This document shows, piece by piece, positions 1-64,000 of a stretch of DNA of 64,000 nucleotides. The translations under genes were made by a program, and so were the position numbers. The notes beneath the pieces were generated by a model, which had not been told where the DNA came from, made no database searches, and worked only from the letters and a program-made list of their open reading frames with translations. Origin of the DNA: Arthrobacter sp. OV608 (GTDB taxonomy: Bacteria > Actinomycetota > Actinomycetes > Actinomycetales > Micrococcaceae); NCBI GenBank assembly GCA_900110595.1, contig FOEZ01000014.1, positions 37,814 through 101,813 on the forward strand, given 5' to 3'. The first letter of the stretch is position 1; every line of letters starts with the position of its first letter.

Positions 1-952
1 TGCATGCCAGGAAGGCCTTGCCGAAAGGCCCGCCCAGGACAGAGAGCACAATGTGCTGCAGGCCGCCGTCGGCAGCTCCCACCTTGGGGTCGGCAAGGTC
101 CGGTGCCGCAAGGATGCCGAAGAGCAGGATGAGGCCACCGAGCACGAAGGACGCCGTGACGGCACGGATGATGGCCTTGGGGGCCGTGCGCTTGGGATCC
201 TTGGTCTCCTCGCCCAGGGAGCTTGCGGTGTCAAAGCCGTACATCACATAACCGGACGCCATGGCGCCGATCAGGAACACGCCGAAGAAGCCAAGATCGT
301 GACCTTCGCCGAAGTCGGCGGTCTCAAAAAAGACCTCCGGTCCCCGCACCACGTGCCAGGCCAGTGCGAGGATCAGCAGCACCGCGGCCACCAGCTCCAC
401 GAAGACGCCGATGCTGTTGATCCTGGTCATGAGTTTCACGCCGAACGCGTTGATGAGGGTTGAGATGGTGATCATGATGGTGGCCAGCACCACCCCGTTC
501 ATGGCGAAGTCGTAGGGGCCGGTACCGTCGCCAACAAACTGGAAGCCGGACCAAAGCTGCGGCAGCGTGATCTGCAGGGCCAGCGCCACGGACCCCAGCG
601 CCATGATGGAGGACAACAGCAGCAGCCAGCCGGCCAGCCAGGACGACGTCCCGGACGCAAGCCGCTTGGCCCAGTTGTACACGGATCCGGCCACGGGGTA
701 GCGGCCTGCCAGTTCGGCAAAACACAAGGCCACCATCAGCTGGCCGGCGAACACGAGGGGCCAGGACCACGCGTACGCGGGGCCGGCCATGGAAAAACCA
801 AAGTAGAACAGTTGAAAAACACCGGTGAGGATGGAGATGTAGCTGACACCTGCCGCGAAGCTGGCAAACTTGCCGATGCTCCGGTCCAGGGTCTGTGTAT
901 AACCAAATTCGTCCATGCCGCTTGAATCAATACTCTTGCTGGGTTCCGCCAT
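1..952 (-). CDS. APC-superfamily permease (ACT amino acid/choline type), C-terminus cut by window edge
   Basis: Open frame on the minus strand running off the left edge; about 317 residues visible of an expected ~500. The ATG at 952 has an AGGAGT ribosome site about 7 nt upstream. The N-terminus is hydrophilic and followed by closely spaced membrane segments. Motifs FAELAGRYPVAGSVYNWAK and GFDTASSLGEETKDPKR are typical of the amino acid/choline transporter (ACT) family within the APC superfamily. It is the last gene of a run transcribed after betB and betA, so import of choline (or a related quaternary amine) to feed BetA is the likely job. The family call is firm from motifs; the substrate is inferred from context only. 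Confidence 0.85.
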   Translation of the reverse strand, partial: MAEPSKSIDSSGMDEFGYTQTLDRSIGKFASFAAGVSYISILTGVFQLFYFGFSMAGPAYAWSWPLVFAGQLMVALCFAELAGRYPVAGSVYNWAKRLASGTSSWLAGWLLLLSSIMALGSVALALQITLPQLWSGFQFVGDGTGPYDFAMNGVVLATIMITISTLINAFGVKLMTRINSIGVFVELVAAVLLILALAWHVVRGPEVFFETADFGEGHDLGFFGVFLIGAMASGYVMYGFDTASSLGEETKDPKRTAPKAIIRAVTASFVLGGLILLFGILAAPDLADPKVGAADGGLQHIVLSVLGGPFGKAFLAC

Positions 953-1041
953 GTGGGACTCCTAAATCAGAAAAGCACGATAGTGATGACCGGCCGGCCG
1001 TGGCGCATGCGAAAGTATGCCTTGCCGCCGGACCCCGCCGC

Positions 1042-2700
1042 TCAGGCGAGGGACGCGGTGAGCTCCATTTCTTCCATGGCCATGGTTTCCCCGGACCTGC
1101 CGGTGCGGATCAGGTCCGCGCGGACCAGATCAGCACAGCGCTCGCCGATCATCATGACGGTGATGTTGGGGTTGACGGTGATGTGCTCAGGCATCACCGA
1201 GGCGTCGGCGACGCGCAGCCCCGTGACGCCCTTGACCCGCAGCTCTGGATCCAGCGGCGACATGTCGTCGTCCACCGGCCCCATCCGCACGGTGCCCACC
1301 GGGTGGTACACGGTGTTGTGGGTCTTGCGGATGTAGTCCCGCAGTTCCTCGTCGGTCTGGGCCTCGACGCCGGGCGACAGTTCGCGCCCGGCCCATTCGG
1401 CCATCGCCGGCTGGGCCGCGATTTCCCGGGCCTTGCGGATGCCGGCCACCATCACCCGCATGTCGTGCCCTTCGGGGTCCGTGAAGTAGCGGGGGTCCAC
1501 CATCGGCTTGTCGCGGAAATCGCGGCTGCGCAGCCGGACTGTGCCGCGGGAGCGGGCGTGGGTGACGTTCGGGGTGAGGCTGAAGCCGTTCTCCGTGGTG
1601 GGGTAGCCGTGCCGCAGGGTGTTCATGTCGAACGGGACCGAGCCGTAGTGCATCATCAGGTCCGGCCGGTCCAGGCCGGCCTCGGTGGGGGTGAAGATGC
1701 CGATCTCCCACCACTGGGTGGAGGTCTGCACCATCGGCTGTTTCGCCTCGAACTGCACCACGCCTTCCGGATGGTCCTGCAGGTGCTCGCCCACGCCGGG
1801 GGAGTCCACCAGGACCTCGATCCCGTGCTGCGCCAGGTGGGCCGCCGGGCCGATCCCGGAGAGCATCAGCAGCTTGGGCGAGTCGATGGCGCCGGTGGAC
1901 AGGATGACTTCGCGATGCGCTGTGAGCCGGTGGGTACGGCCGAAGGCCGAGTCCACCACGTCCACGCCGGTGCAGCGCTTGTCGGCGTCAAACACCAGCT
2001 GGCGGGCGCGGAGGCCGGTCAGCAGGGTGAAGTTTTCCCGGTCGATAATCGGGTGGATGTAGGACACCGAGCTGGAGGCGCGGGTGCCATCTGCCTGGCG
2101 GTTGATCTGGAAGAAGTTGGCACCGTTGACCACGGTGGTTCCGGTGTTGAACTTCGCGCGCGGGATTCCGGCCTGCTCGCAGGCGTCCAAAAGTGCGACG
2201 CCGGCAGGATCCACCGGGGGCACGTTCATCAGGTGCACGGGGCCTGAGTCCCCGTGGTGGGGTGCGTCCGGGCCGGCGTCCTCGTTGGTTTCCAGCCTCT
2301 TGTAGAGCGGCCAGGCGGCGTCGGCGTTCCAGCCGGTTGCACCGTGCTTCGATTCCCACTCGTCCAGGTCTTCGCGGGGTGCCCAGAAGGCGATGCAGGA
2401 GTTGTGGCTGGAGCAGCCGCCCATGACCTTGGCCCGGGCGTGGCGCATAAAGGAGTTGCCGTTCTCCTGCGGTTCCACCGGGTAGTCCCAGTCATAGCCG
2501 GATTCCAGCAGCTCCATCCAGCGGTCCAGCTGCAGGATTTCCGGGATGTTGCGGTCATCCGGGCCCGCCTCCACCAGGGCCACGGTCACCTCAGGATCCT
2601 CGCTCAGCCGTGCTGCCACAGCCGCGCCGGCAGATCCGCCGCCGACCACCACGTAGTCGAACCCGCGCTCGCCGAGGTCCTCGATGTTGTCGAAGTGCAT
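1042..2700 (-). CDS. betA: GMC-family choline dehydrogenase
   Basis: Protein of 552 aa, usual length for BetA. An N-terminal Rossmann motif VVVGGGSAGAAVAARLSE (about residues 16-33) binds FAD. MGGCSSHNSCIAFWAPREDLDEW-type sequence near residue 95 is the GMC signature region, and YHPVGTVRMGP near the C-terminus carries the catalytic His. It would oxidise choline to betaine aldehyde at the membrane. The gene begins directly after the stop of the aldehyde dehydrogenase (no gap at 2700/2701), which fits co-translation in a betB-betA-permease operon. Other GMC alcohol oxidases look similar, so choline as substrate rests on the betB and TetR neighbours. Confidence 0.88.
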   Translation of the reverse strand: MHFDNIEDLGERGFDYVVVGGGSAGAAVAARLSEDPEVTVALVEAGPDDRNIPEILQLDRWMELLESGYDWDYPVEPQENGNSFMRHARAKVMGGCSSHNSCIAFWAPREDLDEWESKHGATGWNADAAWPLYKRLETNEDAGPDAPHHGDSGPVHLMNVPPVDPAGVALLDACEQAGIPRAKFNTGTTVVNGANFFQINRQADGTRASSSVSYIHPIIDRENFTLLTGLRARQLVFDADKRCTGVDVVDSAFGRTHRLTAHREVILSTGAIDSPKLLMLSGIGPAAHLAQHGIEVLVDSPGVGEHLQDHPEGVVQFEAKQPMVQTSTQWWEIGIFTPTEAGLDRPDLMMHYGSVPFDMNTLRHGYPTTENGFSLTPNVTHARSRGTVRLRSRDFRDKPMVDPRYFTDPEGHDMRVMVAGIRKAREIAAQPAMAEWAGRELSPGVEAQTDEELRDYIRKTHNTVYHPVGTVRMGPVDDDMSPLDPELRVKGVTGLRVADASVMPEHITVNPNITVMMIGERCADLVRADLIRTGRSGETMAMEEMELTASLA

Positions 2701-4218
2701 CTAGTTCTCCCTGCCGTGGTCAGCGAACCAGCCGGTCACCTGGGGGCTGGTGTTCTGGTAGATGTGCTTGGCTTCCTGGTACTCAGCCAGCCCGGTGAGG
2801 CCGAGTTCCCGGCCGACGCCGGACTGGCCGAAGCCGCCCCACTCGGCCTGCGGGAGGTAGGGGTGGTAGTCGTTGATCCAGATGGTGCCGTGCCGGAGAC
2901 GGCCTGCCACACGCTGCGCCTTGCCGGCGTCCTGGGTCCAGACCGCACCCGCCAGTCCGTAGATGGTGTCGTTGGCGGTGGCTACAGCCTCGTCCTCCGT
3001 GCGGAAGGTCTCCACGGTAACCACAGGCCCGAACGCCTCGTCGGTGACCACGGACATTCCTTTTTGGACGCGGTCCAGGATGGTCGGCTGGTAGTAGAAG
3101 CCGGCGTCGAACTTTTCTCCCGACGGCGCCGCACCGCCGCACCGCAACCTCGCCCCCTCCTCGATGCCGCGCTGGACGTAGGCGTGGACCTTGTCGCGGT
3201 GGGCGGCGGAGATCAGCGGGCCGGTCTCGGCCGCTTCGTCGAACGGGCCGCCAAGCCGGATTCCCTGTGCCCGGCGGACCAGCTCGTCAACGAAGCGTTC
3301 GGCGATCGATTCCTCCACCACCAGCCGCGCCCCCGCCGAACAGACCTGGCCGGAGTGGACGAAGGCGCCGTTCAAAGCGTTGTCGACGGCGGCGTCAAAG
3401 TCCGCGTTCGCGAACACCACGTTGGGGTTCTTGCCGCCCAGTTCCAGCGCCACCTTCTTCACCGTGCCGGCGGCGGCAGCGGCAATGCGCTTGCCGGTCT
3501 CCAGGCCGCCGGTGAAGGAGACGAGGTCGACGTCGGGGTGTTCCGAGAGCGGTGCGCCCGCTTCAGCGCCGGGTCCGGTGACGAGGTTGGCGACGCCGTC
3601 CGGCAGGCCGAGGTCCTGCAGCAGCTGCATGGCCAGGATGGCGGTGGAGGGGGTCAGTTCGGAGGGCTTGAGGACAAAGGTGCAGCCGGCGGCCAGCGCG
3701 GGGGCGATCTTCCACGCGGCCTGCAGCAGGGGGTAGTTCCATGGAGTGATCAGGCCGCAGACGCCTACGGGTTCATAGACAATTCTGCTAACGACGGCCG
3801 GGTTCCCGGCATCGACCACGCGGCCCGACTGCTGCCCCGCCAGCCGGCCGAAGTACTCGAAACAGGCGGCGATGTCGTCCATGTCGATGCGGCTTTCGAT
3901 GATCCGCTTTCCGGTATCGAGTGACTCGGCGCGGGCGAACTTTTCCCGGCGCTCGCGCAGCTCGGCTGCGACCTTGAGCAGGAAGGTGCCACGCTCGGGA
4001 GCCGGGACACTGGACCAGATGCCTGAGTCGAAGGCAGTACGCGCGGCGGCGATGGCCCGCTCGGCATCTTCACGGCCGGCCTCGGAGACCGTGCCGGCCA
4101 GTTCGCCGTCGGCCGGGTTGTGGATGTGGCGGACGGCGCCCGACGCTGCCGGCTCCCACGAACCGTTGATGAAAAGGGTGGATGCTGTCACGTCCGGAGA
4201 CGGTGTGGCGTAAGTCAT
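2701..4218 (-). CDS. betB: Betaine aldehyde dehydrogenase family protein
   Basis: Protein of 505 aa of the NAD(P)-dependent aldehyde dehydrogenase superfamily. It has the catalytic Glu in LELGGKNPNVVF, the catalytic Cys in HSGQVCSAGARLVVEE, and the C-terminal substrate region WINDYHPYLPQAEWGG seen in betaine aldehyde dehydrogenases. It would oxidise betaine aldehyde to glycine betaine, an osmoprotectant. I place the start at ATG 4218 (MTYATPSPD) rather than at TTG 4278, because the extra 20 codons lie inside the operator palindromes. There is no Shine-Dalgarno before ATG 4218, but a -10 box ends 7 nt upstream, so the mRNA is probably leaderless. It is followed immediately by betA. Confidence 0.9.
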   Translation of the reverse strand: MTYATPSPDVTASTLFINGSWEPAASGAVRHIHNPADGELAGTVSEAGREDAERAIAAARTAFDSGIWSSVPAPERGTFLLKVAAELRERREKFARAESLDTGKRIIESRIDMDDIAACFEYFGRLAGQQSGRVVDAGNPAVVSRIVYEPVGVCGLITPWNYPLLQAAWKIAPALAAGCTFVLKPSELTPSTAILAMQLLQDLGLPDGVANLVTGPGAEAGAPLSEHPDVDLVSFTGGLETGKRIAAAAAGTVKKVALELGGKNPNVVFANADFDAAVDNALNGAFVHSGQVCSAGARLVVEESIAERFVDELVRRAQGIRLGGPFDEAAETGPLISAAHRDKVHAYVQRGIEEGARLRCGGAAPSGEKFDAGFYYQPTILDRVQKGMSVVTDEAFGPVVTVETFRTEDEAVATANDTIYGLAGAVWTQDAGKAQRVAGRLRHGTIWINDYHPYLPQAEWGGFGQSGVGRELGLTGLAEYQEAKHIYQNTSPQVTGWFADHGREN

Positions 4219-4225
4219 ACGGAGG

Positions 4226-4254
4226 ACAGTAGCCGATGTTGAACGCCTGTTCAA
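4226..4254 (-). promoter_or_regulatory. Predicted leaderless promoter of betB operon
   Basis: Reading the minus strand: -35 TTGAAC (4254-4249), a 17-nt spacer, -10 TACTGT (4231-4226), then 7 nt to the A of the betB ATG. The start point would fall on or next to the start codon. The -35 hexamer is one arm of the operator palindrome, so a bound repressor would block polymerase. Inferred from sequence only. Confidence 0.6.
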
Positions 4255-4278
4255 TAGTTTTTTTGAACAGGCGTTCAA
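4239..4278. promoter_or_regulatory. Double TetR-type operator (two palindromes)
   Basis: Two 16-bp sites, TTGAACGCCTGTTCAA (4239-4254) and TTGAACAGGCGTTCAA (4263-4278), are exact reverse complements of each other, 24 bp centre to centre. Each has the TGAAC...GTTCA arms usual for TetR-family operators. They lie between the tetR stop and the betB start and cover the predicted betB -35 box. This is the expected binding site of the TetR protein encoded at 4318-4953. Confidence 0.8.
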
Positions 4279-4317
4279 TGAGACTGAGGGGGTGGCAGTG
4301 CCGGGAAGCGCGCGGTT

Positions 4318-4953
4318 TTAGTTCTCCTGAAGCGGACTTGAGCTCTTGCTGTCGGCTTGATCCTGCGCCTTGAGCGGGGCGAAAGCGATTTCTTCCGTAC
4401 GGCTGATGCTTCGCTTGATGGACTCCTTGTCCACGCCAAGAAGCGAGGTCAGCCACATCCCGTTTTGTATCACCACAATGTCCGCTGCCCTTGCCCTGCA
4501 TTCCTCCCACGACAGTCCGGGCTGGGCGTTGGAGACCAGTGCCGCGAGTCCGTCGATGTAGCGGTCAAAGGCGGCAGCGTTGATCTGCGCGTAGTCCTCA
4601 TCCGCCTGCGCGAGGGCCCACAGGTGCAGGCGCAGGGACAGATACCGGGTGGTCAGGAGATCAGCGGCGGCAACCCGCCGCAGGGCCTTGCGCAACTGTT
4701 CGTCGGCGGGCAGGGAGGGGTCTTGTGCCACCAGCAGGAGGTCGTGCTCGTCCACCCGCCGCAGGGCTGCGCGGATCAGGCTTGTCTTATCGTCGTAGTA
4801 GTAGTTCACCAGGCCCAGGGCGACGCCGGCTTCCCGCGCTACGGCACGCATGCTCACGCCGGAGATACCGTGGCGGGACAGCAGATCGAGTGCCGCTTCT
4901 AGAATGCGTGTCTGCCTGTCGATCTGTTCGCCATTGACGGTGTTTGTCCCCAC
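4318..4953 (-). CDS. TetR-family regulator, BetI-like
   Basis: Protein of 211 aa. Residues about 13-60 form the TetR helix-turn-helix (RILEAALDLLSRHGISGVSM, REAGVALGLVNYYYDDKTSL); the rest is the ligand-binding helical domain. GTG start at 4953. It lies upstream of and in the same direction as betB, with a pair of palindromic operators in between, so repression of the betB-betA-permease operon, relieved by choline or its aldehyde, is the likely role (BetI is the known family precedent). Ligand not shown by sequence. Confidence 0.85.
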   Translation of the reverse strand: MGTNTVNGEQIDRQTRILEAALDLLSRHGISGVSMRAVAREAGVALGLVNYYYDDKTSLIRAALRRVDEHDLLLVAQDPSLPADEQLRKALRRVAAADLLTTRYLSLRLHLWALAQADEDYAQINAAAFDRYIDGLAALVSNAQPGLSWEECRARAADIVVIQNGMWLTSLLGVDKESIKRSISRTEEIAFAPLKAQDQADSKSSSPLQEN

Positions 4954-5025
4954 CCCGCCACACTATTGCCAAACCCGTCACGAATGCACTTCCGGACCGG
5001 GCTGGTACACGCCCCGGTCCGCTGC

Positions 5026-6063
5026 CTACTGCGGGCCCTCGGCCGGCGTCCACCCCAGGGCGGGGCCGAGGCTGCCGGCAATGTCGGTCAGGATCTGGAC
5101 GTAATCTTCATGGTCAAAGCTGAAAGGCAGGGCGAACGCCACCTCGTCGACTTCCTGGAATCCCGCGTGGGCGTACAGCTGTTCCGCGATTTCGTCACTG
5201 GTGCCGATGAGGTCCGGGGCGAAGAGCATGCCCTTGGGCCCCTGCGGCGTCCGGGTGCGCGGAGTGCGTTCATCGACGTAGCGCTGGTATTTCTCCCGCT
5301 GTGCCGGCGAGGCCGAATCCGTGGGGATCACCACCAGGCCCTGCGACACCCGGGCCGCGCCATGTCCTTGTGCCGCCTCCCGGAAGGCACGGATCTGCGA
5401 TTGCTGGACGAGGGCGAAGTCCGGCTCCTGGTCCGCTTCGGGGAAGACCACGCTGCTGGAGAGCAGGTTGAACCCGTTCGCCCCGGCCCAGACTGCCGAC
5501 TTCGTGCTGCCTGCCCCATACCAAAGACGGTCCCTCAGCCCGGGAGAATGCGGCTCCACCCGGTTGGAAAATTCCTCGACCACACCTTGCTTGCCGGAAA
5601 AATCCCGCACGGGTTCCCCCGCAACCAAACGGGCCAGCCGATCCATGCGGGCGTAGCTGAAGTCCTCCACTGCAGAGGAGTCCGGGTACAGCTCGTGCTT
5701 CACTGTGTCGTAGTTCATCGGTTCCCCGACGCTCAGCCCGGGATTGATCCGTCCCCCGGCGAGCAGGTCCACGGTGGCCAGGTCCTCGGCCAGGCGCAAC
5801 GGGTTTTCCCACCCGAGCGGTGTCACTGCAGTGCCGAGTTCGATCCTGGTGGTGCGCTGGCTGGCTGCGGCCATCACCGCGATGGGCGAAGAGATGCCGA
5901 ACTGCAGGTGGCGGTGGCGCAGCCAGGCACTGTCGAATCCGAGCTGCTCGCCAAGTTCGATGATCTCCAAGGTGGATTGGTGGCCGGGGCCGGGATCCGC
6001 CGGATCGAAGAGGCCGATCGTGAGGAAGCCAAGCTTGCGCAAGGGGCGGGCGGGGTGGGGCAT
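5026..6063 (-). CDS. LLM-class flavin-dependent oxidoreductase
   Basis: About 345 aa with the luciferase-like monooxygenase fold: LGEQLGFDSAWLRHRHLQFG near the N-terminus, TRIELGTAVTPLGWENPLRLAEDLATVDLLAGGRI in the middle, and GTSDEIAEQL near the end. Such enzymes use FMNH2 and O2 on small organic substrates. I chose ATG 6063 because GGAGGAAG sits just upstream; the frame extends further but without a ribosome site. It is transcribed towards the TetR/bet genes with 72 nt between. Its substrate is unknown; a role in amine or osmolyte breakdown would be guesswork. Confidence 0.85.
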   Translation of the reverse strand: MPHPARPLRKLGFLTIGLFDPADPGPGHQSTLEIIELGEQLGFDSAWLRHRHLQFGISSPIAVMAAASQRTTRIELGTAVTPLGWENPLRLAEDLATVDLLAGGRINPGLSVGEPMNYDTVKHELYPDSSAVEDFSYARMDRLARLVAGEPVRDFSGKQGVVEEFSNRVEPHSPGLRDRLWYGAGSTKSAVWAGANGFNLLSSSVVFPEADQEPDFALVQQSQIRAFREAAQGHGAARVSQGLVVIPTDSASPAQREKYQRYVDERTPRTRTPQGPKGMLFAPDLIGTSDEIAEQLYAHAGFQEVDEVAFALPFSFDHEDYVQILTDIAGSLGPALGWTPAEGPQ

Positions 6064-6138
6064 GGGCTTCCTCCATGATCGGGGTGGGCTGCTCCCAGAA
6101 TATGCGTCAGGCACTGGGGGCGTTGGCAACGCAGAAGA

Positions 6139-6171
6139 ATCCCCGCCTCGCCGTCAGGGCAAGGCGGGGAT
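6139..6171 (-). terminator. Hairpin terminator after the binding-protein gene
   Basis: ATCCCCGCCT at the left pairs with AGGCGGGGAT at the right. The stem extends inward to about 14 bp with one mismatch, around a 4-nt loop. It lies 20 nt beyond the stop of the minus-strand binding-protein gene. Only a weak T-rich run (ATTCTTCTG) follows on that strand. Confidence 0.65.
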
Positions 6172-6191
6172 CCATTCGTCGGCAGGTCCGC

Positions 6192-7175
6192 TTACTTCTT
6201 GGGCAGACCTGCCGGGTTCAGCTCGGACTTCTGGATAGCCTCGGATGACAGGCCCCAGCGGTCCAGGATCTTGGCGTACGTGCCGTTTTCAATCAGTTCG
6301 TTCAGCGCTGCCTGGGCGGCGACGGCCAGGCCGTTGTCCTTTTTGGTGGTGAAGGCGATCTGCGCGGTCAGCGGCCAGCCGCCGTTGAGGGTGCCCACCT
6401 GCTTGCTCTTGCCATCCAGGGCGGCTTTGTAGGCAGAACCGGCATTGGGTCCGAACGTCAGGTCCGCACGGCCGGACTGCAGGGCCAGCGTGGAGGCGGA
6501 GTCGTCGTCGTAATACTGGAACTCAACCGGCTTCAGTCCGTTCTTCTTGTTTTCCTCGTCCCAGCGCACCAGGATGGCTTCCTGGTTGGTGCCAGAGCCA
6601 ACAATGACGCGCTTGCCCGCAACGTCCTTGGCCTCCTTGATCTCGCCGATGTCCGAATCGCTCTTTGCGTAGAAGCCCAGCAGGTCGTTCCGGTAGGTGG
6701 CGAAGTCGAACTTCTCCTTCCGGGCTTCGGTGACGGTCACGTTGGACAGCACGGCCTCGTACTTGGCGGATTCAATGCCCAGCGGCCAGTCAGCCCAGGC
6801 CACGGGAAGGACCTCCACCTCCAGCCCCAGTGTCGCGCCCACCGCGTAGGCGATGTCCACCTCGCTGCCGATCAGGGTCTTGTTGTCCGTGGCAAAGGTG
6901 CTGAGCGGGGCAGTGCCGCCGGTGCTCACCACGGTGAGTTTGCCGTCGGCCTTGATGGCTTCGGGGACCAGCGCTGCCGCCTCGGAGTCCACGGAGACCT
7001 TGAAGCGGTCCTGCTGCGGGGACAGGTTGAACGTCTTGCCTGCCGCTGTGGTGGAAGATCCCGACGTCGGTGCTGTCGCCGCCGTCGCGCCCGGATCGGC
7101 GCATGCTGCCAGTCCCAGCAGCGCGGTGATGGTGAGGGCCACGGCAGCAGCCGGTTTCGCCTTGAGAATGGGCAT
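6192..7175 (-). CDS. Amino-acid-type ABC transporter substrate-binding lipoprotein
   Basis: Protein of 327 aa. It starts with a lipoprotein signal (hydrophobic run then LLGLAAC lipobox, Cys about residue 24), so it is anchored on the outside of the membrane. The rest matches the SBP_bac_3 family: KLTVVSTGGTAPLSTF, GSEVDIAYAVGATLGLEVE, ARKEKFDFATYRND and a C-terminal YAKILDRWG. GGAGG lies ahead of ATG 7175. No permease or ATPase genes adjoin it, which makes it an orphan binding protein in this window. Ligand probably a polar amino acid or related amine. Confidence 0.88.
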   Translation of the reverse strand: MPILKAKPAAAVALTITALLGLAACADPGATAATAPTSGSSTTAAGKTFNLSPQQDRFKVSVDSEAAALVPEAIKADGKLTVVSTGGTAPLSTFATDNKTLIGSEVDIAYAVGATLGLEVEVLPVAWADWPLGIESAKYEAVLSNVTVTEARKEKFDFATYRNDLLGFYAKSDSDIGEIKEAKDVAGKRVIVGSGTNQEAILVRWDEENKKNGLKPVEFQYYDDDSASTLALQSGRADLTFGPNAGSAYKAALDGKSKQVGTLNGGWPLTAQIAFTTKKDNGLAVAAQAALNELIENGTYAKILDRWGLSSEAIQKSELNPAGLPKK

Positions 7176-7496
7176 TATTCCTCCTTGGAGGGTGGTAGCG
7201 GATGCAACGGATGTGCTCGTTGCAGCAACTATCCGGCAGCGCGAGCAACCGAATCAAAGGCGCTGAAACCCGGAGATACGCGGAGTAACCGCAGGTCACC
7301 GGAGGACCGCGGCGGTCACATTACGGAGCGAGTACCAACGGCTAAACCAAGTAGCGCGGTTCGAGTACCGCTTAAGAAAACGAGTACTCAAGGAGCAAAG
7401 ACAGGTGGGGGATTACGCGTGTGCCGCACCCTCGCCAGCCCATACGTTGAAGTACGTTGCGCCCACGGTGGGGCACTTGGTCTTGAGGAGAAACAC
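7176..7496. promoter_or_regulatory. Divergent intergenic region with three CGAGTAC repeats
   Basis: A 321-bp gap between the minus-strand binding-protein gene and the plus-strand repeat protein, so it must hold promoters for both. CGAGTAC occurs three times, at 7329-7335, 7362-7368 and 7381-7387, the last within the palindrome GAGTACTC. Three direct copies within 60 bp upstream of the exoprotein gene suggest a regulator site. The regulator is not identifiable here. Confidence 0.4.
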
Positions 7497-10034
7497 ATGA
7501 TGAATTCGCCAGGTGGGAAAGCTTTAGCTGAGGGGAAGGGCCTGGTGAGGCGAACCGGTACCAGGGCGGCAGCGGCAGTTGCGGCGGGAACACTGGTGCT
7601 GGCAGGCGGCGGGGTGGCCTTTGCTGACGACATCTTCAACGACCTGGACGCCACCATCGACGCCACGGCAGAGGTCTTGCCGCTCAATGTCGGAGGTGCC
7701 AACGGCAGCACTACGTTGGCCGTGTCTCCTACGAAAGATGATGGCAAAAACGGCTGTAACCTGACGGGCTCGACCACGCTCACGCTGAACCTCACCTCCA
7801 GTAACGCGTCCGTGGCCACAGTGTCCCCGTCCAGCGTTACCTTCACGTCCTGCGGTGACGCGAAGGTGCTGACCATCACGCCTGTGGGCGCAGGATCCGC
7901 AAATGTGACCGCCAGCCAGGCGGGCAATAACACCGGCGGCACTTTCAATCTCGCATCCGCAGCCTTCACGGTGAACGTGGCCGCGCCAGCGCCTTCCAAC
8001 ACTGCGCCGATCCTCAACATCTCTGGAGCAACGAACGGTGCGTCCTACACCAAGGGTGACGTCCCCGCTGCCGTCTGCAACGTCACGGATAAGGAGGACG
8101 GCAACAAATCCTTCCCGGCAACCTTGAGTGCCATCTCGGGCAACGACGCCGCCACCGGGATCGGTATCCAGGAAGCCAGTTGCAGCTACACCGACAAAGG
8201 CGGCCTCACCGCGGCCAGTTCCATCACCTACGGAATCACCGATGGCTCGGCGCCGGTCATCTCATACACCTTGTCACCCACCACCCCTGACGGCTCTGGC
8301 GGCTGGTACAAGAGCGCTGTCGCGCTGGACTGGACGGTAACAGAAGGCGATTCTTCGAGCACGTTGGAGATGACGGGCTGCAAGGACCAGAACATCACTG
8401 AAGACCAGATGGCAGCCGACTTCACCTGCTCCGCCACCAGTGCCGGCGGAACCGCAGCAACCCAAACGGTCAACCTCAAGAAGGACGGCACCGCGCCAAC
8501 CGTTGGTTACACGGACGCCACGGGAACTGCCGGGACGAACGGCTGGTACACCTCTGACATCCTTGCCACCTTCACCGGAACTGACACCACTTCGGGACTG
8601 CTTACCTCAACCCAGCAAGTGGCCTCTTCCGGTGAGGGTGCCGCAGTGCAAGTGACCAGCCCCGCGTTCACCGACATCGCCGGCAACACCACCCCTGCTG
8701 GCGCGGCTTCGGAAACCTTCAAGATCGACAAGAATGCGCCTGACGTCAGCTACACCAATGAAACGGGGACCCTCGGCACTAACGGCTGGTACACCTCGGA
8801 CGTCCAGGCCAACTTCACGGCAACGGACCTCATTTCCGGACCCCTCAGCGCATCGCAGGCAGTGACCTCCTCCGGTGAAGGCGAATCGGTGACCATCCAG
8901 AGCCCTGCCTTCACTGACATCGCGGGCAACACCCGGGCCGCTGGCGCGGTGTCCCGGTCCTACAAAATCGACAAGACAGCACCGGACGTAAGCTACGGCG
9001 AGGTCGCAAGCGGCACCCTGGGGACCAACGACTGGTACGTGTCCGACGTCGAGGCCCGCTTCACCGCAACGGATGCCACATCCGGACTGCCTGTTTCGTC
9101 GCAGACAGTGTTCTCCACCGGCGAGGGGCCGGAGGTGAAGGTAGCGAGCCCGGCATTCGTCGACAACGCCGGAAACACCACGGCCGCCGGTGCCACTGCC
9201 AAGTCGTTCAAGATCGACAAGACGGCGCCGAAGGTCTCCTACAGCGGCGCCACAACGTCGCCGAACAGCAACGGTTGGTACAAGACCGACGTGGTCGCGA
9301 CCTTTACGGGAACCGACGACCTCTCCGGCCCCACGTCCGCCATGCAGACCAGGACCACCACGGGCGAGGGCGCTGCGGTGTCAGTAGACAGCCCGGCGTT
9401 CACGGACGGCGCAGGTAACACCACTCCTGAAGGAGCAACGTCGGCCACCTTCAGCATCGATAAGTCGGCACCTTCGGTCTCCTTCACCTCCAATCTCGGT
9501 GACAGCTACTTCGGCGCCACCCCCGCAGCCCCCGGCTGCAAGGCATCGGACGACGGGGGCTCAGGACTCGATGGAAGCTGCACCGTCTCGGGCTACGGCC
9601 CGGAAGTTGGCAAGCACTTCCTGACCGCAACAGCCGTTGACCGCGCCGGCAACAGCACTACCGTGTCCCAGTCCTACGAGGTCAAGGCATGGACGCTCAA
9701 GGGCTTCTATCAGCCGATCGATATGAACGGAGTCCTGAACACCGTCAAGTCCGGCAGCACGGTTCCGGCCAAGTTCGAGGTCTTCGCAGGCACCACCGAA
9801 CTCACTGACCCCAACCTGGTGCAGTTCAGTGCAGCAAAAATCCAGTGCTTGTCTGGCACTGCTGAGGACGCCGTCGAGGTTGTTGCCACCGGAAACACCG
9901 TCCTCCGCTACGACGCCATCGCCGGCCAGTTCGTCTACAACTGGAAGACGCCCACGGGTGCCGGCAACTGCTACAAGCTGACGATGACGGGGAAGGACGG
10001 TTCATCCATCAGCGCTAACTTCAAGCTGAAGTAG
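7497..10034 (+). CDS. Secreted tandem-repeat protein with C-terminal PxKF domain
   Basis: Protein of 845 aa. ATG 7497 follows GAGGAG by 6 nt; the frame is open upstream but without such a site. Residues 1-46 form a signal peptide with a long Arg/Ala-rich n-region and cleavage near VAFADD. Then come a beta-rich domain (~50-160), a divergent Ig-like unit, four units of 81-82 aa with NGWYTSD and SPAFTDIAGNTT motifs, a divergent final unit, and a C-terminal region with STVPAKFEVFAG, the motif of the actinobacterial PxKF domain. No LPXTG or transmembrane tail is seen, so it is secreted or loosely held. Role unknown; surface adhesion or wall binding is plausible. Confidence 0.85.
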   Translation: MMNSPGGKALAEGKGLVRRTGTRAAAAVAAGTLVLAGGGVAFADDIFNDLDATIDATAEVLPLNVGGANGSTTLAVSPTKDDGKNGCNLTGSTTLTLNLTSSNASVATVSPSSVTFTSCGDAKVLTITPVGAGSANVTASQAGNNTGGTFNLASAAFTVNVAAPAPSNTAPILNISGATNGASYTKGDVPAAVCNVTDKEDGNKSFPATLSAISGNDAATGIGIQEASCSYTDKGGLTAASSITYGITDGSAPVISYTLSPTTPDGSGGWYKSAVALDWTVTEGDSSSTLEMTGCKDQNITEDQMAADFTCSATSAGGTAATQTVNLKKDGTAPTVGYTDATGTAGTNGWYTSDILATFTGTDTTSGLLTSTQQVASSGEGAAVQVTSPAFTDIAGNTTPAGAASETFKIDKNAPDVSYTNETGTLGTNGWYTSDVQANFTATDLISGPLSASQAVTSSGEGESVTIQSPAFTDIAGNTRAAGAVSRSYKIDKTAPDVSYGEVASGTLGTNDWYVSDVEARFTATDATSGLPVSSQTVFSTGEGPEVKVASPAFVDNAGNTTAAGATAKSFKIDKTAPKVSYSGATTSPNSNGWYKTDVVATFTGTDDLSGPTSAMQTRTTTGEGAAVSVDSPAFTDGAGNTTPEGATSATFSIDKSAPSVSFTSNLGDSYFGATPAAPGCKASDDGGSGLDGSCTVSGYGPEVGKHFLTATAVDRAGNSTTVSQSYEVKAWTLKGFYQPIDMNGVLNTVKSGSTVPAKFEVFAGTTELTDPNLVQFSAAKIQCLSGTAEDAVEVVATGNTVLRYDAIAGQFVYNWKTPTGAGNCYKLTMTGKDGSSISANFKLK
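8493..9467 (+). repeat. Four tandem 243-246 bp coding repeats
   Basis: Units begin at 8493, 8736, 8979 and 9225, each opening with Ala-Pro and closing with a (K/S)IDK(N/T/S) motif. Protein repeats are similar but not identical, and codon changes are scattered, so the duplication is old rather than recent. Units before and after (about 8250 and 9468) are diverged members of the same array. Confidence 0.85.
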
Positions 10035-10069
10035 CGGTAGCTTCTGCAGCGCCCAACGAGGTGCGCAGC

Positions 10070-10110
10070 AAGGATGCGGCCCGGTCAACCAGACCGGGCC
10101 ACATCCTTTT
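10070..10110 (+). terminator. Rho-independent terminator of repeat-protein gene
   Basis: A stem of about 17 bp with a single mismatch (AAGGATGCGGCCCGGTC against its partner ending ACATCCTT), loop AACCA, then TTTT. It lies 35 nt after the stop at 10034. This is the clearest intrinsic terminator in the window. Confidence 0.85.
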
Positions 10111-10194
10111 GCCGGCCGACGTGGCTCAGCATCACGTCTTAGTGACTTCCTGGGCCACGTCCTCGCCGGGACGGGCTTTGGCTGGACCCTCCCG

Positions 10195-11067
10195 CTACTC
10201 GCCGGCGGCCTCGAGCTCGGCGTACGTCTCGTCGTCGAGCGTGACGCCCGCAGCGGCCATGTTCTCCTCGAGGTGCTGCACCGAACCGGTGCCGGGGATG
10301 GGCATCATCACGGGCGAGCGGCGCAGCAGCCATGCCAGCGCAACCTGGGAAGTGGTGGCGCCGAGGCGCTTGGCCGCCTCGTCCAGCGGCCCGCCCGGCT
10401 GCGCCAGCTCGCCGGCCGAAATGGGCGCCCACGGGATGAAGCCAATCCCGTTCTCCTCTGAATACCGCAGCACGTCCTCCGAGCTCCGGTCCGTCAGGTT
10501 GTAGCGGTTCTGGACAGTGGAAACGGTAAAGTGCTTGCCGGCCGCTTCCAGTTCCGCCACGCTCACCTGCGACAGTCCCAGGGCCCGGACCTTGCCCTCG
10601 TCCTGCAGCTCGCGGAGCACACCAAACTGCTCTTCAGCATCCACCTTGGGATCAATCCGGTGCAGCTGCAGCAGGTCCAGGCTGTCCACCTTCAGCTTCC
10701 GCAGGCTCAGTTCCGTCTGCTGGCGCAGGTATTCCGGCCGGCCAACCGGAATCCACTTGCCGGGCCCGGTCCGCGTGAAGCCCACCTTTGTGGCAATCTT
10801 CAGCCCGTCCTTGTACGGGTACAGCGCTTCGGCAAGGATCTCCTCGCTGATGTTCGGGCCGTAGGAATCTGCGGTATCAATGAAATCAACGCCGAACTCG
10901 ACGGCGCGGCGCACCACGTCCACGGCGGCCTGGCGGTCGGCGGGCTCACCCCAGACGCCGTCGCCCACGATGCGCATGGCACCAAAACCGAGCCGGTGCA
11001 CGGTTCCAAGGTCCTTCAGGTCAATCGTTGCGGACAGTTCCAGCTGGTTCGTTGTCTCAAAGCTCAT
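10195..11067 (-). CDS. Aldo/keto reductase
   Basis: About 290 aa. It shows the AKR tetrad regions: [14 protein letters not shown] (Asp and Tyr), KIATKVGF (Lys) and [10 protein letters not shown] (His), with a C-terminal NADPH-binding segment [25 protein letters not shown] set the start at ATG 11067, which has AGGAGG 11 nt upstream; the longer frame to 11106 would overlap that ribosome site. It is divergent from the flavin monooxygenase at 11209. It reduces carbonyls of unknown identity with NADPH. Confidence 0.87.
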
Positions 11068-11208
11068 AGGGGCGGCAACCTCCTCAGCCTGCTGAGTATT
11101 CCGCAAGTCACAGAAATAAGCCGGCAGCCGCCGTCGTTATACAAACCGTGCCCGCCGCAACCCGGCCGGCACCTTCCTGTGTAATTTTCTGAAAGGCCGG
11201 CATTTACC

Positions 11209-12198
11209 GTGACTCTTCCCCTCTCCATCCTTGACCTGGCAACCATCGGCAAGGGCCAGACGGCGGCGGAAAGCTTCGCGGGCAGCGTGGCCATGGCGCA
11301 GAGCGCCGAGAAACTGGGCTACCGCCGGGTCTGGTACGCCGAGCACCACAACATGTCCTCGATTGCCTCCTCCGCGACGAGCGTGCTGATCGCCCATGTT
11401 GCCGCGCACACCGAAAGCATCCGGCTCGGCGCCGGCGGCGTGATGCTGCCCAACCACTCCCCGCTGACCATCGCCGAGCAGTTCGGCACGCTGGAAACCC
11501 TGCACCCGGGCCGGATTGACCTGGGCCTGGGACGTGCACCGGGCAGTGACCAGAACACCATGCGCGCGCTCCGGCGGGACCCTATGTCCGCGGACAGCTT
11601 CCCGCAGGATGTCCTGGAACTGCAGGGCTACCTCACCGGTCCCACCCGCATCCAGGGCGTCGAAGCCACCCCGGGCAAGGGCACCAACGTTCCGCTGTAT
11701 ATCCTGGGATCGTCCCTGTTCGGCGCGCGGCTGGCCGCCCAGCTGGGCTTGCCGTACGCGTTTGCCTCCCATTTCGCCCCGAATGCGCTTCAGGATGCCG
11801 TGGCCCTCTACCGCCGCGAGTTCAAGCCCTCGGCGCAGCTGGACACGCCGCACGTCATCGCGGGCGTGAACGTGATCGCCGCGGATTCCGCCTCCGAAGC
11901 GCAGGCCATGATGCAGGCCACGAAGCGTGCCCGCGTGTCCCTGTTCTTCGGCGGCGGCCGGGAATTCACGGACGATGAAGCGGATATGATCCTCGACTCC
12001 CCGCAGGGCCAGCACGTCTCGCAGATGATGACGTATTCAGCGGTGGGCACGCCCGACGTCGTCCTGGATTACCTGGATGAATTCGGGCGGCATGCCGACG
12101 CCGACGAACTCATCGTGGCGCACCAGAGCACCGGCACCGAGGCCCGGCTCCGGTCGGTGGAACTCCTGGCCGAGGCCGCCGGGCTGGTGCGGGTCTGA
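11209..12198 (+). CDS. LLM-class flavin-dependent oxidoreductase (MsnO8-like)
   Basis: Protein of 329 aa. Luciferase-like features run through the whole length: [61 protein letters not shown]-type FMN region, and a C-terminal [13 protein letters not shown] segment. GTG start at 11209; the preceding sequence has only a weak purine stretch. A second, differently branched member of the family occurs at 5026. It shares a 141-bp divergent promoter region with the aldo/keto reductase. Substrate unknown. Confidence 0.85.
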
Positions 12199-12503
12199 TT
12201 CTTAGGCCCGCCGGAGCGTCACGCGCGGCACTTTTTCACCCGGGCACGACGGCGGGTTCCCCGGTTCCGTGCGCCGGGCGTCGCCGTCGTGGTCCAAACG
12301 GCTGCCGGGCGTGGCAGCAGCGTGACCCGCAGACTTTTACACATACGCAATGAAGGAGACTTCCGGGGGAAACTGCCGGGGCTGAGTATTGGACTTGCCC
12401 CCTTGGGAATCGCTGGGATTCCCAGGCGGGGCACCAACCGGTAGTCCGCAGGCAATCCAGCGGCTGAGTTACCGGCCTGGTCCTGCCTCTAAGGGGTACA
12501 CGG
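12199..12503. other. 305-bp intergenic region with one hairpin
   Basis: No supported gene. A 10-bp stem with one G-T pair (GGGAATC at 12405-12411 facing GATTCCC at 12417-12423) lies about 80 nt before the GH15 fusion gene. It has no T-run after it, so it is more likely a leader structure than a terminator. No clear promoter hexamers were found. Confidence 0.3.
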
Positions 12504-15134
12504 ATGCCGACGCCCTTGAACCAAAGCGTGGCGGATTCCGCCCTGCTCACCCGCTCCCTCCCGCTGGAGATGCTCCGCGCATTCGTCCAGTCGGACGCGG
12601 CGGACAACGGGCTGACGCCCGCCCTCCTCGCCGAACTCAAGGTACTGGCGCGCGTTCCCGGCCTGCTGGTGGCCTGCAACTACGGCGGCACCCTGTGCGA
12701 CGCCGAGGGCATCTCCACCGAGATCCTGCCTTTGGGCAGCGCGGCCATTGCCCTGCGCGCCCTGGCAGCCCTGCCCAACACCCATGCGGCGATCATCTCG
12801 GGGCGCTCTCTCCGTGACCTTGCGGCCGTGTCGCGCCTTCCGGTGGAGGTGCATCTCATCGGCTCGCACGGCGCGGAATCGGACATGGGCTTCGCGCACG
12901 GCCAGACCCTCGCCACAGAATCGGCCCTGCAGAAGGTCAACGCCGCGCTCAACGAGGCAGTGGGTTTCCAAAAAGGCATCTGGATTGAACGCAAACCAGT
13001 GGCCGTTTCTGTCCACACCCGGCCGGCGCCGCCGGACGTTGTGGAGTCCGTGACGGAAACAGCCAGGGAGATCGCCCGGGTCCACGGCCTGTTCTTTATC
13101 GTGGACGGTTCGGTGCTGGACCTGTCCGTTGTGGAACCGTCCAAAGCGGAGGCGCTGGAAACACTCCGGTCCCGGCTGGGAGCCAGCGCAGCCATGTTCG
13201 CCGGGGATGCCTACAGTGACGAACTCGCCATCGCCACCCTGCGGGGGCCCGACCTGGGGCTGCACGTGGGCCCGGGGGAGACCGCCGCCGCGCACCGTGT
13301 CCGCGGCCCCGAATCCTTCGCGCGGGTCCTCGCCCTCCTCTTCGAACTGCGGCGGGCCTGGCTGTTCGGCGAGGACGCCGTGGGCCTGGAACGGCACTCG
13401 ATGATCGGCAACGGCTCCTCCACCGCGCTGCTGACACCGGACGCCAAGATCTGCTGGATGAGCCACCCGCTGCCGGACTCAGGGTCGCTGTTTGCGCACA
13501 TCTTAGGCGGCGACGCGGCCGGCCACTTCTCGGTGGAACCGGTCAAGGCTTCCCAAGTGCTGGGGCAGCGGTACGTGGACAGCACCATGATTGTCGAAAC
13601 CCGGTGGGCGGACGTCACGGTCACGGACTACCTGGAGCCTGCCCCGGACGGCATCACCAGCCTGGTCCGGGTGCTTTCCGGGCACGGAGCCGCCAGGATT
13701 GTCTTTGCTCCCCGGCCGGACTACGCCAACGCGCCGTTCAGCATGGAAGCGCGCGGCGGCGAGGTACACGTGGTGGGCACATCGGAACCGGTCATCCTCT
13801 TTGCCCCCGGTGTCACGTTCAGTATTACCTCGGACGGCCGGCACGCCACGGCCACGGCGTCCGTGAACCTGCAAGATGGACCGGTGGTGCTCAACCTGCG
13901 CTGTGGCGACACTGAACCGCAGCCCGCGGACCCCCAAGGGGAGACGGAGCGGCGGGCCGGGGTGGCCCTGCAGGCCCGGCAGTGGGTGCAGCGGCTTGCC
14001 TTGCCTTCCGTTAAGCCTTCCCTGGTGCGGCGCTCGGCCCTGGTGCTCCGCGCCCTGGTTCATGAGCCCACGGGCGCCGTCCTCGCGGCCCCCACCACCT
14101 CCCTGCCTGAGGGAATTGGCGGAACCAGGAACTGGGACTACCGGTACTGCTGGCTGCGGGACGGTTCCATGACCGTCAACGCGCTGGTGGACCTCGGTTC
14201 CACGGCGGAGGCTGCCGGATTCCTGGCCTGGCTGGGCCGGATCCTCGAACACGCGCCCGGCCCCGAATGGCTGCACCCGCTCTACTCGGTGACCGGTGCG
14301 CCGCTCTCCACCGAAGCCGTCGTCGACAGCCTCCCGGGGTATGCGGGCTCGCGCCCGGTGAGGATCGGCAATGCCGCAGACCACCAGGTCCAGCTGGACG
14401 TTTTTGGGCCGGTTGCTGAACTGATCCACACCCTCAGTGAGCGGGAGGGTGCGCTCGCGGACGGCCACTGGGAGCTGATGGTCCAGATGGCCTCGGCCGT
14501 CCTGGCCCGCTGGCATGAACCGGACCACGGTATCTGGGAGGCCCGGCGGGCGGCCCGCCACCACGTCTATTCCAAGGTGATGTGCTGGGTGACCCTGGAC
14601 CGGGCTCTGCGGACGGCGGCCCGCCACGGCCGCGAGCCGGACCCGGCCTGGGCGGTGATGGCGGACACCATCCGTGAGGAGGTGCTGCACGAGGGCTGGG
14701 ACGACTCGGCAAAGTCCTACACCGTGGCCTATGACAGCCCGGACCTTGATGCCGCCGTCCTGCACATCGGCCTCTCCGGCATGCTGGACGTCACGGACCA
14801 GCGCTTCCTGGACACCGTCACCGCCGTTGAGCGGGAGCTGCGGGTGGGGCCCACTGTTTTCCGGTACAGGTACGACGACGGCCTGCCGGGCCTGGAGGGC
14901 GGGTTCCACATCTGCACCACCTGGCTCATTGAAGCCTATGTAGCCGTGGGCCGTATCGACGAAGCCTGGGACCTGTTCGACCAGCTGGTGAACCTTTTCG
15001 GCCCCACCGGGCTGCTGCCGGAGGAGTACGATCCCGGTACGGAGACCCATCTGGGAAACCATCCCCAGGCCTACTCGCACCTGGGCTTCATCCGTTGCGC
15101 CAGGCTCCTGGACGAACACCAGGGCAGAAGATAG
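12504..15134 (+). CDS. Trehalose-phosphatase-like (HAD) domain fused to GH15 glucoamylase/trehalase-like domain
   Basis: Protein of 876 aa. Residues ~45-275 form a HAD trehalose-6-phosphate phosphatase-like domain. Motif II (AAIISGRSLRDL), the Lys (VEPSKAEALETL) and motif IV (FAGDAYSDELAIATL) are present, but motif I, normally DxDGT, reads NYGGT (Asn59, Gly61), so both catalytic Asp are missing. Residues ~290-870 are a GH15 (alpha/alpha)6 enzyme with NWDYRYCWLRDGSMTVNALV, EGGFHICTTWLIEAY and GLLPEEYDP carrying the expected acidic residues. GH15 members in actinobacteria include trehalases. I infer a cytosolic alpha-glucosidase/trehalase with a non-catalytic sugar-phosphate-sensing domain. Confidence 0.85.
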   Translation: MPTPLNQSVADSALLTRSLPLEMLRAFVQSDAADNGLTPALLAELKVLARVPGLLVACNYGGTLCDAEGISTEILPLGSAAIALRALAALPNTHAAIISGRSLRDLAAVSRLPVEVHLIGSHGAESDMGFAHGQTLATESALQKVNAALNEAVGFQKGIWIERKPVAVSVHTRPAPPDVVESVTETAREIARVHGLFFIVDGSVLDLSVVEPSKAEALETLRSRLGASAAMFAGDAYSDELAIATLRGPDLGLHVGPGETAAAHRVRGPESFARVLALLFELRRAWLFGEDAVGLERHSMIGNGSSTALLTPDAKICWMSHPLPDSGSLFAHILGGDAAGHFSVEPVKASQVLGQRYVDSTMIVETRWADVTVTDYLEPAPDGITSLVRVLSGHGAARIVFAPRPDYANAPFSMEARGGEVHVVGTSEPVILFAPGVTFSITSDGRHATATASVNLQDGPVVLNLRCGDTEPQPADPQGETERRAGVALQARQWVQRLALPSVKPSLVRRSALVLRALVHEPTGAVLAAPTTSLPEGIGGTRNWDYRYCWLRDGSMTVNALVDLGSTAEAAGFLAWLGRILEHAPGPEWLHPLYSVTGAPLSTEAVVDSLPGYAGSRPVRIGNAADHQVQLDVFGPVAELIHTLSEREGALADGHWELMVQMASAVLARWHEPDHGIWEARRAARHHVYSKVMCWVTLDRALRTAARHGREPDPAWAVMADTIREEVLHEGWDDSAKSYTVAYDSPDLDAAVLHIGLSGMLDVTDQRFLDTVTAVERELRVGPTVFRYRYDDGLPGLEGGFHICTTWLIEAYVAVGRIDEAWDLFDQLVNLFGPTGLLPEEYDPGTETHLGNHPQAYSHLGFIRCARLLDEHQGRR

Positions 15135-15198
15135 GCGGTGTCCGTCGTCGGTACCTAGAGTGGAGGTAACAGGGACCCAAAAGACTGAAACGAGACTG

Positions 15199-16665
15199 AT
15201 GATGACCGCCCGCACCCAGGCAGTGGGGTTCCGTTCTGAACGCGGCCCCATCCTTATTGCCCTGATGCTGTCCACCGGACTGGTGGCCATTGATTCCACC
15301 ATCGTGGCCACTGCCGTGCCGTCGATCGTCCGGGATGTGGGCGGATTCGAATCGTTCCCGTGGCTTTTTTCGGCATACCTGCTGGCCCAGGGCGTCTCGG
15401 TGCCCATTTACGGCAAATTGTCCGACATGGTGGGCCGCAAGCCGATCATCCTGGCGGGCATCGGGCTGTTCCTGCTGGGGTCCGTCCTCTGCGGCATTGC
15501 CTGGAGCATGCCCTCGCTGATCGCCTTCCGCGCCCTGCAGGGACTCGGCGGGGGAGCCGTGCTGCCGGTGTCCATCACTATCGCCGGGGACGTCTACTCG
15601 CTGGAGGAGCGTGCCAAGGTCCAGGGCTACCTGGCCAGCGTGTGGGCCGTCTCCTCGGTAGTGGGCCCGAGCTTGGGTGGGATTTTCTCCTCGCTGGGGA
15701 TCTGGCGCGGGATCTTCCTGGTCAACGTCCCGCTGTGCCTGCTGGCCGGGTGGATGCTGTTCCGGACCCTGCACGAAGACATTGAGCGGGCCAGGCACCG
15801 GGTGGATTACGCCGGTGCGGCCCTGCTGGCGGGTTCACTCGGCCTGCTGATCCTGGGTGCCCTCCAGGGGGGCCAGGGGTGGAAGTGGGATTCCCCCCTC
15901 AGCATTGGCATCTTTGCGGTGGGTGCGGTCCTGCTGGCCGTGTTCCTGGTGGTGGAGCGGCGGGCGGCGGAGCCGGTGCTGCCATCCTGGGTGGTCTCGC
16001 GGCGGCTTCTTGGAACTACCGCGCTGGTCGCCTTTGGCGTCGGGGCTGTGATTATCGGGCTGACCTCCTACGTGCCCACGTTTCTGGAAGGGGCACTGCA
16101 CACATCACCCCTCGTTGCGGGACTCGCGCTTGCAGCACTGACCGTCGGCTGGCCCATCAGTGCCTCGCAGGCGGGGCGGTTTTACCTGCGGATCGGGTTC
16201 AAGGCCACCGCGTTGATCGGGATCAGCATCACCGTGACGGGCTTGTTGGCCCTTACGCTCACGTCCACCACGCCCAACGTAGTACTGGTGGCCGCCAGCT
16301 GCTTTGTGGTGGGACTAGGCCTGGGGCTGGTGGCCACTCCCACCCTGATTTCCGCCCAGTCCAGCGTTTCCTGGAATGAGCGCGGCGTGGTCACCAGCAC
16401 CAACCTGTTCGCCAGGTCTATTGGAAGCGCACTGGGTGTGGCCGTGTTCGGCGCGGTGGCGAACGCGGTTTATTCGAACTCAACGGGCGACGGCGACGTC
16501 CCCGCGGTGGTGGCCGCTTCCGGCGCAGTCTTCCTGGCGGCGCTGGTGGGCGGCATCCTTACCGTGGCGGCGGTCCTGGCAATGCCGGCAGTGAAAGCGG
16601 ACGCCGCGGACGCCGGGGAGCGGGATTCGGACCCTGAAAAAAGCCGGAGCGTTGCTGATACATAG
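15199..16665 (+). CDS. MFS drug-type exporter, DHA2 (14-TM) family
   Basis: About 488 aa with roughly 14 hydrophobic segments. Motifs include LMLSTGLVAIDSTIVATAVPSIV in TM1, YGKLSDMVGRKPII (loop 2-3 motif A) and RALQGLGGGAVLPVS (motif C region typical of EmrB/QacA drug:H+ antiporters). I use ATG 15199; the frame is open back to GTG 15160 and a GGAGGT at 15162-15167 lies too far upstream for the ATG, so the start is uncertain. It follows the GH15 fusion gene by 64 nt and may be read with it. Substrate unknown. Confidence 0.85.
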   Translation: MMTARTQAVGFRSERGPILIALMLSTGLVAIDSTIVATAVPSIVRDVGGFESFPWLFSAYLLAQGVSVPIYGKLSDMVGRKPIILAGIGLFLLGSVLCGIAWSMPSLIAFRALQGLGGGAVLPVSITIAGDVYSLEERAKVQGYLASVWAVSSVVGPSLGGIFSSLGIWRGIFLVNVPLCLLAGWMLFRTLHEDIERARHRVDYAGAALLAGSLGLLILGALQGGQGWKWDSPLSIGIFAVGAVLLAVFLVVERRAAEPVLPSWVVSRRLLGTTALVAFGVGAVIIGLTSYVPTFLEGALHTSPLVAGLALAALTVGWPISASQAGRFYLRIGFKATALIGISITVTGLLALTLTSTTPNVVLVAASCFVVGLGLGLVATPTLISAQSSVSWNERGVVTSTNLFARSIGSALGVAVFGAVANAVYSNSTGDGDVPAVVAASGAVFLAALVGGILTVAAVLAMPAVKADAADAGERDSDPEKSRSVADT

Positions 16666-16678
16666 CTGCCGCTTGTAC

Positions 16679-17806
16679 CTAGCGGGAAGCGCGGAAGATG
16701 TCCGGCGCCGGCCGGGTGCCGGTGGCGAGGTCCGCGAGGATCCGGCCAACTACGGGCGTGAACTTGAACCCGTGCCCGGAGAACCCGGCGCCGATCACCA
16801 CGGGGCCGATCCGGTCCAGGATGAAGTCCTCGTCCGGGGTGGTGGTGTAAGTGCAGCTGATGGCCTCGAACGAATCCGGGTCCACCCCTGGAAGCCACGT
16901 CCCCGCATAATCCTGCAGGGCCGCGAGCTGCACCGGTTCCGGCTGGAAGGAACGCCGGTCCGGATCTACCAGCGGGCCCACACCGTGCCATCCCGCCTTG
17001 ATCCCCTCACCCGGGGTCTGCATCCCGTACACCGGGGAGTACCAGTTTTTGTATTCCGGACTGGTGCCCGGCATGTGGTTGAACCCGGGCCAGACGGCGC
17101 CGGCATCAGCCACCCGGAAGTGCGCCGGCTGCTCCTGGGTGACCCGCAGCTTCGGGATCCGGAGTCCTGCGCCGGCTGTGCCGAGAAGTTTCTCCGTCCA
17201 GCCGCCGGCGGTGACCACCACCTGGGCGGCGGTGACCACCTCGGTACCGGCCTCGGACTCCAAAGCCAGCCGGACGCCGTCGTCCATCACCTTGAACTCC
17301 ACCACTTTGGTGTGGTGACGGATCTCGGCGCCACGGGCCGCGGCGAGACGCTGGAAGACGGGGAGCGCCGCTTCGGGGTTGAGCTGCCCGCCGTCGGGCA
17401 TAAAGAGGGCCTGCTGGTCGAAGCGGATGCCGCGCCAGCGCTCGCCTGCCTCCGAGGGGGACAGGAACTCGGCCCGGATGCCAGCCTCATTCAACGCAGA
17501 GGCCACGTCCGGAAGCCGCGGGTCCGGGCCGTGGTTGACGATTCCCGTGCGGGCCAGCAGCGTCTCGCCGCTGTCCTGCTCCAACTCGTCCCACAGGGCC
17601 AGCCCCTCGGCCAGCATGGCTACATATTCGGGACGGTGATAGCCCGGGTTCAGGTTGCGGGTGGTGCCGTGAGAGGCGCCGATCTTGTGCCCGGGTCCGA
17701 ACTGCTCCACGAGCGTCACCTGCCGGCCGCGGCGGGACAGCGCCCAGGCGGCGGCCGATCCCATGGCCCCGCCGCCGATCACCAGGGTATCCAGCATCTT
17801 GTCCAT
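16679..17806 (-). CDS. Monomeric sarcosine oxidase / N-methyl amino acid oxidase family protein
   Basis: Protein of 375 aa, usual size for the MSOX family. The N-terminal FAD motif is TLVIGGGAMGSAAAWALSRRG. The substrate/FAD region GASHGTTRNLNPGYH is followed by a conserved AISCTYTTTPDEDFI, whose Cys corresponds to the residue that covalently holds FAD, and GAGFSGHGFKFTPVVG closes the domain. ATG 17806 has GGAG upstream. It oxidatively removes N-methyl or amino groups using O2. It lies 10 nt after the AEC carrier stop, so the two are probably one operon: import or export plus oxidation of an N-methylated amino acid. Sarcosine itself is a fair guess, given the betaine genes nearby. Confidence 0.85.
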   Translation of the reverse strand: MDKMLDTLVIGGGAMGSAAAWALSRRGRQVTLVEQFGPGHKIGASHGTTRNLNPGYHRPEYVAMLAEGLALWDELEQDSGETLLARTGIVNHGPDPRLPDVASALNEAGIRAEFLSPSEAGERWRGIRFDQQALFMPDGGQLNPEAALPVFQRLAAARGAEIRHHTKVVEFKVMDDGVRLALESEAGTEVVTAAQVVVTAGGWTEKLLGTAGAGLRIPKLRVTQEQPAHFRVADAGAVWPGFNHMPGTSPEYKNWYSPVYGMQTPGEGIKAGWHGVGPLVDPDRRSFQPEPVQLAALQDYAGTWLPGVDPDSFEAISCTYTTTPDEDFILDRIGPVVIGAGFSGHGFKFTPVVGRILADLATGTRPAPDIFRASR

Positions 17807-17816
17807 CAAACTCCCA

Positions 17817-18743
17817 TCACGTCAGCAGCAGCGCTACGCCAATCATCGCCGGAACGGCCACAACGGTTGTAATCAGCACGGTGTCCTTGGCCACGGTGAG
17901 GCCGGTCTTGTAGCGGCTCGCGGCCACAAAGACGTTCTGGGCGGTGGGCAGCGCGGACGTGACCACCACGGCGAACAGGGCATGCCCTTCCATGCCCAGC
18001 GCAAAACGGGCAAAGAGATACGCCAGCCCCGGCTGGACGGCCAGTTTGAAACCACTCGCCAGCAGGGTGTCCAGGCGCCGGCCCGCGGCGGCCTGCAGCG
18101 GGCGCGTGCCGTTCAGGCTCATGCCGAAGGCGATCAGCATGGCCGGAATGGCTGCACCGCCGATCAGGTGGATGGGCTCCAATACCAGGGGCGGGACCTT
18201 CCAGCCGGTGCCGGCCACCACCAGGCCCAGCGCGGAGCCTACAATCATGGGGTTACGCAGGATCATCACCACAAAACTCAGGGGCGTGGTGCGGTGTGCG
18301 CTGGTGCTGGAGTCGAGGATCATCAGGAACATTGGCGTGAAGAAGGCCAGCTGGAAGATCAGCAGCGGCGCCACATAGCTGGCATCGCCCAGAACATATA
18401 CCGCGATGGGAATACCCAGGTTCGCTGAGTTGGCGAGCGAGGCAGCCATGGAACTCATCAGGGACTCAGGCAAGGAGCGCTTAAGCCAAAACTTGGCAAT
18501 GCTGAAGAAGACGGCTGCCGTGGCCATGGCGGCAACCGCTGTTACTAACAGGGGTGCGGCGAAGACTTCGGCGAGGCGGGCCTTGCTCAGCGTTTCGAAG
18601 AGCAGCGCCGGGCTGGCCACAAAGAAGGTGAGGGAGCTGAGGACCTGGCGGGCGTTCTCACCCAGGATTTTCCGCCGGCCCACGAACCAGCCCACCAGGA
18701 TGATGCACCAGACCACAAAGAAGCCGGCCAGTACACCTAGCAA
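17817..18743 (-). CDS. AEC-family (auxin efflux carrier-like) transporter
   Basis: Protein of 308 aa with about ten membrane segments in the 5+5 arrangement of the AEC family, with SLANSANLGIPIAVYVLG and a matching VVTSALPTAQNVFVAASRY repeat half, each with the conserved Asn and Pro. Bacterial members move dicarboxylates or amino-acid-like compounds. The start at TTG 18743 is the only one that keeps the first helix, but it has a poor ribosome site, so it is uncertain. Co-transcribed with the downstream N-methyl amino acid oxidase. Confidence 0.8.
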   Translation of the reverse strand: MLGVLAGFFVVWCIILVGWFVGRRKILGENARQVLSSLTFFVASPALLFETLSKARLAEVFAAPLLVTAVAAMATAAVFFSIAKFWLKRSLPESLMSSMAASLANSANLGIPIAVYVLGDASYVAPLLIFQLAFFTPMFLMILDSSTSAHRTTPLSFVVMILRNPMIVGSALGLVVAGTGWKVPPLVLEPIHLIGGAAIPAMLIAFGMSLNGTRPLQAAAGRRLDTLLASGFKLAVQPGLAYLFARFALGMEGHALFAVVVTSALPTAQNVFVAASRYKTGLTVAKDTVLITTVVAVPAMIGVALLLT

Positions 18744-18807
18744 GGGATCACCGGTGGCTTATCCCGCAGGGCGCGGCGGAAGTGGGTACCGGGACACACG
18801 GCCCCGG

Positions 18808-19233
18808 TTAGGCGGTGGCGTTGTTAAGCGCGAAAGGGGGGCGCATCATCCCGGGAGTGAGGCCCTCGGCCGGGTCATTGCCGAGCTGGATGATCCGGTT
18901 GTTTTCGTCCACATGGACCACCCGCGGTTCGTAGGCCTTGGCCTCTTCGGTGGTCATCTGGGCGTAGGTAATCAGGATGACGAGGTCGTTCTCGTGCATG
19001 AGGTGCGCCGCCGCACCGTTGATGCCGATGACACCGGAACCCCGCTCGCCCGCGATGGTATAGGTCTCTAGCCGTGCGCCATTGGTGATGTCCACAATGG
19101 ACACGAGCTCGCCGGGCAGGATGTCGGCGGCCTCGAGCAGGTCCAGGTCCACGGTGACGGAACCGACGTAGTGCAGGTCGGCGTGCGTGACGGTGGCCCG
19201 GTGGATTTTGGACTTGAACATTGTTCGATTCAT
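18808..19233 (-). CDS. panD: Aspartate 1-decarboxylase precursor
   Basis: Protein of 141 aa. [21 protein letters not shown] matches PanD, with the self-cleavage pair Gly24-Ser25 in the canonical position; Ser25 becomes the pyruvoyl cofactor. [24 protein letters not shown] is the conserved C-terminal half. It makes beta-alanine from aspartate for pantothenate and CoA. No other pan genes are nearby. No Shine-Dalgarno precedes ATG 19233, so a leaderless start is possible. Confidence 0.96.
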
Positions 19234-19327
19234 AACGGCATCAGTCTAGCGCCGGGGGCGCCACGGCGCAGTGACGCAGGGAACAGTGACGCTTAGCCGC
19301 TTGGAAGGACGCGTACGACGGCGGCGG

Positions 19328-20242
19328 TCACGCGCCGTCGTTCCTTGCCAGCGCCGCGGCTGCTGCAGCGAGCGTCTCCCGCGCGGCCAGGATGGCCGGC
19401 CTCTGGGCGCTGGAGCGGCGGACGGACGTAAAGACGGTGCGGTGCGGTTTGCCCGGAAGCTCCAGCAGCTGGGCTGTGGTGCCACGGCCGGTCCACACCA
19501 GGTCCGGCATCAGGGCCACCGCGTTGCCGGACTCGATCAGGCGGGCCTGGGCCTGCAGGTCCGCCGTTTCGAAGCGTACGTCAGGCTCGAACCCGGCGCT
19601 CCGGCAGGCCTGCTCGGCCCAATGGCGGGACGCGGCACCCCTCGGTTCCATGACCCAGGCGAGCTCCGCGGTGTCCTCCAGCGAACGGATGGAGGGGCCG
19701 CCGTCGGACGCCGGGGGAACAGCCAGTCGGATGGCATCGGTGGTCAGCTTGACGCGGTCCAGTTGCGGATAGCGCGGGGCGGCATGGCCCGGATACTGCT
19801 CGGCAATAACCAGATCGAAGTCGCGCGCCCAGGTTTCGTGCAGCGCCGTTTCGGGCTCGCGCTGGATCATTTCGATCCTGACCTCGGGATAGGCCTTGGC
19901 CATCCTCGTCAGGGTGTCCGGCATCAGGGCCAGGGCCGCAGACTGGAAAACGGCGATCCGGACTGTCCCCGTGACGGTGGTGAGGGAAGCGGCGAGGTCC
20001 GCCTCGGCCTGCTCCATGGTTTCGAGCAGGTTCGCGGTATGCGCCACCAGTACTTCTGCCTGCGGCGTGAGCTGGACCCGCCTCCCCGTTTTGCGAAGCA
20101 GTTCCACGCCCACTTCTTTCTCGAGCAGGGCCAGCTGCTGCGATACGGACGACGGGCTGTACTGCAGCGCCTCGGCCACCTCCGCCAGCGTCCCCCGGAT
20201 GCTTAATTCCCGGAGCAGGCGGAGCCGGCGGACGTCAAGCAT
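19328..20242 (-). CDS. LysR-family regulator, probable proline-use activator
   Basis: Protein of 304 aa. The N-terminal winged helix (LRLLRELSIRGTLAEVAEAL, YSPSSVSQQLALLEKEVG) resembles the Lrp-like-acting LysR group that senses amino acids. The co-inducer domain follows from ~residue 90. ATG 20242 has AAGGA 7 nt upstream. It is divergent from an APC permease and one gene away from putA; both target promoters carry the same TTAGAA-N7-CTTTATCT arrangement. I infer control of proline uptake and oxidation. Confidence 0.85.
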   Translation of the reverse strand: MLDVRRLRLLRELSIRGTLAEVAEALQYSPSSVSQQLALLEKEVGVELLRKTGRRVQLTPQAEVLVAHTANLLETMEQAEADLAASLTTVTGTVRIAVFQSAALALMPDTLTRMAKAYPEVRIEMIQREPETALHETWARDFDLVIAEQYPGHAAPRYPQLDRVKLTTDAIRLAVPPASDGGPSIRSLEDTAELAWVMEPRGAASRHWAEQACRSAGFEPDVRFETADLQAQARLIESGNAVALMPDLVWTGRGTTAQLLELPGKPHRTVFTSVRRSSAQRPAILAARETLAAAAAALARNDGA

Positions 20243-20274
20243 GAGGGAATCCTTACCGGAACTAATGAATATAG

Positions 20275-20299
20275 GTTAGAAGTAGTCACTTTATCTAAC
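20275..20299. promoter_or_regulatory. Candidate LysR site at the permease promoter
   Basis: Inverted repeat GTTAGA (20275-20280) and TCTAAC (20294-20299), containing TTAGAA-N7-CTTTATCT. It overlaps the -35 position of a possible plus-strand promoter whose -10 is TACTGT in TTGCATACTGTT. The -35 itself is poor, as expected for an activator-dependent promoter. The same arrangement lies upstream of putA. Confidence 0.6.
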
Positions 20300-20394
20300 G
20301 CAAGCACCCTTGCATACTGTTGGGACCGAGTTACCCCCGTCACAAGCGATTCTTCGCGCGCCGTGACGGGGAAGCACCCAAGCAGGAGTTCCTG

Positions 20395-21858
20395 ATGAGC
20401 AGTAGAGACATGACCCAGTCGATCATGCGGCGCAAACCGATCGATGACATCGAGGAAGAAAACAAACACAGTGGCCTCTTCAAGTCACTCGGGCTGTGGC
20501 AGCTGACGGCAATCGGCGTCGGCGGCATCATCGGCGTCGGCATCTTCTCCCTTGCCGGACTGGTGGCAGCAGGCAGCGAAGGAACACCCGGGGTGGGGCC
20601 CGCGGTGCTGATTTCCTTCCTGATCGCAGGCCTCGCCTCTGCCGCGGCCGCGCTTTCCTACGCAGAGTTCGCCGGCATGATTCCCCGCGCCGGCTCTGCT
20701 TATACGTACGGATACGTTGCGCTGGGCGAGGTGATCGGCTGGTTCATCGGCTGGGACCTGCTGCTCGAATACATTGCCATCGTGGCTGTGGTGGCCATCG
20801 GCATCTCCGGCTACTTTGATGCATTCTTGTCAGGCATCGGTATCCACATGCCGGTTTGGATGACGTCCACTCCCGATGAAGGCAAGGGCGGCATCGTCAA
20901 CATCCCGGCCATCGCAGTCTGCTTGATCGTCACCTGGATCCTGTCCCGCGGCACCAAGGCCTTCGGCCGGTTTGAGCTGGTGGCCGTGGCCATCAAGGTG
21001 GTCCTGATCCTCTTCATCATCGGCCTGGGCATCTTCTACATCGACACCAACAACTACAACCCGTTTATGCCCAGCGGGTTTGGCCCCGTGCTGGCCGGCT
21101 CGGCAACGGTGTTCTTCGCGGTGTTCGGCTACGACGCCATGAGTACCGCGGCAGAGGAAGCGACCGACGGCAAGAAGCACATGCCCAAGGCCATCATCCT
21201 CTCCCTGATCATCGCGATGCTCCTCTATGTGGCCGCCACCCTGGTCCTCACCGGCATGCAGAACTACAAGGACATCGACCCGAAGGCCGGCTTTGCCTCA
21301 GCCTTCACCGGTGTTGGCCTGCCGATCATCGCCACCATCATCTCCGTGTTCGCCGTGCTGTCCATCCTGACCGTGATGCTGACCTTCCTCCTGGGTGTCA
21401 CCCGCGTCTGGTTCTCCATGAGCCGGGACGGTCTCCTGCCGGGCTGGTTCGCCAAGACGGACCGCCACGGCACCCCGCAGCGGGTCACCTGGATTGCCGG
21501 CATTGCCTCTGCCCTGTTGGCCGGCGTTTTCCCGATCAAGGCGGTGGCCGACCTGACCAACATCGGCATCCTGGCCGCATTCGTCGTCGTCTGCCTTTCC
21601 GTGATCATCTTCCGCTACAAGCGCCCGGACGCCCCCCGCTCCTTCCGCCTGCCGCTGATGCCCCTGGTTCCGGCCTTCGGGGTCCTGGCCTCCGCGTTCC
21701 TGATGTTCCAGCTGCACTGGGAAACCTGGCTGCGGTTCATCGTTTGGCTGGTCATAGGCCTGGCCATCTACTTCTTCTACGGCAAGCGGAACTCCCTGAT
21801 GAACCCCAACAGCCCGCGGCATCAGGAGATCGTGGAGATGCACCGCCCCCTCGCCTGA
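20395..21858 (+). CDS. APC-family amino acid permease (probable proline/cationic amino acid uptake)
   Basis: Protein of 487 aa starting at ATG 20395 with AGGAG 7 nt upstream. It has about twelve membrane helices. The first, LTAIGVGGIIGVGIFSLAGL, carries the GxG substrate-binding turn of APC transporters, and FGYDAMSTAAEEATDGKKHMP is the helix-6/loop signature of the CAT/YfnA group. Divergent from the LysR gene and upstream of putA with a strong hairpin between them, so it is probably its own transcription unit. Proline as substrate is inferred from context. Confidence 0.87.
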   Translation: MSSRDMTQSIMRRKPIDDIEEENKHSGLFKSLGLWQLTAIGVGGIIGVGIFSLAGLVAAGSEGTPGVGPAVLISFLIAGLASAAAALSYAEFAGMIPRAGSAYTYGYVALGEVIGWFIGWDLLLEYIAIVAVVAIGISGYFDAFLSGIGIHMPVWMTSTPDEGKGGIVNIPAIAVCLIVTWILSRGTKAFGRFELVAVAIKVVLILFIIGLGIFYIDTNNYNPFMPSGFGPVLAGSATVFFAVFGYDAMSTAAEEATDGKKHMPKAIILSLIIAMLLYVAATLVLTGMQNYKDIDPKAGFASAFTGVGLPIIATIISVFAVLSILTVMLTFLLGVTRVWFSMSRDGLLPGWFAKTDRHGTPQRVTWIAGIASALLAGVFPIKAVADLTNIGILAAFVVVCLSVIIFRYKRPDAPRSFRLPLMPLVPAFGVLASAFLMFQLHWETWLRFIVWLVIGLAIYFFYGKRNSLMNPNSPRHQEIVEMHRPLA

Positions 21859-21877
21859 CCCGCCTCTTCCAGTCACT

Positions 21878-21983
21878 GGCAGGCCGTCCCGCCCCCAATT
21901 TTGCCCTATCACTTTTGGTCCCCAAGCACCCGTTTTGGGGACCAAAAGTGATAGGGCAAGGGGGGAGGACGGCCTGCCTTTTT
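21878..21983. repeat. Very long composite hairpin (perfect 25-bp inner stem plus outer stem) ending in T-run
   Basis: Inner arms at 21901-21925 and 21935-21959 are perfect reverse complements over 25 bp with a 9-nt loop. Outer arms GGCAGGCCGTCC (21878-21889) and GGACGGCCTGCC (21967-21978) also pair perfectly, with CCCCC/GGGGG joining them across a small bulge. TTTTTC follows at 21979. It can end transcription of the permease gene, but it is far longer than a normal terminator and looks like a palindromic repeat element. Confidence 0.85.
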
Positions 21984-22025
21984 CGTGCTCAAGAGGTGGG
22001 CGGCGGCGCTTTTTGAATCATTGGT

Positions 22026-22064
22026 TTTTCTAACCTGTATTGCTTAGAAAACATCGCTTTATCT
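22026..22064. promoter_or_regulatory. putA regulatory site (inverted repeat and shared LysR-type box)
   Basis: TTTTCTAA (22026-22033) and TTAGAAAA (22044-22051) form an exact inverted repeat with 10 nt between. TTAGAA (22044) N7 CTTTATCT (22057-22064) repeats the arrangement found before the permease gene. The surrounding 22015-22075 is strikingly AT-rich for this genome and must hold the putA promoter. Confidence 0.6.
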
Positions 22065-22130
22065 TATGTGAGTAGAAGCTCATACTGGTGAAAAGACCTC
22101 CTCCCACAGCAAAGAAGGATCGGGAAAACC

Positions 22131-25100
22131 ATGACCCACGTTGCAATGGAACCAGCAACTTCAGCCGGTACCGCACCGCAGACCGTCGACGTTGACGTCC
22201 CCCAGGCGAAGGCCCTCGCCACCGAAGCAGTCGCCCTGGTCCGGCACTGGCTCACCGAGGCTGCCAAGGTCCCGGTGGACGCCTCCGCCCAACAGCTCGC
22301 CGGCGTTCTTAAGGACCCCAACGGCCTGGAATTCACCGTGGGCTTCGTGGACGGCGTGGTCCGCCCCGAGGACCTGAACGTGGCAGCCCGCAACCTGGCG
22401 GCCCTGGCTCCGAAGGTTCCGGCCTTCCTGCCCTGGTACATGCGCAGCGCCGTGGCACTGGGCGGGACCATGGCCCCGGTGATGCCGCAGGTTGTCATCC
22501 CCATCGCCCGCAAGGTCCTGCGCGAGATGGTGGGCCACCTGATCGTGGACGCCACCGACGCCAAGCTCGGCCCGGCCATCGCCAAGATCCGCAAGGATGG
22601 CATTAAGCTCAACGTCAACCTCCTCGGCGAGGCGGTCCTCGGCGAGCACGAGGCATCCCGCCGGCTCGAAGGCACGCACACCCTGCTGGCGCGCCCCGAC
22701 GTCGATTACGTCTCCATCAAGGTCTCCTCTACGGTTGCCCCCCACTCCGCCTGGGCCTTCGACGAAGCCGTGGAACACGTCGTCGAAAAGCTCACGCCCC
22801 TCTTCCAGCGCGCCGCCTCCTTCGCCAAGAACGGCGGAAAGGCCAAGTTCATCAACCTGGACATGGAGGAATACAAGGACCTGGACATGACCATTGCGGT
22901 CTTCACCAGGATCCTGGACAAGCCAGAGTTCAAGAACCTGGAAGCCGGCATCGTGCTCCAGGCCTACCTTCCCGACGCTCTCTCCGCGATGATCCGCCTG
23001 CAGGATTGGGCTGCCGAACGCCGTGCCAACGGCGGCGCCGCCATCAAGGTCCGCGTGGTCAAAGGCGCCAACCTGCCCATGGAACAGGTGGAAGCGTCCC
23101 TGCATGACTGGCCCCTGGCCACCTGGGGCAGCAAGCAGGACTCGGACACCAGCTATAAGAGCGTCATCAACTACGCGCTGCACCCCGAGCGGATCAAGAA
23201 CATCCGGATCGGCGTGGCCGGCCACAATCTGTTCGACATCGCCTTCGCCTGGCTTCTGGCCAAGCAGCGCGGCATCGCGGATACCGCACAGCAGGGCATC
23301 GAGTTCGAGATGCTGCTGGGCATGGCTCAGGGCCAGGCCGAGGCCGTCAAGAAGGACGTCGGCTCGTTGCTGCTCTACACCCCGGTGGTGCACCCGGCCG
23401 AGTTCGACGTCGCCATCGCCTACCTGATCCGCCGCCTCGAGGAAGGCGCCAGCCAGGACAACTTCATGTCGGCAGTCTTCGAGCTGAGCGAAAACGAGGT
23501 CCTGTTCGAGCGCGAGAAGCAGCGCTTCCTTGCCTCGCTGGACGCCCTGGACAATACGGTTCCGCTGCCGAACCGCCGGCAGGACCGCAACCTGCCACCG
23601 GTCTCCAGGCCGCATGAGGGCTTCGAGAACACCCCGGACACCGATCCATCCCTGCCCGCCAACCGCGACTGGGGCCGGGCCATCCTGGAGCGCGTTCCCT
23701 CGTCCACCTTGGGCAACGCCTCCGTGGCAGCGGCTTCCGTCAAGGACGAGGCCACCCTGAACACCGTCATCCAGACGGCCGTGGAGAAGGGCAAAGCCTG
23801 GGGTGCGCTGTCCGGCGCCGAACGCGCCGAGATCCTGCACCGCGCCGGCGAGGTCCTGGAGGCCCGCCGCGCCGACCTTCTCGAGGTCATGGCCAGCGAA
23901 ACCGGCAAGACCATCGACCAGGGCGATCCCGAGGTCAGCGAAGCGGTGGACTTTGCCCACTACTACGCCGAGTCCGCGCGGAAGCTGGACGCGGTCGACG
24001 GCGCCACGTTCGTCCCAGCCAAGCTCACCGTTGTGACTCCGCCGTGGAACTTCCCGGTCGCAATTCCCGCAGGGTCCACCCTTGCGGCACTCGCCGCCGG
24101 CTCCGCCGTCGTGATCAAACCTGCCAAGCAGGCCGCCCGCAGCGGCGCCGTAATGGTGGAAGCGCTGTGGGAAGCCGGCGTGCCCCGTGACGTGCTCACC
24201 ATGGTGCAGTTGGGCGAGCGTGAGCTCGGCAAACAGCTGATCTCGCACCCGGCCGTGGACCGCGTGATCCTTACCGGCGGCTACGAAACCGCCGAGCTGT
24301 TCCGCTCCTTCCGCGAAGACCTGCCGCTCCTTGCCGAAACCAGTGGCAAGAATGCCATCATCGTCACCCCCAGCGCGGACCTGGACCTGGCGGCCAAGGA
24401 CGTTGCCTACTCCGCGTTCGGCCACGCCGGCCAGAAGTGCTCCGCGGCCTCACTGGTGATCCTGGTGGGCTCGGTGGCCAAGTCCAAGCGGTTCCACAAC
24501 CAGCTGATCGACGCCGTCACCTCCCTGAAGGTGGGCTACCCGGAGGACCCCACCAGCCAGATGGGCCCGATCATCGAGCCGGCCAACGGCAAGCTCCTGA
24601 ACGCACTCACCACTTTGGGCGAAGGCGAAAACTGGGCCGTTGAACCCAAGAAGTTGGATGACACTGGCCGGCTCTGGAGCCCGGGCGTGCGCTACGGCGT
24701 CAAGCGCGGTTCCTACTTCCACCTGACCGAGTTCTTCGGCCCGGTGCTCGGTGTGATGACCGCCGACACGCTCGAAGAGGCCATCGCCATCCAGAACCAG
24801 ATCGAGTACGGCCTCACCGCAGGCCTGCACTCGCTCAACTCCGAGGAGCTCGGAACCTGGCTGGAGACCATCCAGGCCGGAAACCTGTACGTGAACCGCG
24901 GCATCACCGGCGCCATAGTGCAGCGCCAGCCGTTCGGCGGCTGGAAGAAGTCCGCTGTGGGCGCTGGCACCAAGGCAGGCGGACCCAACTACCTGGCCGG
25001 CCTGGGCGACTGGACCCCGGCAGTCAGCACCGCCGGCGCTCCCATCATGCACCCCGGAGTGCGCCGGATCATCAACGCCGCCAGTGCGGCGTTGGAGCCT

Positions 25101-25649
25101 GCCGACCTGGAGTCGGTCAAGCGGGCGCTGGCATCGGACGCGCAGGCCTGGGCTGAGGAATTCGGCACCGCCAAGGACGTGTCCGGCCTCAGCGCGGAGC
25201 GCAACATCTTCCGTTACCGGAGCCTGCCAGTCACTGTACGGCTCGCCGAAGGTGCGCCGCTGGCGCACCTGGTCCGGACTGTGGCCGCCGGCGTCCTGGC
25301 GGGGTCGGCACTGACGGTGTCCTCCGCCGTCGAACTTCCCGCGCAGCTTCGCCCGGTGCTGACCGCGCTGGACGTCGAGGTGAGCGTGGAGTCCGACGCC
25401 GAGTGGCTGGCTTCCGCGGAACGCCTCGCCTTGGCGGGCAAGCTGTCCGGGGCGCGGATTCGCCTGATCGGCGGTGACGCCGCTGCGTTGGCTAAGGCCA
25501 CAGGCGGCCGTCCCGATCTTGCCGTCTACGCCCACGCGGTCACGGAGGCCGGCCGGGTCGAGCTGCTGCCGTTCCTGCATGAGCAGGCCGTCAGCATCAC
25601 GGCTCACCGGTTCGGCACACCCAACCACCTCTCGGACGCGCTGATCTAG
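22131..25649 (+). CDS. putA: Bifunctional proline dehydrogenase / L-glutamate-gamma-semialdehyde dehydrogenase
   Basis: Protein of 1172 aa. The proline dehydrogenase barrel covers ~residues 110-460 (VDYVSIKVSS, KVRVVKGANLPMEQVE, RIGVAGHNLFDIAFAWLL). The aldehyde dehydrogenase covers ~530-1000, with TPPWNFPVAIPAG, catalytic Glu736 in LLAETSGKNA and Cys770 in GHAGQKCSAASL. About 170 further residues follow. No N-terminal ribbon-helix-helix is present, so unlike E. coli PutA it is not its own repressor. It oxidises proline to glutamate using FAD and NAD. AAGAAGGA precedes the ATG. Confidence 0.95.
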   Translation: MTHVAMEPATSAGTAPQTVDVDVPQAKALATEAVALVRHWLTEAAKVPVDASAQQLAGVLKDPNGLEFTVGFVDGVVRPEDLNVAARNLAALAPKVPAFLPWYMRSAVALGGTMAPVMPQVVIPIARKVLREMVGHLIVDATDAKLGPAIAKIRKDGIKLNVNLLGEAVLGEHEASRRLEGTHTLLARPDVDYVSIKVSSTVAPHSAWAFDEAVEHVVEKLTPLFQRAASFAKNGGKAKFINLDMEEYKDLDMTIAVFTRILDKPEFKNLEAGIVLQAYLPDALSAMIRLQDWAAERRANGGAAIKVRVVKGANLPMEQVEASLHDWPLATWGSKQDSDTSYKSVINYALHPERIKNIRIGVAGHNLFDIAFAWLLAKQRGIADTAQQGIEFEMLLGMAQGQAEAVKKDVGSLLLYTPVVHPAEFDVAIAYLIRRLEEGASQDNFMSAVFELSENEVLFEREKQRFLASLDALDNTVPLPNRRQDRNLPPVSRPHEGFENTPDTDPSLPANRDWGRAILERVPSSTLGNASVAAASVKDEATLNTVIQTAVEKGKAWGALSGAERAEILHRAGEVLEARRADLLEVMASETGKTIDQGDPEVSEAVDFAHYYAESARKLDAVDGATFVPAKLTVVTPPWNFPVAIPAGSTLAALAAGSAVVIKPAKQAARSGAVMVEALWEAGVPRDVLTMVQLGERELGKQLISHPAVDRVILTGGYETAELFRSFREDLPLLAETSGKNAIIVTPSADLDLAAKDVAYSAFGHAGQKCSAASLVILVGSVAKSKRFHNQLIDAVTSLKVGYPEDPTSQMGPIIEPANGKLLNALTTLGEGENWAVEPKKLDDTGRLWSPGVRYGVKRGSYFHLTEFFGPVLGVMTADTLEEAIAIQNQIEYGLTAGLHSLNSEELGTWLETIQAGNLYVNRGITGAIVQRQPFGGWKKSAVGAGTKAGGPNYLAGLGDWTPAVSTAGAPIMHPGVRRIINAASAALEPADLESVKRALASDAQAWAEEFGTAKDVSGLSAERNIFRYRSLPVTVRLAEGAPLAHLVRTVAAGVLAGSALTVSSAVELPAQLRPVLTALDVEVSVESDAEWLASAERLALAGKLSGARIRLIGGDAAALAKATGGRPDLAVYAHAVTEAGRVELLPFLHEQAVSITAHRFGTPNHLSDALI

Positions 25650-25672
25650 TTCCCGCTCCAAGGGCATACATA

Positions 25673-25724
25673 AGGTCCGGTGGTTGAGCTTGTCTGGATT
25701 TCGACAAGCTCAACCACCGGACCT
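25673..25724. repeat. Palindromic repeat element (22-bp perfect stem)
   Basis: AGGTCCGGTGGTTGAGCTTG at the left (arm 25673-25694) is matched exactly by the right arm (25703-25724) around an 8-nt loop. It sits between the convergent ends of putA and the zinc-ribbon gene, so it may act as a two-way terminator. From general knowledge, the core TGGTTGAGCTTGTCGAAA recurs in many Arthrobacter-like genomes. Only one copy is in this window. Confidence 0.75.
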
Positions 25725-25736
25725 CGTTAATGTGCG

Positions 25737-26054
25737 TCAGCCCAGGTACCAGCCGGGCGGGGTCCAGGTCACGGGAACACTGTGGGCGGAGAACTGTTCG
25801 CAATGGGTGCAGGTGTAAGCGACTTCGCCCAAAGTGGCCACGCTGCCGTCCCGCCGGTACGTCGGGGGAATATAGGACTCGAGGTAGACAAATTCATCGG
25901 TGCGGCAGGTGTCGCAGGTAGGCTTTCCCACATATCCGGTGTCCGTGGTGGCTATCCCGGAGCCGAGTGTTGAACTGCGGGTGGCCGGTGGACGCAGGGT
26001 GTTGTGCTGGCGCGCGTGGGTGGAGCTGAGATGGGTGTTCTTGGCTGTCGTCAT
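25737..26054 (-). CDS. Hypothetical protein with zinc-ribbon cysteines
   Basis: Protein of 105 aa. The first 45 residues are low-complexity and polar. The C-terminal half has CDTC and, 33 residues on, CTHC, a CxxC-CxxC pair that should bind zinc, and ends in aromatic/proline-rich VTWTPPGWYLG. No family recognised. ATG 26054 has only a weak ribosome site (GGACAGG). Not clearly linked to its neighbours. Confidence 0.6.
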   Translation of the reverse strand: MTTAKNTHLSSTHARQHNTLRPPATRSSTLGSGIATTDTGYVGKPTCDTCRTDEFVYLESYIPPTYRRDGSVATLGEVAYTCTHCEQFSAHSVPVTWTPPGWYLG

Positions 26055-26165
26055 TGGCTGCCTGTCCCGAGCACGGACCTGGCACGCAGGAACATGCTCG
26101 TGTTAGTGAACCGGCCATCTGCTTGACCCTGGGAAAATCAGCATAGGTGATGCAACCTTCCGACA

Positions 26166-27038
26166 TCAATGGAGACCGGGTTGTCTTCCCTTGTCCGCGG
26201 CCTTAGTATCTGCGCTTCCCTTGGGGGACAAAGGGTTTCCCAGGAAGGTGTTCAGCGCCGCTATCCAAGATTCAAACGCGTCAAGATGGGCGTCGTGTGA
26301 CGCTGCCGGGAGGCCTACCCGCTGCGTCTCGGGCCGGGACGCAACGAATGCGGTTTTCTCGTCCTCAGAAAACATTCCATTTTCGCCATAGACCACCAAC
26401 GTCGGTGCCCTCACTGACTGCCATTCCTTCCACCGGGGCTGGATCAGTGCGTGCATGATGCCGACCATGACGTCAGGGTGGAAGCGGGGCCAATACCCGC
26501 CGGTTTTCTCTTCAAGGTCAGCGGCCCATGCTTCTGCAAGCGGCCCCGGTCCCAGGAAATCCCGGGCGGCCGGGCGACTGGAGAACGGGACAGGCCAGGA
26601 GCGGAAGAATTCCCCGAGCTGCATATTCTCCATATGGCTGCTGCCCCCAGCGCCGCTCTCGAGCAGCACGAGCCTGGAAACCAGGTCCGGCCGCTTCGCC
26701 GCAACCAGCATCGCGGTGTGGCCGCCCATGGACTGGCCAACCAATGCGACAGGAGCGGCCACCGCCATCTCAATCACGTGGACGACGTCGGCCACAAAGG
26801 CTTCGCGCGAGAGGTCGCCAGGGCTGGTGGTGCTTCGGCCATGGCCGCGCAGCTCCACCAGAATCGTCCGGAATCCGGTCAAGGCGCGGGCTGTTGCGAA
26901 GAATTCCGTGGCGCTGCCTGCCAGCCCATGCAAAATCACCACCGGCAGGCCCGGCCCACCGGTATCGAAGTAGTTGACCTGGACGCCGTTGCCCACATCG
27001 AGGAGGTGTTGCTTCCCGACGCCCTCGCCTGGTGTCAT
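26166..27038 (-). CDS. Alpha/beta hydrolase
   Basis: Protein of 290 aa. The alpha/beta-hydrolase fold is shown by VVILHGLAGSATEFF (oxyanion hole), VELRGHGRST, the nucleophile elbow VGQSMGGHTAM (Ser), the acid region APTLVVYGENGMF and the late His in ASHDAHLDAFE. ATG 27038 overlaps the stop of the upstream membrane-protein gene by ATGA, so the two are translated together. Probably a cytosolic esterase or C-C hydrolase; substrate unknown. Confidence 0.85.
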   Translation of the reverse strand: MTPGEGVGKQHLLDVGNGVQVNYFDTGGPGLPVVILHGLAGSATEFFATARALTGFRTILVELRGHGRSTTSPGDLSREAFVADVVHVIEMAVAAPVALVGQSMGGHTAMLVAAKRPDLVSRLVLLESGAGGSSHMENMQLGEFFRSWPVPFSSRPAARDFLGPGPLAEAWAADLEEKTGGYWPRFHPDVMVGIMHALIQPRWKEWQSVRAPTLVVYGENGMFSEDEKTAFVASRPETQRVGLPAASHDAHLDAFESWIAALNTFLGNPLSPKGSADTKAADKGRQPGLH

Positions 27039-27448
27039 GAACTCGATGCCCTGCCGTCACGATCCGCCAGGCGGCGGAGATACGCGTACGTGCTGACGGA
27101 GGCAACAACGCCCAAGGCCGGGCCGGCCCAGAGGGCCTCCGGAGTTCCCCGGATGATGAGTGCTGCCGCACCGAAGGTCACACCCAGGAGACCCACACCG
27201 GGTGCTGCGGGCAACTGCTCCCCGCTCCCTCCGCTTTTCCGGCGCCACAGTGCCTGGGCCATGAGGAACAGGATGGCACCGGCCCCGAAAGCGAGGGGCC
27301 AGGGCCAGTCGGCAACGACCACAAATGACAACGTGGTTCCGAACGCCGCACTAAGGGCCAGTTTGTTGATCCACCCTCTTGTGCTGGTACGTACTCCCAC
27401 CAGAATCCCCACGTTCTTGTGTGTAATGGCTTGCCTCGCAGATTCCAA
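27035..27448 (-). CDS. Hypothetical membrane protein
   Basis: Up to 137 aa with three or four hydrophobic segments (ALSAAFGTTLSFVVVADWPW, LAFGAGAILFLMAQALW, VGLLGVTFGAAALII, GPALGVVASVSTYAYLRRL). The start at TTG 27448 is uncertain; GTG codons about 15-20 codons in are alternatives. It overlaps the alpha/beta hydrolase start by 4 nt. No known family recognised. Confidence 0.6.
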   Translation of the reverse strand: MESARQAITHKNVGILVGVRTSTRGWINKLALSAAFGTTLSFVVVADWPWPLAFGAGAILFLMAQALWRRKSGGSGEQLPAAPGVGLLGVTFGAAALIIRGTPEALWAGPALGVVASVSTYAYLRRLADRDGRASSS

Positions 27449-27450
27449 GC

Positions 27451-28305
27451 CTAGGCCGGACGGTTGATGGTCCTGCCCACAATGGATTGCGTCAGTGCGT
27501 CGATGACCTCGGAGTTGGCCAGCGGGTTGCGGATCAGGGTGAAGTCAACGTCGCCCACCGCCGGCAGGTCAAAGCGGCGGGTGATGATCTTCAGGTCCTC
27601 CGGCACCAGGGATGACGGCATGACGGCCACTCCGATTCCGGCGCGGACTGCGGCAAGCACGCCGCTGATCTGGCGGGTGGTGCATGTGATGCGCCAGGTC
27701 CTGCCGTGGGACTCCAGTGCGTCGATGGCAAGTTTCCGGCTCAGGCTGGGCGAGGGGTACGCGATCAGCGGCACCGGCGCCCCGGGCTCAAGCACGGTCT
27801 GTTCCTGCCCCACCCAGGAGAAGGAATCGTGCTGCACCACGGTGCCGTCCTTGGCCCCGGCCACCCACTTCACAAACACGAGGTCCAGTTGGCCGGCGTT
27901 GAGTTTCCGGTAGAGCTGGTCGCTCTGACCGACGGTAAGTTCCAGGTTGATCTGCGGATAGACCTGCCGGAATTCGCGCAGGATCCTTGGCAGTCCGGTG
28001 ATGGCCAGGTCGTCGGCAGTCCCGAAGCGCAGCCGGCCCCGCATGGCGGAGCCCGAGAAATACCGGGCAGCGGCGTCGTGGGCGGAGAGGATATTCCGGG
28101 CAAACCCGGCCATCGCATCGCCGTTATCCGTGAGGCGGACGTCCCGGGTGTCCCGGGTGACCAACACCCGCTTGGCCGCCGTTTCCAGCTTGCGGACATG
28201 CTGGCTGACGGTGGGCTGGGCCAGGCCCAGCCGTTCAGCTGCCTTAGTAAAACTGAGGGTTTCGGCCACCGCCAGGAAGGAGCGCAGCTGGGCGGGTTCA
28301 AACAC
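27451..28305 (-). CDS. LysR-family transcriptional regulator
   Basis: About 284 aa. The N-terminal helix-turn-helix FEPAQLRSFLAVAETLSFTK, AERLGLAQPTVSQHVRKLE is typical. I choose GTG 28305 because GGAG lies 6 nt upstream and the protein then begins at the usual LysR position; longer starts at 28335, 28344 or 28356 would place coding sequence across a palindrome (28343-28357). It is divergent from an MFS exporter and so likely controls it, in response to that exporter's substrate. Confidence 0.85.
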   Translation of the reverse strand: MFEPAQLRSFLAVAETLSFTKAAERLGLAQPTVSQHVRKLETAAKRVLVTRDTRDVRLTDNGDAMAGFARNILSAHDAAARYFSGSAMRGRLRFGTADDLAITGLPRILREFRQVYPQINLELTVGQSDQLYRKLNAGQLDLVFVKWVAGAKDGTVVQHDSFSWVGQEQTVLEPGAPVPLIAYPSPSLSRKLAIDALESHGRTWRITCTTRQISGVLAAVRAGIGVAVMPSSLVPEDLKIITRRFDLPAVGDVDFTLIRNPLANSEVIDALTQSIVGRTINRPA

Positions 28306-28342
28306 TGGGGACTCCAAGGGCGTGAGTGGGGACATCGGCAGC

Positions 28343-28357
28343 ATTGCGCTTCGCAAT
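28343..28357. promoter_or_regulatory. Candidate operator between LysR gene and MFS gene
   Basis: ATTGCG-CTT-CGCAAT is a perfect 6-bp inverted repeat in the divergent intergenic region. A good -10 box (CATAAT, about 28383-28388) for the plus-strand MFS gene lies about 30 nt away, with no good -35, as expected for an activated promoter. Confidence 0.5.
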
Positions 28358-28449
28358 ACGAGTTATAGGGACAATACGTCTCCATAATCCCGCTGCCCCA
28401 GCCTAGCGTTAAGGACATCCCGGACCGACCCCAATTTGAGGACACTCCT

Positions 28450-29835
28450 GTGGCACCCCCACCGCCGTCATCGGCAACCGTCACCCAGCCCGTCATCGAC
28501 TCAGCCGCCTCCGCGCCGCCGCCGGACCACCAGACCCAGCCCCTCGCCGTCGTCCCTGAACGCCTGCCGTGGAAGCACACCTTTATCTCGCTGACGGTGC
28601 CCAACTTCAGGATCTTCGCGGTTGGGCACTTCATTGCAGTGATCGCCATCTGGATGCAGCGCATTGCCCAGGACTGGATGGTCCTGCAGCTTTCCGGATC
28701 CGTGACTGCGGTGGGCTTTACGGTGGCGCTGCAGTTCCTGCCCTCCCTCCTGCTGGGACCGTGGGGAGGCATGATCGCGGACCGGTTTGCCAAGCGGAAG
28801 ATCCTCATCCTGTGCCAAAGCATGGCCGCGCTCCTGGCCGGGGCCCTCGCCATCCTTGCGCTGACGGGAGCCGTCCAGGTGTGGCACGTCTACGTTATTG
28901 CGCTGGTCCTTGGCCTGGTCACCGTGCTGGACCAGCCGGCCCGGCAGGTGTTCGTCAACGAACTGGTGGGACCCACCTACCTGCGCAATGCGATCAGCGT
29001 GAACTCCACTACCTTCCAACTGGGCGGCCTGATTGGTCCGGCCCTGGCCGGGTGGCTTCTCACCGCAGTCGGTGCAGGGTGGGCTTTCGCCGGCAATGCC
29101 GCCGCCTGCTGCTCCACGGTGGCCATGCTCCTGATCCTGCGGAAGGACCGGTTGTTTGTCAGCGCCCCGGCACCGAAGAGCAAGGGGATGCTGCGCGAAG
29201 GATTGAGCTACGCGCTCAGCAAGCCCACCATCTACTGGCCATGGCTGATGGCCGGGTTCATTGCAGTGTTCGCCATGAGCCTGCCCGTGGTCCTGGCCGC
29301 GTTTGCCGACCACGTCTTCGACGTCGGGGCCGGAGGCTACGGACTCCTGAACGCCCTCGTGGCGCTCGGAGCCCTCGCCGGAGCCGTGGCATCCACCCGG
29401 CGGCGGCACCTGCGGCTGCGTTCGGTGGTGTTCTGCGCCGGGATGTACGGCGTGATGCTCTGCCTCGCGGCCATCGCGCCGTCCATGCCTGTGTTTGGCT
29501 CCGTGATGGTGCTGTCCGGATTCTGGTGCCTGATGTTCCTGACCGGCTCCAACCAGCTGGTCCAGGTGAGCTCAAACATGCGGATCCGGGGCCGGGTCAT
29601 GAGCCTTTACATCATGGTGCTGATCGGTGGCCAGGCCATTGGTGGGCCGATGCTCGGCTGGCTGTCCGAGCACGTCAGCCCGCACGCGGCACTGCTGGTG
29701 GCCGGGGGAATCCCGGCGCTAGCCGCCCTGACGGTCGCCGTGATCCTGGCCCGGAAGGGCTCGCTGCTGCTGAAGGTCAGCTTCAAGGACCGCCGCCACC
29801 CCGTGAGCATCGTCAGCAAGGCGACGGCGGCCTGA
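28450..29835 (+). CDS. MFS transporter (DHA3-like exporter)
   Basis: Protein of 461 aa. A Pro/Ala-rich cytosolic lead of ~45 residues is followed by about twelve helices. FRIFAVGHFIAVIAIWMQRIAQDWMVLQL and GPWGGMIADRFAKRKILI (motif A) place it in the drug/siderophore exporter group (EntS/TetV-like). GTG 28450 has GAGGA 8 nt upstream. Divergent from a LysR regulator and probably under its control. Substrate unknown. Confidence 0.85.
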   Translation: MAPPPPSSATVTQPVIDSAASAPPPDHQTQPLAVVPERLPWKHTFISLTVPNFRIFAVGHFIAVIAIWMQRIAQDWMVLQLSGSVTAVGFTVALQFLPSLLLGPWGGMIADRFAKRKILILCQSMAALLAGALAILALTGAVQVWHVYVIALVLGLVTVLDQPARQVFVNELVGPTYLRNAISVNSTTFQLGGLIGPALAGWLLTAVGAGWAFAGNAAACCSTVAMLLILRKDRLFVSAPAPKSKGMLREGLSYALSKPTIYWPWLMAGFIAVFAMSLPVVLAAFADHVFDVGAGGYGLLNALVALGALAGAVASTRRRHLRLRSVVFCAGMYGVMLCLAAIAPSMPVFGSVMVLSGFWCLMFLTGSNQLVQVSSNMRIRGRVMSLYIMVLIGGQAIGGPMLGWLSEHVSPHAALLVAGGIPALAALTVAVILARKGSLLLKVSFKDRRHPVSIVSKATAA

Positions 29836-29842
29836 CCGCGGA

Positions 29843-30997
29843 TTACAGGGCAGCGTGCGGGTAGGCGGCTTCCCGCTTCTGGAACTCCAGGACATCCTTG
29901 TTCCGGACCACTCCGTCGCGGATCTCGATGGCCCGGGCGATGGTGTCGTTCTGCGCCCAGGCTTCCGGGCCGTCCATAACGGTGGCCAGGAACGGCAGCA
30001 GGGCCTGGCTGATCTCCCACGTGGCGGAGTTCCAGAGATACGACGGGCTGTGGTCCACCGCGTAGTAGTTGATGTGGTCACCGACGGTGAACATTGGCTC
30101 CGCGAACGTGGTGGACCTGGCCCAGCTGAACCCCATCCCTTCGTCGCAGGATACGTCAACGATCAGGCTCCCTGGGGCAAAGGCTGCGAGATCGTCAGTC
30201 TGCAAGTAGGTGAGGGGGCTGTTGGGGTCCTGCAAGGTGCAGTTGACCACGATGTCACTCTCGGCAAGGAAAGGCGCCAATGGAACCCGGCCCCGCTCAG
30301 TGATGACCTGGCTCAGGAAGGGTGCTTCGTCGTCGTGATCAAACTGGACGATCTTAACCGAATGGATGGGGGCGCCGACGGCGGCCACCCCGCGGTTGGT
30401 GAGGACCTGGACATCGTGGACGCCGTGGGCATTCAGCGCGGTGACTGCCCCACGGGCGGTGGCCCCGAAACCGATCACCACAGCGCTGAGCCGCCGTCCG
30501 TAGTCGCCGGTGGAACCGGTCAGTGCCAGGGCGTGCAGCACTGAGCAGTACCCGGCCAGTTCGTTGTTCTTGTGGAAAACGTGGAGGCCGAAACCACCAT
30601 CACTGGCCCAGTGGTTCATGGCCTCGAAAGCGATCAGAGTCAGCTTTTTGTCGATGGCCAATTGGGTGATGGCACGGTCCTGGACACAGTGCGGCCAGCC
30701 CCAGAGGACCTGCCCGTCCCGCAGCTCGGCGAGGTCCTCCGGCTGAGGCTTGGGCAGGAGTACGACGTCGGCACTTTCCAGCAGCTCCTCCCGGCCCGCC
30801 ATCCTGCCCACCAGGGTGGACAGGTGCGCATCCGGGATGCCGAAGCGCTCGCCGTAGCCTTGCTCAAGGATGATATTCCGCCGTACTTCGGGCTCGATGC
30901 GCTCAAAATGCAACGGATGGATGGGGAGCCGCCGCTCGGCAGGCTTTCGGGTGGAAGCCAGGACGCCCAGGGTCAGCTTGTTTTCAGGGGCGGTCAC
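29843..30997 (-). CDS. N5-(carboxyethyl)ornithine synthase-like / alanine dehydrogenase-like enzyme
   Basis: Protein of 384 aa of the alanine dehydrogenase/transhydrogenase superfamily. The N-terminal catalytic domain has KPAERRLPIHPLHFERI and LLPKPQPEDLAELRDGQVLWGWPH. The Rossmann domain (SAVVIGFGATARGAVTALNAHG) binds NAD(P). The spacing fits N5-(1-carboxyethyl)ornithine synthase, which joins pyruvate to an amino acid side chain, better than true alanine dehydrogenase. GTG 30997 overlaps the TGA of the upstream 46-aa gene (GTGA). Exact substrate not readable from sequence. Confidence 0.75.
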   Translation of the reverse strand: MTAPENKLTLGVLASTRKPAERRLPIHPLHFERIEPEVRRNIILEQGYGERFGIPDAHLSTLVGRMAGREELLESADVVLLPKPQPEDLAELRDGQVLWGWPHCVQDRAITQLAIDKKLTLIAFEAMNHWASDGGFGLHVFHKNNELAGYCSVLHALALTGSTGDYGRRLSAVVIGFGATARGAVTALNAHGVHDVQVLTNRGVAAVGAPIHSVKIVQFDHDDEAPFLSQVITERGRVPLAPFLAESDIVVNCTLQDPNSPLTYLQTDDLAAFAPGSLIVDVSCDEGMGFSWARSTTFAEPMFTVGDHINYYAVDHSPSYLWNSATWEISQALLPFLATVMDGPEAWAQNDTIARAIEIRDGVVRNKDVLEFQKREAAYPHAAL

Positions 30998-31134
30998 TTT
31001 TTCTTGGCGGCCTTGCTGGACGTGATGTCCAGGGAGCTGGCCGGCGCCGCGGCGGCCTTCTTGTCTGCGCGCTTTTCCTTGATGGACTTGCCGGACTTTT
31101 TGGATGCTGCTTGACGCGGGGACTTGTCAGCCAT
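30994..31134 (-). CDS. Small lysine-rich protein (46 aa)
   Basis: ATG 31134 with AGGAG 6 nt upstream. The sequence begins MADKSPRQAASKKSGKS and ends in a KKK tail; nearly a third of residues are Lys, and it is almost certainly disordered. I recall similar short Lys-rich proteins with this opening as common in actinobacteria, with no known job. Stop and start overlap (GTGA) with the carboxyethyl-ornithine-synthase-like gene, so the two are co-translated. RNA or DNA binding is possible from charge alone. Confidence 0.8.
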   Translation of the reverse strand: MADKSPRQAASKKSGKSIKEKRADKKAAAAPASSLDITSSKAAKKK

Positions 31135-31270
31135 GTTTGCTCCTATAGCGGAACCGAAGAGGTTCCTGACCTCTGACCATACACCCGGGGACCTAATGAC
31201 TCCGGGGTGTTCAGCAAGATAGGCGGAGCCGCGGTACAGGAGGTCCGGGCGTGGCAGCGCGGGCGCAAAG

Positions 31271-31344
31271 TGGAGCGGCTGACGGGAATCGAACCCGCGT
31301 ATCAAGCTTGGGAAGCTAGCGCTCTACCATTGAGCTACAGCCGC
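31271..31344 (-). tRNA. tRNA-Gly(CCC), CCA end encoded
   Basis: On the minus strand: acceptor GCGGCTG pairs with CAGCCGC, D-arm GCTC/GAGC, anticodon loop TTCCCAA giving anticodon CCC, T-arm CGGG-TTCGATT-CCCG, discriminator T and CCA. The anticodon stem has one T-T mismatch. Reads GGG glycine codons. Confidence 0.95.
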
Positions 31345-31577
31345 AGCGCCCCCGTTTCAGGGGCAGAACATAGCTTAGCGCAGATGTGCCGGCGGGCCGT
31401 CCAGGCGGCACGCAAACGGCGCGTGTCCGGTCACCGGGACGTCATGCAGTAACTCTTCAATAACGTCCACGGCGCTGGCTAGGTAGGCATACGGAGCGCT
31501 GGCTAACCTGATCCGGTAGCTGCGGTGCCGGGGGGTGCAGCTGCGCGGCAGGCCGACGTCAACCACGAAAGATCCCG

Positions 31578-32039
31578 ATGGCATTCGCAGAGCATGAGGT
31601 CCTCATCCGGCGTGACGCCATGGCTGTGTACCTGTACCTGCTTGACGCCACCAATCTTCCGCTCTGGCGTGACGGCGTCCGCAGGGTCAAGCTGGTGGAT
31701 GGATCCGAGGGAGCCAAGGGTGCCGTCTACCGGCAGATGGTGGCGGGCCGGTCCGGCCTCAGCATCCCGGCAGACCTGGAAATCACCAGCGCCAGGCCCG
31801 GAGCCGAAATCCAGTTCCAGGTGACGTCGGGTCCTGCGATCCGGTCCGGCGGCTATTACCTGAGCACGGAAACCGCGGGGACCAGGGTCCGGTTTGCCTT
31901 AGAAGCCCAGCCGGAAGGGCCGCTCGGATTCCTGAACAGGCTCGGCTTCCTGAGCACTATGCTCCAGCGGAGCCTCTGCGCCGAAGTGGCCCAGCTGGAG
32001 CGCCTCAAAGACGTCCTGGAACTCCAGCCGGCCATCTAG
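31578..32039 (+). CDS. SRPBCC-family (START-like) protein
   Basis: Protein of 153 aa. It opens with a beta strand and helix pattern (EHEVLIRRDAMAVYLYLLDATNLPLWRDGV) typical of the SRPBCC/polyketide-cyclase-like fold, a cavity-forming domain that binds hydrophobic ligands. ATG 31578 has GAAAGA upstream. It converges on the CAP-domain gene. Ligand and role unknown. Confidence 0.8.
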   Translation: MAFAEHEVLIRRDAMAVYLYLLDATNLPLWRDGVRRVKLVDGSEGAKGAVYRQMVAGRSGLSIPADLEITSARPGAEIQFQVTSGPAIRSGGYYLSTETAGTRVRFALEAQPEGPLGFLNRLGFLSTMLQRSLCAEVAQLERLKDVLELQPAI

Positions 32040-32043
32040 CCGC

Positions 32044-33846
32044 TCACTGCGCCAGCCGCTGTCCGGCCCAGGGGCCGGGAATGTTCGACGGCGAGGCGAG
32101 GCTTCCCGAGGTCAGGTCCCAGTACTGCACAACGTCGTTGGCCCGGCGCAGGGCAAGGCCTGTGGAGTTCAGCCCGGTAACGTCCTTCAGCGGCCGGATG
32201 CCCGTAACGTCGGCCCAGCCGGTGGCCACGGTGGGCCTGGCCTCGGCCCGTAAAGCGGTGGTGCCCCAGCCGCGGTAAAGCTGGACCGAGCCGTCGGCGC
32301 GGAGCGCCAGCACGTCCTGGAACCCGTCGGCGTCGTAATCCGCCATGGACAACTTCCGCGCGGCACCGATGCCGCCCACCAGGGTGCGTTCGGAGAGGTC
32401 GCCCGTGCCCTTGTTCGGATAGAGGTACAGGTTCCCGGCGCCGTCGAGGGCAAGGATCTGGGGAAGCCGGTTGTTGGCGCACCAGCCGCCCACGGCGAGA
32501 GTCAGGGTGTCCCATCCTCCGTTCCCGAGGGTAACGGGGGACTGGAAGCCTCCGGCAGCGATGCCGCGGTGCAGGGTCAGCGTTCCGTTGGTCCATTGCG
32601 TCAGGAGGTCGAAGGCGCCGTCACGGTCCCAGTCCGGGGTGAAGACTTCCTTGGCTCCCGTGAAGCCGGAGCCAATGACTTTGGCTGCCGCGAAGGTGCG
32701 TGCGCCCGTGGCGGCCCTGGCCAGGAGCTGGCCGCCGGAATCTACCGTCACAAGGTCACCCGGTCCCTTGATTGCCGCCGCGGAGAGGTCCAGTGTGGGC
32801 GGCATGTGCCGGACGGGAGCATCACACATGCTCGGCGCGGGCAGTGGGAAAGCACCTCCGGACCCGGTGCCGCCGGACCCCGCGCCGCCGGGGGAATTGA
32901 CGGTGCCGGCGGGAAGGGTGGTGTAGCCGAAGAAGTTCACCACGCCCCAGATCTGGTAGGTGGAGTTGGTGTAGGAAATTCCGGCACCCATCACGTTGAA
33001 GCGCGGATCGAGCAGCATGGCATTGTGGCCGGGCGACCCCTTCCACCACTCCACCAGCTGCGCGGCGTCCCGGTCCGTGCGGATGGCAATGACTTCGCCG
33101 GCGCCGTTGTTGGGATTCATGGCACGGGGGTCGGTCCAGAAGTTGGCGCGGTGCTCAATCACCTCGCGTGCGGCGATGCTGTCCGACCATTCTTGCGCCA
33201 AGCCCGCCACCGTGGGGTGGTATTTAACCGGGTTCAGGCCTTTGGACACCCTGTATTCGTTGATCCTGTTGAACACGGTGAGGACTGCCGCCGCGTTGTT
33301 GTCCGGCACCAGGGCCTCTGGCGCGGGCAGGGTTTGAGTGGATTCAGGCGCCGCAAGCCGGGTGGTTGCGGGCGCTCCCAGTTCTTCATCAGGTGCCCAA
33401 AGCGGCGGAATCGAGGGCACCGCCGGTGCAGGTTCGAGGGAGGTTGTGGCGGGCGCTGCCAGTGCCTCGGTTCCGGCCGGAGCTGTGGGTTGCTGCCCGG
33501 CAAGGGGCTGCTCCGTAACCTGCTGTCCGGTGGGTTGCTGGCCGGCAAGAGGCTGGGCTGTAACAGGCTGGGATGGGCCAGGTTGCGTTGTCAGCGCACC
33601 GGGCCCGGACGGGGAGGCCGGCCGGATGTCAGGATCCACGGCGGGGGTGAGCGGGGCCAAGGCTGAAGGGTCGCGTCGAAGGGCTGCGGCGTCGTCGACC
33701 GTTGCCGGGCCCAAGGTGACACCGTGTGAACCTGCAGCGGCCAACTGGCTGGCCGGCAACGGTGCGGGAAGGCCTCCCACGGAAGAGGAGACCAGCGCTA
33801 TGGAACAGAGCACGCCAATAAAAGCGGGCGCTACTAATTTATTCAC
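32044..33846 (-). CDS. Secreted CAP-domain protein with C-terminal FG-GAP/VCBS-like repeats
   Basis: Protein of 600 aa. Residues 1-~32 are a signal peptide. Residues ~35-185 are Pro/Gln/Ala-rich with repeated QPLAGQQPT units, a likely wall-spanning linker. Residues ~188-310 are a CAP/SCP domain (NRINEYRVSKGLNPVKYHP, AQEWSDSIAAREVIEHR, GSPGHNAMLLDPRFNVMGAG) with the cavity His residues. Residues ~360-600 hold at least three beta-propeller-type units with Asp-rich calcium-like loops (DWDRDGAFDLL, DYDADGFQDVL). GTG start with GGGGA 6 nt upstream. Exoprotein of unknown function; the domain mix is common in Arthrobacter. Confidence 0.85.
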   Translation of the reverse strand: MNKLVAPAFIGVLCSIALVSSSVGGLPAPLPASQLAAAGSHGVTLGPATVDDAAALRRDPSALAPLTPAVDPDIRPASPSGPGALTTQPGPSQPVTAQPLAGQQPTGQQVTEQPLAGQQPTAPAGTEALAAPATTSLEPAPAVPSIPPLWAPDEELGAPATTRLAAPESTQTLPAPEALVPDNNAAAVLTVFNRINEYRVSKGLNPVKYHPTVAGLAQEWSDSIAAREVIEHRANFWTDPRAMNPNNGAGEVIAIRTDRDAAQLVEWWKGSPGHNAMLLDPRFNVMGAGISYTNSTYQIWGVVNFFGYTTLPAGTVNSPGGAGSGGTGSGGAFPLPAPSMCDAPVRHMPPTLDLSAAAIKGPGDLVTVDSGGQLLARAATGARTFAAAKVIGSGFTGAKEVFTPDWDRDGAFDLLTQWTNGTLTLHRGIAAGGFQSPVTLGNGGWDTLTLAVGGWCANNRLPQILALDGAGNLYLYPNKGTGDLSERTLVGGIGAARKLSMADYDADGFQDVLALRADGSVQLYRGWGTTALRAEARPTVATGWADVTGIRPLKDVTGLNSTGLALRRANDVVQYWDLTSGSLASPSNIPGPWAGQRLAQ

Positions 33847-33979
33847 AACATCCCCAGCTCTGTTGGGCCATCCGGGAGACCATCCGGCGCCTTAATCACT
33901 GAGGCAACATTAGCCCCACCAGACCACAGCAACAACGAAAGAATGCGGCTGTGGATAACCGATACGGTAATTTGGGACG

Positions 33980-34555
33980 GTGCTGATCTCTGACCGCGAT
34001 ATTCGTGCCGAAATTGACTCCCAGCGGATCGTTCTTGAACCGTACGATCCGGCGATGGTCCAGCCGTCGTCCGTGGATGTGCGGATCGATAAGTTCTTCC
34101 GCCTGTTCGACAACCACAAGTACGCGCACATCGATCCCGCGGAAGAGCAGCCGGAACTGACCCGCCTGGTGGAGGTGGAACAGAACGAACCCTTCATCCT
34201 GCACCCCGGCGAGTTCGTCCTCGGCTCAACCTATGAAACTGTCACCCTGCCCGATGACATTGCCGCGCGTCTGGAAGGCAAGTCCTCGCTGGGGCGGCTT
34301 GGACTGCTGACGCACTCCACGGCGGGGTTCATCGACCCCGGTTTCTCAGGGCATGTCACCCTGGAACTGTCCAACATGGCAACTCTGCCCATCAAGCTGT
34401 GGCCGGGCATGAAAATCGGCCAGCTCTGCTTCTTCCGCCTGACGTCTGCGGCCGCGTACCCCTACGGCCAGGGCGACTACGGCAACCGGTACCAGGGCCA
34501 GCGGGGACCAACAGCCAGCCGCAGCCACCTGAACTTCCACCGCACGGCAATCTAG
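33980..34555 (+). CDS. dcd: dCTP deaminase (possibly bifunctional, dUMP-forming)
   Basis: Protein of 191 aa matching Dcd throughout: [48 protein letters not shown], catalytic Glu in GHVTLELSN and [15 protein letters not shown] at the C-terminus. Makes dUTP from dCTP for thymidylate synthesis; actinobacterial members such as that of Mycobacterium tuberculosis also hydrolyse dUTP to dUMP, and this is the same size class. GTG start at 33980. No Shine-Dalgarno is obvious, so a leaderless transcript is possible. Confidence 0.95.
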
Positions 34556-34568
34556 TACCAGGCGCGAC

Positions 34569-35750
34569 CTAGGCTTTGGCAGCCACCCTCACGGGCCGCA
34601 GCAGGGGCTTGACCAGCGGCTCCACATAACGGGCGGCGAGCGGGCCAACAACGGCCATCAGCAGCACATAGGCAGTGGCCAGGGCTGCCAGCTCATGAGT
34701 GACAGCGCCGGAGGCCACCGCGAGTCCGGCAATCACGATCGAGAATTCGCCCCGGGCTACGAGCGTCGCCCCGGCGCGGACGCGCCCGGGGCGGGCAATG
34801 CCGGCACGCTTGGCAGCCCACACGCCCGTCACCATCTTGGTGGCTGCGGTGATGACTGCCAGCACCAGGGCCCAGCCGAGCACTGGCGGGATGGACGTGG
34901 GATCTGTGTTCAGGCCGAACGCCACAAAAAAGATGGCGGCGAACAGGTCCCGCAGCGGTTCCAGGATGCGTGTGGCGTTATGGGCCGTGGCGCCTGAAAT
35001 GGCGATGCCGAGCATAAAGGCCCCCACTGCCGCGGACACCTGCATGGCAGACGCGACACCCGCCACCAGCAGGGCCGCGCCCAGGACGTTGAGGAGGAAG
35101 ACCTCCGAGTTCTCGCTGTGCACCGCCTTGGACACCCGGTGTCCGTGCCGCAGCGCCACCATCAGCACCAGGCTCACCACGGCCAGCGCGATGCCCACGG
35201 TGGTGAGGCCGCCCAGGAAACTCACCCCTGCCAGCATGGCCGTGAGGATGGGCAGGTAGACAGCCATAGCAAGGTCTTCGAATACCAGGATGGACAGCAC
35301 AACGGGTGTCTCGCGGTTACCGAGACGGCCAAGGTCAGTGATGACCTTGGCCGCAATTCCTGATGAGGAGATGTAGGTGACGCCGCCCATCACCATGGCT
35401 CCCACGCCGCCCCAGCCCAGGAACAGGGCCAGGGCGGCGCCCGGCAGGAAGTTCAGTACAAGGTCCAGCACACCGGCCTGCCACGAGCGGCGCAGCCCGG
35501 TGAAAAGCTCGGCGGCTGTATATTCCAGCCCGAGCATAAGCAGCAGCAGGATCACACCGATTTCCCCGGAGAGGTGCGCAAACTCGTGCATACCCTCGAG
35601 CTTGACGATCCCGCCGGCCCCGAAAGCCAGTCCGCCCAGCAGATAGAGCGGGATGGGCGACATTCCGATCCGTCCGGCCAGCCTGGCCAAAAGGCCGAGG
35701 CAGAACACAACGGCCCCCAGTTCGATGAGGGTCAGGGCCAACGGGTCCAT
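34569..35750 (-). CDS. Cation:proton antiporter, CPA2 family (KhtU-like)
   Basis: Protein of 393 aa with about twelve helices. LLLMLGLEYTAAELFTGLRRSW, FEDLAMAVYLPILTAML and MLGIAISGATAHNATRILEPLRDLFAAIFFVAFGLN match K+/H+ exchangers of the KefB/KhtU group. There is no C-terminal RCK domain; that part is the separate upstream gene, 5 nt away. Exports K+ (or Na+) in exchange for protons. Operon with the regulatory subunit. Confidence 0.87.
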   Translation of the reverse strand: MDPLALTLIELGAVVFCLGLLARLAGRIGMSPIPLYLLGGLAFGAGGIVKLEGMHEFAHLSGEIGVILLLLMLGLEYTAAELFTGLRRSWQAGVLDLVLNFLPGAALALFLGWGGVGAMVMGGVTYISSSGIAAKVITDLGRLGNRETPVVLSILVFEDLAMAVYLPILTAMLAGVSFLGGLTTVGIALAVVSLVLMVALRHGHRVSKAVHSENSEVFLLNVLGAALLVAGVASAMQVSAAVGAFMLGIAISGATAHNATRILEPLRDLFAAIFFVAFGLNTDPTSIPPVLGWALVLAVITAATKMVTGVWAAKRAGIARPGRVRAGATLVARGEFSIVIAGLAVASGAVTHELAALATAYVLLMAVVGPLAARYVEPLVKPLLRPVRVAAKA

Positions 35751-35755
35751 GGCGT

Positions 35756-36238
35756 CTATCCGTTACGGAGGATATCGGCCGCCGAATCGAGGCCTTCCTG
35801 CGTGCCTACAGCAACAAGCAGATCACCGGTGTGGAGCACGACGTCGGGTCCCGGCGACGGGAGCACCTCACCTTCGCGCATGATCGCCACAATGGAAACG
35901 CCGCAACGGGTACGGATGCAGGCTTTGCCCATGGGCTGGTTCTGGAACGGGGAGCCCGGCGCGATGGAAAACTGCCGGGTGACGATGCCGGGAACATCCT
36001 TGTGTTCCTCCGTCAGCTTCATGGCCAGGTGCTGCCCGCCGAGCAGGTTGCCCAGGGTTGCTGCTTCATCCCCGGTCAACGGAATTGAGGCCTGGCAGGT
36101 ATCGGGATCATCCCAGGTGGAGACGATGAGTTCCGTCTGGCCTTCCCGCAGCTCCACGACGCCGATCCGGCGCCCTGAAGCCGTCATAAAATCCTTCCGC
36201 CGGCCGAGGCCCGGAAGGTCCGTCTCATCCACGTTCAT
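35756..36238 (-). CDS. TrkA-C (RCK_C) regulatory subunit of the antiporter (KhtT-like)
   Basis: Protein of 160 aa. An N-terminal domain of ~75 residues is followed by an RCK_C domain (GKACIRTRCGVSIVAIMREGEVLPSPGPDVVLHTGDLLVAVGTQEG). Cytosolic gate for the adjacent CPA2 antiporter, as KhtT is for KhtU; such subunits respond to nucleotides such as c-di-AMP or to pH. Transcribed first, then the antiporter 5 nt on. Confidence 0.88.
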   Translation of the reverse strand: MNVDETDLPGLGRRKDFMTASGRRIGVVELREGQTELIVSTWDDPDTCQASIPLTGDEAATLGNLLGGQHLAMKLTEEHKDVPGIVTRQFSIAPGSPFQNQPMGKACIRTRCGVSIVAIMREGEVLPSPGPDVVLHTGDLLVAVGTQEGLDSAADILRNG

Positions 36239-36360
36239 GATTCCAGCCTAGTCTGACCGGGGCCGATGTGGCGCGGGCGCCGGCAAGTCCGCAGGAAACC
36301 CGTTCCCGCCCTTGGCGAGGGGCAGGAATCGAAGCCATGGGGCATGAAAATTGTGGGTTA

Positions 36361-37773
36361 TCAGGTGGCTGGAACGACGGCGATAGCGGCCTTGTCCGGG
36401 GACTTCACCGGCAGCAGGACCAGGAGCCCGGCCAGGAGCACCACCATGATTCCCAGGATGCCCCAGCGCTGGGCTTCGCCCGGTGCCACCAATGGCGTTG
36501 CAACGGTGATGCAGAGCGTGAACAGGGCCGGCGCCAGGAAGCTCACGGCGCGGCCTGTGGTGGCGTAGAGCCCGAAGAGCTCACCCGACTCGCCGTGCGG
36601 AGCAAGTCGCGCCAGGTAGGCGCGGGACGAGGACTGCGCCGGGCCCACGAAGAGGCACAGGAAGAGCCCGAAGATCCAGAAGGTGGTGGACCCCCGCCAT
36701 TCCATACCGAAGAAGGAATATTCACCGTTGCCCAGCACCAGGATGACGGTCCCGGCGATTAAGAGCCCCACCAAGGATCCGAGGATGACTGCCTTCGGCC
36801 CAACCTTGTCGTCCAGGAACCCGCCAGCGATCGCTCCCACGGCGGCCACCACATTCCCGAAGATGGCGAAGAAGATCACCTGGGACAACTCGAAGCCGAA
36901 TGTGCCGGCGGCGATGATTCCGCCAAAGGTAAACACCGCTGCCAGCCCGTCACGGAAAACGGCACTGGCCAGCAGGAAGTAGATGGTGTGCGGGCTGGTG
37001 GCGTAAATCGCCTTGATCCGCCGGATCAACAGCCCATAGCTGGCCACGATCCCCAGCCGCCGGGCTTGCGGGGTTTTGGGCAGCTCCGGAACCGCGAAGA
37101 GGACGGGCAGGGCGAAGACAAAGAACCACAGGGCGGAGAACACTGCGACAAGCCGGATGTTCAGGCTGTCCCGGGTGGAGGCCCCAAACCATTCGAAGCT
37201 CGGCTGGACAAACAGCTGCAGGACGATCAGGAGCGCCACGATCCCGCCCAGGTAGCCGGCTCCCCAGCCCAGCCCGCTGACCTTGCCGATGTTCTTGGGA
37301 GTGGAGATCTGGGCCAGCATGGCGTTGTAATTCACGCCTGCGAACTCGAAGAACACGTTGCCCAGGGCGATAAGTGTCACCCCGAGCAGGAGGAACTCGG
37401 GCCGGGGGAAGACAAAGAAACACAGGGCAGTGAGGATGGCCACGGCGGCCGTATTGACTCCCAGCCACAGCTTGCGCCGGCCACCCGCATCCGAACGCTG
37501 ACCGGTGACCGGAGCCAGCAACGCAATAGCAAAACCGGCAATGGCAAGCGCACCACCAAGGACAGCCGAGGCCTGGTCTTCACCGCCAAATGCCGTCGAG
37601 GTCAGGTACACAGTGAAAACGAACGTGGTCATCACAGCGTTGAAAGCCGCCGAACCCCAATCCCAGGAGGCCCAGGCCAGGACGCGGGCCTTGCTGGTGG
37701 CCGTATTCCCCGATGCAAGCTCGGAGAAGGGCTGCGTTGCCCCGGGAGCGCTGGCGCTGTTCATAGGATGCAT
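36361..37773 (-). CDS. MFS transporter, UMF1/Atg22-like family
   Basis: Protein of 470 aa. WASWDWGSAAFNAVMTTFVFTVYLTS is the hallmark first helix (D/S/A-N pattern) of the UMF1 family (Atg22-like amino acid effluxers), followed by LAPVTGQRSDAGGRRKLWL and GWGAGYLGGIVALL. About twelve helices. ATG 37773; a second ATG three codons on is equally possible. Divergent from the mrp operon with 186 bp between. Substrate not known. Confidence 0.87.
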   Translation of the reverse strand: MHPMNSASAPGATQPFSELASGNTATSKARVLAWASWDWGSAAFNAVMTTFVFTVYLTSTAFGGEDQASAVLGGALAIAGFAIALLAPVTGQRSDAGGRRKLWLGVNTAAVAILTALCFFVFPRPEFLLLGVTLIALGNVFFEFAGVNYNAMLAQISTPKNIGKVSGLGWGAGYLGGIVALLIVLQLFVQPSFEWFGASTRDSLNIRLVAVFSALWFFVFALPVLFAVPELPKTPQARRLGIVASYGLLIRRIKAIYATSPHTIYFLLASAVFRDGLAAVFTFGGIIAAGTFGFELSQVIFFAIFGNVVAAVGAIAGGFLDDKVGPKAVILGSLVGLLIAGTVILVLGNGEYSFFGMEWRGSTTFWIFGLFLCLFVGPAQSSSRAYLARLAPHGESGELFGLYATTGRAVSFLAPALFTLCITVATPLVAPGEAQRWGILGIMVVLLAGLLVLLPVKSPDKAAIAVVPAT

Positions 37774-37959
37774 CGTATCCGCCCGTGGCGAACAGGCAGG
37801 GGAGCTGCGGCCGTAAAACCGGGAAAAGTGGCCGGAGCATACAGCAGCGGCGGCGGAATGGGTACCGAAGCCTTGATAAACTGGCCCCTCCCGAACCTAA
37901 CGCATGAACCGCCTGCTCCAACTTTTGACAATCGAATCCCTGACGACGCGGAGATACCA

Positions 37960-40900
37960 GTGATAACAGTCCTTGCCGTGCACTTTACGGTGGCTGTGCT
38001 GGCGCCGTTCCTCTTCAGGGCGTGGGGCCGCAACGCGTTCTACATCCTGGCCGCTGTTCCCGCGGCATCCTTCGCCTGGCTCCTGTTCCAGCACGCTCCC
38101 GTTTATGGGGCCGAGGGCGCGGTGTCCGAGGTTGTGCCATGGATCCCGGGCCTCCAGCTTGAGTTTGCCTTCCGGATGGACGCCCTTGCCTGGGTGATGT
38201 CTCTCCTGGTGCTGGGCATTGGCTCGCTGGTCCTGGTGTACTGCGCACGGTATTTCAAGGTAAAGGACCAGGACCTCGGCGGCTTTGGAGCTCAGCTCCT
38301 GGCTTTCGCCGGCGCCATGTTCGGCCTGGTGGTGGCGGACGATCTGCTGCTGCTCTTCATTTTCTGGGAACTCACCACCATCCTGTCCTACCTCCTGATC
38401 GGGTTTGCCCGGACCAGGCTGGCGGCGCGGCGGTCGGCGCTGCAGGCGCTGATGGTCACCACCGCAGGCGGCCTTGCCATGCTGGTGGGACTCGTCATGC
38501 TGGGGCAGGCCGCCGGCTCCTACCGGATCTCGGCCATCCTCGCGCAGGCCCCGGACCTGGTGAACGGGACCTCCGCGGCCATGGTGAGCGCCGCCGTCGT
38601 CCTTATCCTGGTGGGCGCCATCACCAAGTCCGCGCTGGTGCCCTTCCACTTCTGGCTTCCCGGTGCCATGGCGGCCCCCACGCCCGTGAGCGCCTACCTG
38701 CACGCCGCCGCGATGGTGAAAGCGGGAATCTATCTCGTTGCGCGGCTGGCCCCGGGCTTCGCCGAAACGTCCTTCTGGGAGCCGGTGGTGCTGGGCCTGG
38801 GGCTGGCGACGATGTTGGTGGGCGGGTACCGGGCGTTGCGCCAGACCGACATCAAGCTCATCCTCGCCTACGGCACGGTCAGCCAGCTTGGTTTCCTCAC
38901 CATGGTGGTGGGGCTCGGCACCCCGGACGCGGCCCTCGCCGGCCTTGCGATGCTGCTGGCCCACGGCCTCTTCAAAGCCACCCTGTTCCTGGTGGTGGGA
39001 ATCATCGACCACCAGTCGGGCACGCGCGACGTCACCAAGCTCTCCGGGGTCTTCCGGTCCTCGCGGGCACTGGGCATCGTGGCCGTCATTGGTGCCGCCT
39101 CCATGGCCGGTGTTCCGCTCCTGGGCGGTTTTGTGGCCAAGGAGTCGGTGCTGGAGGCGTTCGTCCACCACGCCGGTGACCCCGACGCCGGTGTTTGGGG
39201 CATGGTGGTCCTGGCCGGTCTGGTCCTGGGATCCGTCCTGACCTTCGCGTACAGCGCCCGCTTTATGTGGGGCGCCTTCGCGACGAAGAAGGGTGTGGAA
39301 CCCACGCCTTTCAAGGCCATCAGCCCTTCATTCCTGGCAGCGCCCGCCATCCTCAGCCTCCTCACCATCGCGTACGGTCTCTGGCCGGTGCCCGTTGATG
39401 CGTGGATCCAGCCGTACGCAGCGCTGTTCGCGTCCACCGCGGCCGACGCCGGCACCCCCGCTGAGCAGGCCGGCCACCTCGCGCTGTGGCATGGCTTCAC
39501 GCCGGCGCTGGGACTGACGGCCCTCACCTTCGCGCTGGGCCTGGCCATGTACTTCGGCCGCAATGCCGTGGCCCGGGTGCAGTCGCTGGTGCCGCCGTGG
39601 GTGGACGCGGACAAGGCCTACCAGCTCACGATCGGTGCGCTGGATGACGTGGCGGTGTGGATCACCGGCCGCACCCAGCGCGGTTCGCTGTACTACTACC
39701 TGGCGGTCATCCTCAGCGTCGCCTTTGTGCTGCCGCTCTCGGCCATCCTGCTGGCGGGCAACCCCCTGCCGGACGGGATCTACCTGATTGATCCAGGCTC
39801 CCCGCTCCAGCTGGTGGTGGGTGCGGGCATTGTGATCGGTGCCCTGGCCGCTGTCAAAGCGAACAAACGGTTCCTGGCAGTTCTCATGGTGTCGGTCACC
39901 GGCTACGGCATCGCCCTGATGTTTGCGCTGCAGGGCGCCCCGGACCTGGCCCTGACCCAAATGCTGGTGGAGACCATCATCCTGGTGGCCTTTGTCCTGG
40001 CGATGCGCAGCCTGCCCCCGGAGCTGCGCGACCGCACCGGCGGCAAGTACCGCGTGGTGCGCGTGATTATCGGCCTGGGTTTCGGCGTCACCATGGTCTT
40101 CGCCGGGATACAGGCCATGGGCGCAAGGATCGCGACGCCGGTGTCCCTGGAGTTCCCGCGCCTCGCCTATGAGGGCGGCGGCGGACTGAACATCGTCAAC
40201 GTGACGCTGGTGGACATCCGCGCCTGGGACACCTTCGGCGAAATCAGTGTCCTGGCACTGGCAGCCACTGGTGTGGCAAGCCTGATTTTCGTCCGCGGCC
40301 GCGGCGACCGAATCAGGAATTCTGCCACCATCGCCGAGGGCACCGTGGGCCGGCTCAGGGGAATCGACCCCGGCACCCGTGACGCCGCAGCACTCGCGGT
40401 CAGCCGGAAGTTCGCCGCCTCGGCACGGGACGCCTGGATCGTGGCGGGCCGCACCCTGGCCCCGGAACGCCGCTCCATCATCTTCGAAGTGGTCACCAGG
40501 CTGGTCTTCCACTCCATGATCATCTTCTCGCTCTACCTCCTGCTCGCAGGCCACAACCTGCCGGGCGGCGGATTCGCAGGCGGCCTGACCGCAGGCCTGG
40601 CCCTGACCATCCGCTACCTCGCCGGCGGGCGTTTCGAACTCCGTGAAGCCACCCCCGTCAGTGCAGGTGCCCTGCTGGGGATCGGGCTGGCACTGGCCGC
40701 TGCCTCCGGTGTGGTGCCGCTGCTTCTGGGCGGCCAGGTGTTCCAGACCGCCATCATCGAACTTTGGCTGCCAGTGTTCGGCGACATCAAGTTCGTCACC
40801 TCCACCATCTTCGACATCGGTGTGTACATCGTGGTGGTGGGCCTGGTGCTGGACGTTCTGCGAAGCCTGGGGGCTGAGATCGACGAGCACTTTGAACAGC

Positions 40901-41037
40901 GCCACGCCGATCCCGCCAGCGACATGGCCGACGACGAGCAGGACTTCGTCGGCGAAGCAGCCGCATCAGAGGGCCGCGCCAACGGCCGGGAGCCCGAAGG
41001 CCTCGCGGCCGAAACCACCTCGAGGGGCCAAGCATGA
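37960..41037 (+). CDS. mrpA: Na+/H+ antiporter subunit A, fused MrpA-MrpB
   Basis: Protein of 1025 aa. The frame is open for almost 1 kb upstream, but GTG 37960 has GGAG 6 nt before it and gives the normal MrpA N-terminus. Residues ~1-760 are the MrpA proton-pumping module (EL.TI.SYLLIGFARTR, FHFWLPGAMAAPTPVSAYLHAAAMVKAG, MLLAHGLFKATLFL with key Lys). The last ~200 residues are an MrpB domain (GHNLPGGGFAGGLTAGLALTIRYLAGG), fused as usual in actinobacteria. First gene of mrpACDEFG, each overlapping the next. Drives Na+ export with the proton gradient. Confidence 0.95.
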   Translation: MITVLAVHFTVAVLAPFLFRAWGRNAFYILAAVPAASFAWLLFQHAPVYGAEGAVSEVVPWIPGLQLEFAFRMDALAWVMSLLVLGIGSLVLVYCARYFKVKDQDLGGFGAQLLAFAGAMFGLVVADDLLLLFIFWELTTILSYLLIGFARTRLAARRSALQALMVTTAGGLAMLVGLVMLGQAAGSYRISAILAQAPDLVNGTSAAMVSAAVVLILVGAITKSALVPFHFWLPGAMAAPTPVSAYLHAAAMVKAGIYLVARLAPGFAETSFWEPVVLGLGLATMLVGGYRALRQTDIKLILAYGTVSQLGFLTMVVGLGTPDAALAGLAMLLAHGLFKATLFLVVGIIDHQSGTRDVTKLSGVFRSSRALGIVAVIGAASMAGVPLLGGFVAKESVLEAFVHHAGDPDAGVWGMVVLAGLVLGSVLTFAYSARFMWGAFATKKGVEPTPFKAISPSFLAAPAILSLLTIAYGLWPVPVDAWIQPYAALFASTAADAGTPAEQAGHLALWHGFTPALGLTALTFALGLAMYFGRNAVARVQSLVPPWVDADKAYQLTIGALDDVAVWITGRTQRGSLYYYLAVILSVAFVLPLSAILLAGNPLPDGIYLIDPGSPLQLVVGAGIVIGALAAVKANKRFLAVLMVSVTGYGIALMFALQGAPDLALTQMLVETIILVAFVLAMRSLPPELRDRTGGKYRVVRVIIGLGFGVTMVFAGIQAMGARIATPVSLEFPRLAYEGGGGLNIVNVTLVDIRAWDTFGEISVLALAATGVASLIFVRGRGDRIRNSATIAEGTVGRLRGIDPGTRDAAALAVSRKFAASARDAWIVAGRTLAPERRSIIFEVVTRLVFHSMIIFSLYLLLAGHNLPGGGFAGGLTAGLALTIRYLAGGRFELREATPVSAGALLGIGLALAAASGVVPLLLGGQVFQTAIIELWLPVFGDIKFVTSTIFDIGVYIVVVGLVLDVLRSLGAEIDEHFEQRHADPASDMADDEQDFVGEAAASEGRANGREPEGLAAETTSRGQA

Positions 41038-41555
41038 GCGTAAACCTGACCCTCCTGATCGTGATGGGCGCGCTGTACGCCTGCGGGATCTACCTGATCC
41101 TGGAACGCAGCCTCACACGCGTGCTGCTGGGGCTGATGCTCCTGGCCAACGCCACCAACCTGTTGATCCTGGCAACCGGCGGCTACGCCGGCCTCGCACC
41201 CTTTTATGCAAAGGAAACGGGGGCGGAGGATTACAGCGACCCCCTGCCGCAGGCGCTGATCCTGACGTCCATCGTCATCTCGTTTGCCGTGACGGCGTTT
41301 ATGCTCGGCATCATCTACCGCACTTGGGTCCTGGCGCGCCAGGATGACATCCAGGACGACGTGGAAGACCTTCGGGTGGCGGAAACGCCAAGCTTCGACG
41401 CCGAGGACGACGCCGAGATCCCCGCCGAAACGTCCGAGTTCCCGGTGGCCACGGTCATGGCAGGCGGCCGCGAGATGCCCGCCGAACACGCAGCCGCAGA
41501 AGAAAAACCCGGCTCCACGAATGTGGCCCCTGGCCCGGAAGGAGGCGGAAAGTGA
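41034..41555 (+). CDS. mrpC: Na+/H+ antiporter subunit C
   Basis: Protein of 173 aa. Three helices of the NuoK-like MrpC fold (LIVMGALYACGIYLILERSLTRVLLGLMLLANATNLLIL; DPLPQALILTSIVISFAVTAFMLGIIYRTW) plus an acidic cytosolic tail of ~70 residues that is longer than in Bacillus MrpC. ATG overlaps the mrpA stop by 4 nt. Confidence 0.95.
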   Translation: MSVNLTLLIVMGALYACGIYLILERSLTRVLLGLMLLANATNLLILATGGYAGLAPFYAKETGAEDYSDPLPQALILTSIVISFAVTAFMLGIIYRTWVLARQDDIQDDVEDLRVAETPSFDAEDDAEIPAETSEFPVATVMAGGREMPAEHAAAEEKPGSTNVAPGPEGGGK

Positions 41556-43156
41556 ACATCGCAAGCTTTGCCCCGCTCGCCGTCGTACTTCCCATCCTGG
41601 GCGCGGCCCTGACCTTCCTGCTGATCCGGCACTCCCGCGCCCAGCGTGCCGTCAGCATCGGCCTGCTGTCCCTCACCCTGCTGCTCGAGTGCCTGCTGCT
41701 GGCCTCCGTGTGGGACGGCGGCACGGCTGCGGTGACCATCGGCGGCTGGCTGCCGCCGTGGGGCATCGTGATGGTGGTGGACCAGTTCTCCTCGCTGATG
41801 CTGGTGGTGTCCTCGGCAGTGAGCCTCGCCGTGCTGGTCTACGCCACCGGGCAGGGCATGGCCGACGGCGACCACGACGCGCCGGTGTCGATCTTCCACC
41901 CCACCTACCTGATCCTGGTGGCCGGCGTCTCCAACGCGTTCCTCTCGGGAGACCTCTTCAACCTGTACGTGGGCTTCGAGATCCTGCTGACGGCAAGCTA
42001 CGTGCTGATGACGCTGGGCGGGACCGGGCCGCGGATCCGTGCGGGCGTGACCTATGTGGTGGTGTCCGTGGTGTCCTCGGTGCTGTTCCTGATCGCCATT
42101 GCCATGGTCTACGGGGCCACCGGAACCGTGAACATGGCCGATCTCGCCATCAAGCTCGGCGAGCTGGACCAGGGCACCAAAACCCTCCTCCACGTAATGC
42201 TGCTGGTGGCGTTCGGCATCAAGGCGGCAGTTTTCCCGCTGTCCTTCTGGCTGCCTGACTCCTACCCCACGGCACCGGCTCCGGTCACCGCAGTGTTCGC
42301 GGGACTGCTGACCAAAGTGGGCGTCTATGCGATGGTGCGCACCGAGACCCTGCTCTTCCCCGGGGACACGCTCAACACCCCCCTGATGGTGGCCGCGCTG
42401 CTGACGATGGTGGTGGGAATCCTGGGTGCGCTGGCGCAGAACGACATCAAACGTCTGCTCTCGTTCACGCTGGTCAGTCACATCGGCTACATGGTGTTCG
42501 GCCTGGCCATGTCCTCCACCGCCGGGCTGGGAGCGGCCGTCTTCTACGTGGCCCACCACATCACCATCCAGACCAGCCTGTTCCTGGTGACCGGCCTGAT
42601 CGAACGCCGCGGCGGCAGTTCCTCCGTGGACCGGTTGGGCGGATTGGCGAAACTGTCGCCCCTGCTGGCGCTGCTCTTCTTTGTCCCCGCCATGAACCTG
42701 GCCGGCATCCCGCCGTTCTCCGGGTTCCTCGGCAAGGTGGGCCTGATGCAGGCGGGCATTGAGTTGGGCACTCCGCTTGCTTATGCCTTGGTGATCGGCG
42801 GCGTAGTCACCAGCCTGCTGACGCTGCTGGCCATCGCCAGGGTGTGGAACCGCGCCTTCTGGCGCAAGCCCTCTGACGCCGAGCACCCGGACCCCGTTCT
42901 CCTGGCGGCGCCAGGGGTGAGGGTGGCCGGCCCGGGCGCCAAGCTGAACACCGTAACGCTCCTGCCCCGCACCATGGTGGGTTCCACGCTGGGACTGGTG
43001 GTTCTCGGCGTCGCACTGACGGTCTTCGCGGGCCCGCTGTTTAAGGTTTCAGACCAGGCGGCACACGACATGCTCAACAGGTCTTCCTACATCCAGGCAG
43101 TCCTTGGCGAGGACACCGTAGTGCCCATGATCCTGACGGCCGGAGGAGGAAAATGA
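41552..43156 (+). CDS. mrpD: Na+/H+ antiporter subunit D
   Basis: Protein of 534 aa with about fourteen helices. It is a NuoL/M/N-type subunit with FEILLTASYVLMTLGG, KAAVFPLSFWLPDSYPTAPAPVTAVFAGLLTKVGVYAMVR (conserved Lys residues of the proton path) and FVPAMNLAGIPPFSGFLGK. GTG start overlaps the mrpC stop (GTGA). Confidence 0.95.
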   Translation: MNIASFAPLAVVLPILGAALTFLLIRHSRAQRAVSIGLLSLTLLLECLLLASVWDGGTAAVTIGGWLPPWGIVMVVDQFSSLMLVVSSAVSLAVLVYATGQGMADGDHDAPVSIFHPTYLILVAGVSNAFLSGDLFNLYVGFEILLTASYVLMTLGGTGPRIRAGVTYVVVSVVSSVLFLIAIAMVYGATGTVNMADLAIKLGELDQGTKTLLHVMLLVAFGIKAAVFPLSFWLPDSYPTAPAPVTAVFAGLLTKVGVYAMVRTETLLFPGDTLNTPLMVAALLTMVVGILGALAQNDIKRLLSFTLVSHIGYMVFGLAMSSTAGLGAAVFYVAHHITIQTSLFLVTGLIERRGGSSSVDRLGGLAKLSPLLALLFFVPAMNLAGIPPFSGFLGKVGLMQAGIELGTPLAYALVIGGVVTSLLTLLAIARVWNRAFWRKPSDAEHPDPVLLAAPGVRVAGPGAKLNTVTLLPRTMVGSTLGLVVLGVALTVFAGPLFKVSDQAAHDMLNRSSYIQAVLGEDTVVPMILTAGGGK

Positions 43157-43698
43157 GCCGCCGCCGTATTTCGCTGCGCCAGGAACTGCCGCTCCTGGTC
43201 TGGCTGGTGATCGTCTGGGGTGCACTGTGGCAGGACTTCAGCCCCGGAAACCTCCTGTTCGGCGCCTTGCTTGCCGTGGCAGTCGCCAGGCTGTTCTACC
43301 TTCCGCCGGTAGAGCTGAGCGGCCGCTTTAACATCCTGCACGCCATCCCCTTCGCGCTGATGTTTGTGGCAAAGGTGGCCGTTGCCAGCGCCCAGGTCCT
43401 GTACCTGGCGGTGATGCGCGGACCCCGTGTCAAGAACGCGCTGGTGGCGGTGACGCTGAGAAGCCACCAGGATCTGTTGGTGACCGCCACCGGCCACGTC
43501 ATATCGCTGATTCCGGGCTCGCTGGTGGTGGAAGTGGACCGGTCAACCTCCACCCTGTACCTGCACGCCCTGAACATCAGCTCGGCTGAGGACGTGGAGA
43601 ATTTCCGCCAGGAGGTCAGGTCGATCGAAGCCGGGCTGATCCGGATCATGGGCACCCGGGAAGAACTTGAAACCGTACGGTCGGAGGCCGCCGCATGA
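43153..43698 (+). CDS. mrpE: Na+/H+ antiporter subunit E
   Basis: Protein of 181 aa. Two N-terminal membrane segments (LPLLVWLVIVWGALWQDF, NLLFGALLAVAVARLFYLPP), then the conserved MrpE core LRSHQDLLVTATGHVISLIPGSLVVEVDR-type sequence and a cytosolic C-terminus. ATG overlaps the mrpD stop by 4 nt. Confidence 0.95.
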   Translation: MSRRRISLRQELPLLVWLVIVWGALWQDFSPGNLLFGALLAVAVARLFYLPPVELSGRFNILHAIPFALMFVAKVAVASAQVLYLAVMRGPRVKNALVAVTLRSHQDLLVTATGHVISLIPGSLVVEVDRSTSTLYLHALNISSAEDVENFRQEVRSIEAGLIRIMGTREELETVRSEAAA

Positions 43699-43973
43699 TG
43701 CAGACTGTCCTGGTCCTTACAGCCGTGATCTTCTCGCTTGCCGCCGGCGGCGCGATCATCAGGATCGCCCGCGGCCCGTCACTGCTGGACCGGGTGCTCG
43801 CCGCAGACGTCCTGCTCGCCATCCTGGGCGGGGCCTTGTGCGTGGACATGGCCGTGAACCGGCACCTGAACAACCTGATGCTGGTGGTGGCCATCTCCAT
43901 CATCGGGTTCATCGGGTCCGTGACCGTTGCCCGGTTCGTGGCAGACCGAAGGGAGCAGCCGAATGAGTCCTGA
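43695..43973 (+). CDS. mrpF: Na+/H+ antiporter subunit F
   Basis: Protein of 92 aa with three helices. IRIARGPSLLDRVLAADVL is the MrpF signature. ATG overlaps the mrpE stop (ATGA). Its 3' end runs 11 nt into mrpG. Confidence 0.94.
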   Translation: MMQTVLVLTAVIFSLAAGGAIIRIARGPSLLDRVLAADVLLAILGGALCVDMAVNRHLNNLMLVVAISIIGFIGSVTVARFVADRREQPNES

Positions 43974-44373
43974 CGCTACTGGCCTCGATTTCTGGATCGA
44001 CCTGGTATCGGCCGCCTTTATGGTGGTCGGTGCCATTCTGTCGCTGGGAGCGGCGATCGGCCTGCTGCGGTTCCCGGACCTGCTCAGCCGCATGCACGCC
44101 GCCACCAAGCCGCAGGTCCTGGGCTTGTTCCTGCTGCTGGCCGCGATCGGGCTGCAGATGCGGTCCTGGTGGGTATGGCCGGTACTGGTGGTGGCCTGGA
44201 TCTTCCAGCTGCTGACGGTGCCTGTGTCCGCCCATATGGTGGGCCGGGCCGGCTACCGCACCAAGCACCTGCACCGCGAACTGCTGACAGCCGACGAACT
44301 GGAGGCTGTAGTGCAGAAAGCCGCCGCCAAAACCGCCCGCGAGGACGGTTCCGGCGACGGCCAGGTGAGGTAA
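43963..44373 (+). CDS. mrpG: Na+/H+ antiporter subunit G
   Basis: Protein of 136 aa. Start at ATG 43963 with GGGAG just upstream. AAFMVVGAILSLGAAIGLLRFPDLLSRMHAATKPQVLGL is the MrpG core. Three helices and a charged C-terminal tail. It overlaps mrpF by 11 nt and closes the operon; it converges on the DUF4235 gene 10 nt away with no clear terminator between. Confidence 0.94.
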   Translation: MSPDATGLDFWIDLVSAAFMVVGAILSLGAAIGLLRFPDLLSRMHAATKPQVLGLFLLLAAIGLQMRSWWVWPVLVVAWIFQLLTVPVSAHMVGRAGYRTKHLHRELLTADELEAVVQKAAAKTAREDGSGDGQVR

Positions 44374-44383
44374 CTTCCGCGGG

Positions 44384-44647
44384 TTAGACGATGTCCTGGC
44401 TCTTGGCGAACCGGGTGATGGCGCGCTGGGTGCCGCGGTTGGCCAGGACCTGGATGATGGTGCTCACCGAGGCCGAGATCAGCGCGAACGTCAGCGCGGA
44501 CTGCAGGCTGGTGGGGATGTCCTCGTCCTTGCCGGTGGGCGGTTTCCGGCCGGTGGACTTTTCCCAGATGGTATTGACCAGCTTGGTCCCGACAAAGCCG
44601 GCGCCAAGGCTTATACCTGTACCGAGCAACTTGATGAAGAGGTTCAT
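44384..44647 (-). CDS. DUF4235 membrane protein
   Basis: Protein of 87 aa. ATG 44647 has AGGAG 8 nt upstream, so I reject the longer frame. Two helices (IKLLGTGISLGAGFVGTKLVNTIWEK; ALTFALISASVSTIIQVLANRG) with the WEKSTGRKPP motif of DUF4235. Function unknown. It lies downstream of the CDGSH gene by 95 nt on the same strand and may be read with that operon. Confidence 0.85.
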   Translation of the reverse strand: MNLFIKLLGTGISLGAGFVGTKLVNTIWEKSTGRKPPTGKDEDIPTSLQSALTFALISASVSTIIQVLANRGTQRAITRFAKSQDIV

Positions 44648-44742
44648 TCTTTGTACTCCTTGCGGGCGGAAAACGGGCTGTACCCAGCCTAACCGCCCAT
44701 TCTGCGGCTGTGGCACAGCAACGGCGGCGGGGTTCGAGTGCG

Positions 44743-44958
44743 TCAGGTGGCGGGTGGTTCCGTCCGGAACTTGATCATTTTGTGGGTTCCATCGCAGTAA
44801 GGCTTGATCGCCGAGGCGCCGCACCGGCACAGTGCCACGGTCTGGCGCTGCCGGGGGACCGGAGTACCGGATGGCGTCACGATGTCGAAGTCGCCCCGGA
44901 CAATCAACGGGCCGTCGGGGCACACCACGATCGAGCTTTCGGCGGGTTCCTGGTTCAT
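44743..44958 (-). CDS. CDGSH iron-sulfur protein
   Basis: Protein of 71 aa. CRCGASAIKPYCDGTH is the CDGSH motif: three Cys and one His bind a 2Fe-2S cluster. The remainder is a short beta-rich lead (DGPLIVRGDFDIVTPSG). Small bacterial CDGSH proteins carry single electrons or act as redox sensors. ATG overlaps the stop of the glycosyltransferase gene by 4 nt, so it is the third gene of a coupled set with the di-metal oxidase; I infer electron supply to that oxidase. Confidence 0.93.
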   Translation of the reverse strand: MNQEPAESSIVVCPDGPLIVRGDFDIVTPSGTPVPRQRQTVALCRCGASAIKPYCDGTHKMIKFRTEPPAT

Positions 44959-46022
44959 AGCTGCTCCTTGGGTACGTTGGCGGGCTTCAAATGGTGGTGG
45001 GCGTTCCCGAGCTTGCCGTGGTGCCGGCGCCGAAGTTGGGCTTCCGAGTGGGCTGCTGTCTTGAGCCGCGCCCCGGCGTACGGCACACCGCCGGCGAGCC
45101 TGAACCCAAGGGCCATCCAGATGCAGGCGCCCCGTTCCAGGATCCAGAGCGGGGCGAACAATGTGGCCCGGAAGGGGAAAACCGCCCTGCCCGAATGCCG
45201 CCGTCGTCCTATCTCGGCGATGAGGACCGGGGCGGCTGCCAGTGCCAGGAGGGCGGGCCGACGGCGGCCGGCGGGAAGGCGGGCAGCGCAGGCGATCACC
45301 GGGAGCAGGGCAAGTTCGACGGCGAGGCGCCGCGGCTGGGCGAAATCGTCGTAGGCCTGGCGTGTGCGCTGTTTGAGGAAGTGCCGGAACTTCGGCGGCC
45401 TGCGGGCCACCATCAGATCAGGGACAATCCTTTCCCGGCCGCCTGCGGCTTTGACGGTGCGGATCAGCTCAAGGTTCTCGAAGAGCACCGGATCGTAGCC
45501 GCCGGTAGCCAGCAGCGCGCTCCTGCGAACCGCCAGGGTGCCGGGGTAGTCCGCCGACCATGCCCGGTTGATCAGGGTCCGCGCCGTATCCCACCACGCA
45601 TGCCAGGGCAGCGGGTCAAAGTAATTCTGCGGCCGCACAATGTCTGCCGAGCTGAGGTGTTGGACGACGGCGGTGAGCGACTCGCGCGTGTAGCGGACGT
45701 CGTCGTCGGCTACCACGAGCAGTTCCGCCGCGGAGGCTCGCACGCCGGTCATCACGCCGGCCACCTTGCCGTTACCGGCCGCGCTGTTAGCGCCGCCGCC
45801 GGCGGGTTCGGGACGGATATGGCGAACTCCGGGCGGAAAGGCGGCCCGGTGCCGCTCGAACAGGCCAGGGGCGGAGCCGTCCACCACAATGACCGGGATC
45901 CACCGAAGAAGCCGCTCGAGGTAGGCCGCCAGGTCCTGCAGCTCCGAATCCCGCGCCGACCCGGCAGTCCAGCGCAGGGGCAGGATGTACTCCGCGGACG
46001 GCATCACGGGCGGGGTGCTCAT
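44955..46022 (-). CDS. GT2-family glycosyltransferase, membrane-linked
   Basis: Protein of 355 aa. An N-terminal nucleotide-sugar domain (IPVIVVDGSAPGLFERH, VVADDDVRYTRESLTAVV with the D-D-D metal motif, and an ATGGYDPVLFENLELIR acceptor region) is followed from ~residue 245 by hydrophobic segments (ELALLPVIACAARL, LLALAAAPVLIAEI, FAPLWILERGACIWMALGF). It would glycosylate a lipid or hydrophobic acceptor at the inner face. It overlaps both neighbours by 4 nt (oxidase upstream, CDGSH downstream). Confidence 0.85.
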   Translation of the reverse strand: MSTPPVMPSAEYILPLRWTAGSARDSELQDLAAYLERLLRWIPVIVVDGSAPGLFERHRAAFPPGVRHIRPEPAGGGANSAAGNGKVAGVMTGVRASAAELLVVADDDVRYTRESLTAVVQHLSSADIVRPQNYFDPLPWHAWWDTARTLINRAWSADYPGTLAVRRSALLATGGYDPVLFENLELIRTVKAAGGRERIVPDLMVARRPPKFRHFLKQRTRQAYDDFAQPRRLAVELALLPVIACAARLPAGRRRPALLALAAAPVLIAEIGRRRHSGRAVFPFRATLFAPLWILERGACIWMALGFRLAGGVPYAGARLKTAAHSEAQLRRRHHGKLGNAHHHLKPANVPKEQL

Positions 46023-47074
46023 GCTGCCGCCGGTACGGCCGCCCTCAGCGAGGTCACTCCATTTTCCCAGCTGGCCAGGAGATGGGTGGACATCCTGCCG
46101 TCGATGGCCATGGCCGCCGTCGCCCCGAACAGGACGTCGGCGAGCAGCCCGGGCTCAGCTTCCACCAGGCCGCCTGCGAGGTCGCGCCCGGCGATCTGCT
46201 CATGGACGGCGTCGGCTTCCACGTGCTCATCGAAGTAGCGGGTCACTTCAGCGTCGAAGCCGTGCCGCCTGAAGCCGTTGCCGTACAGCCGGTTGGGTTG
46301 GGAGGAGGTCATTTCATAGAGGGCCAGGTGCCCGGTGATGGCCCCGCGCAGCCGGCGGTTCAACCCGAAGAGAGACATCATGTTGACCGCCGCGAGGGAG
46401 ACGGCGGGAACGGCGTCGACGTAAGCGCCGTACTGGTCATCCATGTCCAACCCCCGCATGGTGCGGGCGAACAGCGCGCTGTGCATCCGTTCGGGGCGTC
46501 CGCCGCCGTACTCGTCGGCCTGGATTTCCACAAGGGCAGCCTTGGGCCTGCCGGTGAGGCGGGGGATGGCCCAGGTATGCGGGTCAGCTTCCTTGAGCTG
46601 GTAGATGGACTTGTGGATCAGGAACTCCTGGAGCTGGTCCAGCGTCGCCTTTTTGGCCACGAAGCGGGAGACACTGGGGCCAGTGTCGCTGGCAGCGAGG
46701 CCAAACAGGATGTCCGCCACGGCGTCACTGGTGAGCTCCGCGGCGGGCGGCACGTTGATCTCTCCGGCGGCGGAGGCGGCGGCAGCCCGGAGCGCCGCTT
46801 CGAACGGGCGCTCCATCAAGCGGCGCAGATGGATCAGCCCGGGTTCCCACTCCCACTCGTCACTGACCCCTTCCAGCCCCGAATAGTGCAGCTCGTAAAG
46901 GCAGAAGAGGGCCAGTTGGACGTCGTCGTCGCCAATGATGTCTTTGTAAGCCTTGGGCGTGGCAAGCAGGCGCAGGTCCTCGACGGCGGCGGCACCGTCG
47001 TCACTGCCGGGCGTGCAGGTGAGGGCACGGAAGAGGGTGCTGGTGATGGGACCTCGAGGTTCCGGGATCTTCAT
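46019..47074 (-). CDS. Iron-containing redox enzyme, haem-oxygenase-like di-metal oxidase (HDO)
   Basis: Protein of 351 aa. The C-terminal two thirds is an all-helical haem-oxygenase-like fold with metal ligands arranged as in HDO enzymes: LYELHYSG (Glu61, His63), VEIQADEYGGGRPERMHSALF (Glu183, Asp187/Glu188, His198), and FDEHVEADAVHEQIA (Asp282, His284, Asp288, His291). HDO enzymes (for example SznF, UndA, CADD) do O2-dependent N-oxidation, C-C cleavage or decarboxylation on small molecules. First of three overlapping genes. Substrate not predictable. Confidence 0.83.
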   Translation of the reverse strand: MKIPEPRGPITSTLFRALTCTPGSDDGAAAVEDLRLLATPKAYKDIIGDDDVQLALFCLYELHYSGLEGVSDEWEWEPGLIHLRRLMERPFEAALRAAAASAAGEINVPPAAELTSDAVADILFGLAASDTGPSVSRFVAKKATLDQLQEFLIHKSIYQLKEADPHTWAIPRLTGRPKAALVEIQADEYGGGRPERMHSALFARTMRGLDMDDQYGAYVDAVPAVSLAAVNMMSLFGLNRRLRGAITGHLALYEMTSSQPNRLYGNGFRRHGFDAEVTRYFDEHVEADAVHEQIAGRDLAGGLVEAEPGLLADVLFGATAAMAIDGRMSTHLLASWENGVTSLRAAVPAAA

Positions 47075-47131
47075 GGTGCTCCTTTGGGCGGACGGCGTTG
47101 CTGCGTCATCGACAGCGGGTTTCGGTGGGCG

Positions 47132-47644
47132 TTAGGTCTGGTTGTGCTCGTCCGGGTTCCGGGCCGGGCGGTCCATGCCCTGGCTGCCGGGAAAGGACTT
47201 ATCGCCGGGAACGGTCTTTGGCGACAGCAGGACGGCAAGGGCGATCATGGCCAGGCCCAAGGCCAGGTGCAGCCAGTTGTCCGCATTGTTTTCGGGAAGG
47301 AAGTTTGCCGGCAGGTCATCGCCCATCAGCAGGCCGTACAGCCAGAGGAAGAGGTAGGCGACGCCCCCGTAGATGAGGAAGTTCCGTCCCTGCCGGTGCG
47401 TTCTGGCCATCACCAGCCCCGCAATAGCTGTCGCCAAATGGGCGGCATTGTGCAGCACCGACACTCGGAAAACGCCGAACAGTTCTGCTTTAGAGCCGGG
47501 TCCGGCGAGGCCCAGGGAATCGAAATCGGCGGTAATGCCAGGAATGAATCCCAAGATCCCCAGCAGCAGGAAGACGATGCCCGTGGCAAGGGTGGCCTTC
47601 TGCAGGCCCGTCCTCGCTTCGGTGGCGCGGGTGCTGACCGCCAT
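47132..47644 (-). CDS. DUF4383 membrane protein
   Basis: Protein of 170 aa with four helices. FGVFRVSVLHNAAHLATAIAGL and NNADNWLHLALGLAMI are the histidine-bearing motifs of DUF4383. The C-terminal ~25 residues are polar. Function unknown. It ends 57 nt before the HDO oxidase gene on the same strand, so it could be the first gene of that operon. Confidence 0.85.
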   Translation of the reverse strand: MAVSTRATEARTGLQKATLATGIVFLLLGILGFIPGITADFDSLGLAGPGSKAELFGVFRVSVLHNAAHLATAIAGLVMARTHRQGRNFLIYGGVAYLFLWLYGLLMGDDLPANFLPENNADNWLHLALGLAMIALAVLLSPKTVPGDKSFPGSQGMDRPARNPDEHNQT

Positions 47645-47724
47645 ATGCTGTACTCCTCAAAAGCCGGGAACAACATAGTAAGCATGATTACTAATAAATG
47701 CTAAGTACGCTTCCTGCCCGGAGT

Positions 47725-47934
47725 TCACTCCTCCGGATTGTTCCAGGCGTAGGGATTGGCGTGGTGCCCGCCGTGGCGGCCCTGCTCATACCCCTGCTGC
47801 CAGGCCTTCCCGACGGCGGCCACAAGTTCTGCGAGCAGGGGATAGTAGGGATGGTCGGGGCCAATGTAGATCATTTCGTCCTCGGCTTTGTCCACCGCCG
47901 CCCGCACCTGGTTTTCCCCCAATGGACTGCTCAC
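47725..47934 (-). CDS. Hypothetical 69-aa protein
   Basis: Begins MSSPLGENQVRAAVDKAEDE, with a helix-rich middle (YYPLLAELVAAVGKAWQQGYEQGR) and a His-rich end (HGGHHANPYAWNNPEE). Codon use is like the surrounding genes, which supports a real gene. No family recognised. It follows the haem-binding-like gene by 44 nt. Confidence 0.6.
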   Translation of the reverse strand: MSSPLGENQVRAAVDKAEDEMIYIGPDHPYYPLLAELVAAVGKAWQQGYEQGRHGGHHANPYAWNNPEE

Positions 47935-47978
47935 GATGCCCCTCCCCGCCGCCGGAACTTTGCAGCTTCAACGCTGCG

Positions 47979-48530
47979 TCAGTCAGCACCCATGGAACCA
48001 AGGACTTCGCGCAGGGCCTGGACCACCATGTTGTGGTCCTGCACCTGGGGAAGCCCCGAAACGGTCACGGTTGCCACGGCGCCCACATCTGCGACGTAGA
48101 CCGGAAAGGAGCCCCCGTGGGCTGCATACCGGCTCTGGTCGAACCAGGCGTGGTCCTCGATCCTGCCGCCGCCGAGCCGTCCGCGCAGCCCCACCAGCAG
48201 GGACGGCACCTCATACCGTGCGGCGGTGCGCTGCTTGGCCCGGATCCAGAACTCGTTGTCCGGAGTGGCGCCCGGCAGGGCCACATGGAAGAGGACCTGG
48301 TCGCCCTTGGTGATGTCGATGGCGACGGGGAGCTGGTCCTCCTTGCCCAGTTCCACCAGCAGGAGCCCCAGGTTCAGGGCGTCGTCCATGGAAAACCGGG
48401 GGAACTGGAGCTCACGGATTTCGCCCTCTATCCGCGCGATGAGGGCCTGCAGGGAGCCCTCAGGCTGGGTGTCATCGGAATCGGGATCGAACTCAGTCAT
48501 ATCCGGCGCATTGGCAGTCATGGCCCACAA
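47979..48530 (-). CDS. UPF0303 / HbpS-like (haem-degrading domain) protein
   Basis: Up to 183 aa. The C-terminal ~150 residues match UPF0303: DDALNLGLLLVELG, PVAIDITKGDQVLFHVALPGATPDNEFWIRAKQ-type core, and FDQSRYAAHGGSFPV. The fold is related to haem-binding HbpS/GlcG proteins. TTG 48530 has GGAGG at good distance; ATG 48521 is nine bases inside but badly spaced, so I keep TTG. Possibly redox- or haem-related, which would suit the iron-enzyme neighbours. Confidence 0.8.
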   Translation of the reverse strand: MWAMTANAPDMTEFDPDSDDTQPEGSLQALIARIEGEIRELQFPRFSMDDALNLGLLLVELGKEDQLPVAIDITKGDQVLFHVALPGATPDNEFWIRAKQRTAARYEVPSLLVGLRGRLGGGRIEDHAWFDQSRYAAHGGSFPVYVADVGAVATVTVSGLPQVQDHNMVVQALREVLGSMGAD

Positions 48531-48600
48531 TCTACCCCTCCTCCGGTGTAAACTGGACCACGCCCAGCAGGGCTATTTATCTACCCACAGAATCAATTAA

Positions 48601-48722
48601 CGACAGGGGAGCGCCGCCGTCGGGCATCACTGGCCATGCCAGGATCCGCAGGTGGGCGCTGAGAGTGCGGACAGCCGCAGACCCTCGAACCTGATCCGGT
48701 TAGTACCGGCGCAAGGGAGTCG
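48601..48722 (+). promoter_or_regulatory. TPP riboswitch (THI element)
   Basis: Conserved boxes in order: GCGCTGAGAGTGCGG, ACCCTCGAACCTGATC, GGTTAGTACCGGCGCAAGGG. P1 is closed by CGAC (48601-48604) and GTCG (48719-48722). P2 pairs GAGCGCC with GGGCGCT, and an inserted hairpin (TGGCCATGCCA) lies between its strands, as in the P3 insertions of other bacteria. It lies in front of ykoE, a known TPP-regulon target. Confidence 0.93.
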
Positions 48723-48770
48723 AGTTCTCGAAGTCCGGCAACGGCAGTCAGTGCCCTTGCCGCACTTTCC

Positions 48771-48789
48771 CCTCCTGTTCCTCAGGAGG
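48771..48789 (+). promoter_or_regulatory. Shine-Dalgarno-hiding hairpin of the riboswitch
   Basis: CCTCCTG (48771-48777), loop TTCCT, CAGGAGG (48783-48789): a perfect 7-bp stem whose right arm is the ribosome binding site of ykoE, 5 nt from its ATG. This is an expression platform acting on translation: with TPP bound the hairpin would form and block ribosomes. Confidence 0.75.
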
Positions 48790-48794
48790 ATCAC

Positions 48795-49418
48795 ATGGCA
48801 ACAACAGCAGTAAAGAAGACCACCAGTAGGTCCTGGCGCGTCGTGGACATTGTGGTGGCGGCCTTGATCGCCGTCGCCGGCGGCGTCATCTTCTGGGCCT
48901 GGTCCCAGGGGGCTGCCGCTGTCTCGGCCCCCATGAACGCCGTCTATCCGCCCCTGACCGGCCTGATCGCCGGCGGCTGGATGATTCCGGCCGTGCTGGG
49001 CATGCTCATCATCCGCAAGCCGGGCGCCGCGCTGTTCTGCGAAACCGTGGCCGCCACCGGCGAGCTGCTGATGGGGTCGCAGTACGGTGCCTCCGTGCTG
49101 TTCTCCGGCTTTGTCCAGGGCCTGGGCGCAGAGATCATCTTCGCCATCTTCGTGTACAGGAAGTTCAACCTGCCGGTGTCGCTGCTCGCCGGTGCCGGGG
49201 CGGGCCTGTTCTGCGGCCTTAACGACTCTTTCGCCCCGTGGGGCTGGAACATCGCGTACTCGGGCGGGGACAAGCTGGCGTACATCATCTTCACGGCAGT
49301 CTCGGGTGCCATCATTGCCGGGGCACTGTCCTGGATCGCCACGCGCGGCCTGGCGAAGACCGGAGTCCTGGGCTCGTTTGCCTCGCGGAAGGCAGCAACG
49401 GAGCCAGTCTTCTCCTGA
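48795..49418 (+). CDS. ykoE: ECF transporter S component, thiamine precursor (YkoE)
   Basis: Protein of 207 aa with about five or six helices. VDIVVAALIAVAGGVIFWAW, ETVAATGELLMGSQYG and GLFCGLNDSFAPWGWNIAYS match YkoE, the substrate-binding membrane subunit for hydroxymethylpyrimidine or thiamine. Under the TPP riboswitch. Its TGA overlaps the ykoD ATG (TGATG). Confidence 0.93.
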   Translation: MATTAVKKTTSRSWRVVDIVVAALIAVAGGVIFWAWSQGAAAVSAPMNAVYPPLTGLIAGGWMIPAVLGMLIIRKPGAALFCETVAATGELLMGSQYGASVLFSGFVQGLGAEIIFAIFVYRKFNLPVSLLAGAGAGLFCGLNDSFAPWGWNIAYSGGDKLAYIIFTAVSGAIIAGALSWIATRGLAKTGVLGSFASRKAATEPVFS

Positions 49419-50971
49419 TGACCGCTCCATCCCATCACGGGGCGCCGGCTGCGGTGCGTCCGGCAGCCATCAGCGCCCGCGGTTGGGGCTGGCGGCACGC
49501 CGGACGGGCCAAACCCGCGGTCCGTGCCCTTGACCTGGACATCCAGCCGGGGGAGCGTGTGCTGCTCCTCGGCCCTTCCGGAGCGGGCAAGTCCACCCTC
49601 CTCCATGCCCTGGCGGGGGTCCTGGGCGATGTTAACGACGACGGCGAGGCCGGCGAATCCGACGAGTCCGGTTCGCTGCTGGTTGACAGTGCCTCCCCGC
49701 GGGAGCAGCGCGGCCGCGCCGGCCTGATGCAGCAGGACCCGGAGACGCAGGTGGTCCTCTCCCGGGTGGGTGACGACGTCGCCTTCGGCGCCGAGAACCT
49801 TGCGGTGCCCCGCGATGAAATCTGGACGCGCGTGCACGAGGCGCTCGACGACGTCGGCCTGTCCCACCTGCCGCTGGACCACCCAACGTCGGCCCTGTCC
49901 GGCGGGCAGAAGCAGCGGCTGGCGCTCGCCGGCATCCTTGCCATGCGGCCCGGGCTGATCCTCCTCGACGAGCCGACAGCCAACCTGGACCCTGCCGGGG
50001 TGCTGGAGGTCCGCGATGCCGTGGCGCGCTGCCTGGACAAAACCGGGGCCACCCTGGTGGTGGTGGAGCACCGGGTGTCCGTGTGGAAGGACCTGGTGGA
50101 CCGGATCGTGGTGCTGCAGCCCGGTTCGTCCACGGAGTCCGCAGTGCTTTTGGACGGTCCGCCGGACCAGGTGCTCAGCGAGGCCAGGAGCATGCTCATT
50201 GCGGCCGGTGTCTGGGTGCCGGGCTACGTTCCGGAAACCAGGCAGCGCACGGAGGGCCCGGTGCCCGGGACCGGCGACCTTCTCCTCGCCGCCGAGGAAC
50301 TGGCGGTTTCGCGGGCACGGGCCCGCCGCAAGGGGTTCCGGAAGCTGCCGCCGGTGCCCGTGCAGCAGGGCATCTCCGCGCAGGTCCGCGCCGGGCAGGC
50401 GCTGGCCATCACAGGGCCCAACGGCGCGGGAAAGTCGACGTTCGCGCTGACCCTTGCCGGGCTGTTGGAGCCAGTTGCCGGCAAGGTCTCCGCCACCCTG
50501 GCGCTCAGCCGGGGTGCGGGAATTGATCCTTACCGGTGGAAGGCGGAGCAGCTGATCGAGCGCGTGGGGACCGTTTTCCAGGAGCCTGAGCACCAGTTCG
50601 TCACCGGGAAAGTCCTGGACGAACTCCTGTTTGGTCCGCAGCATCTTGGCCACGGGGCGGAGCGGGTGGACGAGCTGCTGGAGCGGTTGCGGCTGACCGA
50701 GCTTGTTGACGCCAACCCCTATACGTTGTCCGGCGGGGAAAAGCGGCGGCTTTCCGTGGCAACGGTTCTGGCCGCGCATCCCCAGGTCCTGGTCCTGGAC
50801 GAACCCACGTTCGGCCAGGATGCCAACACCTGGGCCGAACTGGCCTCGTTCCTGTCCGAACTCCTCGACTCCGGCACCGCGGTGGTCTCGGTGACCCATG
50901 ACGCCGAGTTCACGGCGGCCCTGGGCGGGACCGAACTGCGCATGGCCGCAGCGCCGGCGGTGGCATCATGA
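49418..50971 (+). CDS. ykoD: ECF transporter double ATPase (YkoD)
   Basis: Protein of 517 aa with two ABC modules in one chain. First: LGPSGAGKSTLLHAL, LSGGQKQRLALAGI, LILLDEPTANLDP. Second: GPNGAGKSTFALTL, LSGGEKRRLSVATV, VLVLDEPTFGQD. Both Walker sets are intact. Powers uptake by YkoE with YkoC. ATG 49418 overlaps the ykoE stop; the ykoC start overlaps its own stop. Confidence 0.94.
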   Translation: MTAPSHHGAPAAVRPAAISARGWGWRHAGRAKPAVRALDLDIQPGERVLLLGPSGAGKSTLLHALAGVLGDVNDDGEAGESDESGSLLVDSASPREQRGRAGLMQQDPETQVVLSRVGDDVAFGAENLAVPRDEIWTRVHEALDDVGLSHLPLDHPTSALSGGQKQRLALAGILAMRPGLILLDEPTANLDPAGVLEVRDAVARCLDKTGATLVVVEHRVSVWKDLVDRIVVLQPGSSTESAVLLDGPPDQVLSEARSMLIAAGVWVPGYVPETRQRTEGPVPGTGDLLLAAEELAVSRARARRKGFRKLPPVPVQQGISAQVRAGQALAITGPNGAGKSTFALTLAGLLEPVAGKVSATLALSRGAGIDPYRWKAEQLIERVGTVFQEPEHQFVTGKVLDELLFGPQHLGHGAERVDELLERLRLTELVDANPYTLSGGEKRRLSVATVLAAHPQVLVLDEPTFGQDANTWAELASFLSELLDSGTAVVSVTHDAEFTAALGGTELRMAAAPAVAS

Positions 50972-51768
50972 GGCAGGAACTGAACCTGCAGGCAAACCAT
51001 GCCCTGCTGGCCCGCGCCAACCCGCTGAGCAAGTTCGCTGCTGTGTTTCTGGTGACCGCGGTACTGGCGCTCTCCATCGACTGGGTATCAGCTTCGGTAG
51101 CGCTCGTCTTTGAGCTCCTGTTGTTTCCACTGGCCGGCCTCACCCTGGCGCTGTTGTGGCAGCGGGGCTGGCCGCTGATCATCGCCGCAGCCGTGGGCGG
51201 CTGGAGCACCTCCATCCTGGCGCCGGACAGCGGAAAGACGCTGATCGACGTCGGCCTCTGGACCATGAGTGAAGGATCGCTGGAACTCGGAGCCGGTTTT
51301 ATGCTGCGCGGGCTGGCAATCGCGCTGCCGGCGGTACTGCTGATGAGCTGTACTGACCCCACTGACCTCGCCGACGCACTCGCGCAAAAGGCGCGGCTCC
51401 CACACCGCTTCGTGCTGGGAACGCTGGCAGCCATGCGACTGGTGGGATTGCTGGCTGAAGAATGGCAGACCATCGGCATGGCCCGCCGTGCCCGCGGGGT
51501 AGGCTCGCGAGGCAACGCGCTGCGGCGGGTGAAGGCCACGCTGGGGCAGAGCTTCGGACTACTGGTCCAGGCGATCCGGCGAGCGTCGCGCCTGGCGGTG
51601 ACCATGGAGGCGCGCGGCTTCGGTGGCGGAACCCGGACGTGGGCGCGCGAGTCCACCTACAGCTGGTTGGATGCGTGGGTGCTGGGCGGCGGCGTGCTCG
51701 TGGCCGGTACAGCGTTTGCAACGGCGCTCTGGGCGGGAACGTGGAATATGGTCTGGTTGGGAAGTTGA
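50968..51768 (+). CDS. ykoC: ECF transporter T component (YkoC)
   Basis: Protein of 266 aa. Membrane segments near both ends and coupling-helix motifs MARRARGVGSRG and AVTMEARGFGG (the A-R-G triplets that contact the ATPases). ATG overlaps the ykoD stop by 4 nt. Completes the ykoEDC transporter. Confidence 0.93.
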   Translation: MRQELNLQANHALLARANPLSKFAAVFLVTAVLALSIDWVSASVALVFELLLFPLAGLTLALLWQRGWPLIIAAAVGGWSTSILAPDSGKTLIDVGLWTMSEGSLELGAGFMLRGLAIALPAVLLMSCTDPTDLADALAQKARLPHRFVLGTLAAMRLVGLLAEEWQTIGMARRARGVGSRGNALRRVKATLGQSFGLLVQAIRRASRLAVTMEARGFGGGTRTWARESTYSWLDAWVLGGGVLVAGTAFATALWAGTWNMVWLGS

Positions 51769-51859
51769 CGCGGGGTCTGGCCTGACTTTTGTATGTTCGT
51801 GGTCCTGAGTGACAGCAGGCGTGGGGCTTTGAGGCAGGGCGCGCCTTTGGGGCCGGAAC

Positions 51860-52687
51860 TCAGAAGCAGGAATAGTCGTAGTCGAATCCGCCCGAAACAA
51901 ACTGGGTAAGCGTGACACGTCCGCCTGCCGTCAGCGGCGGGTTGGAACAGTTGCCCTTCGCACCCGTCACCGAGCGTGCCCCCGCCAGCCAACTGGGCAG
52001 CGAATACAGGCTGCTTGAGCTGCCGATGGTTCCCACGATCTGGCTCCATTGGGAGCCTGTCGAATAAATCCCCACACCCTTGACGTTGATGCTCCGGAAG
52101 AAGTCCGTCATGCCCTCCAGGACTGCCCGGTTGGCGTCCTTGTCTGAGGTGGACCAGCTGTTTCCGGTCTCCACGTCCAGCCACCAGACGTAGCCGGCGG
52201 GGTTGCTGATGCCCCGGATGTAGGCGTCGTCCCAGGCCTTGGCGTAGCCGTATATGTAGGCGCAGGCTTTGCCGTAGTCCTTCGGCTGGCAGGGGCCGTA
52301 GGGGTTACGGACGGGGGTGCCGGAGGGATACTCGTCACTGCTGGGCCACCACGAGCCGGCCCTGCCCGGGTTGGCGGTGTTGACGTACAGGGAAACCTTC
52401 GGCTGGGCGGTGCCGCCGGACGATGTTGCGGCCCATTTTAGTTGTTCCGCCAAGCAAGGGTTCGTAGTGTTCGCAAGGCCATTGTTTACGCCCACGATCC
52501 CGAACGCCTGGCCCTTGGGAAGGCCCGTGCCGCACTGGGGCCAGGAAACGTCATTGCCAAGGAGCGTCGAGGTTCCCGCGCCGGGAGATGGCGCAGCGGA
52601 CGCCGGCCAGGCAGGGATCAGGAGCATGGCCAGCAAGAAAGCTGCCCATGCGGCCACCGCTCGCGTGCGTGGTAGTGTCCGTGGCAT
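51860..52687 (-). CDS. Secreted GH25-like (lysozyme-type barrel) protein
   Basis: Protein of 275 aa. ATG 52687 has GGAGG 5 nt upstream; the frame is longer but I use this start. Signal peptide ~1-32 (AFLLAMLLIPAWPASAAPSP). The mature part begins GNDVSWPQC and has YVWWLDVETGNSW, the D-x-E arrangement of GH25-type barrels; four or more Cys suggest disulfides. Probably acts on cell wall glycan, though no exact family match is claimed. Divergent from the HTH-MurA gene, another wall-related gene. Confidence 0.75.
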   Translation of the reverse strand: MPRTLPRTRAVAAWAAFLLAMLLIPAWPASAAPSPGAGTSTLLGNDVSWPQCGTGLPKGQAFGIVGVNNGLANTTNPCLAEQLKWAATSSGGTAQPKVSLYVNTANPGRAGSWWPSSDEYPSGTPVRNPYGPCQPKDYGKACAYIYGYAKAWDDAYIRGISNPAGYVWWLDVETGNSWSTSDKDANRAVLEGMTDFFRSINVKGVGIYSTGSQWSQIVGTIGSSSSLYSLPSWLAGARSVTGAKGNCSNPPLTAGGRVTLTQFVSGGFDYDYSCF

Positions 52688-52807
52688 GGCCACCTCCATG
52701 GGTGCTGAGGGGAGAGATCTTCCCAGTGTCCTCGTTGAGGCGAACAGGGTCAAGAATCTACCCCAGCGGATTTCTATCGCATGTAGCGGGTAAATGTTCT
52801 CCGAAAC

Positions 52808-52822
52808 TCGCAGTATGTGCGA
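52808..52822. promoter_or_regulatory. Candidate operator before the HTH-MurA gene
   Basis: TCGCA-GTATG-TGCGA, a perfect inverted repeat, about 40 nt upstream of ATG 52863. An AT-rich -10 region (TATGAT/TATATT) follows directly before the ATG with no Shine-Dalgarno, so the transcript is probably leaderless. The HTH domain of the protein itself could bind here. Confidence 0.45.
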
Positions 52823-52862
52823 TATTCCGGCCTCGCTAACTCATTTATGATATATTTTCTGC

Positions 52863-54386
52863 ATGACGCAGGAGACCACGGAACACGTTGCCGCCATGCT
52901 TCGGGACGCCCGGAGCGAAAAAGGATGGACCCAGGGCCAGTTGGCTTCGGAGCTCGGCACCAGCCAGAGCGCCATCGCCAGGATGGAGCAGGGCAAGCAA
53001 AACCTGAGCCTGAAAATGATCCAGCGCCTCGAAACCATTTTTGGCAGAAGCATCGTCAACGTGGGAAAACCGCAGATGACGCACCTTCGGGTGGAAGGCG
53101 GACGGACCCTGTCCGGTGCTGTGGACGTCAACAGCAGCAAGAATGCCGGAGTGGCGTTGCTGTGTGCCAGCCTGATCAACAGGGGCACGACAATACTCCG
53201 ACGCCTTGCCCGCATTGAAGAGGTCAACCGCATTGTGGAGGTGCTCACCAGCATCGGCGTGGAATGCACCTGGCTTAACGACACGGACCTTCAGCTCCGC
53301 CGCCCGGACATCTTGGACCTGGACGCCATGGACGTTGAGGCCGCCCGCCGCACCCGAAGCGTCATCATGTTGCTGGGACCACTCCTGGATGAGTCCTCCG
53401 TGTACCGGCTTCCGTATGCCGGCGGTTGCGACCTTGGCACCCGCACCGTGGAGCCGCACATGCAGGCGCTGCGCCAGTTCGGCCTCAGCGTGGAAGCCAC
53501 CCAGGGTTTCTACACCGTACAGGCCCCGTCTGCCGATACCCGGGACCGTTCCTTCGTGCTGACCGAGCGCGGCGATACCGTCACCGAGAACGCCATCATG
53601 GCAGCGGCGCACCGCGAGGGGACAACGGTGATCCGCAACGCCAGCCCCAACTACATGGTGCAGGACCTGTGCTTCTACCTGCAGATGCTTGGTGTCAGCA
53701 TCGACGGCGTCGGTACCACCACGTTGAAGATCACAGGCCGTCCCATGATCAATGCTGACATCGAATACTTCCCGTCCGAGGACCCCATCGAGGCCATGAG
53801 CCTCATTACCGCCGGTATCGTCACCAATTCCGAGGTGACCATCCGCCGCGTGCCCATCGAGTTCATGGAGATTGAACTGGCCACACTGGAGCAGATGGGC
53901 CAGCGGCTGGAGATATCCGAGGAGTACATGGCCCGCAACGGCCGGACCCGGCTGGTGGATGTGACCACCAAACCGTCCGAGCTGCACGCTCCCGAGGACA
54001 AGATCCATCCCATGCCGTTCCCGGGCCTGAACATCGACAACCTGCCGTTCTTTGCCGTGATTGCCGCAAATGCAAACGGGCAGACCATGATCCACGACTG
54101 GGTCTACGAAAACCGGGCCATCTATCTCACGGAGCTGAACCGGCTGGGGGCGCAGGTGCAACTGCTGGATCCGCACCGGATCTACATCAACGGGCCCACC
54201 AGGTGGCGCGCGGCAGAGGTTGGCTGCCCGCCGGCGCTCCGTCCGGCGGCCTGCCTGCTGCTGGCAATGCTGGCCGCAAGGGGGGTGTCCGAGCTGCGGA
54301 ACATCTACGTCATCGAGCGCGGTTACGAGGACCTGGCGGAGCGGCTCAACACCATCGGGGCCAAGGTGGAGTACTTCCAGGACTGA
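52863..54386 (+). CDS. XRE-type HTH domain fused to MurA-like enolpyruvyl transferase
   Basis: Protein of 507 aa. Residues ~8-62 form a Cro/C1-type helix-turn-helix (LRDARSEKGWTQGQLASELG, TSQSAIARMEQGKQNLSLKM). Residues ~72-507 are a UDP-GlcNAc 1-carboxyvinyltransferase with SSKNAGVALLCASL (Lys-Asn pair), YAGGCDLGTRTVEPHM (the PEP-binding Cys, fosfomycin target in MurA), FPGLNIDNLPFFAV and ALRPAACLLLAMLAARG (Arg). Active-site residues are kept, so it may be an active MurA paralogue, an autoregulator, or a sensor of wall precursors. The fusion is unusual. Confidence 0.9.
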   Translation: MTQETTEHVAAMLRDARSEKGWTQGQLASELGTSQSAIARMEQGKQNLSLKMIQRLETIFGRSIVNVGKPQMTHLRVEGGRTLSGAVDVNSSKNAGVALLCASLINRGTTILRRLARIEEVNRIVEVLTSIGVECTWLNDTDLQLRRPDILDLDAMDVEAARRTRSVIMLLGPLLDESSVYRLPYAGGCDLGTRTVEPHMQALRQFGLSVEATQGFYTVQAPSADTRDRSFVLTERGDTVTENAIMAAAHREGTTVIRNASPNYMVQDLCFYLQMLGVSIDGVGTTTLKITGRPMINADIEYFPSEDPIEAMSLITAGIVTNSEVTIRRVPIEFMEIELATLEQMGQRLEISEEYMARNGRTRLVDVTTKPSELHAPEDKIHPMPFPGLNIDNLPFFAVIAANANGQTMIHDWVYENRAIYLTELNRLGAQVQLLDPHRIYINGPTRWRAAEVGCPPALRPAACLLLAMLAARGVSELRNIYVIERGYEDLAERLNTIGAKVEYFQD

Positions 54387-54453
54387 CCATTCACGCTTCG
54401 TCATGAAGTGTTGAGGGCCTTCAATATGCCCTGCTCTGTCGCAGAATGTGAGT

Positions 54454-55686
54454 ATGCGTACATTCGGCGTCGAGGAAGAACTCCTGATCGTTGATCCGGG
54501 AAGCGGTGAACCGTTGGCCTTGGCTGATGCACTGCTGTCCGTGCGCCGGATGGCAGCTGATGACGCTCCGGATGATCCCCATGTTCCGGACACCCAGGGC
54601 GGCCACGTTCTTAATGCCGGCGACGGGATGGGCCTGAGTGCCGAACTCAAGCTGGAGCAGATAGAGACCCAGACAAGGCCATGCCTGGAATACGCAGAGC
54701 TTCTGGAACAGATCCGGGCCGGCCGGGCGCTTGCGGACAAGGCCGCCAAGAAGAACAATGCACGCGTGGCCGCCCTGGCCACCTCGCCGCTTGGGCTGTC
54801 CAGCCACACCACTCCTGATCCCCGCTATGCCAAGATGCTGGAACGGTTTGGCCTGACCGCCCAGGAGCAACTGACGTGCGGCTTCCACGTACACACCTAC
54901 ATCGAGTCGCACGATGAGGGCGTGGCAGTGCTGGACAGGATCCGCGACAAGCTGGCTGTGCTCACTGCCCTCAGCGCCAATTCACCCTTTTGGAACGGTC
55001 TGCAGACCGGCTTCGAGAGCTACCGCACGCAGGCGTGGAACCGCTGGCCCACCGCCGGGCCGTCCGGAATCTACGGGAACTACCCGGCCTACCGCCGTGT
55101 GGTTTCCCGTCTCCTGGATACAGGCGTGATGCTGGATGAAGGGATGCTGTACTTCGATGCCCGCCTGTCCCGGAACCATCCAACCGTTGAGGTGCGGGTG
55201 GCGGACGTCTGCCTTCGGGCCGAGGACGCCGCGCTGATCGCCGTCCTGGTGCGGGCGCTTGTTGAGACTGCCAGCCGGGAGTGGCACGACGGTGTGGATC
55301 CCGCCCCCGTGCCTACAGTAATTTTGCGCATGGCGTCCTGGCAAGCAAGCAGCGAAGGACTTGGCGGAGAACTGCTGGACTTTGGGACTTTTCGGCCGGC
55401 GCGTGCCACCGATGTGGTCCGCTCCCTGGTGGATTATCTGGCCCCCGTATTGCAGGAGCAAGGCGAACTTGCCTTGGCCCGGCAAGGAGTTGAGGATATT
55501 ATTTCGCGCGGAACTGGGGCAGTTGAACAGCGGCGGGTCCGGGACAGTACTTTGGCAGCCTCAGCACCCGGCGATCTTGGTTTCGGCGCTGTGGTCAGGC
55601 ACGCGGTGGAGGTTACTATGCGTGGCTCCCTGAATCTTTCCACGGTGGATGATGCACCGGAACTGCTGCGTGTCAGGCAGTCCTAG
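54454..55686 (+). CDS. Carboxylate-amine ligase, YbdK / GCS2 family
   Basis: Protein of 410 aa from ATG 54454 (GTG 54448 two codons earlier is possible). [18 protein letters not shown] at the N-terminus, [39 protein letters not shown]-type middle and [15 protein letters not shown] match the glutamate-cysteine ligase type 2 group. Members form peptide bonds with ATP; YbdK makes gamma-glutamylcysteine weakly. Actinobacteria use mycothiol, so the true substrate is open. It follows the HTH-MurA gene by 67 nt on the same strand. Confidence 0.87.
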
Positions 55687-55938
55687 CGGCCAGCCCTTTT
55701 GGCAGTCCTCGGCAGTCCCAACGGCAGGCCTAACGAGAGGCGTCACGGGACCGAGGAGGATTCGCTGAGCCAGCGGTGCCTCCGTTGCGGGTGGATCTTG
55801 CGCAGGCGTCAGGAATCCGGTGGCGTCGGTTGCTTGGGTTAGGAGTCCGGGTAGCCAGTAGGGTGGTTGGTGGTTGCGTTGTTCTGCTTTGTAGTGGCGG
55901 CCGGTGGGTGAGGTCCAGCCGGGTGACTTCGTCCCACT

Positions 55939-56145
55939 GTCGGAGGCCTCAAATTCATCCAGCACCTCTTCCGCCGCCTCGGCTGTTTGGCGGTGTAAAC
56001 GGGCCACAGGGCGGAGGCAACCTTTTTGGATGAAGCGCATCGAGGCCCGGATCAGGTGCACGACGCAGGTCTGGAGCCTCGTGGCAGGCCACGTCGCTGC
56101 AACGGCCTCTGGGAAGCCGGTGAGCCCGTCACAACAGACGATGAT
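55939..56145 (-). pseudogene. IS256-family transposase remnant
   Basis: A ~70-residue stretch with IVCCDGLTGFPEAV and QTCVVHLIRASMRFI, the core of IS256 (MULE-type) transposases, then AEAAEEVLDEFE. Both ends of the ~400-aa protein are missing. The upstream edge abuts a broken exporter gene at about 56141-56145, which suggests the element landed in or beside that gene and was then cut down. Confidence 0.85.
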
Positions 56146-56512
56146 GGTCGATCTGCAGATCACCGCGAGCACCGCGCAATGGCTGACCACTGGTTACCTC
56201 CTCACGATGGCGATCGTCATTCCGCTCACCGGTTATCTGATTGCGCGCTTCCCGCTCCGCCGTGTCTATCTGACCGCCATGACGCTTTTCTCGATCGGCA
56301 CTCTGATCGCAGCGCTCGCACCCGGGTTCGAGATTCTCCTCGCGGGCCGGATCGTGCAGGCGTCGGGCATCGCAGTCATGCTGCCGCTGCTGTACACCAC
56401 CGTGCTCAGGATCGTGCCGCCAACCCACCGCGGCCGCATGATAGGCGTCATCTCCATCGTGGCCCTGTTGCAGGGGCGAGGCGCGTGTCACTACTCATTA
56501 GCTGTTTCCTAG
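56141..56512 (+). pseudogene. DHA2-type MFS exporter, internal fragment
   Basis: About 123 residues covering TM2 to TM5 of an EmrB/LmrB-like protein (STAQWLTTGYLLTMAIVIPL, GRIVQASGIAVMLPLLY, PPTHRGRMIGVISIVALLQG). The first helix is replaced by IS256 sequence and the frame ends at a stop after TM5. Not functional. Confidence 0.8.
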
Positions 56513-56748
56513 GTGTTCGTAAGATTGATCGGCTCGGGGTCGGAATCCACAGGATCACCGCCCGGACAGATCACCACGCCATCGCAGAGCTTGACCTGTG
56601 AAACTCGGGCAGCCTATGCTCCCACAACCACGCACGCCGCCTCATCCACCCGCAGCCGCCACTAAAGAGCGGCCCGACTAACCAGCAGGGAGCCGCTCAC
56701 CTCTGCCCCTTGACACCAGAACCTACGAATCGGGTAACGCCGACTGCT
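56513..56748. other. Gene-free junction DNA
   Basis: 236 bp between the exporter fragment and the SnoaL-like gene. Short open stretches in several frames have no recognisable family. It is likely debris from the same insertions. Confidence 0.4.
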
Positions 56749-57228
56749 TCAGTTATGCCGGTAGGAGAGGGGCTTCACATCAGAGGTCTGGGCGCGCACC
56801 ACGATGGTACGGGTCCGGAAGCGCCATTGGCCGTCGACGTCGCGAACGATCTCGTCCTCGTAGCGCCCGAATGCACGCGGGACCGGGGCGGTGGCATCGT
56901 TCTCGGCCAGGGTGACCCAGAACGACACGCATCTGGCCGTGTCGCCATCGACGTCGATCAGCGGTTCGACCACGACGTGCTGGTAACCAAAGTCCGCCGG
57001 TTGCGCGTGGCGCTTCGCGAAATCCAGCAAGGCAACTTGTCCCTGAGCGCTGGTCGGGGCGAAGTCAACACCTTCTCCTCTCCCCCTGAAGGCGCCGTCC
57101 GCAGTGAAGCAAGCGACCCATCCGTCGCTGTCACCACGGTCGATAGCGTGACTGTAGCGGTAAAGCAAGCGTGTGATCGCCCGTTCGTCTTCGACTAGGG
57201 ACAGCCTTTTGGCAAGATCTTCAGACAC
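56749..57228 (-). CDS. SnoaL/NTF2-like protein
   Basis: Protein of 159 aa. RLSLVEDERAITRLLYRYSHAID followed by RGDSDGWVACFTADGAFRG and a C-terminal RWRFRTRTIVVRAQ-type strand are typical of SnoaL_4-like cone-shaped proteins (ketosteroid-isomerase and dehydratase relatives, also small subunits of aromatic dioxygenases). It stands with oxidoreductase genes on an acquired island, so a catabolic isomerase or dehydratase role is plausible. Exact reaction unknown. Confidence 0.8.
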   Translation of the reverse strand: MSEDLAKRLSLVEDERAITRLLYRYSHAIDRGDSDGWVACFTADGAFRGRGEGVDFAPTSAQGQVALLDFAKRHAQPADFGYQHVVVEPLIDVDGDTARCVSFWVTLAENDATAPVPRAFGRYEDEIVRDVDGQWRFRTRTIVVRAQTSDVKPLSYRHN

Positions 57229-57315
57229 TTTTTAGCCTTTCGGTCGACGATAAATGTTGACTGAACGTCTGTCGTTTGGAGGGTTTAAACCATCGATTGG
57301 CCCAGCTCGTCCGCA

Positions 57316-57837
57316 TCAGGCGCTGAAGCGATCGATCTCGTTGGTCGCCTGGAGTGCAACGAGCGGGATCTGGCGACCGGTTCCCGCTTGATACTCCTCG
57401 TAGGGCGGATAGACCTTCTTCATGAATGCCCAGATCTCGTCGCGCTCGGTTCCCTGCAGTTCGCGCCATGTCGCCCGGAACGCCTGGCCGCCGATCTGGA
57501 AAGCGACCTCGGGGCTGGCGGTGATGTTGAGGTACCAGGCGGGAGGGACGTCCGCTCCGCCCTTCGACGCGATGATGATCACTTCGCCGCCGACGCAGCC
57601 ATAGATCAGGGCCACTATGTGCCGCTTGCCGCTCTTGCGTCCGACGTTCTCGAGCAGCAAACAGGTCGTGAATGCCAGCCCACCGACTGCGGTGAAATCG
57701 ACGATATGACCTTTAAGACCACCGGACTCCAGGTATCCCGCTACGTGGTCGACCATCCAGTCGACCCGTGCGCCGTGGCCGCGCGCGCCCACGTGCGGCC
57801 ACACTTCGGCTCCTCCAGCAGATGTGAACCGCGTCAC
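57316..57837 (-). CDS. Deazaflavin (F420)-dependent nitroreductase-family protein
   Basis: Protein of 173 aa of the Ddn-like split-barrel family: TTCLLLENVGRKSGKRHIVALIYG, IIIASKGGADVPPAWYLNI and the C-terminal MKKVYPPYEEYQAGTGRQIPLVAL are the family signatures. Uses F420H2 to reduce enones, quinones or nitro compounds. Same strand as the SnoaL-like gene 87 nt downstream. Confidence 0.88.
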   Translation of the reverse strand: MTRFTSAGGAEVWPHVGARGHGARVDWMVDHVAGYLESGGLKGHIVDFTAVGGLAFTTCLLLENVGRKSGKRHIVALIYGCVGGEVIIIASKGGADVPPAWYLNITASPEVAFQIGGQAFRATWRELQGTERDEIWAFMKKVYPPYEEYQAGTGRQIPLVALQATNEIDRFSA

Positions 57838-57897
57838 GGTGATCCTCCCTTGCCTGTCACTGATACTCGATCCAGATAGGTGAACTCGACGGTCTCT

Positions 57898-57993
57898 TTA
57901 TTTCTCACCGGTGAGGAGCCCACCGTCGACGCGCAGCGTCTCACCCGTGACGTATCGCGCCTCGTCCGAAAGCAGGAACGCCACGACGGTGGC
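57898..57993 (-). pseudogene. C-terminal tail of a short-chain dehydrogenase
   Basis: In one minus-strand frame a ~31-residue segment reads VAFLLSDEARYVTGE then LRVDGGLLTGEK and a stop, the classic SDR ending (FLxSDxAxxxTGxxxxVDGG). The rest of the gene is missing: upstream sequence in that frame has stops. It sits directly before an intact but different SDR gene. Confidence 0.75.
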
Positions 57994-58092
57994 CCGGCAT
58001 AGTGCTCGACGCGCATGCCGCTCGCTCGGCGTTTGACGAAGGTGCGAACGACTCCCAGGAGCCGGGACCCGACCCGGACCTGGTTATCGGTA

Positions 58093-58947
58093 TCACCCTT
58101 GAGCATTGCCCTGCGCCAGTTCCGAGATGTGGTTCCACTTCTCCCATGTGGCCAACCGCTCGGCGTATTCGCTCTTCACAAGATTGAACGGAGCCGTGCC
58201 GAAAAAGACCCGCAATGGCGGCTTCTGCGCATCGACTACCTGAAGGAGCGCTACGGCGGACGCCTTGGCATCGCCGAGCGGCGCCTGGTTGGCGGCCCGC
58301 CTTTTCGCGGCCTTCTCCCGGTATTTATCGTACTCAGGGTTCGGTGCCGAGGTCGGGTTGGGGGCCTCGTACCCTGGCGTCAAGAACACGCCAGGCTCAA
58401 TGATGGTCACATGGATACCGAAGCCCGCGACCTCATCAGCCAAGGCCTGCGAGAAGCCCTCCAGAGCCCACTTGGAAGCGTGGTACATGCTGAACAGTGG
58501 AAACGTCGAGACGCCACCGAGCGACGACACCTGGATGATGTGTCCACCGCCCTGCTCGCGCAAGAAAGGCAACGCGGCCTGAGTTACCCAGAGGGGACCG
58601 AAGAAGTTGGTCTCCAGCTGGCCGCGCGCCTCATCCTCGGAGATCTCCTCTATGCACGCGACGTGCCACGTACCTGCGTTGTTGACGACGACGTCAAGGA
58701 CGCCGAAATGCTCGTGTGCTTTCGCGACCGCGGCGAAGTCAGCCTCTCGATCCTTGACGTCGAGCTGGATGGGCAGGATTGCATCACCGAACGTCTCAAC
58801 CAAGTTATCCAGCGACGATGAGTCGCGCGCCGTCGCGGCGACTCGGTCGCCCCGCTCTAGTGCCGCGGTTGCCCACTCCCGGCCGAAACCGCGAGAGGCC
58901 CCAGTGATGAACCACGTCTTTGATGAATTCACTCTTTCCACCCACAT
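58093..58947 (-). CDS. Short-chain dehydrogenase/reductase
   Basis: Protein of 284 aa. Nucleotide site TGASRGFGREWA, NNAG motif in VVVNNAGTWH, catalytic Ser in QVSSLGGVST and YHASK with Tyr and Lys. The C-terminus is extended by ~40 residues after the core, as in SDRs close to YusZ-like oxidoreductases. It ends where the SDR-tail fragment region begins. Likely part of the island's catabolic set; substrate unknown. Confidence 0.87.
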   Translation of the reverse strand: MWVERVNSSKTWFITGASRGFGREWATAALERGDRVAATARDSSSLDNLVETFGDAILPIQLDVKDREADFAAVAKAHEHFGVLDVVVNNAGTWHVACIEEISEDEARGQLETNFFGPLWVTQAALPFLREQGGGHIIQVSSLGGVSTFPLFSMYHASKWALEGFSQALADEVAGFGIHVTIIEPGVFLTPGYEAPNPTSAPNPEYDKYREKAAKRRAANQAPLGDAKASAVALLQVVDAQKPPLRVFFGTAPFNLVKSEYAERLATWEKWNHISELAQGNAQG

Positions 58948-58977
58948 CTCTCCACGGCTTTTGTGGCAACGAGAATC

Positions 58978-59220
58978 TCAGGTCAATAACGATCGTATTG
59001 GATTCGAAACCACTTTGCTAAAGGCCGTCGTTGAGATGTGCTCATGCCCGGCCTGGTGCTGGACGAACAAAGCGTCCATGCCTGATTCGATCAGATGGGT
59101 GACGTCGTCGGGCGTCTCGAGGAACTGACCTGGTATAGCGAGCTGAGCGATCGCTTGCGTGGGCCGACCGAAGCAAAGCAGATACTGCGAACGTCGTGGC
59201 GCTGACCGGCATCCGGTCAA
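58978..59220 (-). pseudogene. Tyrosine recombinase/integrase C-terminal fragment
   Basis: TPDDVTHLIESGMDALFVQHQAGHEHISTT matches the Arg-His-x-x-x region of actinobacterial phage-type integrases (usually ...YVTHLIE.G.D..FVQ.Q.GHEHASTT..YT). Only ~30-40 residues are recognisable; the catalytic Tyr segment is altered (AFSKVVS instead of a Y-T motif) and the N-terminal parts are gone. A relic of an integrative element. Confidence 0.7.
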
Positions 59221-59266
59221 CGCCGGCCGGTGCGCACGAGCCCCATCGCGGACGTGGCCGCCCCGG

Positions 59267-60463
59267 TCAGCTGGCTGGGTGGGCGGGTTTGACGTTCCGG
59301 AAGCCGTGCACGAAGTGATAAAGCACCCCGGCGAGAAAAGTGACGACGGCGAGAAGGCCGAACATGCCGCGGAAGCCGGTCAGCGGCAGCAGCCCACCGA
59401 GAACGAGCGGACCGACTCCGAAACCGGTTTCCATCACCACGAAGAACGTCGATGTTGCAACGCCGATCCGGTTCCGGGGTGACATCGTGACGGCGATAGC
59501 CTGCGCGCTCGGCAAGAGACTGCCGAAGCCGAAGCCCATGAACACGGCGGAGAGCACCACAACGAACCAGTTGGGTGCGATCCCGAGAAGGCCGAGGCCA
59601 ACAGCGAAGGAGAGCAACGCCGGGTAGATCGCGGCATTGTCACCGAGACGATCCTGCATCCGGCCGACGAAGAGGCGTGAGATGAGCGTGACGGTTGCGT
59701 AGACGAGAAAGAACGCACTGGCCGCCACGACCATGTTCTCTGCCTGGGCGAAGGAGTTGAGGAATGTCAGCACCCCGGAGAAGCCGATCGCCGCGACGAA
59801 CATGACGCTGCCCATCGCCAGCGCCGCCGGCTCGAACATGTCGATGGGGCGCATGCGCCACTTGTTGGCGGCCTGTTCCGGCGTCGGCTGATGTTCAGGC
59901 AGACGCAAGAACAGGGCGAGGATCAGCCCAACTGCCGCAGACGCCGAGCTTACGGCGAACACCGCCTCGTACGTCACCGAATCAATGAGCAGGACAGCGA
60001 GAAATGGGCCGATGGCATTGGCCAGGGTGGCCGAAATACCGAAGTACCCGATTCCCTCGCCGCGCCGTAGGACCGGGATCAGCGAGATGATGGATGCCGC
60101 GAGGACCGTGCTCGAGGCACCTAATGTCATCCCGTGGACAGTCCGGATCACCACCAGCAGCATGAGGTTGTCCGCCGGAATATAGAGAATTCCGGCGATG
60201 ACGAACACGACCAGTGCGATCAGAAGCATCCGGCGTCTGCCGACGAAGTCCAGGAATTTGCCGGCGAAGATGCGGGCCAGGACCGCGCCGAGAACAAAGC
60301 AGCTCGCCGTGAGGCCGGCCGCGGACTGGGAAGCGCTGAACTGCTCAACAGCGAAGAGCGCCATCATCGTCATCAGCAGGTAGAAAACCAGGGTGATGCA
60401 GAAATTGACAGCGGAAGCGAGGACGAAGCCGGTGGACCACAGCTTCGGTTCACACTTCGCCAC
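59267..60463 (-). CDS. MFS transporter
   Basis: Protein of 398 aa, twelve helices. FAGKFLDFVGRRRMLLIAL is motif A, and IRTVHGMTLGASSTVLAA and GFGFGSLLPSAQAIAVTMSP are conserved loops. GTG start at 60463. Complete, with no visible lesion, though flanked by integrase and transposase debris. Uptake of the island's substrate or export of a product is a reasonable guess. Confidence 0.85.
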   Translation of the reverse strand: MAKCEPKLWSTGFVLASAVNFCITLVFYLLMTMMALFAVEQFSASQSAAGLTASCFVLGAVLARIFAGKFLDFVGRRRMLLIALVVFVIAGILYIPADNLMLLVVIRTVHGMTLGASSTVLAASIISLIPVLRRGEGIGYFGISATLANAIGPFLAVLLIDSVTYEAVFAVSSASAAVGLILALFLRLPEHQPTPEQAANKWRMRPIDMFEPAALAMGSVMFVAAIGFSGVLTFLNSFAQAENMVVAASAFFLVYATVTLISRLFVGRMQDRLGDNAAIYPALLSFAVGLGLLGIAPNWFVVVLSAVFMGFGFGSLLPSAQAIAVTMSPRNRIGVATSTFFVVMETGFGVGPLVLGGLLPLTGFRGMFGLLAVVTFLAGVLYHFVHGFRNVKPAHPAS

Positions 60464-60640
60464 GACTGCACCCTTCCGCCGGAAGTCCGCGTCACCGGAG
60501 GTGGCGAGCGGAGTGCCAGCTTACACGACCCAGGGCTGGAGATTGGATTCGAAGCCATGTTTCTTTGCATACGATGCCTAAGTGGCTTGGTTGAGCCGAT
60601 TACCGCTGATATGTAGGAGCGGAGGCAGCAAGGATACTCC

Positions 60641-61106
60641 GTGGACGTCCGCTCGTCCCGGGGAGCCATCCGGTCGGCGCCCTGGGAGGCCTCCGCCGTC
60701 CTGATAGACCAGCTTTTCGAGGATCTCACCGACCTGCTGAAGCTTGACGGATCGACCGCCAGGACATCGCCACCTTTGTCCTGTCCGGACTTCCACCCCG
60801 GCAGGCAGATAAATATGACGTCCGGTTCGCCCAACAGTTCCTCGTCATCGCCGCGGACATGACCGGGGCATTGATCCGAGGATGGACCCATCCGACATGA
60901 ATCGCCCAGGAACTCGCACTCCGCTGCCTCTTTGACCAGGTCGAAATCATCCAGGACCTGTACGACCTGGACCTCCCGGACGACTGGCGGGGCATGCTGG
61001 AACAACACATGCTCGAAGACACCGACAGCGAGATGCTCTACCAGAACGCTATGGACGGCTTCGAAGGCGACGTCGAGCTGAACATGCAACTGGGCTTAGC
61101 ACCCAT
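60641..61106 (+). pseudogene. Broken accessory gene (conserved actinobacterial hypothetical)
   Basis: Pieces of one protein in two frames: LIDQLFEDLTDLLKLD, then after a frameshift at about 60745 RQDIATFVLSGLPPRQADKY and ALIRGWTHPT, an in-frame TGA at 60898-60900, then ELALRCLFDQVEIIQDLYDLDLPDDWRGML and MLYQNAMDGFE. It is cut at about 61106 by IS21 sequence. The family is, to my recollection, a plasmid- or island-borne hypothetical in Arthrobacter-like bacteria. Function unknown. Confidence 0.65.
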
Positions 61107-61857
61107 GAAGTCCTCCGGGGAGGCGAAGACCCGGCCCGGCAGGAAGGACGTCTCCAGGAACTGGTTGGCCCGCTCCACCACACCCTTGCTCTCCGGGTCG
61201 TAGGGTTTGACCTGCACGATTCGGGTGGCCAGGACACCGGCGAACGCTGCGACTCCGGCGGCGTAGCTGTTCCGCCGGCCGATGCCGGTTTCGTTGTCCC
61301 AGATCAGCCGCCGCGGAACCGCGCCCAGGGATCCGAGCAGCTCCCAGATTCCGGCCAGTAGGTCCCCGGTCATCCGGGACGGGATCATCCGGGCCATGAT
61401 GAACCGTGAATGCGAGCAGACCATCACCAGCACCGGCAACACTCTGGCCTTACCGGCACCAACGGGTATCCGGATCTCCGGGAACCACAGGTCGCACTGC
61501 GCCTGATCGCCGGGATCGTACGAGATCCGGTCAGCTGGATCCGCCGGGGCATACTCGGGCCGGATCCTGGCAACGTTCTCGCGGAACCAGGCCGGGGACC
61601 CAGATCAGCCCACCCGTTCAGCCAACACCGTCGCCGGCATTCGCGGGTTCTCCAGCAACAGCGCACGAATAGCCGGTTCCACAGCCCTGATCCCGCAGTC
61701 CTGCGGCGCCCGGACGTAGGTCGGCGGACCGTCAGAACTGACTGCTTTCCGCGACCGTGTTCCTGGAGACCCCCAACCCCGCCGCTATCGACCTCATTGA
61801 CTCACCCTCGGCCAGATACAACCGCCGAATACGCGCCCAATCCTCCACTGTGATCAC
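61107..61857 (-). pseudogene. IS21-family transposase (istA), decayed and truncated
   Basis: Reading the minus strand: GTG 61857 (ITVEDWARIRRLYLAEGESM, the HTH), a frameshift near 61745, then AIRALLLENPRMPATVLAERVG, an in-frame TGA, WFRENVARIRPEYAP and the DDE core with DPGDQAQCDLW, RRLIWDNETGIG and KGVVERANQFLE. It stops after VFASPEDF at 61107, where another gene's remains begin. No istB follows. Inactive. Confidence 0.88.
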
Positions 61858-62205
61858 CCACCCAATCGTTTGGAACGGGTGGCTCACTTTTCAACCGTCA
61901 CCGACAGCCGGTTGTCAGCCGCACGCCTAGCTTTTCCGCTGCTCTGTCCAGTTGGACTCTAGGACCCTCTCAGGGGTGTGTGCTCAATAGCTGATTTCGA
62001 CCCTAACCTGACAGGTGTTGGGGGATCAGTACTATATTGACCACTGGTTACGTCGATTTCCCAGCATGTGAAGGCTCAGGGGCGCGCGGCGTGAGTACGT
62101 TACTGGGGCTGCGGTTAGAAGGCGTTAGCCCTGCTAGGACGGGCTTTGCTGCTTGTCGCATGGCCGACTAGGGCTGTTTTGATCGCTGCCGGTGCGAAGA
62201 GAACA
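61858..62205. other. IS21 left end and 300 bp without a gene
   Basis: A probable element end, TGTCGGTGACGGTTGAAAAG on the minus strand, lies at about 61906-61887. From 61910 to 62205 I see no supported gene, only short frames with stops. A hairpin AGCCC...GGGCT occurs near 62125. Confidence 0.45.
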
Positions 62206-62265
62206 TTGACAAGAGATCTAGGTCACTTTATCGTTCTATATTGAGCGCTCAAATTGTAGCGCTCA
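62206..62265 (+). promoter_or_regulatory. Promoter and palindromic operator of the P450 operon
   Basis: -35 TTGACA (62206-62211, perfect consensus), 17-nt spacer, -10 TATCGT (62229-62234). A perfect 12-bp palindrome TTGAGCGCTCAA (62241-62252) lies at the expected start point, and its half AGCGCTCA recurs at 62258-62265. This is the layout of a repressor-controlled promoter. No regulator gene for it lies in the window. The 5' leader to the P450 start would be ~255 nt. Confidence 0.65.
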
Positions 62266-62495
62266 GAAGTTTGCTGGCCACCGAACGCTGAACTGCACGC
62301 GCAAAAGCTTGTTGCGCCACTGACTCAAAAATGATGACTCCAGAGATTACTGGGTCCAAAAACACAGGTGGTCAAAGATGACACAATCTCTATCGGCCGA
62401 GGCTCGTGCCGGTCGGTTCACTTCGCACGTGGAGTCTTTCTGCGTGTCCGGAGCCCGCAGAAGATCCCCCATCTCAGTTACTGGAAGGCGGAATC

Positions 62496-63689
62496 TTGTT
62501 CACCATTCCTCGTGATCGTGTCGTGTCCATAGACCCGTATTCGGATGCGTCCACGAGCGACCATATAGCGGCGCACGACGAGTTGCGCGAAGCGGGCGAA
62601 GTCGTCTACTTGGAAAAATACGGGGTCTACGCCACTGGTCGCTTTGACATCGTCGATCGGCTTTTCCGGGAATGGCAGACTTTCGAGGTTGGTTCCGGCA
62701 TCGGGTTGGTCAATATTCGAAGGGGACCCGACCCGCAGGAAGCACTCGGGATCCTCGAAGCGGATCCGCCGTGGCATGACTCGATCCGGCGCGCGGCGAG
62801 TACGGTCATCGGACCACGAAAATTGCGCGCTCTGCGTCCTGTCTGGATGGCCGAGGCGAACACGCTGATCGACGGACTGGCCGGTCGTGACCGCATCGAC
62901 GGTGTCTCTGACATATCTCATGTCTTCCCGCAGCGGGTATTTCTCGAAGCCCTGGGAATCCGCAATCACGAGCAGGTAGATCTCGCGCTCTTTGGCGCAT
63001 ATCTCTTCAACCTATCCGGCCCCCCTAATGAGCTTTCGCATTACATGGAAGACCGAATTCCCCCGATCTGGGAATGGATTGCGGAAAACACGCGGCGAGA
63101 AGCCCTCGTGCCAGGCAGGATCGCCAGCGATGTCTGGGACGCACGGGATCGGGGCGAGATTACCGATCAGCAAGCAAGTGACATCGTGTTCGCGTTGTTG
63201 GCGGCGGGGGTCGACACCACGGTAAACGGCATTTCGGCTGTGATAGCCGCGCTCGCGCGTCATCCTGATCAGTATCGACGGCTACGCGAGGATCCATCGC
63301 TTGCCCGTATTGCTTTCGATGAGGCACTTCGACTTGAAACTCCGATAACAGCGATGTTTCGGGCTGCAACCACCGACGTGGAACTGGGAGGAGTCACGAT
63401 CCCTGCGGGAGAGAAGATTTTCCTCTCGATACTGGGAGCCAATCGGGACCCCCGTAGATGGGACCGCCCCGGCGAGTTCGACCTGGACCGAGATCCGTCC
63501 GGCCACCTGGCCTTCGGAATTGGTATACATCAGTGTGTGGGACAGCACATTGCACGACTGGAAGCGGAGAGCATGGTCACGGCGATTGCTCGTCGAGTCA
63601 CATCAATGGAGCTCGCGGGGGACATTGTCATGGAACCCAACAACAGGATGCAGATCTTCGAGTCAATCCCACTCGCAGTCGAGTGGTGA
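62496..63689 (+). CDS. Cytochrome P450
   Basis: Protein of 397 aa. I use TTG 62496 with GGAAGGCGG just upstream; this gives the usual bacterial P450 length. The frame reaches back to GTG 62406 without a ribosome site. Key parts: I-helix ALLAAGVDTTVNG, K-helix DEALRLE (ExxR), haem loop HLAFGIGIHQCVGQHIA with the Cys ligand. Soluble class needing an outside electron donor; the reductase gene at 63860 is the obvious partner. Codon use is less GC-rich than the core genome, which points to transfer. Confidence 0.92.
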   Translation: MFTIPRDRVVSIDPYSDASTSDHIAAHDELREAGEVVYLEKYGVYATGRFDIVDRLFREWQTFEVGSGIGLVNIRRGPDPQEALGILEADPPWHDSIRRAASTVIGPRKLRALRPVWMAEANTLIDGLAGRDRIDGVSDISHVFPQRVFLEALGIRNHEQVDLALFGAYLFNLSGPPNELSHYMEDRIPPIWEWIAENTRREALVPGRIASDVWDARDRGEITDQQASDIVFALLAAGVDTTVNGISAVIAALARHPDQYRRLREDPSLARIAFDEALRLETPITAMFRAATTDVELGGVTIPAGEKIFLSILGANRDPRRWDRPGEFDLDRDPSGHLAFGIGIHQCVGQHIARLEAESMVTAIARRVTSMELAGDIVMEPNNRMQIFESIPLAVEW

Positions 63690-63743
63690 TCTGACTCAGA
63701 GGCTTAAAGACCACCACACGTTTCTTGCCAAAGGAGGCACGTT

Positions 63744-63863
63744 ATGACTAATCCATTACCCGGGAACGGGTCACGGTCCGCGAGACTGCTCGGATCATGC
63801 CCCGAGACCACCATCCCTGCGGCACTAAGCGTGCACCGTCCGCGTGCTACGAGGTGTGCATGA
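63744..63863 (+). CDS. 39-codon ORF with very strong ribosome site, overlapping the reductase start
   Basis: AAAGGAGG (about 63730-63737) precedes ATG 63744 at ideal distance. The product begins MTNPLPGNGSRSARLL and is Arg/Pro-rich with two Cys; no family recognised. Its TGA (63861-63863) overlaps the reductase ATG at 63860 (ATGA). It may be a leader peptide that couples translation, a small protein, or the stub of a longer lost gene. Confidence 0.5.
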   Translation: MTNPLPGNGSRSARLLGSCPETTIPAALSVHRPRATRCA

Positions 63864-64000
63864 GCGCGCCGGAGGGAGGGCAGGTCAGTCAGGCGGTCGT
63901 GGTGTCGAAGGAACTCCTCAACGACCGGGTCATCCGCATAACACTGTCGCGCCCGGATCACGGTCGCTTGCCGGATTGGACACCGGGAGCCCACATCGAC
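63860..64000 (+). CDS. Phthalate-dioxygenase-reductase-type oxidoreductase, N-terminal part (cut by window edge)
   Basis: 47 residues visible. ATG 63860 with GAGGTG 4 nt upstream. RITLSRPDHGRLPDWTPGAHID is the opening strand set of PDR/VanB-like reductases (FMN/FAD domain, then NADH and plant-type 2Fe-2S domains expected beyond the edge). Such a reductase can pass electrons from NADH straight to a P450, as in the natural CYP116-type fusions. Probably same operon as the P450. Confidence 0.75.
   Translation, partial: MSAPEGGQVSQAVVVSKELLNDRVIRITLSRPDHGRLPDWTPGAHID

Follow-up and report, generated by a model that had tools for sequence, protein, structure and literature searches.

An N-oxygenase-type haem-oxygenase-like dimetal oxidase paired with a CDGSH protein in probable stress regulons of actinobacteria

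Only about a dozen haem-oxygenase-like dimetal oxidases (HDOs) have been functionally validated (PMC13108848). The superfamily is characterized by the dimetal ligand motif E-H-E-H-(D/E)-H, to which SznF-type enzymes add a seventh ligand, a glutamate (PMC11363339); HrmI has been reported as 3H/3C (PMC13108848). A first dedicated redox partner of an HDO was proposed only recently: the mangotoxin proteins MboA and MboB ‘may be’, as the accessible text of the report has it, the first characterized pair of this kind (PMC13185094). MboB is described there as a flavin and Fe2S2 NAD(P)H reductase, and the reaction as a desaturation (PMC13185094). An HDO concerned with stress has also been described, namely DtpC of Acinetobacter baumannii, which is reported to be co-transcribed with the catalase KatE, to protect in drying and to need its ligand residues (PMC13232832).

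Below, we describe an HDO gene of Arthrobacter that is accompanied by a gene for a CDGSH 2Fe-2S protein. No description of an HDO–CDGSH pair was found in the literature searched on CDGSH proteins and HDO-type enzymes, and what is new here is CDGSH as the partner, and stress as the setting, of an N-oxygenase-type HDO. A conserved 2Fe-2S partner makes the electron source of an HDO testable with two small, soluble-looking proteins; a defined job for bacterial CDGSH proteins would result, and a candidate chemistry is named for the stress and desiccation tolerance of soil actinobacteria.

The window is the whole stretch analysed, 64,000 nucleotides of Arthrobacter sp. OV608 (contig FOEZ01000014.1, positions 37,814 to 101,813). 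It was compared with 80 named loci, which are the best 80 of at least 575 confirmed relatives, with 60 class-wide loci from 17 families, chosen from 171 HDO-positive genomes, and with 296 whole genomes of the class, in which a strong HDO was defined by a best E below 1e-50. Of the 171 genomes, 20 with a weak HDO match (best E 3e-17 to 6.5e-5), including two that carry CDGSH (G076 and G098), were excluded, leaving 151. It should be noted that neighbour counts are approximate, the gene calls coming from a crude script.

The operon and its oxidase

Three minus-strand ORFs encode the HDO (46019..47074, 351 aa; PF14518 Haem_oxygenas_2, 6e-61), a GT2 glycosyltransferase (44955..46022, 355 aa; PF13506 Glyco_transf_21, 1.3e-6) and the CDGSH protein (44743..44958, 71 aa; PF09360 zf-CDGSH, 2.5e-19), all assigned with Pfam. 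A preliminary description of the locus had given exact overlaps of 4 nt, correctly, each junction being an ATGA, and the HDO–GT2 overlap is present again in 32 of 49 HDO–GT2 pairs. The Pfam assignment of the GT2 is weak (28.5 bits against a cut-off of 21.7 for Glyco_transf_21, with three further GT2 models scoring under their own cut-offs), and no NCBIfam model reaches its cut-off for HDO, GT2 or CDGSH. In its own genome each of the three has a single match, that for the GT2 being counted at E 1e-30 or better. The genome is of a Pseudarthrobacter/Arthrobacter type. The closest HDO among the matches listed (92–93%) is that of Pseudarthrobacter siccitolerans, which is described as highly desiccation-tolerant (PMC3836493).

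Membrane proteins of two families flank these genes, and either had been proposed as a possible member of the operon. For DUF4383 (47132..47644, minus strand; PF14325, 2e-40) the proposal is probably right: because a conserved palindrome lies just before it, and because 28 of the 80 named loci (the best 80 of at least 575) have it ahead of HDO in the same orientation, it is probably part of the transcript and, in the window lineage, its first gene. DUF4235 (44384..44647, minus strand; PF14019, 2e-20) lies close behind CDGSH in the nearer relatives only, again among the best 80, and is probably a neighbour and not a member.

The predicted structure of the HDO has a pLDDT of 94.3, and HDO structures rank at the top in structure comparison. 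The best matches, by structure as well as by sequence, are the N-oxygenases HrmI, SznF and RohS, and over its full length the modelled fold resembles biosynthetic N-oxygenases. With SznF, the N-oxygenase for streptozotocin, the protein has in common an HDO fold with an N-terminal helical part, and all seven 3H/4C positions align, the SznF ligand residues and the choice of the seventh being those that we take to be correct. The differences are that the window HDO is without a cupin domain, that it is only 18–19% identical to SznF (16–19% to RohS and HrmI in structural alignments) and that SznF belongs to secondary metabolism.

The dimetal motif of the superfamily is found as E188, H198, E254, H284, D288 and H291, and together with E162, the counterpart of SznF residue 189 and of a glutamate of RohS in the alignments, these candidate ligands do not vary in any of the 140 relatives (80 named and 60 class-wide loci; two frames with an internal stop, L135 and L165, entered this count with an X for the stop and are not part of the tree). 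The ligand conservation among homologues on which the preliminary description had relied is therefore present, for a corrected set of seven: E188, H198, H284, D288 and H291 had been named rightly, E162 and E254 had been overlooked, and E183 and D282 vary. E183 is kept in all 80 of the best named loci but in 43 of the 60 class-wide ones; for D282 the counts are 77 of 80 and 35 of 60. The spacing of E188 and H198 equals that of E143 and H153 in DtpC, compared by the residue numbers in the accessible text of that report (PMC13232832). In both its fold and its 3H/4C ligand pattern, the HDO agrees with the N-oxygenases SznF and RohS. Its reaction would most likely be the oxygenation of a small substrate at nitrogen, shared ligands being no proof of N-oxidation.

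CDGSH and transferase partners across the class

HDO has a CDGSH gene no more than 3 kb away in 72 of the 80 named loci (the best 80 of at least 575) and in 49 of the 60 class-wide loci, as would be expected if, as first proposed, the genes are neighbours elsewhere too. Five of the eight misses among the named loci end at a contig edge; L034, L037 and L038 have full flanks and no CDGSH within 3 kb. All three genes are together in 29 of the best 80 named loci and in 13 of the 60 class-wide loci. At the level of whole genomes, HDO is found in 151 of the 296, CDGSH in 178, both in 128, HDO only in 23, CDGSH only in 50 and neither in 95 (Fisher 2e-19, kinship ignored). The CDGSH gene may follow HDO in the same orientation or be convergent or divergent to it; therefore, the two do not simply represent a single fixed block of shared gene order. 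Across actinobacteria, HDO and CDGSH make up a conserved unit, and chance adjacency of the operon genes is rejected by the named-locus, class-wide and whole-genome surveys alike.

The association is not strict in either direction. The idea that CDGSH is inherently bound to HDO was rejected, 50 genomes having CDGSH and no strong HDO match; in eight CDGSH-only loci no HDO was seen by eye in the ORF lists, in which the CDGSH ORF itself is unlisted for L245, L246, L249 and L250. Conversely, CDGSH is absent from 23 of the 151 HDO genomes and is therefore not strictly needed. Twenty of these 23 belong to one family, f24, of which at least one genome (G132) does carry CDGSH; nothing speaks more strongly against CDGSH as the only donor than this family, in which most genomes do without it. 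Among eight f24 loci inspected, the start called for HDO is overlapped in three (L130, L137 and L142) by an NPPY-motif protein; its gene is close upstream of HDO in L135 and about 9 kb away in L134. It has no Pfam match at 0.01 and, judged from its motifs, reads as a putative methyltransferase.

The CDGSH protein has the 3Cys-1His ligands C44, C46, C55 and H59, which are at least 99% conserved in 122 sequences. A role as electron donor to the HDO would fit, and we infer that the HDO is of the N-oxygenase type and has a CDGSH protein dedicated to it; cluster transfer or regulation are other roles that CDGSH proteins might play. To our knowledge, no CDGSH partner of SznF has been described. An HDO with a dedicated redox partner, as the gene pairing proposes here, is also the arrangement reported for MboA–MboB in the accessible text (PMC13185094), and the partner gene is conserved beside HDO here. 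MboB is a reductase, however, whereas the 71-aa protein consists of a CDGSH domain only and shows no NAD(P)H flavin/Fe2S2 reductase domain in Pfam. The report on DtpC, an HDO likewise tied to desiccation and oxidative stress and to a catalase gene, does not mention CDGSH (PMC13232832).

Copies of these genes also occur on plasmids. One from Curtobacterium carries an HDO–CDGSH copy with a 4-nt overlap, and one from Streptomyces carries HDO with CDGSH and a HemK2/MTQ2 methyltransferase in convergent orientation.

The GT2 has a DXD motif (D106-D107-D108) that is invariant in 23 aligned sequences and at least 96% conserved in 47; other conserved residues are E182, E185, Q218, R219 and R221. The membrane segments ascribed to it at first reduce, in a simple hydropathy scan, to one clear stretch (232–252), a second (87–105) being borderline. 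The GT2 as an essential part of the pathway is not supported. A GT2 lies within 3 kb of HDO in 37 of the best 80 named loci (of at least 575) and in 13 of the 60 class-wide loci, and is missing there from 43 and 47, respectively; a core role was rejected, the gene being patchy in one clade and replaced by a methyltransferase elsewhere. Where it does occur the GT2 is closely tied to HDO. At E 1e-30 or better the subfamily is found in 23 of the 296 genomes, all of which have both HDO and CDGSH, and in 22 of the 23 it directly follows HDO in the same orientation, with gaps of 0–391 nt (in G196 it is elsewhere).

The methyltransferase is of the HemK2/MTQ2 type (TIGR00537, 106 bits against a cut-off of 87). 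At E 1e-20 or better it is found in at least 56 of the 296 genomes, a lower bound because G041, G059, G092 and G246 carry a clustered relative below the cut-off; all 56 have HDO and 55 have CDGSH, the one without (G038) having a weak methyltransferase match. In 46 of the 54 genomes with a listed HDO place, no more than 6 kb separate it from HDO. No GT2 is found in any of the 56 (hypergeometric 7.5e-6, kinship ignored), nor in the four with the clustered relative. In a quick HDO tree, in which 40 of 136 inner branches are unsure, GT2 loci and methyltransferase loci occupy different regions, both interspersed with loci that carry neither gene, and the presence of GT2 is patchy within Arthrobacter. 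HDO–CDGSH often comes with a transferase, which is a dedicated GT2 here and a HemK2-like methyltransferase in other clades. The coupling of the GT2 subfamily to HDO, with the methyltransferase in its place elsewhere, suggests that the HDO has a substrate, and a sugar-modified product of the operon would fit. The methyltransferase has a possible parallel in SznF, the substrate of which is a methylated arginine (PMC13108848).

Regulatory setting

A 19-bp near-palindrome (TTAGTAATCATGCTTACTA in the minus-strand reading; 47676..47694) lies 32 bp before the start of DUF4383, ahead of the series DUF4383-HDO-GT2-CDGSH. It stands ahead of the operon in 21 of the best 80 named loci (of at least 575); the scan gave matches in 23, of which L024 and L034 are far upstream and were not counted. 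In the six of these 21 without an upstream DUF4383 (L006, L007, L018, L021, L025 and L047), it is found about 105–125 bp before HDO. With up to 3 mismatches there are 23 matches in its own genome, where the reversed pattern gives 1; since a near-palindrome can be matched on either strand, the 23 come down to 17 distinct sites, and of the 14 inspected, 13 are followed within about 160 bp by a script-called gene start. The genes so preceded include those for three related helical proteins, LEA-like by look and without a Pfam match, one of which is divergent from a MarR regulator, and, by Pfam, for a Transgly_assoc membrane protein, a PAP2 protein, a CBM_48/alpha-amylase enzyme and a GCS2 ligase; further sites precede genes without an obvious stress tie. 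With up to 2 mismatches the palindrome occurs in 13 of 13 same-genus genomes, its own included, and in none of 6 others. It is probably the operator of a stress regulon.

For control by SigB/F in the window lineage, no SigB/F-like site was found within 350 nt of HDO in the best 80 named loci. The 28 loci with an upstream DUF4383, the window included, gave none in the 200 nt ahead of that gene either, and the palindrome was found instead. The main text of a drought paper on Arthrobacter sp. Helios mentions neither CDGSH, nor a redox enzyme, DUF4383 or a glycosyltransferase.

Elsewhere in the class, a SigF/SigB promoter pattern of the GTTT-N14-17-GGGNA type was scanned for. Such a motif stands before HDO in 17 of the 60 class-wide loci, and before 60 of 1034 other genes (P 1.6e-7); for its strictest form the figures are 5 of 60 and 16 of 1034 (P 0.004), kinship being ignored in both; a separate scan of 350 nt gave 12 of 140 HDO upstreams, all 12 outside the named set, and 136 of 2800 random windows. 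In family f10 (20 regions, 19 genomes), which we take to be the Mycobacteriaceae, the motif precedes HDO in 15 of 19 cases and the methyltransferase also in 15 of 19, against a background of 16 of 134 genes, these two included (for HDO, P 3e-9, kinship ignored).

There is related evidence from Mycobacterium smegmatis. In the accessible text on a sigF mutant, MSMEG_1771 (a ‘methylase’) and MSMEG_1772 and 1773 are down about 16- to 80-fold, with log2 values of about -4 to -6.5 (PMC4694148). A ‘methylase’ followed by two conserved proteins is the order expected for methyltransferase-CDGSH-HDO, and because of this gene order, and of SigF-type promoters like those of locus L235, the three are putatively identified as such; on that reading they differ from the window operon in having a methyltransferase and not a GT2. 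The printed M. smegmatis promoter had no match in 396 genomes. Expression of the same genes was modestly raised in log-phase cells from lines that had been spray-dried several times, according to the available part of a report in which the cluster is not differentially expressed in dry powder and survival is credited to carotenoids (PMC5445863).

Of 25 Mn-catalase genes in 60 sampled genomes, five (two of them from one genus) lie within 6 kb of HDO, where 0.05 would be expected in a genome of 5.7 Mb (Poisson 3e-9, kinship ignored). In several lineages the HDO–CDGSH unit is part of a stress regulon, the regulator that provides the link differing from lineage to lineage. A stress role of the module is likely, given the regulatory sites, the nearby Mn-catalase genes and DtpC taken together.

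A possible pathway and its rivals

Our preferred reading, for which we consider the case evenly balanced, is a stress-linked oxidation module in which an N-oxygenase-type HDO and CDGSH yield a protective product that is glycosylated or methylated. Its metal, substrate, electron path, product and order of steps we infer as follows. Drying, osmotic or oxidative stress would be the trigger; the HDO would bind two metals, probably iron, activate O2 and oxygenate a small substrate, most likely at nitrogen. Electrons from CDGSH would return the diferric site to the diferrous state for the next turnover. The oxidized product would then receive a cap, a sugar here and a methyl group in other clades, to give a protective metabolite or lipid. 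A wider and more doubtful proposal is that about half of the genomes sampled from the class have an unrecognized pathway for general stress. Its N-oxygenase, supplied by a CDGSH donor of its own, would produce a protective N-oxygenated compound (or an oxidized lipid or cofactor), with a sugar cap in some lineages and a methyl cap in others; if true, this would be the first HDO–CDGSH redox pair and the first N-oxygenated stress metabolite common to actinobacteria.

The pairing might have a different basis, in that CDGSH could load or protect a labile HDO site, by delivering clusters or iron or as a redox sensor, while another reductase gives the electrons. HDO dimetal sites are described as labile (PMC13108848), a 71-aa protein brings no reductase domain of its own, and most f24 genomes are without CDGSH although their HDO ligands are kept. 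Nevertheless, a redox partner explains the tight pairing over many families at least as well and no Fe-S assembly gene stood out in the neighbour clusters, and we regard delivery or sensing as unlikely on balance. It is also conceivable, if rather improbable, that protection comes from the HDO itself, as a consumer of O2, peroxide or free iron in drying, with no dedicated product and with the transferases riding along. Evidence for this includes the enrichment of Mn-catalase genes near HDO and the finding that DtpC limits peroxide in dried Acinetobacter and needs its metal ligands, scavenging and iron sequestration being proposed as possibilities in the accessible text (PMC13232832); a GT2 subfamily that occurs only in HDO genomes and is nearly always coupled to HDO, a methyltransferase elsewhere and a full-length fold like that of biosynthetic N-oxygenases all point away from it.

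HrmI and SznF work in natural-product pathways (PMC13108848), and the window HDO might likewise belong to an ordinary tailoring pathway of secondary metabolism with no tie to stress. The setting in stress regulons, with regulatory sites common to the operon and stress genes, argues for a protective function instead; HDO is present in 151 of 296 genomes, half of the class, and no assembly-line genes stood out in the neighbour clusters, which makes such tailoring quite improbable. That the gene order is a matter of chance or inheritance, with no function, is hardly credible: related genomes do have gene order in common, but spacing and orientation shift between families while the genes stay together, and among the 296 genomes the GT2 and the methyltransferase are found in HDO genomes only.

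Palindromic sites and the genes around them

Sites resembling TTAGTAANCATGCTTACTA form a genus-wide set, which includes the near-palindrome at 47676–47694 of the window and those at ten further loci. Genes that follow such sites encode a Transgly_assoc membrane protein, PAP2, an enzyme of the debranching type, a GCS2 ligase and proteins that we read as LEA-like. At one locus (L178), a MarR gene is divergent from one of the LEA-like genes and is a candidate for the regulator of these sites. In the window, an HbpS-like protein with a haem-degrading domain (PF03928; 47979–48500) is encoded upstream of the operon and on the same strand, and is kept in the nearest relatives. Between this gene and the palindrome lies a 69-residue ORF of unknown family (47725–47934), which is kept in near relatives and bears a weak, below cut-off likeness to ribosome modulation factor.

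Gene company of the oxidase

Genes for Mn-catalase, hemerythrin-like and zinc alcohol dehydrogenase-like proteins occur repeatedly near the haem-oxygenase-like dimetal oxidase (HDO) in five loci of the class and in others, a company that resembles general-stress islands. A further protein recurring there, which has no NCBIfam match, is read by us as a topoisomerase IB.

HDO and CDGSH apart

In four loci of one family (f24), HDO is present and CDGSH absent, and such an HDO possibly draws on another electron source. It adjoins an NPPY-motif protein lacking a Pfam match, possibly another methyltransferase. Some genomes without this HDO carry a CDGSH protein in other settings (four loci; 63–74 residues where the ORF is listed alone), its neighbours, as read by eye, including a glutathione-peroxidase-like gene or ThiF/MoeB-like genes.
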